A DNA stretch of 64,000 nt from Bhargavaea beijingensis (GTDB lineage Bacteria; Bacillota; Bacilli; Bacillales_A; Planococcaceae). The notes below the pieces were generated by a model. The model made no database searches, had not been told where the DNA came from, and saw only the letters and a list, made by a program, of their open reading frames with translations. Of this stretch, positions 1 to 64,000 are shown one piece after another. Both the position numbers and the translations under genes were made by a program. Within the stretch, counting starts at the first letter, position 1; the number at the start of each line of letters is the position of its first letter. Location of the stretch: assembly GCF_900101985.1 (NCBI RefSeq), contig NZ_FNAR01000009.1, positions 1-64,000 of the forward strand, given 5' to 3'.

Positions 1-59
1 GGCGAACCCTTGAGGCAAATCCGAAGGCCATATTGCAAACGGCCGACCCTTGCAGCAGC
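1..59. repeat. Edge of a 20-bp periodic repeat array
   Basis: Three consecutive 20-base blocks (1-20, 21-40, 41-60) share a layout. On the minus strand blocks 1 and 2 begin ATTTGC and GTTTGC, followed by a purine-rich centre and a C/G-rich end. They resemble, at roughly 13 of 20 positions by eye, the ATTTG-core units of the array at 20641-20875. The blocks lie directly after the stop codon of the NERD gene and run off the left edge. With only about two clear units visible, the assignment is tentative. Confidence 0.4.
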
Positions 60-1049
60 TTACCTACGATAGAGTAGATGTTTGATAAAGGGTTCCAATA
101 ATGATAGATCTGACTTGACTCGATATTGTTTGTTTCTCTTGTTTTCATTTATGGTGGAGAATTTCTCTTGCAATAGGCGGTTTGCAAGGTAAATGTTTGG
201 GAGTTTCATCAAATCCTTCAATATCTTACTGGTTACTACCTCCCCATAAATCACCCGATATTCCTGCAGTGTCGCAAGATGGGCGTCGGCGGAATCGGAA
301 TTACACTTTTTGCAGATCCATTTTCCGTGTCCGCGCTCCATCCCGATTTTAAAGCAGGATGGGCACCGGACACCGAAATCGATGTCATCGTCTGTAAGGT
401 TGTACCATTTAAAATACTGGTCCTGTTTTTCCCGGGACAGAAGGCTGAGCGTATCCACGATAAACTGCAAGTCCGTCCGTTTTAATACGGCCCGGTTCTC
501 CTTTTCCAGTTTCTCGATGTGTCCCGGCAGCCGGTCGACGGGGAATATGGGTTTACTGGCGGGGCCTTGGATAATCAGTCCGTTATAGCTTGCGAGCACG
601 ATGGCGCCGTGGACCCTCACCGGCAATTCAATGGATGCGAGAAAGCGTTCCGTCGCTGCAATCGAACGGTTCAGTTGGTCTTCGGGATTTCGCATGCCTT
701 CGCGCACACCGTTTTTAATCCGGTAAAATTGTCCGGTGTCTTCGTCAAAGTAGAGTTCACCGGTCATGTTCTTGACTTCGACTGCCAACACGAATGCCGG
801 GTGGAGCACCAGCGTATCCACCTGAACCCGCTTTCCGCCGGCCGGCACCATCACATCCTTGAGAACCATGGGCTTGTCCTTCAGCGTTGCCTCTTCCATA
901 TAAAAATCGGCTTTTTTCTCTCCGGCGTAACCGGCCAGACGCATGTCGAGGTCCTCTTTTATCCGTCCGTAAGACGGATGCCCGGTCCGCACCCTCGACT
1001 CAATAACGGCCATAGCGGCCAGCCGTTCCTGCACAACGCGCTTCCCCAT
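60..1049 (-). CDS. NERD-domain protein with zinc ribbon (NERD 1)
   Basis: NERD-family (nuclease-related domain) protein of about 329 residues; substrate and role are unknown. From the chosen start, a GxxGE motif near residue 43 precedes the nuclease-like core with D78 and the E91-V-K93 motif typical of PD-(D/E)XK folds. A CxxC...CxxC zinc ribbon at C229/C232 and C246/C249 follows, then a basic helical tail that could be a winged helix. The second ATG (1049) is preferred because AAAGGAGG lies eight bases before it and only two bases before the first ATG. It follows the minD terminator, so it is a separate unit. In B. subtilis spoIVFAB occupies this place. NERD 2 at 15318-16355 has the same layout. 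Confidence 0.8.
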   Translation of the reverse strand: MGKRVVQERLAAMAVIESRVRTGHPSYGRIKEDLDMRLAGYAGEKKADFYMEEATLKDKPMVLKDVMVPAGGKRVQVDTLVLHPAFVLAVEVKNMTGELYFDEDTGQFYRIKNGVREGMRNPEDQLNRSIAATERFLASIELPVRVHGAIVLASYNGLIIQGPASKPIFPVDRLPGHIEKLEKENRAVLKRTDLQFIVDTLSLLSREKQDQYFKWYNLTDDDIDFGVRCPSCFKIGMERGHGKWICKKCNSDSADAHLATLQEYRVIYGEVVTSKILKDLMKLPNIYLANRLLQEKFSTINENKRNKQYRVKSDLSLLEPFIKHLLYRR

Positions 1050-1072
1050 CCCCATTGCCTCCTTTCATAATA

Positions 1073-1113
1073 AAAACCCCCATCCGCACGCCTAAACAGG
1101 CATGTGATGGGGG
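1073..1113 (-). terminator. Terminator after minD
   Basis: On the minus strand CCCCCATC pairs with GATGGGGG across a loop of about 20 bases and is followed by a T run. It ends the mreBCD-minCD transcript before the NERD gene. Confidence 0.8.
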
Positions 1114-1160
1114 TCACATTGTCGAATTTTCTTCTATCCGCTCGATTTCCCGGGAAACGA

Positions 1161-1961
1161 TCATTTCGAGAAAAGAGATTTCAACTTGCCGAAGAGCCCT
1201 TTTTTCTGTTCGTCCATGGACATGAGCGGCACCGACTCGCCAAGGATCCGGCGGGCGATGTTACGGTAGCCCGTCGCAGCGCGGTTGGCCGGATTGAGGA
1301 CGACCGGCTCGCCTTTATTGGATGAAGAGATGACGTTCTCGTCATCCATGACGATGCCGAGGAGATCGATCGACAAGTGGGTCGTGATCTCGTTCACATC
1401 GAGCGCTTCGCCGGAGTCCATGAGATGGCGCTTGATCCGGTTGATGATCAGCTTGGGCGCTTCGATGCCCTCTTCCTGCTCCAACAGGCCGATGATCCGG
1501 TCGGCGTCGCGCACGGCGGAGATTTCCGGCGTGGTCACGACGATGGCTCGATCAGCACCCGCGACCGCGTTCTGGTAGCCTTGCTCGATGCCGGCCGGGC
1601 AGTCGATCAGGATGTAATCGTATTCGCGTTTCAGATCGGTGACGAGCTCCTTCATTTGCTCCGGCGATACAGCCAGCTTGTCCGCTGTCTGTGCCGCCGG
1701 GAGAAGGAACAGCCGGTCCTCAAAGCGCTTATCTTTCACAAGCGCCTGGTTGACACGGCAGCGTCCTTCCACCACATCGACAAGATCATAGATGATCCGG
1801 TTTTCAAGGCCGAGTACGACGTCCAGGTTCCGGAGGCCGATGTCCGTGTCAATCAGGCAGACTTTCTTGCCTTGAAGGGCCAATGCAGTTCCCAGGTTGG
1901 CGGTCGTCGTCGTCTTGCCGACGCCCCCCTTCCCCGATGTCACAACGATGGCTTCTCCCAC
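1161..1961 (-). CDS. minD: Septum-site determining ATPase MinD
   Basis: Membrane-associated ParA/MinD ATPase that positions division by recruiting MinC to the membrane, so that FtsZ rings do not form at the poles. At 266 residues it has the family length. The deviant Walker A motif KGGVGKT is at residues 11-17. The protein ends in a basic amphipathic helix (KKGLFGKLKSLFSK), the usual membrane-targeting sequence. The start is GTG behind GGGAGGAAG. It lies one base after minC, so the two are translationally coupled at the end of the mre operon. Confidence 0.96.
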   Translation of the reverse strand: MGEAIVVTSGKGGVGKTTTTANLGTALALQGKKVCLIDTDIGLRNLDVVLGLENRIIYDLVDVVEGRCRVNQALVKDKRFEDRLFLLPAAQTADKLAVSPEQMKELVTDLKREYDYILIDCPAGIEQGYQNAVAGADRAIVVTTPEISAVRDADRIIGLLEQEEGIEAPKLIINRIKRHLMDSGEALDVNEITTHLSIDLLGIVMDDENVISSSNKGEPVVLNPANRAATGYRNIARRILGESVPLMSMDEQKKGLFGKLKSLFSK

Positions 1962-1962
1962 A

Positions 1963-2643
1963 TTAGCTTCCTCCCTTGAATGTAGATAAATTCGGCCTCA
2001 GGATGCGGAGCTCCTGAAGTCGGTCGATGGCGATGAAGCCGTTCCGGTGGATGTAGGCACATTCCATTTCCGGACGTTCGGACAGAATCGTCAGTTCATC
2101 TGTCATCGTCTCCACTTTATCGGCGATCATCAGATGCGTCGCTTCCAGCCAGGAAGCCGCGATGACCGCGTCAAGATTGCCCCCGGCGCCGGCATGGGCA
2201 ATGCCCTTCAGCCGTCCGAGGACGAAAATATTTCCGTTCGCGATGGCCTTCCCGTTCGGATTCACGTCACCGATGATGACGAGATCTCCCTCTGCCTGCA
2301 CAACCTGCCCGGAACGCACGATTCCGACGAACGTCTCGGACTGGTTTTCCTTGATGAGTCGATTGCACTCTTCCACCCGGATGACGTCGCCCTGAACTTT
2401 CGTTACTCGGAGATGGGGAGATTTCTGGACACAGTTGATGAGCTCCTTTACCTGCTCATCGGTACAGTACCGGTTGCCGAGGTGGAGCTGGATCTCCGTC
2501 GTCCCCTCGAGCGCTTCCTCCCGGACTTTCTGCTCCAATTCCGATAGCAGTTCGGAATAGGCGCATTGGTCGTCAAGGCGCAACACGAGGCCCGACTTCG
2601 TTCCTTTGATCATGACAAGCTGTTTTTTAGTCACTTGCGTCAC
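1963..2643 (-). CDS. minC: Septum-site determining protein MinC
   Basis: Inhibitor of FtsZ polymerisation that works with MinD. It has 226 residues. The C-terminal half contains the repeated glycine-rich turns of the MinC beta-helix (for example GDVNPNGKAIANGNIFVLGRLKG in two overlapping parts, residues about 125-147). The N-terminal half is the FtsZ-contacting domain. The start is GTG behind GGAGGAG with seven bases of spacing. It sits between mreD and minD, as in B. subtilis. Confidence 0.95.
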   Translation of the reverse strand: MTQVTKKQLVMIKGTKSGLVLRLDDQCAYSELLSELEQKVREEALEGTTEIQLHLGNRYCTDEQVKELINCVQKSPHLRVTKVQGDVIRVEECNRLIKENQSETFVGIVRSGQVVQAEGDLVIIGDVNPNGKAIANGNIFVLGRLKGIAHAGAGGNLDAVIAASWLEATHLMIADKVETMTDELTILSERPEMECAYIHRNGFIAIDRLQELRILRPNLSTFKGGS

Positions 2644-2661
2644 CCCAATTCTCCTCCATGC

Positions 2662-3186
2662 TTACAACATACCTTCCCTCTTCTGGATGCTCCGCCGGTT
2701 GGCAAGCGATTTGAACACCCAGCCCAATAGGACGAGGAACACCGAGTTGGCAATCATCGTCGGCACGAGGCGTGTCGCGGCAAACTCTCCGAATGGCATC
2801 CCGATGAACCCGATCATCGTGAAGAAACCGTACAGCGCCGTTTCAAGCACTGCCACGAGGAGAAGCGTGATCAGCGTGACGACGATGATGTGCTGATGGA
2901 TATGCCTGACGGCCCAGATGGCCAGCAGGCAGACGGCCGGGTACAGGAAGGCGTATAGACCAATAATATCAATGTGAAATAGATCGTACAAGAGTCCGAA
3001 AATGATTGCGTACATCAGGGCACGCTGCCGGTTGTAATACACCCCGACAAAGATCAGGAACATGATCAGAAACCGGGGGATCAGATAGTAGTACACCCCG
3101 CCGATTTCAACCGGCGAAAACAAGCCGAACACCGGTTCCAAATAGAATAAAACGACGGCGACAAATGGAATCAGGAGCCGCGTCAT
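2662..3186 (-). CDS. mreD: Rod shape-determining protein MreD
   Basis: Integral membrane component of the elongasome that couples MreB filaments to lateral wall synthesis. At 174 residues it is strongly hydrophobic, with about five membrane segments and the aromatic, glycine-poor composition of the family. Its start overlaps the mreC stop by four bases, showing coupled translation. Identification rests on position, length and membrane profile more than on a sequence motif. Confidence 0.9.
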   Translation of the reverse strand: MTRLLIPFVAVVLFYLEPVFGLFSPVEIGGVYYYLIPRFLIMFLIFVGVYYNRQRALMYAIIFGLLYDLFHIDIIGLYAFLYPAVCLLAIWAVRHIHQHIIVVTLITLLLVAVLETALYGFFTMIGFIGMPFGEFAATRLVPTMIANSVFLVLLGWVFKSLANRRSIQKREGML

Positions 3187-4100
3187 GACCCGTCCCCGTC
3201 TTTCCCGCCATCCGCCGTTTTATCCTTTGCCTCGTCCGTGTTGCCGGCATCAGAGCCGTCGACTTCCGTCGATTTCCGTTTTGCGACGATGACATGCTCC
3301 AGCATCGCAAAATCGGCAGCGGGCTTGATGTGTGCCTGCTTCGTCAGACCGAAGTCATCCGTCGTCACCTCTGTGATTTCCCCGATCAGAAGCCCTTTCG
3401 GGAAGATGCCGCCGAGACCGGAAGAAATGACTTTTTGGCCTTCCTTGATCTCGAATGAGGCATCGATCCTCCGGAGAATCAGCTCACGGCGCTCGGTATC
3501 ATACCCTTCGATCAATCCGAACGCCTCCGTCTTTCCGACAACGAGCGCGGAAACCCGGTAAGCCGGGTCCTGCGTCGCAAGCAGCTGGACCGTGGACGTG
3601 AACGGCGTCGTCAGGATGACTTTTCCGATCAGGCCTTGGGACGTCATGACCGCCATGTTCTTTTCTATGCCGTGGGTTTCACCGCGGTCGATGACAATTT
3701 TCTCTTCCCACTGGTCGGGGTTTCTTGCCAAGACCGACGCGTGGATCGGTTCGAAGCCCCGGAGATCGTCCTCTTTGCCGACAATGTCCTTCAGCCGCTC
3801 ATTCTCTTTTCGGACATCACTAAGTTCTGCCTGGACGGCTGCATACTCAACGAGCCGTTCGCGCAGGCGCTGGTTCTCCTCATAGGTGTTCAGAAGTGAA
3901 TCCACATCGTCGATCAGGTCCGTTATGTAGTGCGCAGGCTTCGAAAACAACTGCTGTCCGAAGCCGACGACATCTTTCACGATCTGTTCGGGCAAGTTCG
4001 CATGATCGCGGTCCCTGAGCGAGAAGAAGATCAGGGCGACCAGTACGATGACACCGACGAGGAGAAGGATCAGCCGTTTGTTAGAGAAAAACTGCGGCAT
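3183..4100 (-). CDS. mreC: Rod shape-determining protein MreC
   Basis: Bitopic membrane protein of the elongasome with an extracytoplasmic beta-rich domain. It has 305 residues. One membrane anchor spans about residues 9-26, a coiled coil rich in Glu, Arg and Leu spans about 68-105, and the MreC beta domain follows to about residue 275. The last 25 or so residues are an acidic, low-complexity Asp/Gly/Lys tail, probably disordered. It lies between mreB and mreD with short spacing. Confidence 0.95.
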   Translation of the reverse strand: MPQFFSNKRLILLLVGVIVLVALIFFSLRDRDHANLPEQIVKDVVGFGQQLFSKPAHYITDLIDDVDSLLNTYEENQRLRERLVEYAAVQAELSDVRKENERLKDIVGKEDDLRGFEPIHASVLARNPDQWEEKIVIDRGETHGIEKNMAVMTSQGLIGKVILTTPFTSTVQLLATQDPAYRVSALVVGKTEAFGLIEGYDTERRELILRRIDASFEIKEGQKVISSGLGGIFPKGLLIGEITEVTTDDFGLTKQAHIKPAADFAMLEHVIVAKRKSTEVDGSDAGNTDEAKDKTADGGKDGDGS

Positions 4101-4118
4101 GCTGCCTTCACTCCCGTA

Positions 4119-5135
4119 TTATCTGGCTTGCTGTTTCTTGATGACATCAAAGTTATCGAGCGCCTTGCCGGTGCCGATCGCCACACAGTCAAGCGGGTCT
4201 TCAGCGATGGAAACAGGCATGTTCGTTTCTTCTGCGATGACTCTGTCAAGATTGGCGAGAAGCGCGCCGCCGCCCGTGAGCACGATCCCGCGCTCCATGA
4301 CGTCCGCGGACAGTTCAGGCGGTGTGTGCTCGAGGGTCTTTTTCACGCCGTCGATAATGGCCGTGATGGATTCCTTGAGCGCTTCCGCGATTTCTTCCGA
4401 AGAGATTTCGATTGTCTTCGGAAGGCCGGTCAGCAGGTCGCGTCCGCGAATCTCCATCTTTTCCGGCTTCTCGGTGACTGTGGCGGAGCCGATTTCGATT
4501 TTGATCTGTTCAGCCGTACGGTCACCGATTGTCAGATTGTAGGTTTTGCGGATATACGAAATGATTGCCTGGTCCATGGCGTCGCCGCCGACGCGGATCG
4601 ATTCGCTCGTCACGATGCCTCCGAGCGAGATGACAGCCACTTCCGTCGTCCCGCCCCCAATATCGACGACCATGCTTCCTGTTGGTTCCCAAACTGGAAG
4701 ACTCGCGCCGATGGCTGCCGCAAACGGCTCTTCGATCGTGAAGGCGTCTTTTGCGCCTGCCTGGCGGGAGGCGTCGATCACGGCACGCTGTTCGACCGAT
4801 GTGATGCCGTATGGTACACAGATCATGACGTTCGGCTTTTTCCATGTGCCGCCTGATGCTTTTTGTGCTTCGCGCAGGTAATACTGGATCATGGCGGTCG
4901 TCGTATCGAAGTCCGCGATGACGCCGTCCTTCATCGGACGAGTGGCGACGATCGAGCCCGGTGTCCGGCCGATCATGTTTTTCGCGTCGTTCCCGACCGC
5001 GACAATCTCTCCTGTTTTGACGTTCTTCGCGACGACTGACGGTTCGCGGAGAACAATCCCCTTGCCTTTGATGAAAACCAGTGTATTTGCTGTGCCGAGG
5101 TCAATCCCGACATCTTTTGATCCGAGTCCAAACAC
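4119..5135 (-). CDS. mreB: Actin-like rod shape protein MreB
   Basis: Bacterial actin that forms membrane-bound filaments guiding peptidoglycan synthesis. It has 338 residues, normal for the family. The phosphate-1 motif [15 protein letters not shown] is at residues 11-25 and the phosphate-2 motif [11 protein letters not shown] begins near 162. The start is GTG behind AAAGGGAG with nine bases of spacing. It is the first gene of mreBCD-minCD, and a good sigma-A promoter lies upstream. Confidence 0.97.
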
Positions 5136-5194
5136 GCTATTAATCTCCCTTTCTGCGCGGCCGTTAGTGTTGCCGGTTTGAAATCATACACATC

Positions 5195-5224
5195 ATTATA
5201 ACGGATAGCGCGAGAAAGTGACAA
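5195..5224 (-). promoter_or_regulatory. Predicted sigma-A promoter of mreB
   Basis: On the minus strand TTGTCA and TATAAT are separated by 18 bases. This is close to consensus and about 60 bases before the mreB GTG. Confidence 0.75.
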
Positions 5225-5507
5225 TCTTATGTGAAGCTATTACGCATAATAGTTTAAAGTAAGTATATTCTTGCTTCGGTCAGGTTGCATGTGGGTTGAT
5301 TTTCACTTCAGGCCCCCGTGTACCGCGGCCCGGCGCAAACCTCCGCAACTCCATCTGACAGGTCTCGCCTGACCGCCCTTCTCCCCAGGAAAGAGAAACT
5401 TCCCCGAATCCGCATCTCACGAAGGATTTCGAGGAGTCTCGGCCTTCCCCCAATGAAAAGCCGTCACAGCAGAACGCTCTTTCACAGCTCTCCGTGTTCC
5501 CAAGCCT
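5225..5507. other. Gene-free gap between radC and mreB
   Basis: About 280 bases without a supportable gene. The mreB promoter lies at the left end. The middle, about 5320-5480, is GC-rich and has neither a clear ribosome binding site nor a simple terminator hairpin with a T run. I see no known RNA family in it. It is long for this compact region and could be a leader, an unrecognised RNA, or decayed sequence. Confidence 0.5.
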
Positions 5508-6203
5508 TCAAATAAAGTCTCCTTCTTTCAGGCTGAGGAATTTATGGTCTCCGATGATGATGTGGTCGAGGAGATCGATGCCGACAATTCTGCCGGCTTC
5601 GGCGAGTCGTTTGGTGACTTCGATGTCTTCCGGGCTCGGGGCCGGGTTGCCGCTCGGGTGGTTATGGGCACAGATGATGGAGGCCGCGGAACGCTTGACC
5701 GCTTCCCGGAACACTTCCCTCGGATGGACGATCGAAGAGTTCAGGCTTCCGATAAAGATAGTCCGGCTGTGGAGCACTTCGTTTTTCACGTTCAGGAACA
5801 GCACGACGAAGTGCTCCTGGTTCAGGTTCGACATGTCCGGCATCAGGTAAGCCGCTGCGTCTTCTGGCGAGCGGATGACGTAGCGTTCCGTCGACTGCTT
5901 TCGGGTCAGACGCTTGCCGAGCTCGACCGCGGCCAACAGCTGTACCGCCTTCGCCTCTCCTATGCCTTTTACCGATGTCATTTCCTCAATTGTCGCATGC
6001 TGCATGTCCTGGATCCGGTCGAAAAAAGCCAGCACCCGGTTGGCAAGCTGGAGGACCGATTCCTGCCTGGTTCCGCTCCGGAGCAGAATCGCGATCAGTT
6101 CCTGGTTGGACAGGCTTTCGGCGCCCTGGTGAATCAGCCGCTCCCTCGGCCGGTCGGCGATATGGAGCTCGCTGATCTTCGGCACATACAGGTCCGTCGT
6201 CAA
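5508..6203 (-). CDS. radC: RadC/YsxA JAB-domain protein
   Basis: RadC family protein (YsxA in B. subtilis). Despite its name a DNA-repair role is not established. At 231 residues it has an N-terminal helix-hairpin-helix-like part containing VKGIGEAKA and a C-terminal JAB/MPN domain. The latter has the metal-binding motif H-N-H-P-S-G followed by a downstream Asp (AHNHPSGNPAPSPED). Its start overlaps the maf stop by four bases, giving a two-gene unit upstream of mreB. Confidence 0.95.
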   Translation of the reverse strand: MTTDLYVPKISELHIADRPRERLIHQGAESLSNQELIAILLRSGTRQESVLQLANRVLAFFDRIQDMQHATIEEMTSVKGIGEAKAVQLLAAVELGKRLTRKQSTERYVIRSPEDAAAYLMPDMSNLNQEHFVVLFLNVKNEVLHSRTIFIGSLNSSIVHPREVFREAVKRSAASIICAHNHPSGNPAPSPEDIEVTKRLAEAGRIVGIDLLDHIIIGDHKFLSLKEGDFI

Positions 6204-6805
6204 AGCCCGTCCCCCTTCCCGGCGGAGATCACTCCCATCTCATCCAGCACCTCGAACATATCTGCAATCGGGAGCCCGACAACGGCGTAATAGTCTCCCC
6301 TGATTCCCTTCACAAACAGGGCGCCGCCGGATTGGATGCCGTATGCACCGGCCTTGTCCATCGGGTCGCCGGAGTCCACATAGCGGTCGATCAACCAATG
6401 CGGGGCCTCCCGGAATTCGACGTCTGTGGTGACCGAGAATGTGCGCTCCAGTTCCCCGTCCGTCACGCAGACCCCCGTCGAGACGCTATGGACAGAACCG
6501 CAAAGCGACTCGAGAAATGCCTTCGCTTCTTCCCTGCCGGACGGCTTCCCGTACGCCCGTCCCTCCTGATGGACGACCGTGTCCGCTCCGATCACCACCG
6601 CTCCGGGTTCACGTTCCGCCACGTCCCGCGCCTTCAGCGCGGCTAGCCGTTCCGCATAATTTGCCGGGTTTTCCCTCTGACGGATCGGCGGTTCTTGCAC
6701 TTGCGGTTTCCGGACAATGAACGGGATGCCCGCCACGCCCATGAGCTCGCTTCTTCTCGGCGATCCCGATGCGAGGACCACCTGACGGTTCGTCTTGAAT
6801 TCCAT
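6200..6805 (-). CDS. maf: Maf nucleotide pyrophosphatase
   Basis: Maf family enzyme, a cytoplasmic pyrophosphatase acting on dTTP, UTP and modified pyrimidine nucleotides and linked to septum formation in B. subtilis. It has 201 residues. The N-terminal substrate loop ASGSPRRSELM is at residues 12-22 and the conserved GADTVV lies near residue 73. It overlaps radC and follows the SpoIIB-like gene, as in B. subtilis. Confidence 0.95.
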   Translation of the reverse strand: MEFKTNRQVVLASGSPRRSELMGVAGIPFIVRKPQVQEPPIRQRENPANYAERLAALKARDVAEREPGAVVIGADTVVHQEGRAYGKPSGREEAKAFLESLCGSVHSVSTGVCVTDGELERTFSVTTDVEFREAPHWLIDRYVDSGDPMDKAGAYGIQSGGALFVKGIRGDYYAVVGLPIADMFEVLDEMGVISAGKGDGL

Positions 6806-6898
6806 TTGCCACTCCCCCTAAACGGTTTGTTCCCATCATAGCCGAGAGGGAGAAAATAGAGAAATCCGCACTTTCCAATTTCAAGCACGGAAACCGGC

Positions 6899-7561
6899 TT
6901 AAAATTCAATTTTGAGGCACTCGGCCGATTCGGAATAATGGCTGACCAGATGCAGCCTCATGATGGCCGGATCGTCCGTAATCCCCTTTACGGCGCCGAC
7001 ATTCTTTTTCCATCCTTCCGGCAGGGCCTCATCTTTCGTCTTATCATCAAAATTGAATTTTGACGCTTCCTGCGCAGTCAGCAAAACCGGCAGTTTCCCG
7101 CTTGTTTCCGAAGGGCACGCCGCCGCGTCAATCGTGAATGGCTTGATGAACGTGTCTTTCACGACGGAGGCCCTTGCCTCGGAGTCGGTCAGGTGGATCG
7201 ACGACCAAAGATAGAACTTGTCCGCCACACGGACAATCGCGGCCTTGTCCAGCTGGGCCTGTGAAGAAAGGAACCCGGTTGCCGCATCGTAGCTTGAAAA
7301 CATGCCATGCTGAATCGCGAAGAACATCGTTTTCCGGTTGCCCGTTGCTTCATCGCCTTCCTCTTTTTTCACGCCTTCCTTTGCCGGTTCCGCATCCGCA
7401 GGCACCGTTTCCCCGGCCTCCGGCGTTTCCGCGCCACCCGACTTCCCGTCTTCCGACATGACGATGAACCCGAACAGCAGCACGCCGCCGATCCCCATCA
7501 GGAAGCCGTGCAGCATGGCCATCGCGATCGCACCGCGTGAATACTTTTTCCGTAACCGCAT
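6899..7561 (-). CDS. SpoIIB-like bitopic membrane protein
   Basis: Predicted membrane protein of 220 residues in the place of spoIIB (between comC and maf). A short basic cytoplasmic tail (MRLRKKYSR) precedes one membrane helix at about residues 14-35. A Glu/Pro/Ala linker to about residue 72 and an extracytoplasmic domain of about 145 residues follow. In B. subtilis SpoIIB uses a SPOR domain for septal peptidoglycan; here I can see only a similar layout (FFAIQHGMFSSYDAA resembles a SPOR strand-helix). It lies after the comC terminator, so it probably has its own promoter. The name is given by position and architecture. Confidence 0.65.
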   Translation of the reverse strand: MRLRKKYSRGAIAMAMLHGFLMGIGGVLLFGFIVMSEDGKSGGAETPEAGETVPADAEPAKEGVKKEEGDEATGNRKTMFFAIQHGMFSSYDAATGFLSSQAQLDKAAIVRVADKFYLWSSIHLTDSEARASVVKDTFIKPFTIDAAACPSETSGKLPVLLTAQEASKFNFDDKTKDEALPEGWKKNVGAVKGITDDPAIMRLHLVSHYSESAECLKIEF

Positions 7562-7602
7562 GACACCACCCCTTTTAAGAGGAACGATACCATCCGGACG
7601 AT

Positions 7603-7637
7603 AAAAAAGGACAAGACGGCTGTCGTCTTGTCCTTTA
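7603..7637 (-). terminator. Terminator after comC
   Basis: Perfect hairpin: on the minus strand AAGGACAAGACGAC pairs with GTCGTCTTGTCCTT and leads into a T run. It separates comC from the SpoIIB-like gene. Confidence 0.9.
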
Positions 7638-7648
7638 AATTTATCGGG

Positions 7649-8404
7649 TTAAACAAACAGGTTCAGATACCAGCCGACAATTTGATCGCCGTACAGATAT
7701 GCGATTGTCGCACCGAACGCGATCGACGGACCGAACGGGACCGGCGTGCGCCGCCCCTTTCCCTGACGTTTCAGGAGGATAAAACCGGCAACCGCCCCCA
7801 CCAGCGCAGCGATGAACAGCGACAGAAACGAATCCGCCAGGCCGAGAACGAGCCCGATGACGACATACAGCTTAATGTCCCCGCCGCCCATGCCGCCCTT
7901 CGAGACGATGGCGATAAACAGCAAGAGCGCCGGCATGACCAGTGCCGCAGCCGGCCCGTCCCACCAAGGATCCGTCGGCATGGCGATGCGAAGCAAGAAA
8001 ACCGGGATGCCCAGTGCAAGGAGAATCTTGTCAGGGATGAGCATATAAGCGATATCCGAAACGGTGATGATGACAAGTAGTGACAGGAACAGCAACGCCA
8101 CCAGCAGTTCGCCGGTAAATCCGAAGCGGAGATACGCCAGCGCAAAGGCGATGCCGGTCAGGAGCTCCATCACCGGGTACACCCAGTGGATCTTCAAGCC
8201 GCAGCCTCGGCATTTCCCCTTAAGGAACACAAACGAGAAAAACGGCACAAGGTCGGCCGCCGTCAGCCGCCGCCCGCAACCCGGGCAACGGGACGGCGGA
8301 CGGACGATCGACTGCTTTTCCGGGACCCTGAGGCCGACCACATTATAAAACGACCCGAACACGAGTCCGTATATGAAAAACATCATCGCCCAAATCCAGT
8401 CCAC
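7649..8404 (-). CDS. comC: Prepilin peptidase (ComC/PilD family)
   Basis: Polytopic aspartyl protease that removes leader peptides from type IV pilin-like proteins and usually methylates the new N-terminus. At 251 residues it keeps the cytoplasmic four-cysteine loop (CPGCGRR and CRGCGLK, about residues 39-70) of full-length enzymes. It also keeps the second catalytic motif GGGDIKL and an upstream Asp in SDIAY. At least six membrane segments follow. The enzyme looks intact although neighbouring pil genes are lost or broken, so it may serve the ComG pseudopilus encoded elsewhere. Confidence 0.92.
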   Translation of the reverse strand: MDWIWAMMFFIYGLVFGSFYNVVGLRVPEKQSIVRPPSRCPGCGRRLTAADLVPFFSFVFLKGKCRGCGLKIHWVYPVMELLTGIAFALAYLRFGFTGELLVALLFLSLLVIITVSDIAYMLIPDKILLALGIPVFLLRIAMPTDPWWDGPAAALVMPALLLFIAIVSKGGMGGGDIKLYVVIGLVLGLADSFLSLFIAALVGAVAGFILLKRQGKGRRTPVPFGPSIAFGATIAYLYGDQIVGWYLNLFV

Positions 8405-8406
8405 AG

Positions 8407-8809
8407 TCAGTCCTCCTGTTCCGTTTCTTCCCCGAACGTAATCGGCTCGTCATCCTGCGCCTCCCCGTTTTTTTTCCTGCGGGCCGGTGAAAATTGACCG
8501 AATCGGTACACCTTCCGGCAGGTTCCCGATGACCATCTCGCCGGTCGAAAACGCCACATTCTGGATTTCCGTGCCGGATACCACTTCGGCCTTGCCGACC
8601 TGGAGCAGGACGATTTCTTCTGCCGGAAGGACCGGCACGCGGCGCTGGAGCGGAAGCGTGCTTGCCGGCCCGCTTCCCGATTCGCGGGAAGCCTGCTGCT
8701 GGAGAGACGACAGTACCTGTCGCTCGGTCTGCAGCGTCTGCCGGGACTGGATCCGCGTTTCATGCGCAGGCCTGAACAGTATAAAGTGCCCGGTCTCGTC
8801 ACCTTCCAT
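8407..8809 (-). pseudogene. PilO-like remnant, frameshifted at a poly-A tract
   Basis: Reading from the ATG at 8809 gives about 112 residues with PilO-like character. A juxtamembrane Arg/Gln-rich coiled coil is followed by a segment (PVLPAEEIVLLQVGKAEVVSG) resembling the start of the PilO C-terminal domain. The membrane anchor that PilO needs is missing. At eight As on the minus strand (8468-8475) the frame ends soon after. Removing one A joins it to an acidic tail ending at 8407 (NGEAQDDEPITFGEETEQED), giving about 133 residues. It overlaps the GGDEF gene by 11 bases and is followed by comC. The PilO assignment is from pattern and position only. A sequencing error, slippage control or a true pseudogene are all possible. 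Confidence 0.5.
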
Positions 8810-10493
8810 ATACGCCTACCTTGTTTCTCCCTGATTGTTTTCCTCCGACGTAAAGGGCACGGTCGGCATTTCTGAGCAGGTCCATTGGATCGTCCGTGTC
8901 TTCGGGAACGCTTGCGACACTGAAGCTTGCGGTGATGCCCACGAACTCCTTTTGCCGTTCCGCCCCGAGATCCGGCCTGATTTCGAATATCGAGTGCTCG
9001 ATGTACTTTCGGAGTGTTTCCGCGAACTCAACGGCTTCTTCCTTCCGCCATCCCGGCAGGAGAATGACAAATTCTTCTCCGCCGAAACGGGCAACCTGTC
9101 CTTTGCCTTCCGTGTTTTTCTCAAGGATTGCAGCGAGACTGATCAGAATATCATTCCCGCTCTGGTGGCCGTATGTATCGTTCAGCCTTTTGAAGTGGTC
9201 GATGTCCAGAATGATGAGCGACAGCCTGCTGAGGACGCCGCCGTTCACATTGCTTACCCGGCGCTCAAGTTCGCGCTCCAGCCATCCGTAGTTGCGCAGT
9301 CCCGTCAGAGGGCAGCGTTCACTGTACGAAGCGGCGGTCTCGAAATACCTCGCCTTTTCCAGCGACACGGTGAAGTGGGTGCACAAAAGGTCGAAAATCT
9401 GGCAATCCTCCCGATCAAACAGGTGGCGCCTGTAAGAACCTGCCACGACAAAACCGGTGAGCTGATTTTCTTCCGACAGTGGAGCGACCATAACGCTCTC
9501 GATCCCCTCGGGCAGCCGGAAAGGCAATGCCCTCTTCCATTCCGCTGCCGTGCCGAATACGGCTGCCCTCAGCCTGTCAAAACCGCTCCTGTTACTGTCC
9601 GTAATCAGAAGATGGCGCGGATTGTTGGTAAGCTTGTCTTCCTCCCATGCATTTGTAGCAAGGAACCGGCCTTCCGATGACTCAATCAGATAGACGGCAT
9701 CCGCTTCTTTCACCTGCCGGATCCTGTGGATAAAAAGGCGGATCAGCTCCTCGCTGTTCAGCCGGCCCGCGAGCTCATAGCCTATCTTTGAGGCGGATTC
9801 GAGTCTCCGGTTCACGCTTTCGCTCGTGTTGTAGCGTGCCGCGAACAAAAGCGCGATAAAAAACGGAATCAGAATCGGAACAAGGCCTCCGGGGCCGTAT
9901 GTTAGTTCAAGGAAGTAGGCGGCAATCCCGAACGGGTAGGTGACGAGAAGGGATGCCGCATCCCACAACGTTTCCCGTGACCGCAGGTTGTACGGCCTGC
10001 CGGACCATTTTGAGTCAGTCAGGAGGCAGAGGTGGTTAGTTGCAAGATAGGTTACCATGTACAACAGGCCGTAGCCTGCCACATGAGAGACGGACGTACT
10101 GCCGGTCACGCCCCCCGAGAGAAAGAACACCCCCGCCGCCATTACGGACGAGCAAAAGAAGATCAGCGAATTGATCATAAACCGATGGACAGGAGGCAGC
10201 ACCGACTTGGAAAAGAAAACGGTCGCGAGCACAATCAGTTGTGAAACGAGCACTTCCGCCGCTGCGCCGAAGCGGAGAAAGATCGCGAACAGAAGCCACT
10301 GCTGGAACGAAACCGCAATGTTCCTGAACTCCAGCGGAAACAGACCGGTGACGAATGCAGCCCCTGCCATAATGGCGAAGGCGATCCAGTCATCGATATC
10401 CGGGCCGAACTGCCAAAGCAGGGCCATGCCGCCCGGCACGAGCAGCAGCCAGGCCATCGGCAGCAAAATCCGCTCCCCCTTCCCGATTTCCAT
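8799..10493 (-). CDS. Membrane GGDEF protein (probable diguanylate cyclase) 2
   Basis: Probable diguanylate cyclase of about 564 residues making cyclic di-GMP. The first 230 or so residues hold about seven membrane segments. A GAF-like domain follows (about 240-400), then a GGDEF domain with the active-site motif GGEEF in RFGGEEFVILLPG. The RxxD inhibitory site expected nine residues upstream is absent. The ATG at 10493 is preferred over the GTG at 10502 because the GGGGA element is too close to the latter. It follows the other GGDEF gene by 18 bases, so the two are co-transcribed. Confidence 0.85.
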   Translation of the reverse strand: MEIGKGERILLPMAWLLLVPGGMALLWQFGPDIDDWIAFAIMAGAAFVTGLFPLEFRNIAVSFQQWLLFAIFLRFGAAAEVLVSQLIVLATVFFSKSVLPPVHRFMINSLIFFCSSVMAAGVFFLSGGVTGSTSVSHVAGYGLLYMVTYLATNHLCLLTDSKWSGRPYNLRSRETLWDAASLLVTYPFGIAAYFLELTYGPGGLVPILIPFFIALLFAARYNTSESVNRRLESASKIGYELAGRLNSEELIRLFIHRIRQVKEADAVYLIESSEGRFLATNAWEEDKLTNNPRHLLITDSNRSGFDRLRAAVFGTAAEWKRALPFRLPEGIESVMVAPLSEENQLTGFVVAGSYRRHLFDREDCQIFDLLCTHFTVSLEKARYFETAASYSERCPLTGLRNYGWLERELERRVSNVNGGVLSRLSLIILDIDHFKRLNDTYGHQSGNDILISLAAILEKNTEGKGQVARFGGEEFVILLPGWRKEEAVEFAETLRKYIEHSIFEIRPDLGAERQKEFVGITASFSVASVPEDTDDPMDLLRNADRALYVGGKQSGRNKVGVYGR

Positions 10494-10511
10494 CTTATTC
10501 ACTCCCCGTCG

Positions 10512-12215
10512 TTATCCCGTATAGGCGGCGACCTTGTTCCGTCCGACCTGCTTGGCACCTGTGTATAGCGCCCGGTCGGCGTTACGGATCAGCTCCATCC
10601 CGCTCTCGCCGTCCGCTGGTGCCGTCGCCACCCCGATGCTGACAGTGACCGGAATCATTGCAGGCCCTGTTTCCCCGCCCGGCTCCACTGTAAATGCATG
10701 ATTCTCGACCTCTGCTCGGAACGCTTCGGCAAAGGCGACGGACTCATCCTTTGCCACCCCCGGCATAAGGAGGATAAACTCTTCACCGCCGTAGCGGCTG
10801 GCTGTCCAGGAGGCGTCCGACCGTTCCTGCAGCAGCCGCGCAAATTCAACCAGCACCCTGTTTCCTCCGTGATGTCCGTGGATGTCATTGATGTTCTTGA
10901 AATGGTCGATGTCGAGCATCACACAGGAAAGCACATCCAGCCCCCCGCTGTTCACTTGTTCCATCAGCCGGTGAACTGCATTCTCCATGTACCGGTAGTT
11001 GTACAGCCCCGTCAGCGCGCATCGTTCGCTTTCCTGCACAGTCCTCAGAACATGCCGGGATTTTTCAAGGGCTACTGCCAAATAGGAGCCGAGCAATTCC
11101 AAAACACGGAGATGGTATTCTTCATAGGCGTATTGCCGCTTGCACATGACCCCGATGACGCCTTCGATCATTTGGTTGCGGACGATGTGGACGCCGATCA
11201 GGCTTTCCGCTTCAGGCTGATGAGAGCCATTCAGATAGGCTTCCCACTCATTCCGGCATCCGAAAAGACGGCCCTTTGAGGAATGATAGACCATCGAACC
11301 GATCCCCGTGTCCGCATCCATATGCAGCCACCCGGCAGAGGCTATTTCCCCGTTCCCCATGATTTTCAGAGGCTCAACCCGGCCGTTTCTGATGTCATAC
11401 ACATAAAGGAGATCCACGGGCAATAAATTGGGCATGCTCCGGACAAACAGATCCAGCACTTCCGGCTGAGTCAGTTTTCCGGACATACCGCGGCCAAGCT
11501 CAGCGGCTTTGGCCAGCATGTCATTGATCCGCTCCGTCGTATCGTACCGCCGCACCAGGAAAATGACACTAAAAAACGGGACAGCCATGATCGGCAAACC
11601 TGCCGGACCGATGGCGAGATACAGATAGTAACCGGACAGTGCATAAGGCAGGATGACAAGTGCCGCAACGAGGTCCTGCCTGATCCGCCGCAGCGGGAAC
11701 CGATGCGGGTTTCCGATCAGCTTCCGATAAAGATGAAGGAAGCCGATCTTTCCGGCAGTATGGACGGCCAGGTAGACGGCAGCCGGCAACACAAAATCCG
11801 AAAAGCCGGTTTCCCTGATGCTGCCGCCGGACGCATAAAAAGCAGCACCGGAAACAACAGACAAAACAAAATACATCAGGGAATGGAGGAAAAAGCGTTG
11901 CAGCGGATCCGGACTTTTCCTGTTGCCGGGCACGGCTGCCAGCAGCGCCACTTGCATCATCACCGCTTCAACGAAAATCCCTCCAAGAAAAAATGCCGGG
12001 AGTGTCAGCCAGCCGACGAGTGTCAGGCGGGTCCCTTTTCGCAAGACAGGAAAGTACACAGCCGCCATGGCAAGCAGCGCGGCTGCCACGAGAACCGGGA
12101 TGTTTCCGGAATCGAGCGGCACCCTGGTGCGCCAGAGCCATACAAAGCCTGCCGGAACCGCAAGCAGCCAGGCAACCAGAACAGCGAGCTGCGTCTGCCC
12201 TCTGAACTGAACCAT
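10512..12215 (-). CDS. Membrane GGDEF protein (probable diguanylate cyclase) 1
   Basis: Paralogue of the next gene with the same layout in about 567 residues: an N-terminal multi-spanning membrane region, a GAF-like sensor domain in the middle, and a C-terminal GGDEF domain. The intact motif is GGEEF in SRYGGEEFILLMPG. No RxxD inhibitory site is present at the usual spacing. The ATG at 12215 is chosen because GGAGGAGGAG lies about six bases before it; an upstream ATG at 12248 has no such site. The pair occupies the region where related Bacillales carry pilus assembly genes. The signal sensed is unknown. Confidence 0.85.
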   Translation of the reverse strand: MVQFRGQTQLAVLVAWLLAVPAGFVWLWRTRVPLDSGNIPVLVAAALLAMAAVYFPVLRKGTRLTLVGWLTLPAFFLGGIFVEAVMMQVALLAAVPGNRKSPDPLQRFFLHSLMYFVLSVVSGAAFYASGGSIRETGFSDFVLPAAVYLAVHTAGKIGFLHLYRKLIGNPHRFPLRRIRQDLVAALVILPYALSGYYLYLAIGPAGLPIMAVPFFSVIFLVRRYDTTERINDMLAKAAELGRGMSGKLTQPEVLDLFVRSMPNLLPVDLLYVYDIRNGRVEPLKIMGNGEIASAGWLHMDADTGIGSMVYHSSKGRLFGCRNEWEAYLNGSHQPEAESLIGVHIVRNQMIEGVIGVMCKRQYAYEEYHLRVLELLGSYLAVALEKSRHVLRTVQESERCALTGLYNYRYMENAVHRLMEQVNSGGLDVLSCVMLDIDHFKNINDIHGHHGGNRVLVEFARLLQERSDASWTASRYGGEEFILLMPGVAKDESVAFAEAFRAEVENHAFTVEPGGETGPAMIPVTVSIGVATAPADGESGMELIRNADRALYTGAKQVGRNKVAAYTG

Positions 12216-12304
12216 CCCTCTCCTCCTCCCCAGGATCCGGATTTGCATTGATTACTTCATACTTTACCAAATCTTTGAAGTGGTGTCTTTCAATTTTCGA
12301 AAAA

Positions 12305-13489
12305 TTATAGAAAACGGTGGCGGAGTTCCGAAAGAAGATAGAGGGAGCCGGTCACAATCAGCGGGGAGCCTTCCCGGAACCAACTGCTTTCTCCAATCTG
12401 TTCCGCTTTCATCGTTGCAGACGGAAGACAGGTGCACGCTGCAAGAAGGTGTGCGGGCGCAGCATCGGAATGGGCGAAGTCGATAAAAACAAATGATTGC
12501 GCGACCGGCTCGAGAATACGGATCACGCTCCGGTAATCTTTTCTCGCAAGCATGCCGACCATGAACCGGACCTTCTCTTCCCCGCCGAACTTTTCTCTGA
12601 CCGTTCGGACGAGCGCTTCCGCAGCCGCCGGATTATGCGCACCGTCAAGGAAGACGCCTGGACTGATTTCTTCGAACCTCCCGGGGAGAAAAGCGGTTTC
12701 CGCTCCTGTTTTCAGCCTGGATGGATCGAGGCTGATTCCGGCCGCCTTCAGCGCTTCCACGGCAATCGCCAGGTTCGCTTGCTGGTGCGGTCCCGAAAGA
12801 CCCGGCTGGATTCCGGGGATCGCGGTGAATTCTTTACCATAAACGGAGATCGGCACGCCGATCTCTTCGGCAATCCGGGTGACTTCATCCATTGCATCAT
12901 CGGGGAGCGGTCCGATGATTCCCGGCACACCAGGCTTTAGGATCCCCGCCTTGTGCCAGGCGATTTCTCTAATGGTGCCGCCGAGAAATCCGATATGGTC
13001 CAGGCCGACCGATGTGATGACGGATGCTTCCGGCACGACGACATTTGTACTGTCGAAGCGCCCTCCCATACCGGCCTCGAGGAATACAAGATCCGGCTTG
13101 CAGTTGTTGAACAGGATAAATGCCGCGGCAGTGAGCAGCTCAAAATCCGTCATCATGCCGGACAGTCCCGCTTTCTTCATTTCTGCAAATGCCGTATCCG
13201 CCTCTTCTGCAGTGATCGGCCGGCCATCCAACCGGATCTGGTCGTGGAGGTCGGCCATCGCAGGAGACGTGAATGAACCCGTGCGGAGGCCGTGCGCGCG
13301 GGCAATCGATTCCATGAACGCAACCGTCGAACCCTTGCCGTTCGTCCCGGTGACATGGATAAAACGCGGGCCTTTTTCGGGATTACCCAGCCGAGCGAGC
13401 GCTCGCTCCATTGATTCCAGCCCCGGCCGGATCTCATCCGCGCTCATCAGTTCGTGCTTCTTTTGATACAAATCCAGTTTTGGAATCAA
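12305..13489 (-). CDS. folC: Folylpolyglutamate synthase / dihydrofolate synthase FolC
   Basis: Cytoplasmic Mur-ligase-family enzyme that adds glutamate to dihydropteroate and folates. The P-loop GTNGKGST and downstream FTSPAMADLHDQI and GLDHIGFLGGTI segments are diagnostic. I choose the TTG at 13489 because GGAGGAG lies six bases upstream, and because the remaining 26 residues before the first conserved block match the B. subtilis N-terminus. ATGs at 13528 and 13504 lack ribosome sites. The later start leaves about 75 bases for divergent promoters before the plus-strand ATP-grasp gene. Confidence 0.93.
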   Translation of the reverse strand: MIPKLDLYQKKHELMSADEIRPGLESMERALARLGNPEKGPRFIHVTGTNGKGSTVAFMESIARAHGLRTGSFTSPAMADLHDQIRLDGRPITAEEADTAFAEMKKAGLSGMMTDFELLTAAAFILFNNCKPDLVFLEAGMGGRFDSTNVVVPEASVITSVGLDHIGFLGGTIREIAWHKAGILKPGVPGIIGPLPDDAMDEVTRIAEEIGVPISVYGKEFTAIPGIQPGLSGPHQQANLAIAVEALKAAGISLDPSRLKTGAETAFLPGRFEEISPGVFLDGAHNPAAAEALVRTVREKFGGEEKVRFMVGMLARKDYRSVIRILEPVAQSFVFIDFAHSDAAPAHLLAACTCLPSATMKAEQIGESSWFREGSPLIVTGSLYLLSELRHRFL

Positions 13490-13564
13490 AGCCGTCTCCT
13501 CCATGTGGTAAACTTGTGATGAATTCATTTTAGCGTAGAGCGCGGTTTAAGTGGAGGAAGAGCG

Positions 13565-14431
13565 ATGAAGAGTTGTTGGGTCATTTACAATGGCAGCCTC
13601 ATATCGGATAAGTTCGCGGATCAGGCACATCTTGTCGCAGAAGCGGCGGAGCGCGCAGGAATCCGCACCGTAATCCGGAAAAACTATGAGGTCATGATGG
13701 ATCTGCAGCAAGGCGTCGCGTCGCCGCCTTCGTTCGTCGTGTTCCTGGACAAAGACATTCTATTGGCCACGTGGCTGAAGGCTTCCGGAATCCCGGTGTT
13801 TAACGATCCTGAGGTGATCGAAACGTGCGACAACAAAGCGAAGCAGTATATCAGGCTGGCGCAGGCCGGCATTCCGATGCCGCGTACAGTGGTCGCACCG
13901 AAAGTCTATCCGAACTTCTCCATCTCGGGAACCGGATACTTCGAGCAGGTACTTGCCGACTTCGGGTTGCCGATGATCATCAAAGAGGGCCACGGTTCGT
14001 TCGGCGCGAAGGTGTACCTGATCGAGACGGAAAAAGCATTTTTCGAGAAAGTGGATTCTCTCCGCGGAGTCGACTTCGTGTTCCAGGAATTCGTGGCTTC
14101 CAGCCGCGGCCGGGACATTCGGGTCAATACGGTCGGCGGCCGGATCGTTGCGGCGATGTATCGGCACTCCGAGACCGACTTTCGGGCGAACATCACGAAC
14201 GGGGGCGTCGCGGAGCCAATTGAGCTGAATGATGAACAGCAGCAGATTGCCCTGGATGCGGCACGGGCGGTCGGTGCGGAATTCGCGGGAGTCGATTTAC
14301 TGTTTGGACCGGATGGACGGACGCTCGTCTGTGAGGTCAATGCCGCCGCACATATCCGCAACATTTATAACGTGACCGCCATCAACGTGGCCGACGCGAT
14401 GATCGAATACATACTGGGGACACTTCAATGA
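13565..14431 (+). CDS. RimK-like ATP-grasp ligase A
   Basis: ATP-grasp enzyme of 288 residues, in the RimK/glutathione-synthetase-like superfamily that joins a carboxylate to an amine using ATP. The central ATP-binding lysine region (MIIKEGHGSFGAKVYLIE) is followed by an FQEF hinge. The basic RDIRVNTVGGRIVAAMYR and the metal-binding VCEVNAAAHIRN end come next. The substrate is unknown; candidates are a peptide tail, a small cofactor or a cell-envelope component. Its start has GGAGGA six bases upstream, and its stop overlaps the next start by four bases. Divergent from folC; one of only a few plus-strand genes in the window. Confidence 0.85.
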   Translation: MKSCWVIYNGSLISDKFADQAHLVAEAAERAGIRTVIRKNYEVMMDLQQGVASPPSFVVFLDKDILLATWLKASGIPVFNDPEVIETCDNKAKQYIRLAQAGIPMPRTVVAPKVYPNFSISGTGYFEQVLADFGLPMIIKEGHGSFGAKVYLIETEKAFFEKVDSLRGVDFVFQEFVASSRGRDIRVNTVGGRIVAAMYRHSETDFRANITNGGVAEPIELNDEQQQIALDAARAVGAEFAGVDLLFGPDGRTLVCEVNAAAHIRNIYNVTAINVADAMIEYILGTLQ

Positions 14432-15225
14432 AGCATGGTGTTGTTTATTACCGCCCGGAAGAGGCCGCCAGAAATGTCGGCTTCATCAAGCTTCTGAAGC
14501 TCGCGGCCGAACGCGCGGGCCTTTTGCTGACCCTGTCGATGTACCCGGACGACTTGACGCCGGACTCCGACTTTATCATCTTCCGGGAGCGGAACGCGAA
14601 ACTCGCACGGGAACTCGAAAACTCCGGCCACCGGTTATTTAATCGTGCGAAAATCAACCAGATTGCCAATGACAAGTACGCCACCTACCAGCTGGCGACG
14701 TTCATGGGGGTCCCCGCGGTCCCAAGCCGCCTTGTCGATAGCCCGGACGAACTGGACAGTTATCCCGCAGTGCTGAAGACCGTCGATGGCCACGGAGGTG
14801 TCGAAGTCGCCCGCGTCCTCGACGAAATGGAGGCCGGCTGGTTTTTCACCCGCTTCATGGACCGCCGCATCATCGGTCAGCCCTTTATCGAATCGGGCGC
14901 AGCCGACGTCCGTCTGTTCATGGTCGGCAACGAGCTTGCCGGCGCTGTCAAACGGACCGGAAGCACCGGATTCAAATCCAACTACACCCTCGGTGGCCGC
15001 GTCGACCCTTATAGGCCGACCGCAGACATGGTCCGCGCCGCCCAGCGCCTCACCAGGGCGCTGAAAAGCGACTATATCGGCGTCGACTTCCTCCTCCTCC
15101 CCGACGGTGGATTCCTACTCAACGAAATCGAGGACCCCGTCGGCGCCCGGTCACTATACGAAACAAGCGACGTCAACATCGCCGATGTCCTCATGCAGCA
15201 TATTAAGAATAAGCTGAACGAATAA
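14428..15225 (+). CDS. RimK-like ATP-grasp ligase B
   Basis: Second ATP-grasp protein, 265 residues, translationally coupled to ligase A. It has the LKTVDGHGGVEVARV phosphate loop (about residues 113-127), a QPFIESGAADVRLFMVG segment, and the metal-binding EIEDPVGARSL end, where Glu and Asp replace the usual Glu-x-Asn. This may alter metal or ligand binding. The two proteins are clearly different, not recent duplicates, so they may form a heterodimer or act in sequence on one product. A terminator follows directly, so this is a self-contained two-gene operon. Confidence 0.82.
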   Translation: MKHGVVYYRPEEAARNVGFIKLLKLAAERAGLLLTLSMYPDDLTPDSDFIIFRERNAKLARELENSGHRLFNRAKINQIANDKYATYQLATFMGVPAVPSRLVDSPDELDSYPAVLKTVDGHGGVEVARVLDEMEAGWFFTRFMDRRIIGQPFIESGAADVRLFMVGNELAGAVKRTGSTGFKSNYTLGGRVDPYRPTADMVRAAQRLTRALKSDYIGVDFLLLPDGGFLLNEIEDPVGARSLYETSDVNIADVLMQHIKNKLNE

Positions 15226-15254
15226 TCCCCCGGCGGGCGCGGCCGGGGGATTTT
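15223..15254 (+). terminator. Terminator of the ATP-grasp operon
   Basis: Strong GC hairpin (ATCCCCCGGC pairing with GCCGGGGGAT) followed by TTTT, starting at the ligase B stop codon. Confidence 0.9.
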
Positions 15255-15279
15255 GAGTGTGGGGGGATTTGTGCGATGG

Positions 15280-15384
15280 TGATCTTTCAGCGATGGTTGG
15301 TGATCTTTCGCCTTTGCTTAATGATCTTTCGCTGCCGGTTGATGATCTTTCAACGATCCGTATTGATCTTTCGTTTGACGATTG
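15280..15384 (-). repeat. 21-bp periodic repeat array, five cores (array 1)
   Basis: The 9-base core GAAAGATCA on the minus strand occurs five times without mismatch, starting (plus-strand left end) at 15280, 15301, 15322, 15343 and 15364. Every step is exactly 21 bases. The 12 bases between cores differ from unit to unit. The core set overlaps the last codons and the stop of NERD 2. A second array with the opposite orientation lies upstream of the same gene. Confidence 0.9.
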
Positions 15385-16355
15385 TGTTCCAGCCATGTCT
15401 GGACAGCATCCAAAACGATTGAAGTACTCACCAGCTTTTTATAATCCGCTGCGTATGCCGAAGCCTTTCCAGCCCCAACTTTTTTCAAAGGCAAACCTTC
15501 AGCTACGCTGCGAGCCGCTTTATGAGTTTTCAGACCGAACAACTTCATGATTTCTGCAGAAGTAATGGTGTTGCGCAGAAGCAAGAACCACGCAAGCAAC
15601 GTCAGAATATAGGGTTTGTACTCAATATGGCCGCATCTGATGCATTTCCAACTTCTCTCCGAATGTCTTTTTAGGGAACTGCTGCAGTCAAAACAAATGG
15701 GGGTGATGATAAAGTCTTTGATCTTGAGCGGGAAAGGCAGATAAGGAATGTAATGGCTAATCATAGCATCGGCAATCTGATTTAATTCCCGGTCATTGAT
15801 CATAGGCTGTTGTCCTATATGATGACGGATAAGATTTCGGGTCTCCCGCAGTTTGAAAACAGGCATTCCACTCTTGATTTCTTCAATGATGGGGTTGTTG
15901 GCAAAAACGACCACTCCGTAAACAGGTGAACGAAATCCTGCCATCGTCAGCCATTGCAAGAGATTCTGCCGCTGATCCTGCATTTGGGCAACCGGGCAAT
16001 CGTAAACAGCCAAGGTCCGACCCTCTTCATCCACTTTCCTCAATTCCGCCGGTCCGGAATGAAAACGTAATCTGCCACCGATCTGCTTGCATTCAAGCAA
16101 TAGGATACCGCTGTTTGACAGGAATGCCAGATCCATCTGAAATCGGCTCCCGCCAAAAAGTGAAAGGCTGATGTTTCTTAAAAGAACAGCATGAGCTGGC
16201 CATGCAACTGACTGTATAGCTTCAGCGACTTTCCTTTCTCCTGCCGCCCCGGCACGCAGATTTCTGAGTGTTTGCTCTGTCTCAGCCCGTTTCGGTTCAT
16301 AGGCCGGAAGCCGTTCAATCGCTTGCTCAAGAGCGAATAAAATTACATTCCCCAC
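15318..16355 (-). CDS. NERD-domain protein with zinc ribbon (NERD 2)
   Basis: NERD-family protein of 345 residues with the same plan as NERD 1. GAAGE (36-40) is followed by the nuclease-like core with D75 and E88-C-K90. A CxxC...CxxC ribbon lies at C221/C224 and C238/C241, and a helical C-terminal region resembles a winged helix. The start is GTG five bases after AAGGAA. The last 18 residues carry three KD(Q/H) steps at seven-residue intervals because the coding region runs into the 21-bp array. A NERD gene is not normally part of the folC-valS region. Function is unknown; nuclease activity is inferred from the family only. Confidence 0.8.
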   Translation of the reverse strand: MGNVILFALEQAIERLPAYEPKRAETEQTLRNLRAGAAGERKVAEAIQSVAWPAHAVLLRNISLSLFGGSRFQMDLAFLSNSGILLLECKQIGGRLRFHSGPAELRKVDEEGRTLAVYDCPVAQMQDQRQNLLQWLTMAGFRSPVYGVVVFANNPIIEEIKSGMPVFKLRETRNLIRHHIGQQPMINDRELNQIADAMISHYIPYLPFPLKIKDFIITPICFDCSSSLKRHSERSWKCIRCGHIEYKPYILTLLAWFLLLRNTITSAEIMKLFGLKTHKAARSVAEGLPLKKVGAGKASAYAADYKKLVSTSIVLDAVQTWLEHNRQTKDQYGSLKDHQPAAKDH

Positions 16356-16474
16356 CCGCTTTCCTTATTTCCCATGAGCTTAGCACGTTTTTTGACAACT
16401 TGGAATGAATTGGTTGATCTTTGATTTTTTGCGCTTTTAAGGATCCAAAATTGAACTTTGAACGCTTTTACGGT

Positions 16475-16579
16475 GAATGATCAATATACCCGTGCGAGTG
16501 ATCATCTCCAACTCGGGAAATATCAATAAGATCCTGGGAACTATCAACAAGCCGGCCCGAAAGATCATGACCGGCCGCA
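16475..16579 (+). repeat. 21-bp periodic repeat array, five degenerate cores (array 2)
   Basis: Plus-strand cores GAATGATCA, GAGTGATCA, GAAATATCA, GAACTATCA and GAAAGATCA start at 16475, 16496, 16517, 16538 and 16559, again with exact 21-base steps. A possible sixth, GAACTTTGA, starts at 16453. The cores match array 1 but lie on the opposite strand, so both arrays point away from NERD 2. They are less conserved here, apart from the last core. Confidence 0.85.
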
Positions 16580-16594
16580 CCCCCTGCTCCCCGA

Positions 16595-16629
16595 AGAGCC
16601 CCCGCCGGTCCAACCCGGCGGGGGCTCTT
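16595..16629 (-). terminator. Hairpin after valS
   Basis: Near-perfect GC stem (GAGCCCCCGCCGG with CCGGCGGGGGCTC) eight bases after the valS stop. No long T run follows, so termination strength is uncertain. Confidence 0.7.
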
Positions 16630-16637
16630 CATCCTGT

Positions 16638-19292
16638 TCAGATCTCTTTTAATTCAGCAATGCGTTTTTGCACGGCGTCGTATTTTTCTTGGTAGTCTTT
16701 CTGCTTGGCACGTTCTTCTTCGACGACGGCGGCAGGAGCTTTGGAGACGAAGCGCTCGTTCGAGAGTTTGCCTTCGACACGTTTCAGCTCACCTTGCCAC
16801 TTTCCGAGCTCTTTCTCAAGCCGTGCGAGTTCTTCCTCGATGTTGATGAGGCCTTCGAGCGGCATGAAGAGCTCGGCGCCGGTGACGACGGCGGACATGG
16901 ATTTCTCCGGTGCGGCCAGGTCGCGGCTGATGTCGAGTGTTTCCGGATTGCAGAAGCGCTCGAGGTAGGCGCGGTTGTTCTCCAATGCGGCCTGTGTTGC
17001 GTCGTCATGAGTGCGGATTGCGAGCGCGACTTTCTTGCTCATCGGCGTGTTCACTTCGGCGCGGACATTGCGTACCGCCTTGATGACGTCCATGAGGTGT
17101 TTCATGTCGCCTGCGCGCTGTTTATCGGACAGTGAAGGATCAGCGACCGGCCACTTCGCGGTGACGATCGACTCGCCTTCATGCGGCAGGCTCTGCCAGA
17201 TTTCTTCCGTGATAAATGGCATGAACGGGTGAAGCAGGCGCATCGTGTTGTCGAGGACGTATGCAAGGATCGAGCGGGTCGTCTTTTTGGCCGCTTCGTC
17301 TTCCCCGTACAGCGGCAGCTTCGCCATCTCGATGTACCAGTCACAGAAGTCATCCCAGATGAAGTTGTACAGCGCGCGGCCCACTTCGCCGAATTCGTAT
17401 TTATCAGCAAGCTTGGTGACCGTCTCGATCGTTTCGTTCAGACGGGTCAGGATCCATGCATCTGCAGCGGACTTCTTCCCGCTCAGGTCGATTTCCTCGT
17501 ACTTCAGCCCATCCATGTTCATCAATGCAAACCGGGAGGCGTTCCAGATTTTGTTCGCGAAGTTCCAGACGGATTCCACTTTCTCATTCGAGAAGCGCAG
17601 GTCCTGTCCGGGCGACGAGCCGGTCGCGAGGAAGTACCGCAGCGAGTCCGCGCCGTACTGGTCGATGACGTCCATCGGATCGACACCGTTGCCGAGCGAC
17701 TTGGACATTTTGCGGCCGTCTTCCGCGCGGACGAGTCCATGGATCAATACGTCATCAAACGGACGCTTGCCGGTGAATTCGAGTCCCTGGAAAATCATCC
17801 GGGATACCCAGAAAAAGATGATGTCATAGCCCGTCACAAGTACATCGGTCGGGTAGTAGCGCTTGAACAGCTCGTTGTCCTCATCCGGCCAGTTCAGTGT
17901 CGAAAACGGCCAGAGGGCGGACGAGAACCAGGTATCGAGGACGTCTTCGTCCTGTTTCCAGTTTTCCGCGTCTGCCGGCGCTTCCATTCCGACATACACT
18001 TCGCCGGTTTCCTTGTGATACCAGGCCGGGATCTGGTGCCCCCACCAGAGCTGGCGGGAGATGCACCAGTCGCGGATATTCTCCATCCAGTTCAGGTACG
18101 TCTTCTCGAAACGCTCCGGAACGAAGCTGACTTTGTCCTCGCCCTTCTGAAGCTCGACCGCGCCTTCGGCAAGCGGCTCCATCTTGACGAACCATTGAGT
18201 GGACAAATACGGTTCAACGACCGCTCCGCTCCGCTCGGAATGACCGACGGAGTGCATATGCTCTTCGATTTCAAAGAGGACACCCATCTCCTGCAGATCC
18301 TTGACGATTTGCTTGCGGCACTCAAAGCGGTCCATGCCCTGGTACTTGCCGGCACGTTCGTTCATCGACCCGTCCTCGTTCATGACAAGAACGCGCTCCA
18401 GATTGTGGCGGTTGCCGATCTCAAAGTCGTTAGGATCGTGTGCAGGCGTGATTTTCACGGCACCGCTCCCGAAGTCCATCTCGACGTAGTCGTCCGCTAC
18501 AATCGGGATTTCGCGGCCAACAATCGGCAACTTGACCGTTTTGCCGATCAGATGCTTGTAGCGTTCATCATCCGGATGGACAGCGACCGCCGTATCCCCG
18601 AGCATCGTCTCGGGACGTGTCGTCGCAATTTCAATCGACCCCGTGCCATCAGCGAGCGGGTACCGCATATGATAGAAGGCACCCTGTACGTCTTTATAGA
18701 TGACTTCGATGTCAGAGAGGGCTGTCTTCGTCTGGGGATCCCAGTTGATGATGTATTCGCCGCGATAGATCAGGCCTTTTTCATACAGCTTGACGAAAAC
18801 CGTGCGCACCGCTTCAGACAGGCCCTGATCCAGTGTGAACCGCTCGCGGGAATAGTCGAGGCCGAGACCGAGCTTTGCCCACTGCTCGCGGATATGGCCG
18901 GCATATTCCTCTTTCCATTTCCATGACTCTTCAAGAAACGTTTCCCGTCCGAGATCATAGCGGCTCTTTCCTTCTTCGCGAAGCTTTCCTTCGACCTTCG
19001 CCTGTGTCGCGATTCCGGCGTGGTCCATCCCCGGCAGCCAGAGCGCATCATAACCCTGCATGCGCTTCATGCGGATCAGGATGTCCTGCAGCGTCGTATC
19101 CCAGGCGTGGCCGAGGTGGAGCTTGCCCGTGACGTTCGGCGGCGGAATCACGATCGTGTACGGCTCCTTGCCGCTTTCCGGCTGCGCTTCAAAGAACTTG
19201 CCGTTGACCCACCATTCATACCTGCCGCGCTCGATCGACTGCGGATCGTACTTTGTCGGCAGGGACGTTTCCTGCTGTCCGTTCTGTTCCAT
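16638..19292 (-). CDS. valS: Valine--tRNA ligase
   Basis: Class I aminoacyl-tRNA synthetase charging tRNA-Val. It has 884 residues, the usual length. The HIGH-type motif lies in [16 protein letters not shown] (about residues 51-66) and KMSKSLGNG near residue 526. The editing domain contains [17 protein letters not shown]. The last 65 or so residues form the charged coiled-coil tRNA arm. It is controlled by the valine T-box leader directly upstream. In B. subtilis valS is followed by folC; here the NERD gene, both arrays and the ATP-grasp pair separate them. Confidence 0.97.
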
Positions 19293-19318
19293 CTCTGGTT
19301 CCTCCTTTGTTTCCGGGA

Positions 19319-19560
19319 AATCAAAAAACCCTCCGTCCTATAAAGGACGAAGGGCTGACTTCGCGGTACCACCTTTAGTTCCGGCACGCAAAACAAGAGC
19401 GCCGGCGCTCGAAACGATAACGGTCGTCTGACCGGCACTCCGCTACTCGGTTCGCGGAGGCTGCTCACGGGCGACTTCGGACGGCGCTGACGGGAGCTCT
19501 CACCAGCCGCTCCCTCTCTCCGGACAACTTCCATCCTACTCTTCCCGCTCACTGCATCGT
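19319..19560 (-). ncRNA. T-box leader (valine) of valS
   Basis: Minus-strand leader with the T-box motif GGTGGTACCGCG (19362-19373), a competing terminator (stem CGTCCTTTATAGGACG with CCC/GGG extension and T6, 19323-19354), and a stem I containing GGTGAGAG. The specifier is read as GTC (19473-19475) in GAAGTCGCCC, which matches valine. Uncharged tRNA-Val would favour the antiterminator and valS expression. Confidence 0.93.
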
Positions 19561-19625
19561 TATCCATTTCGTTCATTGTACAAAACCGGCATCCCCCCGT
19601 CAATACGAAAGGAGGTGTTCCCTAC

Positions 19626-19817
19626 TTGAAAAAGAAATACAATCCTTGGCTGCTGCCGCCCTGCCTGCGGAAAATACGCTTTTACTGCAAGGCAATCATC
19701 ATCCCGATTTGCTGTTTCCAGCTGATCCGCACGCTGTTCGTGCCAACCACGGGTGATTTCCTGCTGCTCATCGTGTTAATCGGCCTCTGCGTCGCGTTTC
19801 ACAAGGATTTTATATGA
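19626..19817 (+). CDS. Small membrane protein of unknown function
   Basis: Small protein of 63 residues starting at a TTG eight bases after a full AAAGGAGGTG ribosome site, which is strong evidence that it is translated. A basic N-terminus with three Lys is followed by a hydrophobic cysteine-containing stretch (YCKAIIIPICCFQLI) and a second helix (FLLLIVLIGLCVAF). It is therefore probably a two-pass membrane peptide. It faces the SpoVID-like gene and overlaps its 3' end by 42 bases. I do not recognise a family. It stands where B. subtilis has ysxE on the other strand. Confidence 0.6.
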   Translation: MKKKYNPWLLPPCLRKIRFYCKAIIIPICCFQLIRTLFVPTTGDFLLLIVLIGLCVAFHKDFI

Positions 19818-20519
19818 TGGATAGGAAAAGACCGTATACGTATCTTCAAGGCCCGCGATGAATGCCCTGACCTCATCCGGGCTATTTTGCGATGCCTCTT
19901 CCCCGTTCGGCTGCGGTGCCTTTTCCGCAGTTACGGCAGCGGTCACCGGCTGCCTGCGCTCTGGCTCGGCGGAAGCGCGTACTGAAGAGGATTCGGTTTC
20001 CTCGCGTACGGCAAGTTGCGGTGACCGGTGGCTGCTGCTTTCCGTACGGGAGGACGATTCATCCTTTAACTCCAGCACTTCGGCCTTCGGAGGTGATTCG
20101 TCCGCTTCATCTGATTCGTCATCCATGTTATCCCCGTATAGACAGTCGACCTTCCACGTCACACACAATGCGCCGTCTTCATTCACATGAGCCCGCACAT
20201 CCTGCGTTTTGATTGAAGCGCCCTGCCCCGTCTCTGACGGAAGATCAATATAAAGCGGGACTGCATATTCGAAATATCCTGTCTCCCCATCCATATCAAT
20301 TTCCTCGATCATCGTCGCACCCTCCGGGTCGGGGCTGCCCCCCTCCCCGTCAAATACCGCCATGCAAGTCAAGTGATAAATACCGGTCAGCCGGTACGCA
20401 TTTTCCGTATGCTCGTCCGTGTACTGGGGCGTCACATTCACCGATTCCGCACGCACCGGCTCCCCGCAACCCTGCGGAAAGCGGAACGTCTGCTCCATTG
20501 TCCATGCCGACATCGCCAT
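19776..20519 (-). CDS. spoVID: SpoVID-like spore coat morphogenesis protein, lacking LysM
   Basis: Protein of 247 residues in the hemL-valS interval where spoVID lies in B. subtilis. The N-terminal 125 residues resemble the SpoVID N-terminal domain (start MEQTFRFPQGC, then ESVNVTPQY and an LTGIYHLT strand). A Ser/Glu-rich low-complexity middle follows (about 130-215). The C-terminal LysM repeat of SpoVID is not visible and the protein is well under half its usual length. The ATG at 20519 has GGAGGAG about six bases upstream; upstream codons of the same frame run back towards the repeat array. SpoVID directs coat encasement through SpoIVA and SafA. Confidence 0.6.
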   Translation of the reverse strand: MAMSAWTMEQTFRFPQGCGEPVRAESVNVTPQYTDEHTENAYRLTGIYHLTCMAVFDGEGGSPDPEGATMIEEIDMDGETGYFEYAVPLYIDLPSETGQGASIKTQDVRAHVNEDGALCVTWKVDCLYGDNMDDESDEADESPPKAEVLELKDESSSRTESSSHRSPQLAVREETESSSVRASAEPERRQPVTAAVTAEKAPQPNGEEASQNSPDEVRAFIAGLEDTYTVFSYPSYKILVKRDAEAD

Positions 20520-20640
20520 CTGCCTCTCCTCCTCTGTATGTTCGCGCATAAACCAATATATGCTTCGGAATGCACCAATATGGCGGAGGCTTGTGAAGTA
20601 TTTTGAAAAGACAAGGATGGGAAGTTGAGGAGAAACCGTG

Positions 20641-20875
20641 ATTTGCAATCTGACTGCGGGAATTTCAGCATGGAACCCTGATTTGAAAAAGGACTCCCGG
20701 TTTGCACTATGGAACCCCGATTTGAAACAAGGCGTCTCCATTTGCACTATAAAACCTCGATTTGAAACATGGAGCCGCCATTTGTCCTATGGAGCCACGA
20801 TTTGAATCATGGAGCTGCCATTTGCACTATGGCTCCCCAATTTGAAACATGGAGCCGCCATTTGGGACCCCGCCT
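20641..20875. repeat. 20-bp tandem repeat array with ATTTG core
   Basis: Twelve ATTTG-type cores start at 20641, 20662, 20681, 20700, 20720, 20740, 20760, 20780, 20800, 20820, 20840 and 20860. From 20700 the step is exactly 20 bases. Two unit types alternate, ATTTGAAACATGGAGCCGCC and ATTTGCACTATGGAACCCCG, making a 40-bp higher-order unit that is cleanest at 20740-20860. It lies between the hemL terminator and the SpoVID-like gene and has no credible reading frame. Confidence 0.9.
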
Positions 20876-20928
20876 TGTGCCTCCAGCGGCAATACGAAAT
20901 GGAAGTACACTATAAATATCCGTACACC

Positions 20929-20960
20929 AAAAAACCGCCCCCCCCTAAAGGGACGGTCAT
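20929..20960 (-). terminator. Terminator of the hem operon
   Basis: Hairpin of GACCGTCCC and GGGGGGCGGTT with a short TTTAG loop and a T6 tail, just after the hemL stop. Confidence 0.88.
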
Positions 20961-20968
20961 TTACGAAT

Positions 20969-22261
20969 TTATCGCTTCAGCTGCCTAAATACTTTGTGGA
21001 ATGCTTCTACCGTGCGGTCGATATGCTCCTCGGTGTGAGCGGTGGAAATGAAGACGCCCTCAAACTGGGACGGCGGCAGATAAATGCCTTCTTCCGCCAT
21101 CATCGCGTAGTACTTGCCGAACAGCTCAAGATCGGCAGTCTTGGCGCTTTCAAAATCGGTGACGTCCTCGTTTGTGAGGAAGTAGCCGATCATCGAGCCG
21201 GCGCGGTTGACGGTGTGCGGAATATTGTTTTCTTCCGCAGCTTCACGGAAGCCGGCTTCCAGGCGATCGCCGAGTGCTTTGAAGTGATCGTACGATTCAG
21301 GAGTCAGCTTGCTGAGCGTCGCAATCCCTGCCGCCATCGCGAGCGGGTTTCCGGATAACGTTCCGGCCTGATAGATCGGGCCGGCTGGTGCGACCTGCTC
21401 CATGATTTCTCGCCTGCCGCCGAATGCGCCGACAGGCAGGCCGCCGCCGATGACCTTGCCGAGGCAGGTCAGATCAGGCATGACGTCGAACAGTCCCTGG
21501 CCGCTGTTGTAGCCGACACGGAAGCCGGTCATGACTTCGTCGAAGATGAGGAGAGAGCCATGCTGCTCGGTCACTTCGCGCAGGCCTTCCAGGAATCCTT
21601 CATTCGGAGGCACAACACCCATGTTGCCCGCAACCGGCTCGACAATCACCGCGGCGATGTCTTCGCCATAGTTATCGAATGCCTGGCGGACGGCGTCCAA
21701 GTCATTGTAAGCCACAGTGATCGTGTTGCCCGCGATCGAAGCCGGGACACCCGGGCTATCAGGCAGACCGAGTGTGGCCACGCCGGAGCCCGCCTTGATG
21801 AGGAGTGAGTCGCCGTGGCCATGGTAGCAGCCTTCAAACTTCAGGATTTTGTCACGTCCGGTCACGCCGCGGGCCACGCGGAGCGCACTCATCGTCGCTT
21901 CCGTGCCGGATGAGACCATTCGGACCATTTCAATCGACGGAACGCGCTTGATGACGATCTTCGCCAGCTCGTTTTCGGCCAGTGTTGATGCGCCGAAGCT
22001 GGATCCTTTTCCGGCCTGTTCCCGGATCGCCGAGACGACATCGTCATCTGCATGGCCGTGGATCAGCGGTCCCCAGGAAAGAACATAGTCGATATAGTCG
22101 TTGCCGTCGATATCCCTGATGACGGCGCCTTTTCCGCTTTCCATGAAAATCGGATCCATGTCGACGGCCTTGAACGCGCGGACCGGCGAGTTGACGCCGC
22201 CCGGCATCAGATTAATCGCTTCAGAAAAAGCGTTTTTCGAGTTCTCATACGATCGGGCCAA
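20969..22261 (-). CDS. hemL: Glutamate-1-semialdehyde 2,1-aminomutase
   Basis: PLP enzyme converting glutamate-1-semialdehyde to 5-aminolevulinate, the second step of the C5 heme pathway. It has 430 residues, normal length. The PLP-binding lysine lies in [17 protein letters not shown] (about residue 267). The [12 protein letters not shown] and YHGHGDSL segments are typical of the aminotransferase fold. It is the last gene of hemAXCDBL, two bases after hemB. Confidence 0.97.
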
Positions 22262-22262
22262 T

Positions 22263-23243
22263 TCAGTTCCCCTCCATGTACCGTACCGCGTCTTTCGCGA
22301 AGTACGTAATAATCATGTCGGCGCCTGCGCGCTTCATCGATGTCAGTGTCTCCATGACGATTTTTTCCTCGTCGACCCAGCCGTTCTGTGCGGCGGCCTT
22401 GATCATTGAATATTCGCCGCTCACGTTGTAGGCGACGACCGGCATGCCGGAGAAGTCTTTGACTTCGCGCATGATGTCCATGTACGACAGCGACGGCTTC
22501 ACAATCAGCATGTCCGCGCCTTCCTCGATGTCCGACTGAGCTTCGCGGATCGCTTCGAGGCGGTTTGCAGAGTCCATCTGATACGTTTTCCGGTCGCCGA
22601 ATTGCGGAGTGCTCCCGGCTGCCTCGCGGAATGGGCCATAGTAGGCGGACGCATACTTGACTGCATAGGACATGATCGGCACATGCTCAAAGCCCGCTTC
22701 GTCCAGCGCATGGCGGATCACCGTGACAAAGCCGTCCATCATGTTCGATGGAGCGATAATATCCGCTCCGGCTTTCGCTTGGCTGACGGCCGTGCGGGCA
22801 AGAAGGTTGAGCGACGGATCGTTCAGGATCCGGCCCTCCTCGATCAGGCCGCAGTGACCATGGTCGGTATACTCGCACAGGCAAGTGTCGGCAACGACGA
22901 GCAGATCCGGATGGCGCTCTTTGATCAGACGCGTCGCCTCCTGGACAATGCCGTGGTCGTGATAGGCTTCAGTGCCTTCTGCGTCTTTGTGCTCGGGTAC
23001 ACCGAACAGAAGGACCGCCGGAATGCCGAGCGATACAACTTCATCCACTTCAGCACCGAGGTGGTCGAGCGACAGGTTGAATACCCCCGGCATCGAACCG
23101 ACTTCCGTGCGGATGTCTTTTCCTTCCGCCACGAAAATCGGGTAAATCAGATCTTCCTTGTTCAGGACGGTTTCACGTACCATCGAACGCAGCGCCCCTG
23201 AATTACGGAGGCGGCGGTGACGTGCAAACTGAAGTTGGTTCAT
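22263..23243 (-). CDS. hemB: Delta-aminolevulinic acid dehydratase
   Basis: Porphobilinogen synthase, which condenses two 5-aminolevulinates. It has 326 residues. The cysteine-rich metal site [14 protein letters not shown] (about residues 120-133) indicates a zinc-type enzyme. The Schiff-base lysine lies in [11 protein letters not shown] and the conserved APSNMMDG precedes it. Its start overlaps the hemD end by four bases, giving translational coupling. Confidence 0.97.
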
Positions 23244-24007
23244 GACATTCCTTCCTTTCGGTTGCCTAATTCCCGGACGAGGTCGAGCAACGTGTACCGT
23301 TCGGGTTTGACATGGACTTCTGCACCCGCTTCAAGCAGGGCCTCTTCGGTTACATGGCCGATTGCGCCGATTGTGAAGCCGGTCCAGCCGGTTTCCGCGG
23401 CAATCTGTTCCGAGAACACCCGGACGGCGGACGGGCTGGCAAACAGCACGGCGGTCTTCCCGCCCTGTTTAAGCAGATCCTTGACACCGAGGATCCCTTC
23501 CAAGTCGTCCACTGTCTCGTAAACGGTCCATTCATCGACTTCGTTCGGAAGCCCTTCTTTAATTGTTTCCTTCGCGAGGTCGCCTTTCAGGAACAGGCAG
23601 CGATCCGCTTCATCGGAGAAAGCGGGGAATTCATCCACAAAGTGCTCCGCGCTGAACGTGGACGGGATGAAGTCGGCCTTGAGCCCGATGTCTTCAAGCG
23701 CCTTGGCCGTCTCGCTTCCGACCGCCGCGATCTTGACCGGGATGTCCGAGGGTGCCAGGCCGACCTGCTCCATTTTGCGGCCGAAATAGCGCACCGCATT
23801 CGCGCTCGTGAAGATCAGCCACTCATAGGAGGCGCATGTCTGCATCCTCAGCGAATCAGTCGGAACCACTTTCTCCACAGTCTTGATGAGCGGAAGAATG
23901 ATAGGAGTGCCGCCCTGCAACTGGACGGAAGCGACCGCTTCCTTCGCCTTTGGGGTTCCGGTGAAAATCACCGTCATCCCTGAAAGAGGGTGCTTATCAC
24001 TCATCAA
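23240..24007 (-). CDS. hemD: Uroporphyrinogen-III synthase
   Basis: Cyclises hydroxymethylbilane with inversion of ring D. The 255-residue sequence is divergent, as is usual for HemD. The [13 protein letters not shown] start, the [13 protein letters not shown] segment (about 63-75) and the [12 protein letters not shown] segment near residue 189 are the recognisable points. It lies between hemC (11-base overlap) and hemB in the standard order. Confidence 0.93.
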
Positions 24008-24926
24008 GTTCCGCCTTCACTTTCCGGAGGACTTCGTCGGCACCCTGTTCTTTCAGCATGCGTGCCGCCTCCTTTCCGGCATTGACCGGATCGGTGTCCA
24101 TGACGGTGGCCCGGAATACGTCTTCCGCGTCAGGCGATGCCACAAAGCCTGTCATCCGGATTTGTCCGCCGTCCACGACCGCATGGCCGCCGATCGGAAC
24201 CTGGCAGCTTCCGTCCATTTCGGACAGGAATGTGCGTTCCGCAGTGACGGCCAGTTGCGTTGTCGGCTCGGTGATTTTCGCAAGTTCGCGCAAAAGCTCC
24301 TCATCGTCCGCACGGCATTCGATGCCGAGTGCGCCCTGGCCGACAGCCGGGATGCATTGCTCCGTCTCCAGGTAATGGGTGACGAGCTCTTTTTCCCAGC
24401 CCATCCGGTTCAGGCCTGCCGCCGCCAGAATGATGGCATCGTACTCCCCTTCGCGCAGCTTTCTAAGCCGGGTCTCGATGTTGCCGCGGATCCACTTGAC
24501 CTCGAGATCCGGCCGCATCATGAGCAGCTGGGAACTGCGGCGGAGGCTGGATGTCCCGACAACCGACCCTTCCGGAAGGTCTTCGAGTCGGACGTGGCCA
24601 TTTGCAATGTAGGCGTCACGCGCGTCTTCGCGCTCCGGCACACATCCGACCACCAGGCCTTCCTGTAGCACAGCGGGCATGTCCTTCATCGAATGCACGG
24701 CAAAATCGATCTCTTTGTCGATGAGCGCCTGCTCGATCTCTTTGACGAACAAGCCTTTGCCTCCGACTTTCGAGAGCATGACATCCAGGATCTTGTCGCC
24801 CTTCGTCACGATTTCTTTCACTTCGAATTCAAATGGCGCGCCTGCCGCCTCCATCTGATCGATAAACCAGTTGGTTTGTGTAAGTGCCAGATTGGAACGT
24901 CTTGAACCGACAATAATCTTTCTCAA
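23997..24926 (-). CDS. hemC: Porphobilinogen deaminase
   Basis: Hydroxymethylbilane synthase, which polymerises four porphobilinogens on a dipyrromethane cofactor. It has 309 residues. The N-terminal [15 protein letters not shown] and the [12 protein letters not shown] motif are diagnostic. The cofactor cysteine lies in [13 protein letters not shown] near residue 241. It follows hemX by 22 bases in the heme operon. Confidence 0.97.
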
Positions 24927-24948
24927 AAAGAACCCACCCTTTCAAGTA

Positions 24949-25779
24949 TCAGTACCAGAAATGAAATACGGATAACCTGCTGATCAGCAGGAAATTCACA
25001 ATCACCGCAAGAAATGCCAGAATATGGCCCCATGCGATATCAGGACCGTTCAGCCTGCCGCGGTTCTGCATCACAAGCAGCACACAGTAGATGACGAGCA
25101 GCAGGAACGACCCGATGATTTTCGGGTCCCAAAGAGGAAACGGCCCTGCAGCGATCACTGCCCACTGGAGCCCGAGAATCAGGCTGACCAACAAGACAGG
25201 CACACCGATCACCACCGAGATCGTCATCGCCCGTCTTGCCTGGTCAAGTGACGGCAGCCTGCCCCACTGTCCGTCCCATTTTTTCTTTTTCAGCGAACGA
25301 TACAGCAGCAGATAGAGGATCGCAAAAACGAATGACAGTGAAAAAGCTGTATAAGAGATGATTGCGAATGTGATGTGGATAAACAGCAATTCCGAGATCA
25401 GAGCCTCTCCGACCGCACTGCCGGGTGTTGCCGCTTCACCAAATGCCGTGATGACAACTGCCGCAAAGCCGATTACATTCAGGAAGAACACGGCAAAATC
25501 CGCTTTCCTGAACATATGGACGACGAGCGACATCGTTATTAGCAGCCACGCGTAAAAATTGATGCCTTCCGAAAGGCTGAGCACCGGAAAACGTTGCTCT
25601 TCCAAGATGTTTCCGATAAGGAACATCGTCTGCATGATCCAAGCAGCGGAGAGCGTATAGAAGGCCGCCTTCCTCGCCTTCGGCTGGCTGTTCAGGAAGT
25701 CGATAAAATAAAACACGAGGCTGGCCGCATAGAGGACGACCATAACCTCATGCAGTCTCATCAGTCCGATTTCGGTCAT
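24949..25779 (-). CDS. hemX: HemX, CcsA-like membrane protein
   Basis: Polytopic membrane protein of 276 residues with about eight membrane segments, in the CcsA/CcmC-like superfamily. In B. subtilis HemX lowers the cellular level of glutamyl-tRNA reductase (HemA). The WDPKIIGSFLLLVIY segment near the C-terminus is the expected position of the tryptophan-rich family signature, here less rich in Trp. It follows hemA after a terminator-like hairpin. Confidence 0.92.
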   Translation of the reverse strand: MTEIGLMRLHEVMVVLYAASLVFYFIDFLNSQPKARKAAFYTLSAAWIMQTMFLIGNILEEQRFPVLSLSEGINFYAWLLITMSLVVHMFRKADFAVFFLNVIGFAAVVITAFGEAATPGSAVGEALISELLFIHITFAIISYTAFSLSFVFAILYLLLYRSLKKKKWDGQWGRLPSLDQARRAMTISVVIGVPVLLVSLILGLQWAVIAAGPFPLWDPKIIGSFLLLVIYCVLLVMQNRGRLNGPDIAWGHILAFLAVIVNFLLISRLSVFHFWY

Positions 25780-25801
25780 TGAAACCCTCTGCTTTCTTAT
25801 T

Positions 25802-25857
25802 AAAAAAGAGCGTTTCCGCGTCTATAGTGTATCACATAGATGCGGAAACGCCCTTTA
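25802..25857 (-). terminator. Terminator-like hairpin between hemA and hemX
   Basis: Long stem (GGGCGTTTCCGC pairing with GCGGAAACGCTC) followed by T6 on the minus strand. It probably reduces read-through from hemA into hemX and downstream genes, setting a higher hemA dose or providing attenuation. Confidence 0.8.
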
Positions 25858-25864
25858 AAAACAA

Positions 25865-27226
25865 TCAGTGAGCCGGCGATGGTTTCATAGCGGCAAGGTT
25901 GGCTTCCTTTGCCCGCTTTTCCTTCGAACGGGAGGCCGTTTCGGCACGCTCCGTTTCCACGGCTTCTTCGATTCCGAAGATTTTCTGGAACAGTTCAAGC
26001 TGGCGCGCGGCATCCGGGGATCCCGCGATTTCCTTGGCCTGCAGGATCGGTTCCTTCAGCATCTGGTTGATGATCGATTTTGTATGCTTGCTGAGGACTT
26101 TCTTTTCCCGCTCGGTCAGATCCGGCATTTTATTGAAGATGCTTTCCATCGTTTCTTCCTGGATGGTGAGCGCCTTTTTGCGGAGAGCCGAGATGACCGG
26201 AACAACGCCGAGCGTCGCCAGCCAGTCATCGAACGAGAGAATTTCCGCTTCGACCATTTCCATGATCTTGCCGGCTGCCCTGCGGCGTTCGGCCAGGTTG
26301 GCTTCGACAATCCCGTTCAGGTCGTCAATATCATACAGGAATACGTTCGGCAAGTCGCCGATTCGGGGATCGAGATCCCGCGGAACTGCGATATCGACCA
26401 TGAAGAGCGGCTTGCCTTTCCTGAACTTCTCAACGTCTTCCATCGTGCTGTGGTCAAGGATGAAGTCTTTCGCCCCGGTGGAACTGATCACGATATCCGC
26501 TTCAAGCAGCGTGCACTGGAGCTCGTTCATCGGTTTGGCGATGCCATTGAACTTCTCGGCCATTTCTTCCGCCTTGCTGAGCGTCCGGTTAAGCACCGTC
26601 ACTTTTCCGACTCCGCTCCCGTGCAGGTTCTTGGCGGCAAGTTCGCCCATTTTCCCCGCGCCCACAATGGCGACATGCTTGCGGTTCAGCGAGCCGAAAA
26701 TCTTCTTGCCGAGTTCAACCGCGGCATATGAGACGGAAACGGCGTTATCGCCGATTTCCGTTTCGGAGTGGCCGCGTTTGGCAAGGGTGATCACCCGCTT
26801 GAACAGCTCGTTAAACACCGTGCCGGTCGTGCCGTTTTCCTGGCCGATCAGGAAGCTGGAACGGACCTGGCCCAGGATCTGTGTTTCTCCGAGTACCATC
26901 GAGTCAAGGCCGGCAGCGACCCTGAACAGGTGCCGGACCGCCTCGTCCTGTTCTTCGATGTTCAGATACGGTTCAATCTCGCTGATTTCCATGCCGAACC
27001 ACTTGGCCAGGAAGCGCTTGACATAGTATCGGACGGTGTGGAGCTGATCCCCGACGGCATAGATCTCGGTGCGGTTGCATGTCGAGATGATGACGTTCTC
27101 CAGGATGCTTTTTTCTTTCTGCAGCGCCTGCATGGCAGCGGGAAGGTCGGACTCCGGGAAGCTGAGCCGTTCCCTGAGCTCGACAGGCGCCGTCCGGTGG
27201 TTTACACCGACGACAATCGTATACAT
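25865..27226 (-). CDS. hemA: Glutamyl-tRNA reductase
   Basis: First committed enzyme of heme synthesis, reducing Glu-tRNA to glutamate-1-semialdehyde with NADPH. The start at 27226 gives [19 protein letters not shown], the conserved N-terminus, with GAGAGGTG upstream; the frame is open for 44 more codons but that part overlaps the leader. The active-site cysteine is in [13 protein letters not shown] (about residue 50). The nucleotide-binding motif is [17 protein letters not shown]. The protein has 453 residues. A PerR-type operator lies over the promoter. Confidence 0.97.
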
Positions 27227-27328
27227 AAAGGTGTCACACCTCTCACGTTCATTCATTTCACGGCTCCCATTATACCACGCCCCGGCCGGGTCTGGCCGGC
27301 ACAATTGTGAACAAGCCTTGAAAGCCAC

Positions 27329-27358
27329 ATTATAATAATTACAAATTAAGTATAACAA
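27329..27358 (-). promoter_or_regulatory. Predicted sigma-A promoter of hemA
   Basis: Minus-strand TTGTTA and TATAAT with an 18-base spacer. The PerR-type operator overlaps its -10 box and half of the spacer. The transcript would have a leader of about 95 bases. A second TATAAT near 27270 has no good -35. Confidence 0.7.
27330..27344. promoter_or_regulatory. PerR box of hemA
   Basis: On the minus strand TTGTAATTATTATAA matches the PerR consensus TTATAATNATTATAA at all but one position. In B. subtilis hemAXCDBL is repressed by PerR and derepressed by peroxide. The position over the -10 box supports repression here. Confidence 0.85.
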
Positions 27359-27583
27359 ATGACGGCCGGTGAATCAAAGGGCGCGCCTGATGTAAATATA
27401 GGATATGTCTGTTTATCGACGTCCGGCTTCAGGATGAAACCATACCGGCTCCGCCCTGTTCCCCAACTTGCGCGTTAATGTACCAATGTATGCGGTCATG
27501 GACATACACATACATGGACACCCGGGATGGTGAACCTCCGGAATCTTCGGGATTTTCGCTTCGGGCCCTCGCTCCCCCTGCAC
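27359..27583. other. Gap between hemA promoter and engB terminator
   Basis: No gene is supportable. A few imperfect inverted repeats built on CATACA/TGTATG occur at about 27485-27520. I see no known RNA or operator. Confidence 0.5.
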
Positions 27584-27622
27584 GAAAAGCAGCGCCATCC
27601 CCACACGGGACCGGCGCCGCTT
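27584..27622 (-). terminator. Terminator after engB
   Basis: Minus-strand stem of GCGGCGCC with GGCGCTGC, closed by an inner CCC/GGG pairing and followed by TTTTC, 11 bases after the engB stop. Confidence 0.7.
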
Positions 27623-27632
27623 CCCTCCAATT

Positions 27633-28217
27633 TTACTTCATTCGTTCTTCAATCACGGCCCATGCTTCTTCTTTCCCCTGACCGGTCTCGGAGGAGAACA
27701 GAATCAGTGGGTCACTTTCTTCAAGGTCGAGGGCTTCCTTGATGATTTTCCGGTGTTTCTGCAGCTTGCTTCTCGGAATCTTGTCGGCCTTTGTGGCAAC
27801 GATGATGGTCGGCAGGTTGTAGTGCTTCAGGAAATCATACATGAGAATGTCGTCCTCTGTTGGCGGGTGTCTGAGGTCGACCAGCTGGATGACGGACTTG
27901 AGCTGCTCACGCCCCGTAATATACCGCTCGATCATCCTGCCCCAGGCTTCCCGTTCCGACTTGGATACTTTCGCGTAGCCATAGCCGGGAACATCGACAA
28001 AATAGAAGGACTCCTCGATCTTATAGAAATTCAGGGTCTGGGTCTTTCCCGGCTTGGATGATGTGCGGGCGAGGCTTTTGCGGCCGATCATCTTATTGAT
28101 GAATGATGATTTTCCGACATTTGAGCGTCCTGCCAGCGCGAATTCGGGGTATCCTTCATCGGGATACTGTTCCGGTTTGACCGCGCTGATGGTGATTTCT
28201 GCATGGTTCACTTTCAT
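27633..28217 (-). CDS. engB: Ribosome biogenesis GTPase EngB/YsxC
   Basis: Essential GTPase for late large-subunit assembly. It has 194 residues. The G1 loop [10 protein letters not shown] (about 31-40), the G3 region [11 protein letters not shown] and the G4 motif TKADKI are all visible. Its start overlaps the lon stop by four bases, so it is co-translated with lonA as in B. subtilis. Confidence 0.97.
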
Positions 28218-30538
28218 TTGCGTTCCTCCTCCAGTGCGATCTGCAGCACTTCCGTCACATTGTTGACCGGATGGAACGTCAGCTCTTCACGGACTGTTTC
28301 AGGGATGTCTTCGATATCCCGTTCGTTGTCCGCAGGGATGATGATGGTCGTCAGTCCTGCGCGGTGCGCACTTAGCGTCTTTTCTTTCAGGCCGCCGATC
28401 GGAAGGACTCGGCCGCGGAGCGTGATCTCGCCCGTCATGCCGACTTCCCGCAGAACGGGGCGTTTTGTCAGTGCCGACACGAGCGCAGTGGCGATCGTGA
28501 TGCCGGCGGAAGGTCCGTCCTTTGGAACGGCCCCTTCCGGTACGTGGATGTGGATGTCTGTGTCTTCATGGAAAGCCGGATGGATGCCAAGCTCCTCTGC
28601 GTGGGAGCGAACGTAGGAAAGCGCCGTCTGGGCAGATTCCTTCATGACATCACCGAGCTTGCCGGTCAGGATCAGCTGACCCTTGCCGGAGGAAAGGGAA
28701 ACTTCGATCTGGAGGGTATCACCGCCGACCGACGTATACGCCAAGCCTGTTGCGGCACCAATCTGATTTTCCTGCTCGGCCATGCCGTAACGGAACTTCG
28801 GTTTCCCGAGCATGTCCGTGATGACCTGCGGTGTTACCTGGACCCGTTTATTTTTTCCGGAGACGATCCGCTTCACCGCTTTTCGGGCGATGGCGGCAAT
28901 CTGCCGCTCAAGTGAACGGACACCGGCTTCGCGTGTGTAGTAGCGGATCAGGTAGCGGAATGCTTCGTCCGAGATGCGCAGCTGCGCTTTCGTGAGACCG
29001 TGGTGCTCGAGCTGTTTCGGATACAGGTGATTTTTCGCGATCAGCTGTTTTTCAAGCTCTGTATAGCCCGGAATCGTGATGATTTCCATACGGTCACGAA
29101 GCGGACCCGGAATCTGGCTGAGATCATTCGCCGTGGCGATAAACATCACTTTCGACAAATCGTAGGTTTCTTCAATGTAATGATCACTGAAATTATGGTT
29201 CTGTTCGGGATCGAGCACCTCGAGCATCGCAGAAGACGGATCCCCCCGGAAGTCGTTTGACATCTTGTCGATTTCATCAAGAAGGAAGACCGGATTGACC
29301 GTACCTGCTTTCCGCATCCCCTGGATGATCCGGCCTGGCATTGCACCGACATAAGTCCGCCGGTGGCCGCGGATTTCAGATTCGTCCCTTACCCCGCCAA
29401 GAGAAATGCGCACGAACTTTCGCCCGAGTGATTCCGCAATGGAGCGGGCAAGAGAGGTTTTTCCGACGCCCGGGGGTCCGGACAGGCACAGGATCGGGCC
29501 GCGAAGCGAACCGGTCATTTGCTGGACGGCCAGGTATTCGAGAATACGTTCCTTGACCTGTTCCAGGCCGTCATGGTCCCGGTTCAGGATTCGTTCGGCG
29601 CGGTTCAGATCGAGGCGGTCGTCCGTTTCCTCGTTCCACGGTAGCACGAGCAGCCAGTCGATGTAGCTCCGGATCACACCGCTTTCCGCAGCAGCGGCAG
29701 GAAGGCGTTCGTAGCGATCCAACTCGCGCAAAGCCGCTGTCAGAGCATGCTTCGGCATGCCTGACTCCAGAATCCGTTCACGCAATTCGGCCGCTTCCCC
29801 GCCTTTGCCGTCCGCGTCTCCGAGTTCCGTCTGGATCGCCTTCATCTGTTCTCTTAGGTAAAACTCTTTTTGCGTCTTTTCCATCGCTTCCTTGACGCGC
29901 TTGTTGATTTTCTGTTCCAGGCTGAGCACTTCCTGCTCATTGAGAAGCCGGCTGATCAGCCATTCAATCCGTTCCTTGACATCGAACAGCTCCAGGACTT
30001 CCTGCTTGGCGGCGACTTTCAGCGGCAGATTTGCCGCGACCATGTCGGCAAGCCGTCCGGGGTCGGATATATCCGCCACTGATTCATAGGTTTCCTCGGT
30101 AACTTTCTTCGAGAGCTTGGAGTATTTCTTGAACTGTTCGAGCAATGTCCGCATTAGGGCCTCGTGCTCGATGTCAGCTTCCACATCGGGTTCGACCACC
30201 TCGATGTCGGCCGTCGAATACGATTCCCCATCGTCCAATGCGATAAGGTTCGCGCGATCCAGCCCTTCGATCAGCACTCTCATCGTGCCGTTCGGGAGCT
30301 TGACCGTCTGCTTCACTTCCGCGAGCGTCCCGACGCCGTACAGTTCTTCAAAACTCGGCTGTTCGACGGAGATATCACGCTGGGAAATGAGGAAAATTTT
30401 ATTTTCCTCCACGATGGCCTGTTCGATCGCCGCCATTGACCGTTCGCGGCCGACGTCGATATGAAGCACCATTTTTGGGAACACCAGCATCCCGCGCAAA
30501 GGCAGGTATGGGATGCGGTCCATTTTAGTTGTCGGCAT
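28214..30538 (-). CDS. lonA: ATP-dependent protease LonA
   Basis: Cytosolic AAA+ serine protease of 774 residues, the standard length. The N-terminal substrate domain starts [12 protein letters not shown]. Walker A is [11 protein letters not shown] (about 352-362), Walker B contains [10 protein letters not shown], and the catalytic serine lies in [15 protein letters not shown] near residue 679. GGAGGTG precedes the ATG by seven bases. In B. subtilis the paralogue lonB stands between clpX and lonA; it is absent here. Confidence 0.97.
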
Positions 30539-30598
30539 TCGGAGTCACCTCCATGTATTCATGTCCGTTTCCGGACAGGTTAAAACGCATCGGTTGCG

Positions 30599-30652
30599 AA
30601 AAGAGCCGGCATCCGCCCGTGCCGTTCAGACGGCAGAAGGATGCCGGCTCTT
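30599..30652 (-). terminator. Terminator after clpX
   Basis: Minus-strand stem GAGCCGGCATCC with GGATGCCGGCTC around an inner GCCGT hairpin, followed by TTTTC. It separates clpX from lonA. Confidence 0.9.
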
Positions 30653-30661
30653 CCTGTTGGA

Positions 30662-31933
30662 TCAAGCCGATGTCTTTTCGTTATCAGACCCGTTTTCGAT
30701 CGGATCGCCGTTCTCGTCCAGAAGAATCGGGGTCGCGCCGTCTGTGACGGATTCCTTCGTGATGATGCAATCCAGCACATCTTCACGGGAAGGAAGGTCA
30801 TACATGACATCGAGCATGATTTTCTCGATGATTGACCGGAGTCCCCGGGCGCCTGTTTTGCGCTCGATCGCCTCTGCAGCGATGGCACGGAGTGCGTCCT
30901 CTTCAAAGGTCAGGCGGACACCGTCCAGCTCGAGCATCTTCTGGTACTGCTTGACGACCGCGTTTTTCGGTCCTGTAAGAATCTGGACAAGCGTGTCTTC
31001 ATCCAGCTGTTCCAGGCTCGCGAGTACAGGCAGGCGACCGATAAACTCCGGAATCAGGCCAAAGCGGAGCAAGTCCTCTGGGATCAGGCGGGAAAGAAGG
31101 GACTCTTCTTCATTCGCATTTTCCTTTTCGGAACCGAAACCGATGACTTTCTTGCCGATCCGGCGCTTGATGATGTCTTCGATCCCATCGAATGCGCCGC
31201 CCACGATGAACAGGACGTTCGTCGTATCAATCTGGATGAATTCCTGATGCGGGTGCTTGCGTCCGCCTTGGGGAGGAACACTTGCAACGGTGCCCTCAAG
31301 AATCTTCAGAAGTGCCTGCTGGACACCTTCTCCCGAAACATCACGTGTAATGGACGGATTCTCGGACTTTCGGGCAACCTTATCAATTTCGTCGATATAG
31401 ATGATGCCTCTCTCGGCTCGTTCAACATCATAGTCTGCGGATTGGATCAGTTTCAGCAGAATGTTTTCAACGTCTTCGCCGACATAGCCGGCTTCTGTCA
31501 GGGACGTGGCGTCCGCCATGGCGAACGGCACATCCAGAATGCGTGCCAATGTCTGGGCGAGGAGAGTCTTACCGCTCCCTGTTGGCCCGATCAGCACAAT
31601 ATTGGATTTCGCCAGTTCCACATCATCAATCTTGGAGTTGGAATTGACGCGCTTGTAGTGGTTGTATACCGCGACGGATAGTGCCTTTTTCGCACGGTCC
31701 TGACCGATTACATATTCGTCGAGGATTGCCTGGATATCGCGCGGTTTCGGGACATCCTTCAGCTCGAATCCTTCTTCGGTGCCGACTTCCTCTTCGACGA
31801 TTTCGGAGCAGAGCTCGATGCATTCGTCACAGATATAAACACCCGGACCTGCAACCAGCTTGCGGACCTGTTCCTGTGGTTTGCCGCAGAAGGAGCAGTT
31901 CAGGTTTTCATTTTCATCGTTGAATTTAAACAA
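30662..31933 (-). CDS. clpX: Clp protease ATPase subunit ClpX
   Basis: AAA+ unfoldase that feeds substrates to ClpP. It has 423 residues. The N-terminal zinc domain has CSFC and CDEC pairs, Walker A is [11 protein letters not shown], the pore loop GYVGED follows, and Walker B is YIDEIDKVA. The ClpP-docking IGF tripeptide lies in KVIGFGSE. The start is TTG behind AGGGGTG with seven bases of spacing. It is transcribed from its own promoter between tig and lonA. Confidence 0.97.
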
Positions 31934-31959
31934 AGTCGTTCACCCCTATTCAAGTGACA

Positions 31960-31988
31960 ATCTTACAAGATTGCCTAATCATTGGCAA
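31960..31988 (-). promoter_or_regulatory. Predicted sigma-A promoter of clpX
   Basis: Minus-strand TTGCCA and TAAGAT with a 17-base spacer, about 27 bases before the TTG start. The -10 lies within a perfect palindrome, AATCTTACAAGATT, which might be an operator. Confidence 0.65.
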
Positions 31989-32025
31989 ACATTTCGTTCC
32001 GGGCCCGCCTCGCAAAAAAAGCTTT

Positions 32026-32076
32026 TCAAAAGTATGAAAGAAGGCGCTGGAGTCAACCGGCGCCTGATTCTTTCAT
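32026..32076 (-). terminator. Terminator after tig
   Basis: Minus-strand stem GAAAGAA...GGCGC with GCGCC...TTCTTTC and a T-rich tail, about 25 bases after the tig stop. Confidence 0.85.
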
Positions 32077-32101
32077 TTTCCGCCTTGAAGGCTGAAGTGG
32101 A

Positions 32102-33388
32102 TTATTCGCTGATTTTTGCGTTTTCGACGAGGAACTCGATCGTTTTCTTGAGTCGGATATCATTCTCGAGCATTTCCGTGCCGCCGAGGATCTGCTTGAT
32201 CTGCTCGGTGTCCATGTTGAACTGGCCGGACATCGTCTGGAGCTCTTCCTGGATATCTTCATCAGAAACGGTGATGCCTTCCGCTTCCGCGATGGATTCA
32301 AGGACAAGGGATACACGTACGCGTGTTTCCGCATCTTCCTTCATCTGAGCGCGGAGTGCTGCTTCGTCCTGGCCTGAGAACTGGTAGTACAGGTCGAGCG
32401 TCATGCCCTGCTGCTGAAGACGCTGGCCAAACTCCTGCACCATGCGGTCGACTTCGCCTTCGACCATCACTTCAGGGATGTCGATGTCCGCGTTTTTCGC
32501 AGCCTGTTCAACCAAATCGTCACGAAGCGCCGCTTCGGAAGCATCTTTTTTCTCCTGGGCAGTCTGTTCCTTAAGCTTGCTGCGCAGCGCATCCAGGCTC
32601 TCGACTTCGCTGTCGATTTCTTTGGCAAACTCATCGTCGAGTTCAGGAAGCTCACGTGCTTTCACTTCGTGTACCGTCACTTTGAACGTTGCCGGCTTGC
32701 CCGCGAGCTCTGCTGCATGGTATTCCTCAGGGAAGGAAATTTCCACATCTTTGGAATCGCCCGCTTTTACGCCGACCAGCTGCTCTTCGAAGCCCGGGAT
32801 GAAGCTGCCGGACCCGAGTTCAAGCTCGTAGCCTTCCGCTTTTCCGCCTTCGAATGGTTCGCCGTCTGTGAACCCTTCGAAATCGATGACAACCGTGTCG
32901 CCCTCTGCTGCCGGCTCGTCTTCTTTAATGACGAATTCGGCATTGCCCTGGCGGCGGTCGTTCAGCTGCTCCTCGATTTCTTCGTCAGTGACGGCTGTGT
33001 CCTGGCGCTCAACTTCAAGGCCTTTGTATTCGCCGAGCTTGACTTCAGGCTTGACCGTGACGTTCGCCTTGAAGACGACCGGCTTGCCCTTCTCGATTTC
33101 TTCAACATCGATTTCCGGTTGTGCAACCGGAGAGATTCCTGCTTCGTCGATTGCATTTGTGTATGCTTCAGGCAGGACGGCATCGATGGCATCCTGATAG
33201 AGGGATTCTACGCCAAACATTTGCTCAAAGATTTTGCGTGGAACTTTACCTTTGCGGAAGCCGGGTACGTTCACTTGCTTGACGACCTTTTTGAATGCCT
33301 GATCCAGGCCCTTGTTGAATGTTTCTACAGGGACTTCAAACGTGAGGAGCCCTTGGTTCCCTTCTTGCTTTTCCCAATTAACTGCCAT
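32102..33388 (-). CDS. tig: Trigger factor
   Basis: Ribosome-associated chaperone and peptidyl-prolyl isomerase. It has 428 residues. The ribosome-binding signature GFRKGKVPR lies at about residues 43-51. The central FKBP-type domain contains [20 protein letters not shown]. The C-terminal arms are highly charged and helical. Its neighbours ysoA-like and clpX are in the B. subtilis order. Confidence 0.97.
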
Positions 33389-33456
33389 GATTACATACCT
33401 CCAGACGATATAATTCGCTTATCAGCGCTTGTGTTCACTGGTTTGACAACTTTCTC

Positions 33457-33484
33457 AGTATAGCACAGATGTGTCCATATTCAA
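33457..33484 (-). promoter_or_regulatory. Predicted sigma-A promoter of tig
   Basis: Minus-strand TTGAAT and TATACT with a 16-base spacer and a TGn extension of the -10 box. It lies just after the stop of the upstream gene. Confidence 0.65.
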
Positions 33485-33489
33485 GAATT

Positions 33490-34467
33490 TCATAGCTGTC
33501 TGCCGTTATGGAACAGTTCAATCTTGTTGATGAGGTCGATGACCGGGTGCGCGCCGGCATCGGTGCCGTCAAACAGACTTTCGATGTATGTATGATACGC
33601 GTCGGCAACTTCCTCTGCGGAGAAACCCGGCCATTCGAAAGGATAGGCGGCGAACTTGTAGGTGCGCAGAAGCTGGGCGGCAATCTGCTCTTTGGAAGGA
33701 TCCTGCGCAAATTGCTCTATCAGGTGCGCTTCCACCTCACCGGCCTTTCGCATTTCCTCAAGTCCCGGAAGCCGTGCCGGAACAATGGTTTCCTCCATCC
33801 CGAACTTCCTGACTGTCACTGGGGAAGAATAACCGATGCCGGCAAGAAGTACAAGGGAATAGGTGATCAAGAGAGGCGATGCATCCTCATGGGCTGCCAG
33901 AGCTGCCAGGAATTCGCCCCACGACGGAAGTTCCTGATCCGGCACGGTCGAAAGGCGGCTATGCTGTTCCCCCTCCGGAAGGGAAAGGAACTCATCCAGG
34001 CCGGGCGGTTCCTCGGGTATCTCAGGCGGCTCGTCGTATCGGTCCATCAGCCTGCGGTTGAGCCCCTGCAGATAAAGGAACTTTTCCCGTCTGTCCGTCG
34101 GGATGACTCCTTCATCGAGCAGCGCGGAGATCGTGTCTTCCACTTCGTCGTAATCCCTGAGCTGGATGCAGACAGAAAGATAGAGCTCCATCGCCTCGAT
34201 ATAGTTTGCTGGGCCTGCCTGCAAAAACCGGGTGGCCGCTTCTTTGGCCTCCGCGTACTCCCGCAGTTCGTACAAGGCGACGGTCAACGCCCCAAGAAGG
34301 CGTGCATTTCCCGATTCGTAGGCGAGGGCCTGGCGGATGAGCGGAGCCGCCTCGTCATACCGCTCTTCGGATACTGCACGCAATCCGGCATCCAACAGCC
34401 GTTCGAAGGTGCCCGGCATGACGATGACTTTGCCTTGTTTTCTTAGCTGTCGCCTCTTCCTGCGCAT
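33490..34467 (-). CDS. TPR-like protein of the YsoA type
   Basis: Protein of about 325 residues in the position of ysoA, upstream of tig. A basic start (MRRKRRQLRKQGK) is followed by helical repeats resembling tetratricopeptides (about residues 20-130, for example YDEAAPLIRQALAYESGN and YAEAKEAATRFLQAGP). The C-terminal two thirds are helical with no motif I recognise. The ATG at 34467 has GAGGGAG about eight bases upstream; an in-frame start at 34503 is possible. A role in protein interaction is a family-level guess. Confidence 0.75.
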   Translation of the reverse strand: MRRKRRQLRKQGKVIVMPGTFERLLDAGLRAVSEERYDEAAPLIRQALAYESGNARLLGALTVALYELREYAEAKEAATRFLQAGPANYIEAMELYLSVCIQLRDYDEVEDTISALLDEGVIPTDRREKFLYLQGLNRRLMDRYDEPPEIPEEPPGLDEFLSLPEGEQHSRLSTVPDQELPSWGEFLAALAAHEDASPLLITYSLVLLAGIGYSSPVTVRKFGMEETIVPARLPGLEEMRKAGEVEAHLIEQFAQDPSKEQIAAQLLRTYKFAAYPFEWPGFSAEEVADAYHTYIESLFDGTDAGAHPVIDLINKIELFHNGRQL

Positions 34468-34598
34468 CCGTCCCACTCCCTCTCTATCCATCCATAATAG
34501 CATAGCCGGCCCCCGCTGTGCATATGCATTTTGGTCCGAATCAACACCGGATGCATGACTGTTCCCTGTATGATCGGTTCATCCTCCGTTCAACAATT

Positions 34599-34639
34599 AA
34601 AAAGCCTGATCCCCCTTATTGTGAAAGGAGTCAGGCTTT
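34599..34639 (-). terminator. Terminator of the bio operon
   Basis: Minus-strand stem AAAGCCTGACTCC with GGATCAGGCTTT, followed by a T run, about 40 bases after the bioY stop. Confidence 0.9.
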
Positions 34640-34678
34640 GGTTGGTTGTAAACATGCTTCTCGGGATTTGTTCTCCGG

Positions 34679-35269
34679 TCAGCCGATCCGGTCCTGCATC
34701 TGCACGTCTGGCCGGAAGAGCCGCCGGGCCGCGATTATCCGGCGCAGTCGAATAGCCATCAATCCTGCCGCCACGGAAATAATCAGGTCACCGCCGATAC
34801 CGTACACGAAACCGACCATAACGACATGGGACCAGCTTGTTTCAATTCCCATCCAGGTGTTTAACGCCAAATACAAATAACTGACCCCGGCTATGTAAAT
34901 AATGGCCACTCCGACCAGGTTGGCAGCGATAAAGGAATGTGCCTTCGGATTTTTGGACCGCTCCGTCATCCGGCCGACAACAAATGCTGCAAGAGTAAAA
35001 CCGATCAGATAGCCGAAAGTTGGCTGCAGCACATAGCCGATCCCGCCGCCCTGAGTAAAAACAGGCAGCCCCGCAAGTCCGGAAAAGACATAGACCAGCT
35101 GGCTTTGCACCCCTCTCCTGCTTCCGAGTAAACTCCCTGCAAGAAAAACAAAAAGGATCTGCAATGAAAACGGAACAAACGGCAACGGAATTTTGATGAA
35201 AGCCCCGACAGCGGTCAACGAGGCGAAAAGCGAGACAACAGCCAAGGTGTAGGAACGGTTTGCCTTCAA
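34679..35269 (-). CDS. bioY: Biotin transporter BioY
   Basis: Substrate-binding (S) component of an ECF-type biotin importer. It has 196 residues with six membrane segments. The [18 protein letters not shown] segment (about 74-91) is the BioY signature. Its start overlaps the bioA stop by four bases, placing uptake in the same BirA-controlled operon as synthesis. The A and T components must be encoded elsewhere. Confidence 0.95.
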
Positions 35270-36645
35270 GCCTCCACCACCCCCACATTGTCCGGGCTTT
35301 TATCGAAGTAGACTTGCATCGCCTCATTTGCAATTTTTAGCATCCGGTCGATTTCCCTTTCGGAAATGACATAGGGAGGCATGAAGTAAAGCACATTGCC
35401 GAGTGGCCTGAGGAGCAGCCCTTTTTCCAGCGCTATCCGATAGATTTGGTAACCTGCGCGCTTTTCGGCAGGGATGGGCTTGTTCGTAGCCTTTTCCATG
35501 ACCAACTCAATGGCCCCCACCATTCCGGTCTGTCTGTACTCGCCCACATGAGACTGGTGGACAAACAGTTCCGTAGCTCGTTTTCTCATATACGCCGCCT
35601 TTTCCTGAATCTGGCCGATGTATCTTTCGTCCTCGAAGATCCGGAGCACTTCCAGCGCGACACTGCAGGCCAGAGGATTCCCCGTGTAACTGTGGGAGTG
35701 CAAAAAGGCTTTCATCGTCTGGTAGTCATCATAAAACGCGTCATAGACTTCATCCGTTGTCATCACGACGGATAACGGCAAATAGCCGCCCGTCAGGCCT
35801 TTGGACAGGCACATAAAATCCGGAGAGATGCCGGCCTGTTCACAGGCAAACATCGTCCCCGTCCGCCCAAAGCCTACCGCGACTTCGTCAGCAATCAGGT
35901 GGACGTCATATCGCGAGCAAAGCTGCCTCAACTTTTTCAGGTAACCCGGAGGGTACATCTTCATGCCGGCTGCTGCTTGGATCAGCGGTTCAATAATTAC
36001 TGCAGCGAGCTCTTCATGATGGTCCGTGAGCTTTTCTTCAATAAAGGAAATGCAGGGTGTATCGCAACTTCCGGGCTCTTCCTGGAACGGACACCTGAAA
36101 CAGTCCGGCCCTTCGGCTCTAATCGTATTCAGCAACAGCGGCTGAAAGACTTCATTGTATAATCCGACTCCCCCGACGGAAAGTGCGCCGAGTGTTTCTC
36201 CGTGATACGCATTGTTCAACGCGAGGAAACGTGTTTTATTCGGTTTGTTTTTCTGCTTGTGGTATTGAAAACTCATTTTCAGTGCAATCTCGACCGCGGA
36301 AGAACCGTTGTCCGCGAAAAATGCTTTACTCAGACCCTCAGGCGTGAATTCCACAAGTTTTTCCGCCAATAACACTGCCGGTTCATGCGTGAAATTCGCG
36401 AAAATCACATGTTCCAGCCGGCCTGCCTGCTCGGCGAGCGCGGCACTGATCCGTTCATTCGCATGCCCGAATAAGTTCACCCACCAGGAAGAAACCGCAT
36501 CTATGTATTCCTTGCCATTCTCATCATACAGATAAATGCCTTTCCCGCTTTTGATGACAATGGGCGGGAATTCTTCGTAATCCTTCATTTGCGAACACGG
36601 ATGCCAAACATGCTTTAAATCCCTTTTTTGAAGATCGGATGTCAT
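35266..36645 (-). CDS. bioA: Adenosylmethionine-8-amino-7-oxononanoate aminotransferase
   Basis: PLP enzyme converting KAPA to DAPA, the antepenultimate step of biotin synthesis. It has 459 residues. The [10 protein letters not shown] start, the [16 protein letters not shown] block and the [13 protein letters not shown] block are typical, and the PLP lysine lies in [17 protein letters not shown] near residue 282. It overlaps both bioD and bioY by four bases. Confidence 0.96.
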
Positions 36646-37331
36646 AGAACGCTCATCTCCCCGAATAACGGATCAGCCAACCCCGGGTCCAGTTTCTCCA
36701 ACTCTCTTGCCTCAGACAATTTCGGCAAAGTGACTGAATGTAATCCGGTAAGCCGGCAAATCGTCGCTCTGTTATCTTTCTCAAGTTCAGTTCCTTCGAA
36801 ACCATTGAAGACGATTCCGATAATCGGAATGCCGCATGCCCGCAATGCCTCAACTGTCAGCAGCGTGTGATTGATGGTTCCAAGCGACGTGCGTGTCACC
36901 AGCACGACAGGCAATTTAGAATCCTTGACCAGGTGCTGGAAACAATATCCACGCTTTTCATCGAGCGGAACATATAGACCACCGGCCCCTTCGCAGATGA
37001 CATGGTCGTATTGGGATGTCAGCCGCTTGATTTGCCGCAGGATGCGCTCTCCCTCAATCGTCTGCCCTTCCAGACGGGCGGCATAATGAGGCGACGCGGG
37101 GGTCGGAAAAGAGTAAGTATTCACCTGCCTCCCGTCCAGCTCCGTCTGACTGAATTGACGGTAAAAATATGTATCCCCGTAATATGGAGTTCCGTCATCG
37201 ATCATCCCCGTTTGGACCGGCTTATAGGGAATCGCAGTTCCCTTGCTTTGGAAATAACGCATCAGCCAAGTTGTGACAAACGTTTTTCCCACATTCGTAT
37301 CCGTCCCGATCACCCAAAAACCGAGCGCCAT
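36642..37331 (-). CDS. bioD: Dethiobiotin synthetase
   Basis: ATP-dependent carboxylation and ring closure of DAPA. It has 229 residues from the ATG at 37331, which has GAGGGGGG six bases upstream; an in-frame ATG ten codons earlier lies inside the operator and is unlikely. The P-loop is [15 protein letters not shown] and the conserved [11 protein letters not shown] follows near residue 106. It is the first gene of bioD-bioA-bioY. Confidence 0.96.
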
Positions 37332-37348
37332 CTTGATCCCCCCCTCAT

Positions 37349-37383
37349 TTGCGTTAACCATTACAGTTTACAGGTTAACACAA
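37349..37383. promoter_or_regulatory. BirA operator of the bio operon
   Basis: Inverted arms TTGTGTTAACC and GGTTAACGCAA on the minus strand, separated by 13 bases. They match the bacterial BirA operator form TTGTTAACC-n-GGTTAACAA. The operator ends 17 bases before the bioD start, so BirA-biotinyl-AMP would block transcription directly. Confidence 0.92.
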
Positions 37384-37529
37384 AAGAGTTCTTTCTGTGA
37401 ATAGCTTAAAAGACCTTTTCAGCAGAAAAAACCTGAATCTCCGGCGCGCAAATGCACCTCGACTCAGGAGTGTTGATCAAGTTTAAGCGATTCCTTTTTC
37501 TTTTCTGCCGGCAGTTCCGGCAGGCGGAT

Positions 37530-38684
37530 TTATACTTGCCTACTGGATATCGGGTTAACCCGATACATTGAAGCAATCTTGACCAGCTCATCCGCTAATT
37601 GTAGGACACTTTCTTCGGTCGTCCCTTTTCCAAACGAGATCCGGATAAATTCCTTGGCCTGTTGTCCGGCGATTCCCATGGCAGTCATTGTTTTGGCAGC
37701 ATGCTGCATGCCTGCTTGGCAGGCGGAGCCGGTAGATACGGCAAATCCTCTTCTATTCAGCTCCAGCATGACAAGTTGCCCTTCCAGTTGTTTCACTCCG
37801 AGCCCGATGATCTGAGGAAGCTGGCTTTCCCTGCTGGCCCCTTCGTATATCGTAAATCGTTCAGCAGTGCCTTCGAGTCGCCCCAGAAAAGCACGCCTCA
37901 GGGTCAGGTAATCTGCCCGTTCTTCTTTGATACAGTCTGCTGCAGCAGTTACAAATGCAGCGATGCCCGGCACATTCAGAGTGCCTCCCCTGAACCCCGA
38001 CTCCTGGATCAAGCCGGGGAAGACAGGGACTAACCGGTGTCTGGGGTTGATGTAGACCGCTCCGACCCCTTTTGGCCCATACACCTTATGGCTCGAGAAT
38101 GTCATGGCATCAATCCATCTGACGATGGGCCGGACGTCAATTTTCCCTAATGACTGGACACAATCACAGTGTAAAAGAATATTCTTCCTTTCGATCCGCT
38201 CAGCTATCTTTTTGATGGGCTGGATGGTGCCGATCTCGGGATTCACATGTTGGACGGAAATCAGAATCGTTTCATCCCCGATTGCCCGATCCAATTTGCC
38301 GAGGTCAATCACGCCGGTTTCCGTAAAAGGAATCACAGTGACACAGAAACCATCCGTCTTCAGGTACTCCATAGCGGAATCGACGGAAGGATGTTCGCCC
38401 GCTGTCACAATGAGGTGATTGCCATAATGACGACGGGCTTTTGCCAGCGAGATGATCGAAAGAAGATTACTTTCCGTCCCGCCTGACGTGAAATAAATCC
38501 CCCTGGCGTCTGCACCTATCTGAAGCGCCAAGTCTTCCCTTGCATGGTCGAGGATGTATTTTGCCTCTCCGCCAGAGTCATGCAGGCTGCTCGCATTCCC
38601 GAAACATCTGACGGAAAGTTGATTGAACACATCCAATGACTGTTTCGAAATGGGCGTGCTGGCTGCAAAGTCAAAGTATCTCAT
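37530..38684 (-). CDS. nifS: Cysteine desulfurase NifS of the NAD cluster
   Basis: PLP enzyme that delivers sulfur for Fe-S clusters; this type matures quinolinate synthase (and NadB) in B. subtilis. It has 384 residues. The PLP lysine is in SSHKVYGPKGVGA near residue 199 and the catalytic cysteine in STGSACQAGMQ near residue 324. It is divergent from nadC-nadA, sharing the control region at 38685-38785. Confidence 0.93.
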   Translation of the reverse strand: MRYFDFAASTPISKQSLDVFNQLSVRCFGNASSLHDSGGEAKYILDHAREDLALQIGADARGIYFTSGGTESNLLSIISLAKARRHYGNHLIVTAGEHPSVDSAMEYLKTDGFCVTVIPFTETGVIDLGKLDRAIGDETILISVQHVNPEIGTIQPIKKIAERIERKNILLHCDCVQSLGKIDVRPIVRWIDAMTFSSHKVYGPKGVGAVYINPRHRLVPVFPGLIQESGFRGGTLNVPGIAAFVTAAADCIKEERADYLTLRRAFLGRLEGTAERFTIYEGASRESQLPQIIGLGVKQLEGQLVMLELNRRGFAVSTGSACQAGMQHAAKTMTAMGIAGQQAKEFIRISFGKGTTEESVLQLADELVKIASMYRVNPISSRQV

Positions 38685-38728
38685 GATGGCATCCCCCCTA
38701 TTATGCTAGATTCATCTTGTCACATTGG

Positions 38729-38742
38729 TTTACATGTGTAAA
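38729..38742. promoter_or_regulatory. Palindrome between nifS and nadC, possible NiaR site
   Basis: Perfect inverted repeat TTTACATGTGTAAA in the 101-base divergent region. NAD genes in Bacillales are often repressed by NiaR/NadR from this spot, so it is a candidate operator. I cannot confirm the consensus from memory. Confidence 0.5.
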
Positions 38743-38785
38743 GATACCTGTATACCAAAAATAAGAGCAAAGGAGGCAACAGGCA

Positions 38786-39658
38786 ATGAATCTCATCAAA
38801 CTGCGCGGCATGTTAGAGCAGTTCTACATAGAAGATATCGGGGACGGAGACCTATCCTCCGAATCCTTGTTTCCGGAAGAACTGATCGGCCGCCTGGAAA
38901 TCAAAGCCAAACAGGAAGGCATCTTTTGCGGCGCACACGTGGTCCGGGAAGGACTGGCTGTGATCGATCCCACCATCGAAGTGAAGTTGGATGTCGGGGA
39001 TGGTGAGGCCATTGCAGCCGGAGATCGGATTGCGGTTGCAAACGGACCTATTATCAGTCTATTGAAAAGCGAACGGGTTATCTTGAACCTTTTGCAAAGA
39101 ATGAGCGGGATTGCGACGGAGACACATCAGATGGTCCGCAAGTTGGAAGGCACATCTGCCCGCGTCTGCGATACGCGGAAGACGATGCCCGGATTGCGGA
39201 TGCTGGACAAATACGCAGTCAGGACAGGAGGCGGAGTCAATCATCGCCGGGGATTATTCGATGCCGTCATGCTGAAGGATAATCATATTGCGTTTGCAGG
39301 CGGTTCGATTAAAGCGGCGGTGGAAACCGTAAGGGCTGCGGTCGGACAGACAGTCAAAATCGAAGTGGAAATCGAAAACCCGGAACAATTAAAAGAAGCG
39401 ATTGCCGCTGAAGCTGACATCATCATGTTCGATAATTGTTCCCCCGAAACGATCAGAGATTGGATCGGACTTGTTCCCGAGTCGATCACGACGGAAGCAT
39501 CCGGCAACATCACAGCTGAAAACATCCGCCAATTTGCCGAAACGGGTGTCGACTTTATTTCTTTGGGAATAATCACTCATTCCGTTCATGCCCTGGATTT
39601 CAGCGCGGCGGTAACAATCGTGGAAAAATGGAGGAACCCACATGTCATTCTTGAGTGA
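38786..39658 (+). CDS. nadC: Nicotinate-nucleotide pyrophosphorylase
   Basis: Quinolinate phosphoribosyltransferase, making nicotinate mononucleotide from quinolinate and PRPP. It has 290 residues. The [16 protein letters not shown] block, the [10 protein letters not shown] active-site block and [12 protein letters not shown] are all present. AAAGGAGG precedes the ATG. It overlaps nadA by 17 bases. No nadB lies upstream, unlike B. subtilis. Confidence 0.97.
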
Positions 39659-40748
39659 ACTCGTAAACAATACAAGCGGATTACTGCCTGATGAGTACAG
39701 GCAAATGAGCACGGAAGAGATGGAGAGCCGAATCCGTGCAATCAAAAAGAAAATGGGCAGCAAACTGTTTATGCCCGGACACCACTATCAAAAAGATGAA
39801 GTGATCCAGTTTGCCGATGCCACCGGGGACTCTCTTCAGCTGGCTCAACTTTGTGCAGAGAACGAAGCTGAACATATCGTATTTTGCGGCGTCCACTTTA
39901 TGGCGGAAACGGCAGACATCCTTACAAGCCGGGATCAAACCGTTTATCTGCCGGATATGAGGGCCGGCTGCTCCATGGCGGATATGGCAGACATCTATCA
40001 AACGGAACGTGCATGGTCCGCTTTAAACGGATTATTCGGTGACACCATCGTGCCGTTGACGTATGTCAACTCCACAGCAGCGATAAAAGCCTTTGTCGGA
40101 AGACATAACGGAGCGACAGTGACGTCTTCAAACGCACGTACCATGGTGGAGTGGGCGCTGACGTTAAGAGAACGCATTTTGTTTTTGCCTGATCAGCATC
40201 TTGGGAGAAACACCGCATTTGATGTCGGAATCCCACTGGAACAGATGGCTGTGTGGAATCCGATCACGGATGAGCTTGAATACGAAGGTCCGTTGGAGGA
40301 GATTAAAGTGATTTTGTGGAAAGGGCATTGCTCCGTCCACGAAAACTTCACAGTGCAGAATATAGCCGAAGTACGGGAACGTGATCCGGTAATGCGCATT
40401 ATCGTGCATCCGGAATGTTCCCGGGAGGTCGTTGAATTATCAGATGAGGCAGGATCGACCAAATACATAATCGATGCGATTGAAAAGGCGGAACCAGGAA
40501 GCAAATGGGCAGTCGGAACAGAAATGAATTTGGTGAACCGCCTGATCGCCCATCATCCTGATAAAGAAATCATCTCTCTGAACCCGCACATGTGTCCGTG
40601 CCTCACGATGAATCGGATTGATTTGCCGCACTTATTATGGAGTCTTGAGGGCATTGAGAAGGGCGCAGGAATGAATCAGATCAAAGTGGACGGACAAACA
40701 TCAGCCGATGCGCATATGGCGCTTGATCGGATGCTGGAAAGAGCATGA
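39642..40748 (+). CDS. nadA: Quinolinate synthase A
   Basis: [4Fe-4S] enzyme condensing iminoaspartate with dihydroxyacetone phosphate. It has 368 residues, the long Bacillus type. The cluster and substrate elements [43 protein letters not shown] and [13 protein letters not shown] are visible, with cysteines in the last three. It is coupled to nadC. Iminoaspartate must come from an enzyme encoded elsewhere because nadB is not in this cluster. Confidence 0.96.
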
Positions 40749-40767
40749 ACAACCATCAGCAAAACGC

Positions 40768-40806
40768 AAAAAGCCGGCAAGGGACCTTCCCTCTGCCCGG
40801 CTTTTT
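40768..40806. terminator. Bidirectional terminator between nadA and thiF
   Basis: AAAAAGCCGG and CCGGCTTTTT arms around an inner AGGGA/TCCCT hairpin. It gives T runs on both strands for the convergent nad and thi transcripts. Confidence 0.9.
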
Positions 40807-40822
40807 AAATCTGTATGTCTGT

Positions 40823-41839
40823 TTATCCGACCAGCTCCGATGCAATCTTCTCTGCGGTCGTAATGCTTTTCGTGCCATGGACCAGCATCCTGCCGTCATG
40901 GAACAAAACAATGCGGTGACCGTGATACTCGCATGCCACGAGATAAGGGTTATGGACAAGATTGGAGACCACCTTCCTGACCGACTGCACGAATAAAGGC
41001 AGTTCCAATCTTTTGTTTCGCGGCCAGCTCAACTGGACGGTGTCCCTGCCGCAAAGTACCGCCGGCCGGATGGAAGAGCCAAGTGTGAGAAAAGGGTAAC
41101 TTGCATGTTCGGAACAGCTTGGACAGTCGCTCTTTTTCAATCCGCTTACGTCAATGGACGACCGCTCCCCTGTCCACATATCGGCAGACTCGAGCTTCGG
41201 CTCCATTTCGCCCGTGGCCAGGTACTTGAGCACCCCGGCTGCTTGCCTGGCGGCTGTTGTCACCACGGCCGGGCTGATGATGCCTGCCGTATCGCATGTC
41301 ATTGTCTGCGCCGGCAACGTTTCCAACAGGCAGTGCAGGCAAGGCTGCTGTGTCTGAACGCCGAACGGAAACGTCAGGCCATAGCTGCCTACGCATGCTC
41401 CCATGAAAAAAGGAAGGCCCATCTTACATGCCGCATCATTGGCCAGCAGCCTGGTTTCCATATTGTCCGTCGCATCCAACAGCACATCGTGCCCCGCGAT
41501 CAGGCTCTGTATGTTTTCCGCCGTCACATCCGTTACGATGCCGCAGATCCGGACGTCGCTGTTGATGGCAGTCAGCCTTCTTTCCGCGCAAATGGCTTTT
41601 GGCAATCGTTCAGCGACATCCTGTTCCGTGTAAAGTTGCTGACGGTGCAGATTCGACCATTCCACATAATCCCTGTCGACAATCGTGACTTTTCCGACTC
41701 CGGCACGAACAAGCATTTCCGCCCCCGATGAACCCAGAGCCCCCGCCCCCAAAATAAAGACTGCCGACTTTCCCAACCGTTCCTGTCCGTTTTTCCCGAT
41801 CGGCATAAATAACTCCTGCCGGGAGTATTTGGAACTCAA
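40823..41839 (-). CDS. thiF: Thiamine/molybdenum cofactor adenylyltransferase ThiF
   Basis: E1-like enzyme that adenylates the C-terminus of ThiS for sulfur transfer. It has 338 residues. The nucleotide-binding [19 protein letters not shown] is at about 31-49, the D-x-N-R-Q-type segment is SNLHRQQLY, and CLHC and CPSC pairs form the zinc site. It lacks a rhodanese domain. Last gene of the TPP-controlled tenI-thiS-thiG-thiF operon, overlapping thiG by four bases. The MoeB role is an alternative, but the context favours ThiF. Confidence 0.92.
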
Positions 41840-42603
41840 TTTGGAACAAGCCCTTCCATCGGACTGCTGGCGACGCCATAGTCCCTTACCGGCATCCGCC
41901 CCGCTTCAAACCCGAGCCTGCCTGCCTCTATCGCGAGTTTCATCGCCTTTGCCATCTTGACCGGATCTGCGGCTTCAGACACAGCCGTGTTCAATAAGAT
42001 CCCATCAGCGCCCAGTTCCATTGCATATGCCGCGTCTTTCGGCGAACCGATCCCTGCGTCGATGATGACCGGAACATCGGATTGTTCGATGATCAATGAC
42101 AAATTGAGCGGATTGATCAGTCCGCGGCCCGAACCGATCGGTGAAGCACCGGGCATGACAGCATGAGCCCCCAATTCGCATAACCTTCGGGCCAGGACCA
42201 CATCATCCGACGTATAAGGGAGCACAATGAAGCCTTCTTCCAGCAGCATTTCTGAGGCTCTGAGTGTCTCAATCGGGTCAGGCAGCAAAGAACGGTCACA
42301 GCCGATGATTTCGACCTTTACCATATCGCAAAGCCCTGATGCTTTAGCCAGCTTGGCGATTCTTACTGCTTCCTCCGCAGTTTTGGCGCCTGCTGTATTC
42401 GGCAGCAATGTATAAGCTGACAGGTCCAGCTGCTCCAGAAAGTTGGGCTGCGACGGCTCGAAAATGTTCATTCTCCTCACTGCGAATGTCAGGATTTCCG
42501 TTCCTGACACTTTGACTGCTTCTTTCTGGATTTCAAAAGAAGGGTATTTTCCCGTTCCTAGCAGAAGTCTTGAACGAAAGGTTCGGTTTCCGATGGTGAT
42601 CAT
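41836..42603 (-). CDS. thiG: Thiazole synthase ThiG
   Basis: Forms the thiazole phosphate of thiamine from DXP, dehydroglycine and ThiS-thiocarboxylate. It has 255 residues. The [14 protein letters not shown] start, [17 protein letters not shown] and the Schiff-base lysine in DMVKVEIIG (about residue 97) are typical. [23 protein letters not shown] is the phosphate site (in two overlapping parts, about 178-200). It sits between thiS and thiF. Confidence 0.96.
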
Positions 42604-42607
42604 ATGG

Positions 42608-42814
42608 TCATCCTCCTCCTACAAAATGGATAATTTCAATCTGGTCTTTATCGTTGACGGGCTCTTCATAAGCCCCTTTTGGCACAATCGACTGGTTTTT
42701 TTCAATCACGGCGATACGGTCGCTTAAGTCCAGGTGGTCCAACAATTGCCTGACCGTTCCTACGCCTTTTGGCACTTCATACTTTTTTCCGTTCAGCTTG
42801 ATCACTTTCTCCAT
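42608..42814 (-). CDS. thiS: Sulfur carrier protein ThiS
   Basis: Ubiquitin-like sulfur carrier of 68 residues. It ends in GGG, with the terminal Gly-Gly that ThiF adenylates. The [10 protein letters not shown]-like start is [15 protein letters not shown]. It overlaps tenI by 13 bases and precedes thiG by four. Confidence 0.94.
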
Positions 42815-43425
42815 GTGGATTCCACCTTTCCGCGGAACAATTGATCCCTGTAGGGAGCAACCGCTTCCTCCGCAGTGCTTTCACTGAAAATGGCCGACAT
42901 CAGCGCGATACCAGCCAGGTCCGATTTTTCCAGAAGTGGCAGATGCTCGGGCCGGATTCCGCCGATTGCATAAATCGGGATCGGGATCGCCTGTACCATC
43001 CTGAAAAGTTCATCAGTCCCCCTCGGGACCTTGCCCTGTTTTGATGCGGTCTGAAACAGATGGCCGTAGAGCAGCCAGTCGGCTCCGTGTGTATAGGCCA
43101 TTTCCGCTTCCGCGAGAGAATGGACGGAACGGCCGAAGAGAAGTGAAGGGTATTGAAGTTTCAATTGGCCCAGCGGCAAACCGTAGCCGGGAATCTGGAC
43201 GCGCCGGATTCCGGTCATCACCGCGATATCCGGACGGTTATGAACAATGATTTTTTCTTCATCGCAGCCGGCTTCCTTCAGCCGGCGGATCGCTTCAACG
43301 ATCTCCTTGTCCGTTTTCGTGGTTTCTCTCAGAATGAATGCATCAATCGCCGGCTCGACAAGAAGCAAAACATCCACAAGTTCCGGGATTCCCATCCTGC
43401 CGTTTGTCACCGCCCAAATCTCCAT
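42802..43425 (-). CDS. tenI: Thiazole tautomerase TenI
   Basis: TenI family protein of 207 residues, related to ThiE. In B. subtilis TenI aromatises the thiazole product of ThiG. The start EIWAVTNGRM and the C-terminal GIALMSAIFSE phosphate-binding segment fit this family; the GADWLLYGHLFQTASK loop is also typical. The ATG at 43425 has AAAGGAG seven bases upstream. The same frame stays open upstream through the riboswitch terminator, but that is leader sequence. It is the first gene of the thi operon. Confidence 0.9.
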   Translation of the reverse strand: MEIWAVTNGRMGIPELVDVLLLVEPAIDAFILRETTKTDKEIVEAIRRLKEAGCDEEKIIVHNRPDIAVMTGIRRVQIPGYGLPLGQLKLQYPSLLFGRSVHSLAEAEMAYTHGADWLLYGHLFQTASKQGKVPRGTDELFRMVQAIPIPIYAIGGIRPEHLPLLEKSDLAGIALMSAIFSESTAEEAVAPYRDQLFRGKVESTWRK

Positions 43426-43449
43426 CGCGCCTCTCCTTTCGCCATAACG

Positions 43450-43480
43450 AAAAAGACCGCCTTCCCGTAAGGAAGCGGTC
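43450..43480 (-). terminator. Expression-platform terminator of the TPP riboswitch
   Basis: Minus-strand stem GACCGCTTCC with GGAAGGCGGTC and T5, between the aptamer and tenI. TPP binding would favour this terminator. Confidence 0.88.
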
Positions 43481-43517
43481 TTGGAATTGCCGATACAAGA
43501 GCATAGCAAAAAGAGAC

Positions 43518-43607
43518 GCCACTTCCCTACGCAAGTCCAAACCTGATCAGGTGATAAGGGTTTCGGAGTCACACTCGTCTCTCAGTCCTTTATAAGGATT
43601 CCCCTAA
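43518..43607 (-). ncRNA. TPP riboswitch (THI element)
   Basis: The minus strand carries the conserved THI elements in order: AGGGG, CTGAGA, ACCCTT, ACCTGATC and GCGTAGGGAAG. It controls tenI-thiS-thiG-thiF by transcription termination. Confidence 0.95.
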
Positions 43608-43704
43608 TGGTCGCAACGTTATGAAATTTATAATGCATGAGTAGCATAACACATTATCGGAAAAATGAATACCTTCACTTGCTCCTTGGACTTTGCTGCC
43701 GGAC

Positions 43705-43768
43705 AAAAAAGCTTCCCGGCGCCAGAAGGCCGTAACATGGTACGGTCATCTGAACGACAGGAAGCTTG
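43705..43768 (-). terminator. Terminator after tRNA-Arg
   Basis: Minus-strand arms AAGCTTCC and GGGAAGCTT, enclosing a second stem (GACCGTA...TACGGCC), and a T6 tail. Confidence 0.75.
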
Positions 43769-43796
43769 TATCAGGGGCAGACTTGCCCTTCTATTA

Positions 43797-43870
43797 CGTC
43801 CCAGGAGGGATTCGAACCCCCGACCGACAGCTTAGAAGGCTGTTGCTCTATCCTGCTGAGCTACTGGGAC
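43797..43870 (-). tRNA. tRNA-Arg (UCU)
   Basis: Cloverleaf on the minus strand. The acceptor stem is GTCCCAG with CTGGGAC, and the D-arm contains AGCTCAGCAGGATAGAGC. The anticodon arm ACAGCCTTCTAAGCTGT has TCT in the anticodon position, and the T-arm is GGGGGTTCGAATCCCTC. CCA is not encoded. It reads AGA codons, which are rare in these GC-rich genes. It has its own promoter and terminator. Confidence 0.97.
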
Positions 43871-43903
43871 AAGGCAACCATGCGGCTGCACAAGACAAAG
43901 ATA

Positions 43904-43932
43904 ATTATAGGTTCCCCGGTCCCCAAAGTCAA
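43904..43932 (-). promoter_or_regulatory. Predicted promoter of tRNA-Arg
   Basis: TTGACT and TATAAT with a 17-base spacer, about 34 bases before the tRNA. The -35 box overlaps the last codon and stop of the upstream phosphoesterase gene. Confidence 0.85.
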
Positions 43933-44450
43933 CGGCTTTTCGGAAAATCAGGGAAATCAGCCGAATCCGCCTCTGTCGCATCTGTGTTCAAGAAACGAAC
44001 GGACACACCTGCCGCCGTTTTTTCGATCACCGCGTAGGTGGCCGGACGGCCGGGCGGCGGCCTGTGCGTACTCCCCGGGTTCACAAACAAGATTCCTTCG
44101 TGAACTTCGGCCCCGTAAAGATGGGTGTGGCCGAACAGGACGATATCCGCCCCGGCCTCCTCTGCCCTGTATCGAAGAGGCAGCAGGCCCGTCTTCACTT
44201 GGTCCAGATGGCCATGTGTCACAAGGACCCGAAAACTGCCCGCCGACAGCATCAGGTACTCGGGCAGCCCGTCCGGGTCGCAGTTGCCTTTTACAGCGAC
44301 CATCTCTCCAAGAAGTGCATCTTCCGCCGAAAGCTCGCTGTCTCCGCAATGGATAAGGTAATCCGATTCCGACTGCTCGTCCTTGAACTGCCGGATCGTC
44401 TCCTTGTCGCCGTGCGAATCACTCATCACCGCAATGCGCCAGTTTGTCAT
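43929..44450 (-). CDS. ysnB: YfcE/YsnB-type metallophosphoesterase
   Basis: Cytoplasmic calcineurin-like phosphoesterase of 173 residues; the natural substrate is not known. Metal-binding motifs are DSHGD (about 11-15), HCGDSE, KGNCD (GNxD type), VTHGH and FGHTHLYG. It is coupled to rdgB by a four-base overlap, as ysnA-ysnB in B. subtilis. The last 20 residues (Asp/Ala/Pro-rich) lie beyond the fold. Confidence 0.9.
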   Translation of the reverse strand: MTNWRIAVMSDSHGDKETIRQFKDEQSESDYLIHCGDSELSAEDALLGEMVAVKGNCDPDGLPEYLMLSAGSFRVLVTHGHLDQVKTGLLPLRYRAEEAGADIVLFGHTHLYGAEVHEGILFVNPGSTHRPPPGRPATYAVIEKTAAGVSVRFLNTDATEADSADFPDFPKSR

Positions 44451-45052
44451 TGGTTTTCCCCGAACAGTTCTCCCGCCTGTTCCTCAAGGCTCCTGATCGC
44501 TTCCCCCCGGTGGGACACGACCGCTTTCTCCTCAGGGGTCAGTTGCGCCATTGTCCGTTCTTCCCTGGGAACGTAAAAGACGGGATCATAGCCGAAGCCG
44601 TTTTCCCCTGCAGGTGTCCTCAGAATGCGCCCTTCGCATGTCCCCTCGAAAAACTGCGTTTCGGCTCCTGGTGCAGCGATGGCGAGCACACACACAAATC
44701 GGGCAGTGCGTTCCTCGTCCGGCACACCGGATAGATCCGCAAGCAGCTTTTCAATATTGCGCTCGTCCGTTGCCCCTTCGCCGCTGTAGCGCGCGGAATA
44801 GACACCCGGTTTTCCGTCCAACGCATCCACCGCAAGTCCGCTGTCATCGGCAATCACCATTTTCCCAAGCCTTTTTGACACCGTCTCTGCTTTCAGTGCC
44901 GCATTTTCCCTGAATGTCGTGCCCGTTTCCTCGATTTCCAAGTCAGGCGCCACATCGAACAGGGTGAGAACCTTGATGCCATAGGGCGACAAAAGTGCCT
45001 CAAAGTCTTTCGCCTTGCCCCGGTTTTTCGTTGCAATGATCACTTCATTCAT
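44447..45052 (-). CDS. rdgB: XTP/dITP diphosphatase
   Basis: House-cleaning enzyme that hydrolyses non-canonical purine triphosphates (ysnA in B. subtilis). It has 201 residues. The IATKNRGKAKDFE start, the VIADDSGLAVDAL motif and the GFGYDPVFYVP motif are diagnostic. In B. subtilis rph lies upstream; here a terminator and a MarR gene are found instead. Confidence 0.96.
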   Translation of the reverse strand: MNEVIIATKNRGKAKDFEALLSPYGIKVLTLFDVAPDLEIEETGTTFRENAALKAETVSKRLGKMVIADDSGLAVDALDGKPGVYSARYSGEGATDERNIEKLLADLSGVPDEERTARFVCVLAIAAPGAETQFFEGTCEGRILRTPAGENGFGYDPVFYVPREERTMAQLTPEEKAVVSHRGEAIRSLEEQAGELFGENQ

Positions 45053-45115
45053 CTGTACCTTCTCCTTCCGCCCGGCAATTGCCGTCTCATCGTATCATAA
45101 CCGTTTCAGGACGGC

Positions 45116-45150
45116 GAAAAACCCGAAGCGCTTCCTGCTCCGGGCTTCAA
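45116..45150 (-). terminator. Terminator after the MarR gene
   Basis: Minus-strand stem AAGCCCGGAGC with GCTTCGGGTTTT, including G-U pairs, and a T run, after the MarR stop. Confidence 0.85.
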
Positions 45151-45164
45151 CAGCCAGCCAATGG

Positions 45165-45662
45165 TCATTTCTCGGCATTCTTCAGTTCCATCCTTCTCTT
45201 CCTGCCTTCCTTCATGCCGCTGTGCAGTTTGGACAGCATTTCGGAAAGCCGGACGACTTCTTCCGCTGAAAAATCGGACAGCACAGCCTGAAGGTCCTTC
45301 TGCCGCTTCCTGATGACCTCCTGGATGATGCGCTCCCCGTCCTCGAGAAGATGGATCCGGACGACCCGCCTATCCTGTTCGTCACGCACCCGCTTTACAA
45401 GACGGTTTTTTTCCATTCTGTCAACGAGGTCAGTCGTCGTCGAAAAGGCCAGGTACATCTTATTGGATAAGTCGCCGATCGTCATGTCGCCCAGTTCGAG
45501 CAACCATTGCAGTGCCACGAACTGTGGCGGAGTGATCGGATAATTGTCGAGAATCTCCCGTCCGCTCTGTTTGATCAGTCCAGAGATGTGACGCAGCTCC
45601 TTTTCGACGAAGGCGATGTCTTCCCCGTTATGCTGCAGGTCCTCTCCGTTCAAGCCAGCCAT
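45165..45662 (-). CDS. MarR-family regulator (YsmB-like)
   Basis: Winged-helix transcription regulator of 165 residues. The HTH runs from about LELGDMTIGDLSNKMYLAFSTTTD (in two parts, residues 56-79), followed by the wing RVRDEQDRRVVRIHLLEDG, a standard MarR pattern. N- and C-terminal helices are charged. Its place next to gerE matches ysmB of B. subtilis, whose targets are not known to me. racE, gerM and rph, which separate ysmB and ysnA in B. subtilis, are absent. Confidence 0.88.
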   Translation of the reverse strand: MAGLNGEDLQHNGEDIAFVEKELRHISGLIKQSGREILDNYPITPPQFVALQWLLELGDMTIGDLSNKMYLAFSTTTDLVDRMEKNRLVKRVRDEQDRRVVRIHLLEDGERIIQEVIRKRQKDLQAVLSDFSAEEVVRLSEMLSKLHSGMKEGRKRRMELKNAEK

Positions 45663-45732
45663 TAACTCACCACTCCCGAAACCGTTTGAATAGTTATATT
45701 GTGAACGGTTTCGTGCGGAATGGCAAGTTTAT

Positions 45733-45957
45733 TTAGTCAAGCGAGAGTTCCGATAGCCGGAGAAGCTCGACGATTGCCTGAGCGCGTCCGGATACCCCAA
45801 GTTTCTGAATGGTGTTCGAAATATGATTCCGGACGGTCTTTTCGCTGATTCCCAGCCTGGCTGCAATTTCTTTCGTTGTCTGATCTTTCACCAGCAGCTG
45901 GAAAATTTCTCTTTCCCTTCCGGTAAGCAATGAACGATGATGCAGCTCATCCGCCAC
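45733..45957 (-). CDS. gerE: Spore coat transcription regulator GerE
   Basis: LuxR-type DNA-binding protein of 74 residues, exactly the length of GerE, consisting only of the helix-turn-helix. LTGREREIFQLLVKD is followed by the recognition part SEKTVRNHISNTIQKLGV (about 39-56). In B. subtilis GerE acts late in the mother cell on coat genes under sigma-K. Its place between ysmA and ysmB is conserved, supporting the name. Confidence 0.93.
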   Translation of the reverse strand: MADELHHRSLLTGREREIFQLLVKDQTTKEIAARLGISEKTVRNHISNTIQKLGVSGRAQAIVELLRLSELSLD

Positions 45958-46041
45958 GTAGCGCCCCTCCCCTCAACTCTTCATCGTAGAGTATGAAGGA
46001 ACGGGTCCGGCGGTGACGGCATTTGCCCGGCATTCAAAGGT

Positions 46042-46503
46042 TTATGACGAGAAAGCCGACGCGGCACCGATTGCATCCAGCGCTTTGTCCGACCAAGGAA
46101 GCGGCTTTCCGGTCTTCCGGCTCACCTGGACAATCGTCCCCCTCCCGGTAAATGCCGGCTCTCCGTCATGGCCGGTGGCAAGGTAATGGATATCCAGCGA
46201 AGTGCTCCCGACTCTTTCCGTTTTCACGTGAATATCAAGCTGTTCATCAAAGAACACTTGTTTCAGATAATCGCACTGAAGATCGGCAACGACCGTGATG
46301 GACCCTTCGTTTTCATCCATCCAGTTTTCCATCAGGCCAAGGTGTTTCAGGTATTCGATCCTTGCATGTTCAAAATAAGTGAAGTTGACCGTATTGTTCA
46401 GATGCCCGAACATATCCGTTTCGGAAAACCGGACCGTGACCGGTACTGAAAAATTGAATCCCTTTTTCCATTCTTCAAAATCTCCGATGTATGTTGCCCT
46501 CAT
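46042..46503 (-). CDS. ysmA: Acyl-CoA thioesterase (YsmA-like, hot-dog fold)
   Basis: 4-hydroxybenzoyl-CoA-thioesterase-like hot-dog protein of 153 residues. The catalytic-region signature is FSETDMFGHLNNTVNFTYFEHARIEYL (in two parts, residues 25-51), with the Asp in SETDMFGH. The ATG at 46503 has GGAGG seven bases upstream, while the ATG two codons earlier is too close to it. A FadR-like operator overlaps its predicted promoter, suggesting a role in fatty acyl-CoA turnover. Confidence 0.9.
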   Translation of the reverse strand: MRATYIGDFEEWKKGFNFSVPVTVRFSETDMFGHLNNTVNFTYFEHARIEYLKHLGLMENWMDENEGSITVVADLQCDYLKQVFFDEQLDIHVKTERVGSTSLDIHYLATGHDGEPAFTGRGTIVQVSRKTGKPLPWSDKALDAIGAASAFSS

Positions 46504-46530
46504 GACCATTCCTCCCCCGTCCGCTTAAAA

Positions 46531-46548
46531 TGAATGACTATTCATTCT
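46531..46548. promoter_or_regulatory. FadR-like operator of the thioesterase gene
   Basis: TGAATGACTATTCATTCT matches the B. subtilis FadR consensus TGAATGAMTANTCATTCA at all but the last base. It starts three bases after the predicted -10 box. Confidence 0.78.
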
Positions 46549-46551
46549 TTT

Positions 46552-46580
46552 ATCATAACAGAAACAACGGTCATTGAGAA
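46552..46580 (-). promoter_or_regulatory. Predicted promoter of the thioesterase gene
   Basis: Minus-strand TTCTCA and TATGAT with a 17-base spacer. The FadR-like box lies at the expected transcription start. Confidence 0.6.
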
Positions 46581-46652
46581 GACGCGCGGGCATGTTCTTA
46601 CTGTATCAATCATCCGGCTCGATTGACACGGCAGGCCATGAAGCTCGAAGCA

Positions 46653-46694
46653 CAAAAAATCCCCCTCAAGCCGTACAGGCCGGTTTGGGGGGAT
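46653..46694 (-). terminator. Terminator of the sdh operon
   Basis: Minus-strand ATCCCCCCAAACCGG pairs with CCGTACGGCTTGAGGGGGAT-type sequence (GGCTTGAGGGGGAT) followed by T6, ten bases after the sdhB stop. Confidence 0.88.
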
Positions 46695-46704
46695 GGGCGC
46701 ATCA

Positions 46705-47505
46705 TCAATCGACCATGTGGTCGGAACCGAAGAAGCGCTTGAAGGAGTATACGGATGCTGCACGGTTCATTGCAGCGATCGATGTGGTAAGCGGAATGCC
46801 TTTCGGGCAAGCGACGACGCAGTTTTGCGAGTTGCCGCACTCTTGGAGTCCGCCATCCTGCATCAGAGCATCCAGACGCTCGTCACGGTTCATCGCACCT
46901 GTCGGGTGCGTGTTGAACAGACGGACCTGGGAAATCAGCGCAGGGCCGATAAAGTTCGTCTTATCGTTGACGTTCGGGCATGCTTCGAGGCAAACGCCGC
47001 AAGTCATGCACTTGGAAAGTTCATAAGCCCACTGGCGCTTGCGCTCAGGCATGCGCGGTCCTTCGCCGAGGTCATACGTACCGTCGATCGGAACCCATGC
47101 CTTGACTTTTTTGAGCGAGTCGAACATGACTTCACGGTCGACGACCAGGTCGCGGACAACCGGGAAGGTGCGCATCGGCTCAAGCGTGATCGGCTGGGTC
47201 AGCTGGTCGACAAGCGCCGTACAAGATTGGCGCGGGCGGCCGTTGATGACCATTGAACAGGCACCGCAGACTTCCTCGAGACAGTTCATTTCCCATTGGA
47301 TCGGGGAAGTCTTCTTGCCTTCCGAGTTCACCGGATTCCGCCGGATTTCCATAAGCGCCGAAATGACGTTCATGTTCTGGCGGTATGGGACATCAAACGT
47401 TTCCCAGTAAGGGCTCGACTCCGGGCTATCCTGACGCTGGATCTTAAAGCGGACAGTCTTTGTGGCAGTCGCCTCATTCCGTTCCTTTACAGCAGTTTCA
47501 GCCAT
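46705..47505 (-). CDS. sdhB: Succinate dehydrogenase iron-sulfur subunit
   Basis: Fe-S subunit of complex II, passing electrons from SdhA to the membrane cytochrome. It has 266 residues. The [2Fe-2S] cysteines are in CLEEVCGACSMVING (about 75-89). The [4Fe-4S]/[3Fe-4S] motifs are CMTCGVCLEACP and CVVACPKGIPL. The last gene of sdhCAB, with a terminator after it. Confidence 0.97.
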   Translation of the reverse strand: MAETAVKERNEATATKTVRFKIQRQDSPESSPYWETFDVPYRQNMNVISALMEIRRNPVNSEGKKTSPIQWEMNCLEEVCGACSMVINGRPRQSCTALVDQLTQPITLEPMRTFPVVRDLVVDREVMFDSLKKVKAWVPIDGTYDLGEGPRMPERKRQWAYELSKCMTCGVCLEACPNVNDKTNFIGPALISQVRLFNTHPTGAMNRDERLDALMQDGGLQECGNSQNCVVACPKGIPLTTSIAAMNRAASVYSFKRFFGSDHMVD

Positions 47506-47530
47506 TTTTATGCGTCTCCTTTCTCAGAGA

Positions 47531-49291
47531 TCAGTGCTTCGATGTATAGTCGCGTTTACGCGGCTTGATCAGGGAAACATCGACATCGGCGTAGTCGAAC
47601 TTCGGTGCGGATACACCGTCAAACGATGCCATCGTCGTCTTCAGCCACTGCTCGTCGTTCCGCTCAGGGAAGTCCGGCTTATAGTGCGCGCCGCGGCTTT
47701 CGTCCCGGTTGAGGGCGCCGAGCGTGATGACACGTGCCAGGTAAAGCATGTTCTTCAGCTGGCGGGTAAATGCCGCACCCTGGTTGGACCAGCGGGACGT
47801 GTCGTTGACGTTGATGTTTTCGTAGCGCTCGAGGAGTTCCTGGATCTTGTAATCCGTTTCCTGAAGCTTGTCGTTGTAGCGAACGACCGTGACGTTATCC
47901 GTCATGACCTCGCCGAGTTCCTTGTGAAGGACATACGCATTTTCCGTGCCGTCCATCTTCAGGATGCTGTCCCACTTCTGCTCTTCGGATTTGACGACGC
48001 CGTCGAAGAGCGTGGACGACAGGTCCTCGGCATGTTTTTCGAGGCCTTCCATGTACTTGACCGCGTTCGGGCCGGCAACCATGCCGCCGTAGATCGCGGA
48101 CAGGAGGGAGTTCGCACCGAGGCGGTTTGCGCCGTGCATGGAGTAATCCGCTTCACCCGCTGCGAAGAGCCCGGGGATGTTCGTCATCTGATCGTAGTCG
48201 ACCCAGAGGCCGCCCATCGAATAGTGAACCGCAGGGAAAATCTTCATCGGCACTTTGCGTGGATCGTCGCCTGTGAACTTCTCATAGATTTCGATGATGC
48301 CGCCGAGCTTGATGTCCAGCTCGCGGGAATCCTTATGGGAAAGATCCAGGTAAACCATGTTCTCGCCGTTGACGCCGAGTTTCTGGTTGACACAAACATC
48401 GAAGATTTCACGTGTCGCGATGTCACGCGGCACGAGGTTCCCGTATGCCGGATATTTTTCTTCGAGGAAGTACCACGGTTTGCCGTCCTTGTATGTCCAG
48501 ACACGTCCGCCTTCGCCGCGTGCCGATTCAGACATCAGACGGAGCTTATCATCACCAGGGATTGCCGTCGGGTGAATCTGGATGAATTCACCGTTCGCGT
48601 AGATCGCGCCCTGCTGATAAGCGGTCGCCGCGGCTGAACCTGTGTTGATGACGGAGTTTGTCGACTTGCCGAAGATGATTCCGGGACCGCCGGTCGCCAG
48701 GATGACGGCATCCGAACGGAACGTCTTGATTTCCATCGTTTTCAGGTTTTGCGCCGAAATTCCGCGGCAGACGCCTTCATCGTCGAGTACGACTCCGAGG
48801 AACTCCCAGTTTTCATACTTCTTGACGAGTCCTTCGACTTCAAAGCGCCGGACTTGCTCGTCCAGTGCGTAAAGAAGCTGCTGGCCGGTCGTCGCGCCGG
48901 CAAAAGCCGTGCGGTGGTGGAGCGTTCCGCCGAAGCGGCGGAAGTCAAGCAGGCCTTCCGGGGTCCGGTTGAACATGACGCCCATCCGGTCCATCAGGTG
49001 GATGATTCCGGGCGCTGCTTCGGCCATCGCCTTGACAGGAGGCTGGTTCGCCAGGAAGTCGCCGCCGTAAACAGTGTCATCAAAGTGGATCATCGGGGAA
49101 TCGCCTTCCCCTTTCGTGTTGACCGCACCGTTGATGCCGCCTTGTGCGCAGACGGAGTGGGAACGCTTTACAGGGACCAGGGAAAACAATTCGACGGGCG
49201 TGCCGGCTTCGGCAGCCTTAATCGTCGCCATCAGGCCGGCTAGGCCGCCGCCGACGACGATCAACTTGCTTTTCGCCATTCTATCTTTCAC
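47531..49291 (-). CDS. sdhA: Succinate dehydrogenase flavoprotein subunit
   Basis: FAD-containing subunit oxidising succinate to fumarate. It has 586 residues, the B. subtilis length. The FAD-binding GGGLAGLMATIKAAE is near the N-terminus. The HSVCAQGGINGA segment precedes the covalent-FAD region, and the RGEGGRVWTYKDGK and MHGANRLGANSLLSA blocks are conserved. It is spaced 25 bases from sdhB and about 41 from sdhC. Confidence 0.98.
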   Translation of the reverse strand: MKDRMAKSKLIVVGGGLAGLMATIKAAEAGTPVELFSLVPVKRSHSVCAQGGINGAVNTKGEGDSPMIHFDDTVYGGDFLANQPPVKAMAEAAPGIIHLMDRMGVMFNRTPEGLLDFRRFGGTLHHRTAFAGATTGQQLLYALDEQVRRFEVEGLVKKYENWEFLGVVLDDEGVCRGISAQNLKTMEIKTFRSDAVILATGGPGIIFGKSTNSVINTGSAAATAYQQGAIYANGEFIQIHPTAIPGDDKLRLMSESARGEGGRVWTYKDGKPWYFLEEKYPAYGNLVPRDIATREIFDVCVNQKLGVNGENMVYLDLSHKDSRELDIKLGGIIEIYEKFTGDDPRKVPMKIFPAVHYSMGGLWVDYDQMTNIPGLFAAGEADYSMHGANRLGANSLLSAIYGGMVAGPNAVKYMEGLEKHAEDLSSTLFDGVVKSEEQKWDSILKMDGTENAYVLHKELGEVMTDNVTVVRYNDKLQETDYKIQELLERYENINVNDTSRWSNQGAAFTRQLKNMLYLARVITLGALNRDESRGAHYKPDFPERNDEQWLKTTMASFDGVSAPKFDYADVDVSLIKPRKRDYTSKH

Positions 49292-49332
49292 TCCTCAGTT
49301 AGATCAAAGTAGGTGGCACGGGATGCCAATCA

Positions 49333-49938
49333 TTACACGAATGCAAAGATGGCACGAATGCCGATCACGGACAGGACGAGGAACAGCCCCATCATGACAT
49401 ACGTGGAGAGGCGCTGCGAACGCGGGGATTGAGTGATGCCCCACGTGACGAGGAACGACCAGAAGCCATTCGCAAAGTGGAACGTCGCAGAGATGACGCC
49501 GAGCACGTAGAATGCGACCATAAACGGATTGGCAAGGATGTCAGCCATCATGTCGAAGTTGACATCAGCGCCGAGCGCCTTCTGGATACGGGTCTGCCAG
49601 ATGTGCCAAGCGATGAAGACCACAAGGATCACACCCGTGATACGCTGGAGAAGGAACATCCAGTTGCGGTATGTACCGTAGCGGTTCGTGTTCGGCTTGG
49701 CAGTGAACGCGATATAAAGGCCGAAAAATGCGTGGAACATGAGCGGGATGTAGATGACAATCCACTCAAGCCAGAGAACGAAAGGCAGATTGCCCATGAA
49801 GTCCGACGCTTTGTTGAATGCCTCTACCCCCTGCGTTGCAAAGTGGTTGATGATGAGGTGCTGCGTCAAGAACAGGCCGATCGGGATGATCCCAAGCAGC
49901 GAGTGCAGCCGGCGCAAGCCAAAATCTGAGTCTCTCAT
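49333..49938 (-). CDS. sdhC: Succinate dehydrogenase cytochrome b558 subunit
   Basis: Diheme membrane anchor of complex II that reduces menaquinone. It has 201 residues and five membrane helices. The heme-ligand histidines fall in LRRLHSLLG, FLTQHLIINH, MFHAFFG and VVFIAWHIW. The ATG at 49938 begins MRDSDFGLRR, with AAGGGGGG about 11 bases upstream. The frame is open further upstream, but that region is promoter and leader. Confidence 0.96.
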   Translation of the reverse strand: MRDSDFGLRRLHSLLGIIPIGLFLTQHLIINHFATQGVEAFNKASDFMGNLPFVLWLEWIVIYIPLMFHAFFGLYIAFTAKPNTNRYGTYRNWMFLLQRITGVILVVFIAWHIWQTRIQKALGADVNFDMMADILANPFMVAFYVLGVISATFHFANGFWSFLVTWGITQSPRSQRLSTYVMMGLFLVLSVIGIRAIFAFV

Positions 49939-50055
49939 GAAATCTTTTACCCCCCTTAGTACTGACAAACAGGCAGGCAAGGAAGCCCCCGCCTGCCGGC
50001 GGAAGCGTACATTGACTGCATATTTAATCATGTTTACAATATTTAAGACATGACC

Positions 50056-50084
50056 ATTGTACTCCTGAAACAAATTGAAATCAA
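50056..50084 (-). promoter_or_regulatory. Predicted sigma-A promoter of sdhCAB
   Basis: Minus-strand TTGATT and TACAAT with a 17-base spacer. It leaves a leader of about 110 bases with a GC hairpin before sdhC. Confidence 0.75.
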
Positions 50085-50182
50085 GGCGACGGTCACATTT
50101 TCGACAAAAGCCGCATAAGCGGTTCCCGGGCAGCTAAAAAGGCTTCCGGTCAAGTTTTTCAATGGAAGAGGCGAACGTAAAA

Positions 50183-50599
50183 ATGGAGACAAAACCGGAA
50201 AAAGCAGGAGCGGAAAGCGCGATGCCGACAAAGTTCGGCTATGCCCTTTTCCGCGATTATATCCTTCCATCCGTCCTTGGCAGGCATGAGGAGGAAATCC
50301 TATACTGGGCCGGCAAAGAACTGGCAGCCGAATTTCCGCTTTTTGATATGGACGAGACAGCCGGTTTTTTCATGGAAGCAGGCTGGGGGACGCTCACATG
50401 TGAATCAGCCGGCAAAAGAGAGAGAGTCTATGTGCTTGAGACAGAGACAGAACAGGCCAAAAAAGGTCGGCGCTGCTACTCTGTCGAAGCCGGTTTCCTT
50501 GCAGGGCAGTATCAGAAAATCCATAACCGGGTATCTGAATGCCGGCCGGAACCGGACTGCCGCCAGGGCGTTGTCAAACTGACACTTGCCTGGGAATAA
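50183..50599 (+). CDS. yslB: YslB-like protein (DUF2507)
   Basis: Protein of 138 residues divergent from sdhCAB, as yslB is in B. subtilis. The conserved core has YALFRDYILPSVLGRHEEEILYWAGK (in two parts, residues 21-46). An FMEAGWG segment and a ...YSVEAGFLAGQYQ block follow. It resembles V4R/4-vinyl-reductase-type ligand domains, but no function is known. The ATG at 50183 is chosen because a GAGG site precedes it; the ATG at 50162 has none. Confidence 0.85.
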   Translation: METKPEKAGAESAMPTKFGYALFRDYILPSVLGRHEEEILYWAGKELAAEFPLFDMDETAGFFMEAGWGTLTCESAGKRERVYVLETETEQAKKGRRCYSVEAGFLAGQYQKIHNRVSECRPEPDCRQGVVKLTLAWE

Positions 50600-50608
50600 A
50601 GTGACCAC

Positions 50609-50654
50609 GATCGGCCGTGTGACGGAAACCCGTTGCGCGGCCGATTGTTGTTTT
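50609..50654 (+). terminator. Terminator after yslB
   Basis: Plus-strand GATCGGCCG pairs with CGGCCGATT, with an inner ACGG/CCGT stem, followed by TTGTTTT. Confidence 0.78.
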
Positions 50655-50657
50655 GGC

Positions 50658-51029
50658 TCAGTCCCATTTCAGGCGATCATTGATTTGCCGGCTGTATTGC
50701 CTGAACGAAGAACTGTTGGTCCGCACGCCTTTTTTCGACAGCAGGCTGTTCATTTTCCTCATTTGCTGATTGTAAGCCTGCTCCAGCTCGGTTTTCTCAT
50801 CTTCGGGCGCATTCTTGAGCCGGCTGCCCAATTCGGTCATTTCCTTCTGCACGAACACCGCCTCATCGTCGTACCCGCTGTTTTTCAGGATTCTGACTGC
50901 CATGCGGATGTCAGCCGGAACATGTTCCAGCTCGTCTTTCGGCAGCGGCTTTCCCGCGCCCGGAAGATTGTTGAACTTTCCTTCCTCACGCGCCTTAAGG
51001 ATGGCTTCCTCGACAATTCTCCAGTTCAT
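50658..51029 (-). CDS. DUF1992 (DnaJ-homologue-like) protein
   Basis: Protein of 123 residues of the DUF1992 family (YhdN-like in other bacteria). The diagnostic start is ILKAREEGKFNNLPGAGKPLP (in two parts, residues 9-29), followed by a charged helical region about 70 residues long. The function is unknown. It follows uvrC by 12 bases and may be co-transcribed with it. Confidence 0.85.
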   Translation of the reverse strand: MNWRIVEEAILKAREEGKFNNLPGAGKPLPKDELEHVPADIRMAVRILKNSGYDDEAVFVQKEMTELGSRLKNAPEDEKTELEQAYNQQMRKMNSLLSKKGVRTNSSSFRQYSRQINDRLKWD

Positions 51030-51041
51030 CCCGCTCCTCCT

Positions 51042-52856
51042 TTATTCACCGATTCCGGATGATTTTTCTTCCTTCGCTTTGTTCTGGTCCTTGAAGTATT
51101 GCTCCACCGTTTCCGCGACGGATTGCGGAAGCCCCGCTTCCTTCAATTCCTCCACACCGGCGGCGCGGATTTTCTTGACAGAACCGAAGTGACGGAGCAG
51201 CTGGTTTTTCCGCTTTGCTCCGACGCCCGGAATTCCGTCAAGCGAAGATGTGAGAGACTTTGCTCCCCTCCGTTGCCTGTGGAAGGTGATTGCAAACCGG
51301 TGAACCTCGTCCTGTATCCGCTGCAGCAGATAAAAGGCTTCGCCGGTGCGCTTTAGGGGCACGACTTCCGGCGGATCCCCGTATAAAAGCAACGCGGTCT
51401 GGTGCTTGTCGTCCTTTGCAAGACCCGCGACCGGGATATCAAGTCCGAGTTCGTCTTCGATCACTTCCTTGGCTGCGCTGATCTGCCCCTTTCCTCCGTC
51501 GATCAGGACAAGATCCGGAAGCGGCAGATTATCCTTGAGCACCCGGACGTATCTTCTTCGGACGACTTCCCTCATCGCCCCGTAGTCGTCATGGCGGGCA
51601 GCCGCTTTCGTCTTGTATTTCCGATAGCCTTTTTTCTCGGGCCGGCCATCGACGAATGTCACCATTCCGGAGACCGCCTCGGCTCCGAACGTATGTGAGT
51701 TGTCGAAAGCTTCGATGCGGAGCGGCGCCGAAATGCCCATCGCTTCGCCGAGCTGTTCGCAGGCGCCGACTGTCCGCTGCTCCCTGCGTTCGATCAGCTG
51801 GAACTTCTCGGAAAGTGCAATCCGCGCATTTTTCTCGGCAAGTTTCACCATATCCTTTTTCTGGCCTCGCTGCGGCACCGAAACCTTCGCATCGAGCAGC
51901 TGGCTGACGATCTCAAGGTCCGTCCCTTCGGGAAAGAAGATTTCCTTCGGCTGCAGATGCTCCGGTTTGTCATAGAAGGATCCGATATACGTCAGGAATT
52001 CCTCATCCGGGTCCCGGTAGATCGGAAAAAGAGACACGTCCCGTTCAATCAGTTTGCCCTGTCGGATAAAAAATACCTGGACACACATCCAGCCTTTGTC
52101 GACCGCGTAGCCGAAAACATCCCGGTCAGTCATATCGGTCGTTGTCATTTTCTGTTTCTCCATCACAGCTTCGATATTCGAGATTTGGTCGCGGTATTCC
52201 TTAGCGCGCTCGAACTCCAGCTTCTCCGCCGCTTCTTCCATCTTCCGTGACAGATCTTCCTTGACTTCCTTGTACCCGCCGTTCAGGAACCGGGTGATGC
52301 CTGCCGTCATTTCCCGGTAAGTCTCCGGCGTCACCTCGTTGACGCACGGTGCCAGACACTGCCCGAGATGATAATACAGACACACCCGGTCGGGAAGCGT
52401 ATTGCATTTCCGGAGCGGATAAATCCGGTCGAGCAGTTTCTTCGTTTCCTGTGCCGCATAGGCATTCGGATAAGGTCCAAAGTACTTCCCCTTATCTTTC
52501 TTCACTTTCCGCGTCACCAGGAGGCGCGGATGACGCTCTGCGGTCAGCTTGATATACGGATAGGTTTTGTCATCTTTGAGCATGATATTGTATTTCGGAT
52601 CATGCTTCTTGATCAGGTTCAGCTCAAGGATGAGCGCTTCGATATCGGATGATGTGACGAAGTATTCAAAGTCCTCTATCTCACTCACAAGCCGCTGGGT
52701 CTTGGCATCATGCGAGCCGGTGAAATAAGAGCGAACCCGGTTCTTGAGCACTTTCGCCTTTCCGACGTAGATGATGGTGCCCTGCCGGTCCTTCATGAGG
52801 TAGCATCCCGGTTGGTCGGGCAAAATCGCCAGTTTCTGGCGGATCGTTTCATTCAT
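51042..52856 (-). CDS. uvrC: Excinuclease ABC subunit C
   Basis: Nuclease subunit of nucleotide excision repair making both incisions. It has 604 residues. The N-terminal GIY-YIG domain is visible in [23 protein letters not shown] (in two parts, residues 18-40). A UVR coiled coil lies near residue 205. The RNase H-like domain has [18 protein letters not shown] and VLIDGGKGQ, and the C-terminal HhH pair includes [21 protein letters not shown]. It is separated from trxA by a terminator. Confidence 0.97.
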
Positions 52857-52871
52857 ATGGATTCACCTGCC

Positions 52872-52902
52872 AAAAAAACCGGGCACCTATGAGGGACCCG
52901 GT
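52872..52902 (-). terminator. Terminator after trxA
   Basis: Minus-strand ACCGGGTCCC pairs with the complementary GTGCCCGGT-type arm, followed by T7. Confidence 0.88.
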
Positions 52903-52916
52903 CAGCGTTCTTTTCG

Positions 52917-53231
52917 TTACGCGTATTGCTCGATAAACTGGACAAGCTTTTCTTTCGGATTGAAGCCGACCACTTTGTCGACGATTTCACCGTCTTTAAA
53001 GAGGACGAGCGTCGGGATCGACATGATGCCGTATTTTCCGGCTGTCTGCTGGTTTTCGTCGACGTCGACTTTGACGATCTGTACCTTGTCGCCGATTTCT
53101 GCATCGACTTCTTCAAGGACCGGCGCAATCATTTTGCATGGGCCGCACCATGTTGCCCAAAAGTCGACAAGGACGAGCCCATCGGATACTTTGCTTTGGA
53201 AATCTTGATCTGTTGCATGTTGAATAGCCAT
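52917..53231 (-). CDS. trxA: Thioredoxin
   Basis: General disulfide reductase of 104 residues. The active site is WATWCGPCKM (C-G-P-C, about residues 29-32) and the conserved cis-proline lies in IMSIPTLVLFKDG. AGGAGG precedes the start. Neighbours uvrC and etfA match B. subtilis. Confidence 0.98.
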   Translation of the reverse strand: MAIQHATDQDFQSKVSDGLVLVDFWATWCGPCKMIAPVLEEVDAEIGDKVQIVKVDVDENQQTAGKYGIMSIPTLVLFKDGEIVDKVVGFNPKEKLVQFIEQYA

Positions 53232-53267
53232 TTGATTACCTCCTCATGTTTAACCACTCTTGGGTCA

Positions 53268-53276
53268 TTATAGCAC
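53268..53276 (-). promoter_or_regulatory. Extended -10 promoter element of trxA
   Basis: TGCTATAAT on the minus strand, about 35 bases before trxA. No good -35 box is visible. Confidence 0.55.
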
Positions 53277-53390
53277 CTGCCCGAGTGGCCGGCGAATGTT
53301 CTGCTTGCCGGTCAACCACATGCCGGGATGCCGTTCTTTAGTTGTTTACCCGCTCTGCGGAAATCTATCCTGTCTCTTCAGGCAACAGTA

Positions 53391-53420
53391 ACGGGGCCGC
53401 CCTTTTTACGGACAGCCCCG
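53391..53420 (-). terminator. Terminator of the fad/etf operon
   Basis: Minus-strand GGGGCTGTCC pairs with GGGCGGCCCC; the following tail is only moderately T-rich. Confidence 0.65.
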
Positions 53421-53426
53421 GTGTGA

Positions 53427-54404
53427 TCATGCGTTGACTTTTAGCTGCTTGATCTCTTCGATCATCATCGGGATGATTTCGAAAAGGTCACCGACAATAC
53501 CGTAGTCCGCCACTTTGAAAATATTGGCTTCAGGGTCTTTGTTGATCGCGACGATCACTTTGGAGTTGGACATGCCGGCAAGGTGCTGGATGGCGCCGGA
53601 AATGCCTGCCGCGATGTAAAGGTCCGGCGTGACGACCTTTCCGGTCTGGCCGATCTGAAGCGAGTAGTCACAGTAGTCGGCATCGCACGCACCGCGGGAT
53701 GCGCCAATTGCGCCCCCAAGCAGGTCCGCGAGTTCCTTGAGCGGCTCGAAGCCTTCAGGTCCCTTGACACCGCGTCCTCCTGCCACGATGACTTTCGCCT
53801 CGGACATGTCGACGCCATCGGTCGCCTTCGTAACGACATCTTTCACCACGGAGCGCAGGTTCTGTATATCCGCACTCAGTGACGAAACATCGCCGGAGCG
53901 GCCGGCGTCTTGTGCAAGCGGCTCGATATTGTTCGGGCGGACCGTAAAGAATACAGGTCCTTCGTTGATCTTGACCTTCTCGAAAGCCTTGCCGGAATAG
54001 ATCGGGCGGATAAAGACGGCATCATCGTCTTCACCTTCGATTTCCGTCACATCAGAGACAAGCCCGCTCTGGAGCTTCGCCGCGATTTTTGGTGAAAGGT
54101 CTTTGCCGAGGGCCGTGTGGCCGAAGACGATCGCTTCCGGCTCTTCCTGTTCGTGGACAGCCATGAATGCCTGCCCGAATCCGTCGGATGTGTAGTACTT
54201 GAGATGCGGATGCTCAACCGCTACAACGCGGTCCGCTCCGTACTGGATCAATTCCTGGCCGAGGTCTTGGACGGAATCCCCGATCAGGACTCCGACGATT
54301 TCTCCCCCGCCGGAAATTTTCTTCGCCGCCGCAATGGCTTCAAACGAGACGTTTCGCAGTGCGCCGTCGCGTACTTCCCCTAGAACAATTACTTTTTTGG
54401 ACAT
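53427..54404 (-). CDS. etfA: Electron transfer flavoprotein alpha subunit
   Basis: FAD-binding subunit of ETF, which takes electrons from acyl-CoA dehydrogenase in beta-oxidation. It has 325 residues. The C-terminal FAD region has [29 protein letters not shown] and the signature [32 protein letters not shown] (in parts, residues about 260-291). Last gene of the fadR-fadB-etfB-etfA unit. Confidence 0.97.
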
Positions 54405-54439
54405 AGTTTACCCCTCCTGTATCGAATGTGCCGGTCGGC

Positions 54440-55213
54440 TCAGATGACTTTCGCTTCGGTGCGGAGCAGCTGGACGAGTTCCTTTACCTGATCCTGGAGG
54501 TCACCCTCAAGAACGCGGCCTGCCTGTTTTTCAGGCGGAAGGAAGACATCCACACGCTCAACCTTCACTTCCAGATCGTCTTCCTCTAGATCGATGTCGT
54601 CGAGCTCGAGCTCTTCAAGCGGCTTCTTTTTCGCTTTCATGATCCCCGGAAGGGACGGATAACGAGGGTCGTTCAGGCCTTGCTGGGCCGTAATGAGTAG
54701 CGGCATCTGGGCCTCGATCGTTTCGGAGTCGCCTTCGACATCACGGACGACGGTTGCCTGATCGCCATCAATCTTCAGCTCAGTGATCGTCGTGACACAG
54801 TTGATGCCGAGCAGTTCCGCCACACGCGGGCCGACTTGGCCGGAGCCGCCGTCGATCGCCACGTTGCCGGCGAGAATAAGATCCGCATCTTTATCATTCA
54901 GATATTCCGCGATGATTGTCGCTGCACCGAACTCGTCCAGTTCATCAAGGTCATCCTCGGTATTGATGAGAACCGCCTTGTCAGCCCCCATTGCGAGTGC
55001 AGTACGCAACTGCTTTTCCGCTTCTTCGGAACCGATCGTCAGGACGGTCACTTCCCCGCCGTGCTCGTCCCGTACGCGGATTGCTTCTTCCACTGCGTAT
55101 TCATCGTACGGGTTGATGATGAATTCTGCGCCATCCTCCGCGATTCCACCGTTTTGGACGGAGATTTTCTCTTCTGTATCGAATGTGCGTTTTACCAGTG
55201 CGTAAATGTTCAT
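54440..55213 (-). CDS. etfB: Electron transfer flavoprotein beta subunit
   Basis: AMP-binding subunit of ETF. It has 257 residues. The ALVKRTFDTEEKI start, the AVEEAIRVRDEHGGEVTVLT block and the VAIDGGSGQVGPRVAELLGI block (about 118-137) are typical. It is paired with etfA downstream and the enoyl-CoA hydratase gene upstream. Confidence 0.97.
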   Translation of the reverse strand: MNIYALVKRTFDTEEKISVQNGGIAEDGAEFIINPYDEYAVEEAIRVRDEHGGEVTVLTIGSEEAEKQLRTALAMGADKAVLINTEDDLDELDEFGAATIIAEYLNDKDADLILAGNVAIDGGSGQVGPRVAELLGINCVTTITELKIDGDQATVVRDVEGDSETIEAQMPLLITAQQGLNDPRYPSLPGIMKAKKKPLEELELDDIDLEEDDLEVKVERVDVFLPPEKQAGRVLEGDLQDQVKELVQLLRTEAKVI

Positions 55214-55236
55214 CTTGCCATCCTCCCCTTCGTGTC

Positions 55237-56010
55237 TTACTTTCCTTGGAATACAGGTTTGCGTTTCTCGAGAAATGCGGAGATTCCTTCTTTTGCGTCC
55301 TGTGATGCGAAAACCTCACCGAACGACGCCGCTTCGGCCTTGACTCCTTCATGGAAGCCGGCATGCTTGCCGTACTGAAGCATGCGGAGTGCGGCGCGGA
55401 CCGATACCGGACTTTTATCCGCTATTTTGCGCGCGACGGAGAGCGTTTCTTCGAGCAATTCTTCCTCGCCGAATGCACGGTTGGCCAATCCTGCAGAGAC
55501 GGCCTCTTCGCCCGTTATCGGTTCCGAAGTCAGCATCATCTCGGCCGCTTTTGCCGGACCGACATAGCGGGGCAGCCGCTGTGTTCCGGCAAACCCAGGA
55601 ATGAGCCCGAGCTGTAGTTCCGGAAGACCCAGCTTGGCGCCTGCCGTAACAAAGCGCATGTGGCAGGCCATGGCGAGCTCGAGTCCTCCGCCTAGAGCAG
55701 CGCCATGGATTGCCGCTATGACCGGTTTCGGGAAGTTCTCGAGACGTCCGAACACTTCCTGGCCGCTGCCGGCAAGCTTGCTGAAACCGGCGGCATCCGG
55801 AACTTCCGTGAATTCCTTGATGTCTGCTCCTGCGGAGAAGAACCGTCCTTCACCATGCAGAACGACCACACGCACCTCATCATCGTTTTCGACCTGGTTC
55901 AGGAGTTCATTCACTTCTTTGATCAGACCTTGTGAAAGCGCATTCGCCGGCGGCCGGTTTATAGAGGCCAGTGCGATGCCGTCTTCCTTGTTCACCTTCA
56001 AGAATTCCAA
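55237..56010 (-). CDS. fadB: Enoyl-CoA hydratase (YsiB/FadB)
   Basis: Crotonase-family enzyme hydrating enoyl-CoA in beta-oxidation. It has 257 residues. The oxyanion-hole segments are [10 protein letters not shown] and [19 protein letters not shown], and the [22 protein letters not shown] block (in two parts, about 130-151) is characteristic. It lies 16 bases after fadR. Confidence 0.94.
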
Positions 56011-56026
56011 TGTCTACCCATCCCCC

Positions 56027-56614
56027 TTACGTGGCTTTCATGCCTTTCATGAGCAGCCTATGTACATCCGGCGCTAGTTTAATTAAATCATATTTCTGAT
56101 CATTCATCACCCATGAGGTGGAAATTTCATCAACGGTTCCGAATACCATCTGCCGCGCAAGCCGGATGTCCATACTTTTTTCGAATTCACCGCGCTCAAT
56201 TCCTTCTTGAAGAATGCGATCCAGCATAGCCAGATAATCTTTCAGGACTTCGTTGATTTTCAGCCTCAGTTCTTTGTTGGACTGGCGCAGTTCCAGCTGG
56301 GTGACGATCGCCAGGTGACGGTCCGCATAAAGTACGTTGAAATGGTTATCAATCATCCGGTACAATTTTTCTTCGGAGGACATCTCGCTGTCCTCCATAA
56401 CAGGCCGGAGATTGTCCATGAACAGCGCCATTTTCTCACGGAACACTGAGACGAGAATATCTTCTTTGTTCTTAAAATACAGATAGATTGTTCCGTCGGC
56501 CACCCCCGCCTGTTTGGCAATCTTCGAAACCTGGGCCTGGTGATACCCATTTTCCGCAATGGCAATCACGGCCGCATCCACAATCTGTCCGTACTTCGGC
56601 TTATTCCGATTCAA
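56027..56614 (-). CDS. fadR: Fatty-acid degradation repressor FadR (TetR family)
   Basis: TetR-family repressor released by long-chain acyl-CoA, governing the fad genes. It has about 195 residues. The DNA-binding HTH is AENGYHQAQVSKIAKQAGVADGTIYLYFKNKEDIL (in parts, residues about 18-52), nearly identical to B. subtilis FadR as I recall it. The TTG at 56614 is preferred because GGTGGTG lies about eight bases upstream and the N-terminus then matches in length; an in-frame TTG at 56629 has no site. A FadR box and its own promoter lie upstream. Confidence 0.95.
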   Translation of the reverse strand: MNRNKPKYGQIVDAAVIAIAENGYHQAQVSKIAKQAGVADGTIYLYFKNKEDILVSVFREKMALFMDNLRPVMEDSEMSSEEKLYRMIDNHFNVLYADRHLAIVTQLELRQSNKELRLKINEVLKDYLAMLDRILQEGIERGEFEKSMDIRLARQMVFGTVDEISTSWVMNDQKYDLIKLAPDVHRLLMKGMKAT

Positions 56615-56645
56615 TGGGTTCACCACCAAAATAAAAAAAGAAATA

Positions 56646-56663
56646 TGAATGATGGTTCATTCA
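56646..56663. promoter_or_regulatory. FadR operator of fadR
   Basis: TGAATGATGGTTCATTCA is a clear FadR-type palindrome, embedded in a longer perfect inverted repeat (56640-56669). It lies seven bases after the -10 box of the fadR promoter and indicates autoregulation. Confidence 0.9.
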
Positions 56664-56670
56664 TATTTCT

Positions 56671-56699
56671 ATATTATTCTCTATTTGATTGGCTGTCAA
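56671..56699 (-). promoter_or_regulatory. Predicted sigma-A promoter of fadR
   Basis: TTGACA and TAATAT with a 17-base spacer on the minus strand. It starts just after the lcfA stop, so fadR-fadB-etfB-etfA can be transcribed without lcfA. Confidence 0.88.
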
Positions 56700-56706
56700 G
56701 CGCTGT

Positions 56707-58404
56707 TCAGGAGATGACCTTTTCCTGTTCCATCTTCTTTTTTTCTTCATCGACCAGAGAACGCCTCAATATCTTTCCGACCGCCGTTTTAGGCAGTTCA
56801 TCGCGAAACTCGTAAAGTTTCGGAACTTTGTATGCAGCAAGGCTCTTCCGGCAATGCTCGTTCAGCTCTTGTTCCGTCAGATCTGTGCCTTGCTTCCGGA
56901 CAATATACGCCTTGACCGTCTCTCCGCGGTAGGGGTCAGGCACACCGGCAACGATACATTCTGCCACTGCCGGGTGTTCGTACAGCACTTCCTCGATTTC
57001 CCTGGGATATACATTATATCCGCTCGCAATGATCATGTCCTTTTTGCGGTCGACCACATAGAAGTATCCATCCTCATCCATATACCCCAGATCCCCTGTG
57101 AGCAGCCAGCCGTCTTTGATGGTGGCAGCCGTTTCTTCAGGGCGGTTCCAGTACCCCTTCATGACCTGAGGGCCTCTCACTGCAATTTCTCCGACTTCTC
57201 CCTGCTCCACCAGTTCCGTCGTGCCAGTCCTGAAGATTGCGGCTTCCGTGTCGGGCCAAGGAAGACCAACCGAACCCTCTTTCCTTTTCCCGTCCCAGAT
57301 CAAATTGGAATGCGTCACCGGTGATGATTCAGACAGGCCGTAGCCCTCGACCAGTTTACCTTTCGTGATTTTCTCAAACTGCATCTGGATGTCCACCGGC
57401 AGCGGAGCCGAACCGCTCAGGCATGCTTTAATGGAAGACAAATCATAGTTGCCGATGTCGGGATGATTCAGCAAGCCGATATAAATGGTCGGCGCACCCG
57501 GGAAGAGTGTTGGCGACTGCTTATCAATCAGTTTCAGCACGGTTTCCGGATCGAATTTCGGCACGAGCACCATTTTGTTCCCCTGGCTGACCGACAACAC
57601 CAGAACGGTCGTCATCCCGTAAACATGGAAGAACGGAAGAATTCCGAGAACCACTTCTTCGCCCGGTTCGCAGCGGTACATCCAGGCGGCACACATCTCC
57701 GTGTTCGCGATCAGGTTCCTGTGCGAGAGCATGACTCCCTTCGGCGCACCCGTCGTCCCCCCTGTGTACTGAAGAAGGGCGAGATCTTCCTGTTGAATGT
57801 CCAATGTCTCGATCGGCTCCGCCTGCTTACGCTTCATCACCTCTGTGAAAAGATGATTCCGGCCGCGATGTTCCACTTTGACGGTCATGCCATATTCTCT
57901 TTTCTGGACGAACGGATAAAGCACATTTTTCGGGAATGGAAGGTAGTCTTTGATCCCGGTGACGATCACATTCTCCAGAGCCGTTTCGCCAATGACTTTG
58001 GAGACCCTCGGGAACAGGATATCCAGTGTGAGAATCGCTCTGGCACCCGAATCGTTCATCTGGTAAGCAAGTTCTTTCTCCGTGTATAAGGGATTTGTCT
58101 GGACCACTACGCCGCCTGCGTAAAGGATGCCGTAGAATGCAATCACATTTTGAGGACAATTCGGCAGCATGATCGCCACCCGGTCACCCTTACTGATTCC
58201 GAGGCTCTTCAGATAATTTCCGAACTTAAGGGCAGATTCGTACAGTTCCAGGTAACTTACCTGTCTGCCGAGAAAATGAATGGCCGTTTTTTCCGGAAAC
58301 TTGGATGCCGACCGGGTCAAGCCATCCTGAAGCGGTTCATCAGGATAGTCAATTGTTGCCGGAACACCTTCAGGATAGTTCTTGAGCCATGGTTTTTCCG
58401 TCAT
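56707..58404 (-). CDS. lcfA: Long-chain fatty acid--CoA ligase LcfA
   Basis: Acyl-CoA synthetase that activates long-chain fatty acids. It has about 565 residues. The AMP-binding motif YTGGTTGAPKGVMLSH (about 217-232), the VEGYGLSESSPVTHSN block and the GDLGYMDEDGYFYVVDRKKDMII block are present. The ATG at 58404 has GGAAGGGG seven bases upstream. It heads the fad cluster and has a separate promoter with an overlapping cre site. Confidence 0.96.
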   Translation of the reverse strand: MTEKPWLKNYPEGVPATIDYPDEPLQDGLTRSASKFPEKTAIHFLGRQVSYLELYESALKFGNYLKSLGISKGDRVAIMLPNCPQNVIAFYGILYAGGVVVQTNPLYTEKELAYQMNDSGARAILTLDILFPRVSKVIGETALENVIVTGIKDYLPFPKNVLYPFVQKREYGMTVKVEHRGRNHLFTEVMKRKQAEPIETLDIQQEDLALLQYTGGTTGAPKGVMLSHRNLIANTEMCAAWMYRCEPGEEVVLGILPFFHVYGMTTVLVLSVSQGNKMVLVPKFDPETVLKLIDKQSPTLFPGAPTIYIGLLNHPDIGNYDLSSIKACLSGSAPLPVDIQMQFEKITKGKLVEGYGLSESSPVTHSNLIWDGKRKEGSVGLPWPDTEAAIFRTGTTELVEQGEVGEIAVRGPQVMKGYWNRPEETAATIKDGWLLTGDLGYMDEDGYFYVVDRKKDMIIASGYNVYPREIEEVLYEHPAVAECIVAGVPDPYRGETVKAYIVRKQGTDLTEQELNEHCRKSLAAYKVPKLYEFRDELPKTAVGKILRRSLVDEEKKKMEQEKVIS

Positions 58405-58447
58405 GATCAGACCCCTTCCCAATAATCGTTAGAATATTCCTATTACT

Positions 58448-58476
58448 ATCTTACCTTATGATGTATACGCTTTCAA
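58448..58476 (-). promoter_or_regulatory. Predicted sigma-A promoter of lcfA
   Basis: TTGAAA and TAAGAT with a 17-base spacer on the minus strand. The overlapping cre site covers the -35 and part of the spacer. Confidence 0.75.
58462..58475. promoter_or_regulatory. CcpA (cre) site of lcfA
   Basis: TGTATACGCTTTCA matches the cre consensus TGWAANCGNTNWCA with one mismatch. Catabolite repression of lcfA is known in B. subtilis. Overlap with the promoter supports repression. Confidence 0.72.
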
Positions 58477-58576
58477 CAGACAAAGTAAAAAGACGCAGGT
58501 GTCCCCGCGCCTTCGTAGGCCGCATTTTTCATTTGCAAGCGATGAACATCCGCAAAATTCCCATCCGCTCACACCT

Positions 58577-58660
58577 TCAGAAAAACAGCCACCAGATGCC
58601 GACGATGATGAAGCCGGCGCACAAAACCAGCAGCAGCTTGGCCAGTTTGATCATATCCAT
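58577..58660 (-). CDS. 27-residue membrane peptide
   Basis: An ATG at 58660 begins a 27-codon frame with AAAGGCGG eight bases upstream. The product starts MDMIKLAKLLLV and is hydrophobic to its end (GIWWLFF), so it forms a single membrane helix with a short charged N-terminus. It lies between yshE (33 bases) and lcfA and is probably co-transcribed with yshE. No family is recognised. Short length limits confidence, but the ribosome site and helix together argue for translation. Confidence 0.5.
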   Translation of the reverse strand: MDMIKLAKLLLVLCAGFIIVGIWWLFF

Positions 58661-58693
58661 ATTTTTTACCGCCTTTCAGGACGGATCCGGAAA

Positions 58694-59107
58694 TCAGGTG
58701 ATGCTTGCCGCGATGACATAGCTGAGCCCCACAGAGATGATGAGGGAGATGAGGCCCACTGCCCGGTTGCCGTTTCCGATTTCTTCGTCAACATTGAACC
58801 GTGGGGTCAAAAATTCGAAAAGCCAGTATGCCATGATGAGGAGGAAAAAACCGAACCCGCCCCACGCAAGCATCTCCGGCAGGGATGAATGCTGTTGGAT
58901 GGAATGGCGGAAAATATTGGCCACTCCGTAAATCTTCCCGCCTGTTGCGAGCGCGACAGCCACGTTTCCGTTTTTGATCTCTTCCCAGTTCTTATATTTC
59001 GTCACGATTTCAAAAATCACCATTGATACGACCAGGCAGAGGACCGTGACACTGAAATAGCCGGCCGTCTCCACGAGTGGATGAGACCAGAAACTCGATA
59101 ACAGCAT
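58694..59107 (-). CDS. yshE: YshE-like membrane protein (DUF350)
   Basis: Membrane protein of 137 residues with four membrane segments, of the DUF350 family. The repeated feature is a helix followed by ...EIKNGNVAVALATGGKIYGV and ...EIGNGNRAVGLISLIISVG, a duplicated NGN(R/V)AV motif near residues 45 and 109. The ATG at 59107 has AAAGGAG eight bases upstream. It lies between mutS2 and lcfA as in B. subtilis. Function unknown. Confidence 0.88.
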   Translation of the reverse strand: MLLSSFWSHPLVETAGYFSVTVLCLVVSMVIFEIVTKYKNWEEIKNGNVAVALATGGKIYGVANIFRHSIQQHSSLPEMLAWGGFGFFLLIMAYWLFEFLTPRFNVDEEIGNGNRAVGLISLIISVGLSYVIAASIT

Positions 59108-59227
59108 TGAGTTTGCTCCTTTGCGGGTTTTAGTACCTTTACGGGTTACTTGCAGAGAAGTTTCATTTCTTCTCCATTCAGGTTCAGGAAATGGCAGCCG
59201 GGTGAAGCAGGACAGCATAACGCCGTC

Positions 59228-61588
59228 CTACTTCAGCTCGACAACCGTAACTCCGTAACCGCCTTCTCCCGCTTCGCCGAAACGGAAGCTTTTGACGCGC
59301 GGATGACGGCGAAGGTACTTCTGGATTCCCTCGCGGAGGGCACCCGTGCCTTTACCGTGGATGATCGATACACGCGGATAATTGGCAAGGAGTGCATCGT
59401 CAATGTATTTTTCTGTCCGTTGGATGGCATCCTCGTACCGCTCTCCGCGCAGGTCGAGTTCCAGTTTGACGCCGGAGCCCGAACGGCCACGGACCGCGTT
59501 GACGTTGACTGTCTGCTTTTCCTTCTCCGGCTTGACGTACTCCAGATCGGATTCATCAATCTTCATCTTCAGGATACCGAGCTGGACCATCCACTCCCCG
59601 CCGGACATTTTTTCAACCAGCGAGCCCTTCTGCCCGTAGCTGAGCACTTTGACTTCGTCACCGGCGCGGAATTCCCTTTTGGCAGGCTTGGCCTTCTGCT
59701 TCGGTTTCTTCGCCAGTTCCTCTTCAGGCATCGCGCCTTCCAACCGTTTTTTTGCGTCGATCAGTTCGTGCTCTTTGACCGAAGCGCCTGCATTCAGCCT
59801 GAGTGCCCGAAGTTCCGAAATGACGGATTCCGCTTCCCGGCGCGCATTCTCGACAATTTTCTTCGCCTTTTCACGCGCTTTCTGCTCGAGCAACTCCTTC
59901 TTCGATTCATACTCCGAGAGGCGTGCTTCAAGCTGTTCGCGGAGCGACTCCGTTTCCTCAAGGACCCTTGCCGTTTCTTCCGCGTCTTTTTCCGCCTGAA
60001 CCCTGCTGGCCTCAAGCGAGGTGATCATCGTCTCGACCTCGTTCCGATCTTCTCCCGTAAAGGTCTCGGCATGCCGGATAATCTTGTCCGGCAAGCCGAG
60101 GCGGCTGGAGATTTCGAACGCGTTGCTCCGTCCCGGAACGCCGATCAGCAGCCGGTAAGTCGGACTGAGGGTTTCGATATCGAATTCGACGCTCGCATTA
60201 ACCACTCCCGGACGGTTGTATCCATAGGCTTTCAGTTCAGGATAGTGCGTCGTCGCCATGACACGGGCTCCCCGTCCATGGACTTCGTCAAGAATGGCGA
60301 TGGCCAGAGCCGCACCTTCCTGCGGATCGGTACCGGAACCGAGTTCATCGAACAGGACGAGTGATTCGGAATCGAATTTTTCAAGGATGTCGACAATGTT
60401 GACCATGTGCGAAGAAAACGTACTCAGGCTCTGTTCGATGGACTGCTCGTCGCCGATATCGGCAAACACATCATTGAACACGGCCATCTCCGAGCCATCA
60501 AGCGCAGGAATCGGAATCCCCGCCTGCGTCATGAGCGTGCACAGTCCGACCGTTTTCAGCGTGACGGTCTTTCCGCCCGTGTTCGGACCCGTAATCACAA
60601 TCGCCGTCGTATCCCTGCCGAATTCAATCGTGTTTGGTACAGCTTCTTCTCTCGGCAAAAGCGGATGGCGGCCTTTCACGAGGCGGATATACCCCTCGTC
60701 ATTGACCGTCGGCACGGTCGCCTTCTGGGTCATCCCATACTTTGCCTTAGCCAGGACAGCATCCATGTCCCCCAAGATCCGGACCAGGACAAACAGTTCG
60801 TGGGCGTGCTGCTGCACATGGCCGCTCAGCTCGCGGAGAATTCGTTCGACCTCTTCCTTTTCCCTCGACTTCAGCTGGCGGATTTCGTTGTTTGCCTGAA
60901 CGACCACGTCCGGCTCGATGAACAGGGTCTGGCCGGAGGAGGACTGGTCGTGGACAATCCCGCCGAAGTGCGTCCGGTATTCCTGCTTGACCGGAATGAC
61001 GTAGCGGTCGTTCCGGATGGTGACAATCGAGTCGGACAGCATTTTGGAGTTGTTCCGCGTATACTGCTCCAGCTTTTCTCGGACCCTTCCCTCCTGGGTC
61101 CGCAGCTGCTGCCGGATGGAACGGAGTGCCGGCGAAGCGCTGTCCAGCACTTTTCCGTTTTCATCGATGCAGGCATTGATCTCGTGTTCAAGTGCGGTCA
61201 GGACCGGCATCTTCTCTTTTTTCGCGATAAAGAGCGGGATGTCAATCTCCCCTTCTTCAGCGATTGCGTCCAAGAACTGCCGGAGGATGCGGCCGGCACG
61301 GATTGTGCTCGCCGTCTCCATCAGTTCGCCGGCGCCGAGTGTGCCGCCCGCCTGCGCCCGCCTGGCGTACATGCGTACGTCGAACAGGCCGCCCATCGGA
61401 ACATTCCCGCGGATGCGGTAGATGGCCAGAGCTTCGTCCGTCTCTTCCAGGAGGGACCGTACCTTTTCTATTTCCTTGGAAGGGACAAGCTCCCCGATAC
61501 GTGAACGTCCGAGTGCCGATGTGCAATGCCCGGTCACTTCGGAACGGATTTTATCAAATTCAAGTGTTTTCAGGACCCGGGCCTCCAT
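59228..61588 (-). CDS. mutS2: Endonuclease MutS2
   Basis: MutS-family ATPase with a C-terminal Smr nuclease domain; in Firmicutes it acts on recombination intermediates and collided ribosomes. It has about 786 residues. Walker A is ITGPNTGGKTVTLKTVG (about 331-347), Walker B lies in SLVLFDELGSGTDP, and the Smr domain near the end has LDLRGERYEDA and IHGKGTGALREG. The ATG at 61588 has GAAAGGAAG upstream. Confidence 0.97.
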   Translation of the reverse strand: MEARVLKTLEFDKIRSEVTGHCTSALGRSRIGELVPSKEIEKVRSLLEETDEALAIYRIRGNVPMGGLFDVRMYARRAQAGGTLGAGELMETASTIRAGRILRQFLDAIAEEGEIDIPLFIAKKEKMPVLTALEHEINACIDENGKVLDSASPALRSIRQQLRTQEGRVREKLEQYTRNNSKMLSDSIVTIRNDRYVIPVKQEYRTHFGGIVHDQSSSGQTLFIEPDVVVQANNEIRQLKSREKEEVERILRELSGHVQQHAHELFVLVRILGDMDAVLAKAKYGMTQKATVPTVNDEGYIRLVKGRHPLLPREEAVPNTIEFGRDTTAIVITGPNTGGKTVTLKTVGLCTLMTQAGIPIPALDGSEMAVFNDVFADIGDEQSIEQSLSTFSSHMVNIVDILEKFDSESLVLFDELGSGTDPQEGAALAIAILDEVHGRGARVMATTHYPELKAYGYNRPGVVNASVEFDIETLSPTYRLLIGVPGRSNAFEISSRLGLPDKIIRHAETFTGEDRNEVETMITSLEASRVQAEKDAEETARVLEETESLREQLEARLSEYESKKELLEQKAREKAKKIVENARREAESVISELRALRLNAGASVKEHELIDAKKRLEGAMPEEELAKKPKQKAKPAKREFRAGDEVKVLSYGQKGSLVEKMSGGEWMVQLGILKMKIDESDLEYVKPEKEKQTVNVNAVRGRSGSGVKLELDLRGERYEDAIQRTEKYIDDALLANYPRVSIIHGKGTGALREGIQKYLRRHPRVKSFRFGEAGEGGYGVTVVELK

Positions 61589-61626
61589 GTGCCCCACTTC
61601 CTTTCAGATCTGGTCAGTCTATTGAT

Positions 61627-63336
61627 TCATCGTTCCCTGCCCAAGTGCGACAGGAAACGTTCGAGTGTCCATGTATTGACGATCATATCCCGGTTCAGCC
61701 ATGCACGCTGTGCGTATCGGACTCCGGTATTCATATAGGACAGTTGGCCGACGCTGTGCGCGTCGGTATTGATCGCGATCGGCACACCTTTGTCCGCAGC
61801 CAGTTCAAGCCATTCTTCGGCAAGGTCCAGCCTGTACGGATTGGCGTTGAGCTCAAGGATTTTTCCATAGTCCGCCGCCCAGCCGACCAGTTGCGCCACA
61901 TCAGGCGAGTAGCCATCCCGGCGCCCGATGATCCGGCCTGTCGGATGGGCGATCATGTCCACATGCGGGTTGGAAATTGCCGCATGGAGGCGTTCCATAA
62001 TCTTTTCTTGGGGCTGGCTGAAGTTGGAATGGATCGACGCGATGACGAAGTCGAGTTCCGACAGCAGCTCATCATCAAAGTCCAGTGTGGCATCCGGCAA
62101 AATGTCCATCTCGGACCCGCACAGTATCGTGATGCCGTCCATTTCCGAATCCACTTCCCGGATTTCCCGGATTTGTTCGCGCAAGCGCTCGGGTGTAAGA
62201 CCGTTTGCGACGCGCAGATAGCGGGAGTGATCCGTGATGACCATATGGCTGTACCCGAGATCCCGGCAAGCTTCAGCCATCTCGCGGATCGACTCCGCTC
62301 CGTCAGACCAGACCGTGTGCATATGAAGGTCCGAACGGATGTCTTCCGGCCGGATCAGCGTTTCCAATTCATCTGCGCGGCCCAGCTCCGTCCCGTCTTT
62401 CCGTACTGCAGGCGGGAAGAACGGCAAGCCGAAGTGGGCAAAGAAATCCTTCTCGGAACTAAACGTAAGGACAGTGCCGTCCTCCTGCTCCACCCCGTAT
62501 TCACTGATTTTCTCGCCGCGCTCCTTGGCAATCTGCCGCATCCGTACATTATGATCTTTTGACCCGGTAAAGTGATGGATCGCGCTTGCAAACTGTTCTT
62601 CCGTGACAAACCGGAAGTCCACATCCACCGGCTCCTCCGCATCAACGGTGACCGAGAGCTTGGCTTCTCCTGATGCGGCGGTTCCGTTGACGGGAAGTCC
62701 GGACGCCAAGGCTTCGTTGACCCGCTCCGGCTCCATAGTCACGACAATAAAGTCCAGGTCACTGCTCATCTCTGCAGTTCGCCGGTAGCTGCCGGTCACC
62801 TTGTAGCGGTCCACTTCGGGAATCGCGTTCAGGACATTCTCGATCATCCGCACGATCGGCTCCAGTTGCCAGTGCGGCAGCTTGTCCGGGCGCTGGCCGA
62901 ACGTATCGAGCTCCGCAAGAATTTTCTCTTCCGTCTTTTTGCCGAACCCCGCCAACTTGCTGACTTCGCCCGCCTCACAGGCAGCACGAAGCGATTCAGC
63001 GGAATCGATGCCGAGCTCACCGTGCAACTTGGCGATTTTTTTGCCGCCGAGCCCCGGTATTTTCAGAAGCGGAATCAGTCCGCCCGGCACCTGTCCACGA
63101 AGTTCTTTAAGAAGATCGGATTCTCCTTTTTCGATCAGGTCGGTAATCACCGCGCCGGTGCCTTTCCCGATCCCTTTCAGAGACAGGATATCATCCATTT
63201 CGGACAGGCTGCGCGAATCCTGCTCGAGCACGCCGGCAGCTTTCCGGAAGGCACCGACCTTGAACGGGTTCTCGCCGAGCAGTTCCATATGAAGAGCAAT
63301 TTCTTCAAGCGTCTTGATGATGATTTTCTTGTTCAC
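61627..63336 (-). CDS. polX: DNA polymerase/3'-5' exonuclease PolX
   Basis: X-family repair polymerase with a C-terminal PHP domain. It has 569 residues, as in B. subtilis. HhH segments are LKGIGKGTGAVITDL and IPGLGGKKI. The polymerase active-site pair is SSDLDFIV with a later Asp, and the PHP metal motifs are DLHMHTVWSDGA and ITDHS. The GTG at 63336 is chosen because AAAGGGG lies ten bases upstream and the N-terminus NKKIIIKTLEEIA then matches the family start. Confidence 0.95.
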   Translation of the reverse strand: MNKKIIIKTLEEIALHMELLGENPFKVGAFRKAAGVLEQDSRSLSEMDDILSLKGIGKGTGAVITDLIEKGESDLLKELRGQVPGGLIPLLKIPGLGGKKIAKLHGELGIDSAESLRAACEAGEVSKLAGFGKKTEEKILAELDTFGQRPDKLPHWQLEPIVRMIENVLNAIPEVDRYKVTGSYRRTAEMSSDLDFIVVTMEPERVNEALASGLPVNGTAASGEAKLSVTVDAEEPVDVDFRFVTEEQFASAIHHFTGSKDHNVRMRQIAKERGEKISEYGVEQEDGTVLTFSSEKDFFAHFGLPFFPPAVRKDGTELGRADELETLIRPEDIRSDLHMHTVWSDGAESIREMAEACRDLGYSHMVITDHSRYLRVANGLTPERLREQIREIREVDSEMDGITILCGSEMDILPDATLDFDDELLSELDFVIASIHSNFSQPQEKIMERLHAAISNPHVDMIAHPTGRIIGRRDGYSPDVAQLVGWAADYGKILELNANPYRLDLAEEWLELAADKGVPIAINTDAHSVGQLSYMNTGVRYAQRAWLNRDMIVNTWTLERFLSHLGRER

Positions 63337-63388
63337 CGTCACCATTCCCCTTTCGGATAAAAAGCTTCCCTCATCAGAAGGGAAGCTT

Positions 63389-63928
63389 TCATTTTGCATA
63401 GATGTACCACCAGTTTTTCACCATTTCGGAGATTATGGGTGTATGTTTCAGAATCGCTCCTGAGAAAAGCGAAGAATCAATCATGCTCTGGAATGCGGCC
63501 ACCGGCACCATCGCCACGATGTAAAGGATGAAAAACAGAATCAAGTAAAATTCAAGGAAGCCGAGTGCCGCTCCCGCGAATGAATTGACCGACCCGAGCA
63601 CCGGCAAGTATTTCAAAAAATCCAGCGCAGATGCAATCAGGTGGAGCACCAGCTTCACCGTCAGGAAGATAAAGACAAATGCCAGCAGCCGATAGAACGT
63701 CTCGTCGAAATCAATGCTGCCGAACGAGATCCGCAGCGAGTTCCCTGCCTCGACCGCGGGATACGGAATCCACAGCACAAACTTCTCGGCAAGCGGCTTA
63801 TAGTACTTCCACGCGACAATCAGCGCGATGATGATGCTGGTCATATGTAGGAGCTGGACAATAAGGCCCCGTTTGTAGCCCGCTACGAGGCCTGCCAAAA
63901 GAACGATCAAAATGATTAAATCAAGCAT
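63389..63928 (-). CDS. cvpA: CvpA-family membrane protein (YshB)
   Basis: Membrane protein of 179 residues with four membrane segments, of the CvpA/colicin-V-production type. The LILIVLLAGLVAGYKRGLI start (residues 3-21) is the family signature. The SVNSFAGAALGFLEFYLILF segment follows later. It lies between zapA and polX as yshB does in B. subtilis. Function uncertain. Confidence 0.88.
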   Translation of the reverse strand: MLDLIILIVLLAGLVAGYKRGLIVQLLHMTSIIIALIVAWKYYKPLAEKFVLWIPYPAVEAGNSLRISFGSIDFDETFYRLLAFVFIFLTVKLVLHLIASALDFLKYLPVLGSVNSFAGAALGFLEFYLILFFILYIVAMVPVAAFQSMIDSSLFSGAILKHTPIISEMVKNWWYIYAK

Positions 63929-63935
63929 ACATGTG

Positions 63936-64000
63936 TCAGCCCTTCAATTGGTTCAGTTCGTTTTCAAGTTCTTCAACCCGCTCCTTGAGCTTGAGCGAGT
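63936..64000 (-). CDS. zapA: Cell division protein ZapA, C-terminal end (partial)
   Basis: Twenty residues in the last frame at the right edge (SLKLKERVEELENELNQLKG and stop) form the end of a coiled coil. The position next to yshB matches zapA (yshA), an FtsZ-ring stabiliser. The gene continues beyond the window. The name is by context. Confidence 0.6.
   Translation of the reverse strand, partial: SLKLKERVEELENELNQLKG

Follow-up and report, generated by a model that had tools for sequence, protein, structure and literature searches.

Long-type NERD genes of Bacilli are associated with arrays of 21-bp repeats that carry a cognate core; core and protein have diversified together, the number of dispersed arrays in a genome is tied to the gene, and arrays turn over at shared sites. 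To account for these observations, we propose, as a reading we consider probable though well short of certain, that NERD recognises its own arrays via its C-terminal domain and that the pair persists and spreads in the manner of REP/RAYT, with an unrelated protein and unrelated DNA. In this scheme the arrays and the NERD gene would be one system. The C-terminal zinc-ribbon/HTH part of NERD would recognise the 9-14 bp core that its own arrays carry, which we infer, strongly as regards binding, from the comparisons below, and the 21-bp step (two helical turns) would set several NERD copies on one DNA face. The arrays flanking the gene and those at tens of intergenic sites would all be cognate to one NERD protein, and the paralogs of a genome would each have a private core, with protein and core changing together. 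By analogy with what is thought of RAYT and REPs, we further hypothesize that the nuclease drives the spread or rewriting of the arrays, its activity probably aiding their copying, loss and re-formation at intergenic sites.

The initial annotation had described, in the window (the whole 64-kb stretch of Bhargavaea beijingensis DNA that was analysed), two arrays of five exact and five related cores with a strict 21-bp step, both pointing outward from a NERD gene; arrays, step and orientation were all confirmed (Table 1). Array 1 has convergent genes on either side and lies downstream of the NERD gene, overlapping its 3' end: the last codons and the stop codon of the NERD ORF fall within array units, and at 15318-15372 these units encode the NERD C-terminus (KDQ...KDH...KDH) and the stop, as they likewise do in G007. 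The cores of array 2 are, by unit, GAATGATCA, GAGTGATCA, GAAATATCA, GAACTATCA and GAAAGATCA. The window contains GAAAGATCA 7 times against 0.96 expected, and none of 100 shuffles contained it 7 times. The description of the spacers as variable needs qualification; they do vary, but are conserved in part, with unit positions 11-14 mostly Y-A-A-S. The second long-type NERD gene of the window lies at the contig edge after a minD-like sequence; there is no array on its readable side, and the other side is cut off.

Table 1. Features of the window and of the NERD protein encoded between the two arrays.
Feature	Position	Strand	Description
Second long-type NERD gene	63..1064	minus	family-profile hmmsearch, E 1.5e-74
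ATP-grasp gene	14428..15225	plus	Pfam RimK 2.2e-17; conserved neighbour, other side from valS
Array 1	15280..15372	minus	five 21-bp units, exact GAAAGATCA cores
NERD gene	15321..16355	minus	345 aa
NERD domain	residues 35-151		PF08378, Pfam E 4.2e-11
NERD catalytic-type residues	E40, D75, E88, K90, Q124		
NERD zinc ribbon	C221, C224, C238, C241		cysteines, all four conserved
NERD C-terminal HTH-like region	residues about 249-300		putative; sequence pattern and low-confidence model
Array 2	16475..16567	plus	five 21-bp units; lies between NERD start and valS end
valS	16638..19292	minus	conserved neighbour; marks the syntenic site in congeners

The association extends well beyond this locus. We defined as long type those proteins with a NERD nuclease domain, a zinc ribbon and a C-terminal HTH-like region, and as short type those of about 250 aa, and we surveyed 139 distinct long-type NERD loci in Bacilli, using 30 short-type loci and the periods 15 to 35 as controls. 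A period-21 array lies within 1 kb of 116 of the 139 long-type genes (72 upstream, 93 downstream, 49 both), whereas none of the other periods (15 to 35) was found at more than 6 of them, and a period-21 array was found at only 1 of the 30 short-type loci. The remaining 23 long-type loci had no array by the detector used, which requires at least 3 similar units and therefore misses degenerate arrays. Loci of this kind occur in Bhargavaea, in other genera of its family and in other families of Bacilli. Where both flanks carry an array, left and right have the same core in 48 of 49 loci, their similarity exceeding the 95th percentile of comparisons across loci. The inverted orientation of the flanks, on the other hand, was not borne out as a rule: 21 of these 49 loci are inverted and 28 direct, and we dropped it as a defining trait. 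Some loci (L086, L189, L192, L194 and L182) show higher-order repeats, in which blocks of 4-7 units recur whole, with block sizes of, for example, about 103 bp (L189, L192) and about 205 bp (L194).

Each gene has a core of its own. At the syntenic valS-NERD-ATP-grasp site of other Bhargavaea species the 21-bp step is kept and the core is different: GAAAGTACAC in G003, GAGAGTCCAAGCA-like in G001 and G005, GAATAGATAG in G002 and G004, and GAGATTGCAC-like in G006. Each genome has about 7-12 NERD paralogs, and those elsewhere in the genome again carry their own core apiece. Over 5,778 locus pairs, which are not independent and for which we therefore claim no p-value, a core is shared by 96% of pairs with at least 80% protein identity, 73% at 70-80%, 31% at 60-70%, and 0-4% both at 30-60% and at 20-45%. 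When the NERD domain is allowed for, the C-terminal region correlates with the core (partial r about 0.4-0.5 for close pairs, at identity thresholds of 50-65%; the pairs are not independent), while the zinc ribbon has about no partial correlation with it in these pairs. At L137, one core base differs from that of the orthologues (CTATGAGCGC against CTATGCGCGC) together with a change in the presumed wing, a coincidence we regard as suggestive. In B. massiliensis (G006), the NERD at the valS locus (L126) has GAGATTGCAC-like flanks, yet the genome contains many GAAAGATCA arrays.

Further GAAAGATCA arrays lie between genes genome-wide, and the idea that arrays occur only at NERD genes was set aside. 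The 2.99-Mb genome from which the window comes has about twelve GAAAGATCA arrays, the window pair included. Apart from that pair, none flanks a NERD gene: the remaining NERD genes are separated by tens of kilobases or more from any further GAAAGATCA array, or are on other contigs. A two-unit pattern allowing up to 3 mismatches matched 36 places in this genome, and its reversed control matched none. At every locus examined in detail the arrays are intergenic, apart from overlaps with gene ends. The dispersed ones have 2-8 units in either orientation relative to the flanking genes, and often follow directly on a terminator or lie between two terminators that face each other. In the named collection, exact three-unit GAAAGATCA matches came mainly from B. 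massiliensis and B. cecembensis, and the closest relatives with the pattern are the congeners. Exact three-unit matches were also seen in a Parabacteroides record and in a record of an uncultured bacterium (L035, L036).

The number of dispersed units depends on the gene. For six cores we counted, in each genome, the pairs of adjacent units; this gave 15 cells in which a cognate NERD was found and 33 in which none was; the median is 29 unit pairs with the cognate NERD and 0 without it (one-sided rank test, p about 8e-8, with cells that share ancestry). Three cores are abundant in a genome for which the search turned up no cognate NERD: GAAAGATCA in G006 (23), GAATGACGAAA in G003 (109) and GAAAGTACA in G007 (16). 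Such arrays may be remnants from a gene that has since changed or been lost, or the search may have missed the cognate gene; the per-genome NERD lists are possibly incomplete. The initial annotation had named two findings that would speak against its reading. The first, arrays scattered without NERD genes, holds in part, in that arrays do lie far from NERD genes within a genome, but most such genomes contain the cognate NERD. The second, NERD orthologues lacking arrays, did not turn up: within the genus, all orthologues examined carry arrays, and in some species the core is a different one.

We also compared five groups of syntenic gaps between genomes. In four of the five, GAAAGATCA arrays in G000, G001, G006 or G007 stand opposite GAAAGTACA arrays in G003; spacers and unit numbers differ, and the orientation is flipped once. 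Since the same sites carry a different core, spacers and orientation, the arrays seem to have been replaced rather than altered one position at a time. At two GAATGACGAAA sites the arms differ by whole 21-bp units, and at one site G006 has two GAATGACGAAA elements in tandem where G005 is nearly empty, with only a single-unit trace. Comparison of two orthologous GAATGACGAAA sites identified no target-site duplication and no precise insertion boundary.

The 21-bp step is constant over dozens of unrelated cores. The GAATGACGAAA core (L047:14914-15078, L321-L340) occurs mostly as inverted array pairs dispersed over many intergenic sites, and the central gap of these pairs measures 17 bp in 14 of 18 cases; in the other 4 it measures 5-7 bp, shorter by about one helical turn. 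An invariant step combined with gap classes one turn apart favours a protein on one face of double-stranded DNA, in support of what the initial annotation had suggested from the window alone. Such binding could occur without any spread: NERD might bind its cognate arrays for chromosome organisation or for control of genes, its own included, while the arrays arise by slippage and are selected for binding and the nuclease domain acts elsewhere. The fixed helical phase would suit this alternative, as would the arrays at both ends of the NERD gene, for which autoregulation is easily imagined, and the conservation of the cores, which differ by 6% between species against 34% for spacers and 39% for flanks, a contrast that out-of-register alignment of repeats can inflate. 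However, most of the dispersed arrays examined lie past terminators or between convergent genes and not at promoters, there are tens of copies per core, and shared sites have been taken over by arrays that differ in core, spacers and orientation. We think binding without spread unlikely.

NERD is a PD-(D/E)xK-type family, and the window protein has the conserved acidic and lysine residues of that family; G36, G39, E40, D75, E88, K90 and Q124 are conserved at 98% or more among 129 homologues. Because its catalytic residues are nearly invariant, the protein is likely an active nuclease. A Pfam search matched it to no transposase family. Its C-terminal region appears HTH-like from the residue pattern and the model rather than from any solved relative; structure prediction was of low confidence (mean pLDDT 37 with one sequence and 42 with three sequences), and a profile search of solved structures returned weak zinc-ribbon matches only (best E 0.038). 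Between species the NERD protein is 39-68% identical, whereas identity reaches 91-97% in valS and 66-97% in the ATP-grasp gene, which, judged from its position and family, is RimK-like and of the YheC/D type; the NERD gene thus evolves far faster than its neighbours. Phage and plasmid protein collections contained no NERD protein of the long type, and the gene itself therefore does not look mobile.

Many paralogs per genome, fast-changing specificity and nearly invariant catalytic residues could also be read as signs of defence or self/non-self discrimination, in which paralogs of private specificity would act against incoming DNA and the chromosomal arrays would hold or restrain the nuclease. 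Restriction systems likewise combine rapidly changing specificity with nearly invariant catalytic residues. However, the NERD protein had no match in PADLOC-DB and only sub-threshold matches in NCBIfam, and we saw no modification enzyme that regularly accompanies the window NERD gene. A defensive role is accordingly an improbable reading to us.

The arrays might instead act as RNA, as guide or attenuator arrays. A short conserved core with variable spacers beside the gene of a nucleic-acid enzyme recalls CRISPR-like or TIGR arrays. However, the two window arrays show no more folding than their shuffled versions (z -0.5 and -0.3) and match no Rfam family, and on these grounds we set this reading aside as very improbable. 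The arrays also differ from CRISPR and TIGR-Tas in their exact 21-bp step and in being short, with 2-8 units scattered over many sites and facing either way relative to the flanking genes; many lie past terminators or between two facing ones. No cas or tas genes were seen at the window locus, where the neighbours are valS and the ATP-grasp gene. NERD has been listed among putative CRISPR auxiliary genes (PMC10910872). Finally, that the arrays are coding repeats (of a 7-residue peptide), or repeats merely near NERD genes by coincidence, is scarcely credible: the reading frame through the array (...ERS...) stays open, and the C-terminus of NERD extends into the array, but the intergenic position of the arrays at loci examined in detail, gene-end overlaps excepted, and the period-21 contrast between long- and short-type loci over many unrelated cores led us to discard the coding reading.

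Returning to recognition with spread, the closest working analogue of the NERD-array pair is, in our comparison, REP/RAYT (TnpA-REP, REPINs). RAYT genes have cognate flanking repeats, dispersed intergenic copies, co-diversification, fast gene evolution and gene-dependent repeat number (PMC2817692). The NERD genes too are fast-evolving and flanked by cognate, co-evolving repeats, with dispersed intergenic copies whose number follows the cognate gene, the three exceptions above (GAAAGATCA, GAATGACGAAA, GAAAGTACA) apart. The analogy drawn in the initial annotation thus stands for cognate pairing, dispersed copies and rapid co-diversification, and falls for inverted flanks as a rule. RAYT is a tyrosine HUH/Y1 nuclease (Transposase_17), whereas NERD belongs to PF08378; RAYT always lies between two inverted repeats, whereas the NERD flanks may be inverted or direct; and REPs are palindromic, whereas the NERD arrays are 21-bp direct repeats with variable spacers and no excess folding in the window, although one core, GAATGACGAAA, does form inverted array pairs. 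Since three defining features of REP/RAYT are lacking, we do not file the NERD arrays under that heading.

Two other systems have a similar repeat geometry. Iteron arrays at plasmid origins consist of direct repeats spaced by about two helical turns, to which a cognate protein binds; the NERD arrays differ in being chromosomal, dispersed and beside a nuclease gene, and no Rep protein was seen. Tn7-type transposons have arrays of about 22-bp TnsB sites near the element ends; the window locus has no transposase module, and the NERD arrays mostly stand alone, with no fixed orientation.

It is quite possible, and we suggest it tentatively, that these pairs constitute an undescribed Bacillales nuclease-repeat system in which each NERD paralog is sequence-specific and maintains and spreads its own arrays, with about 7-12 such pairs per genome. 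We regard the system as new in kind because it fell outside the families tested and because no earlier description was found in the open-licence PubMed Central literature; an account in a subscription journal or preprint is possible. Long-type NERD proteins, which are widespread in Bacilli, are now tied to a readable DNA target: the flanking array of each paralog states the sequence that the paralog should bind. Known cores make binding, cleavage and spread directly testable, and the many natural protein-core pairs are material for a recognition code. If our proposal is true, the REP/RAYT way of life would have evolved a second time, independently, in the NERD-array pair. Among the dispersed sequences we also noted a separate repeat of about 150 bp (L334:2062-2216), for which the genus yields several tens of matches at 84-90% identity.
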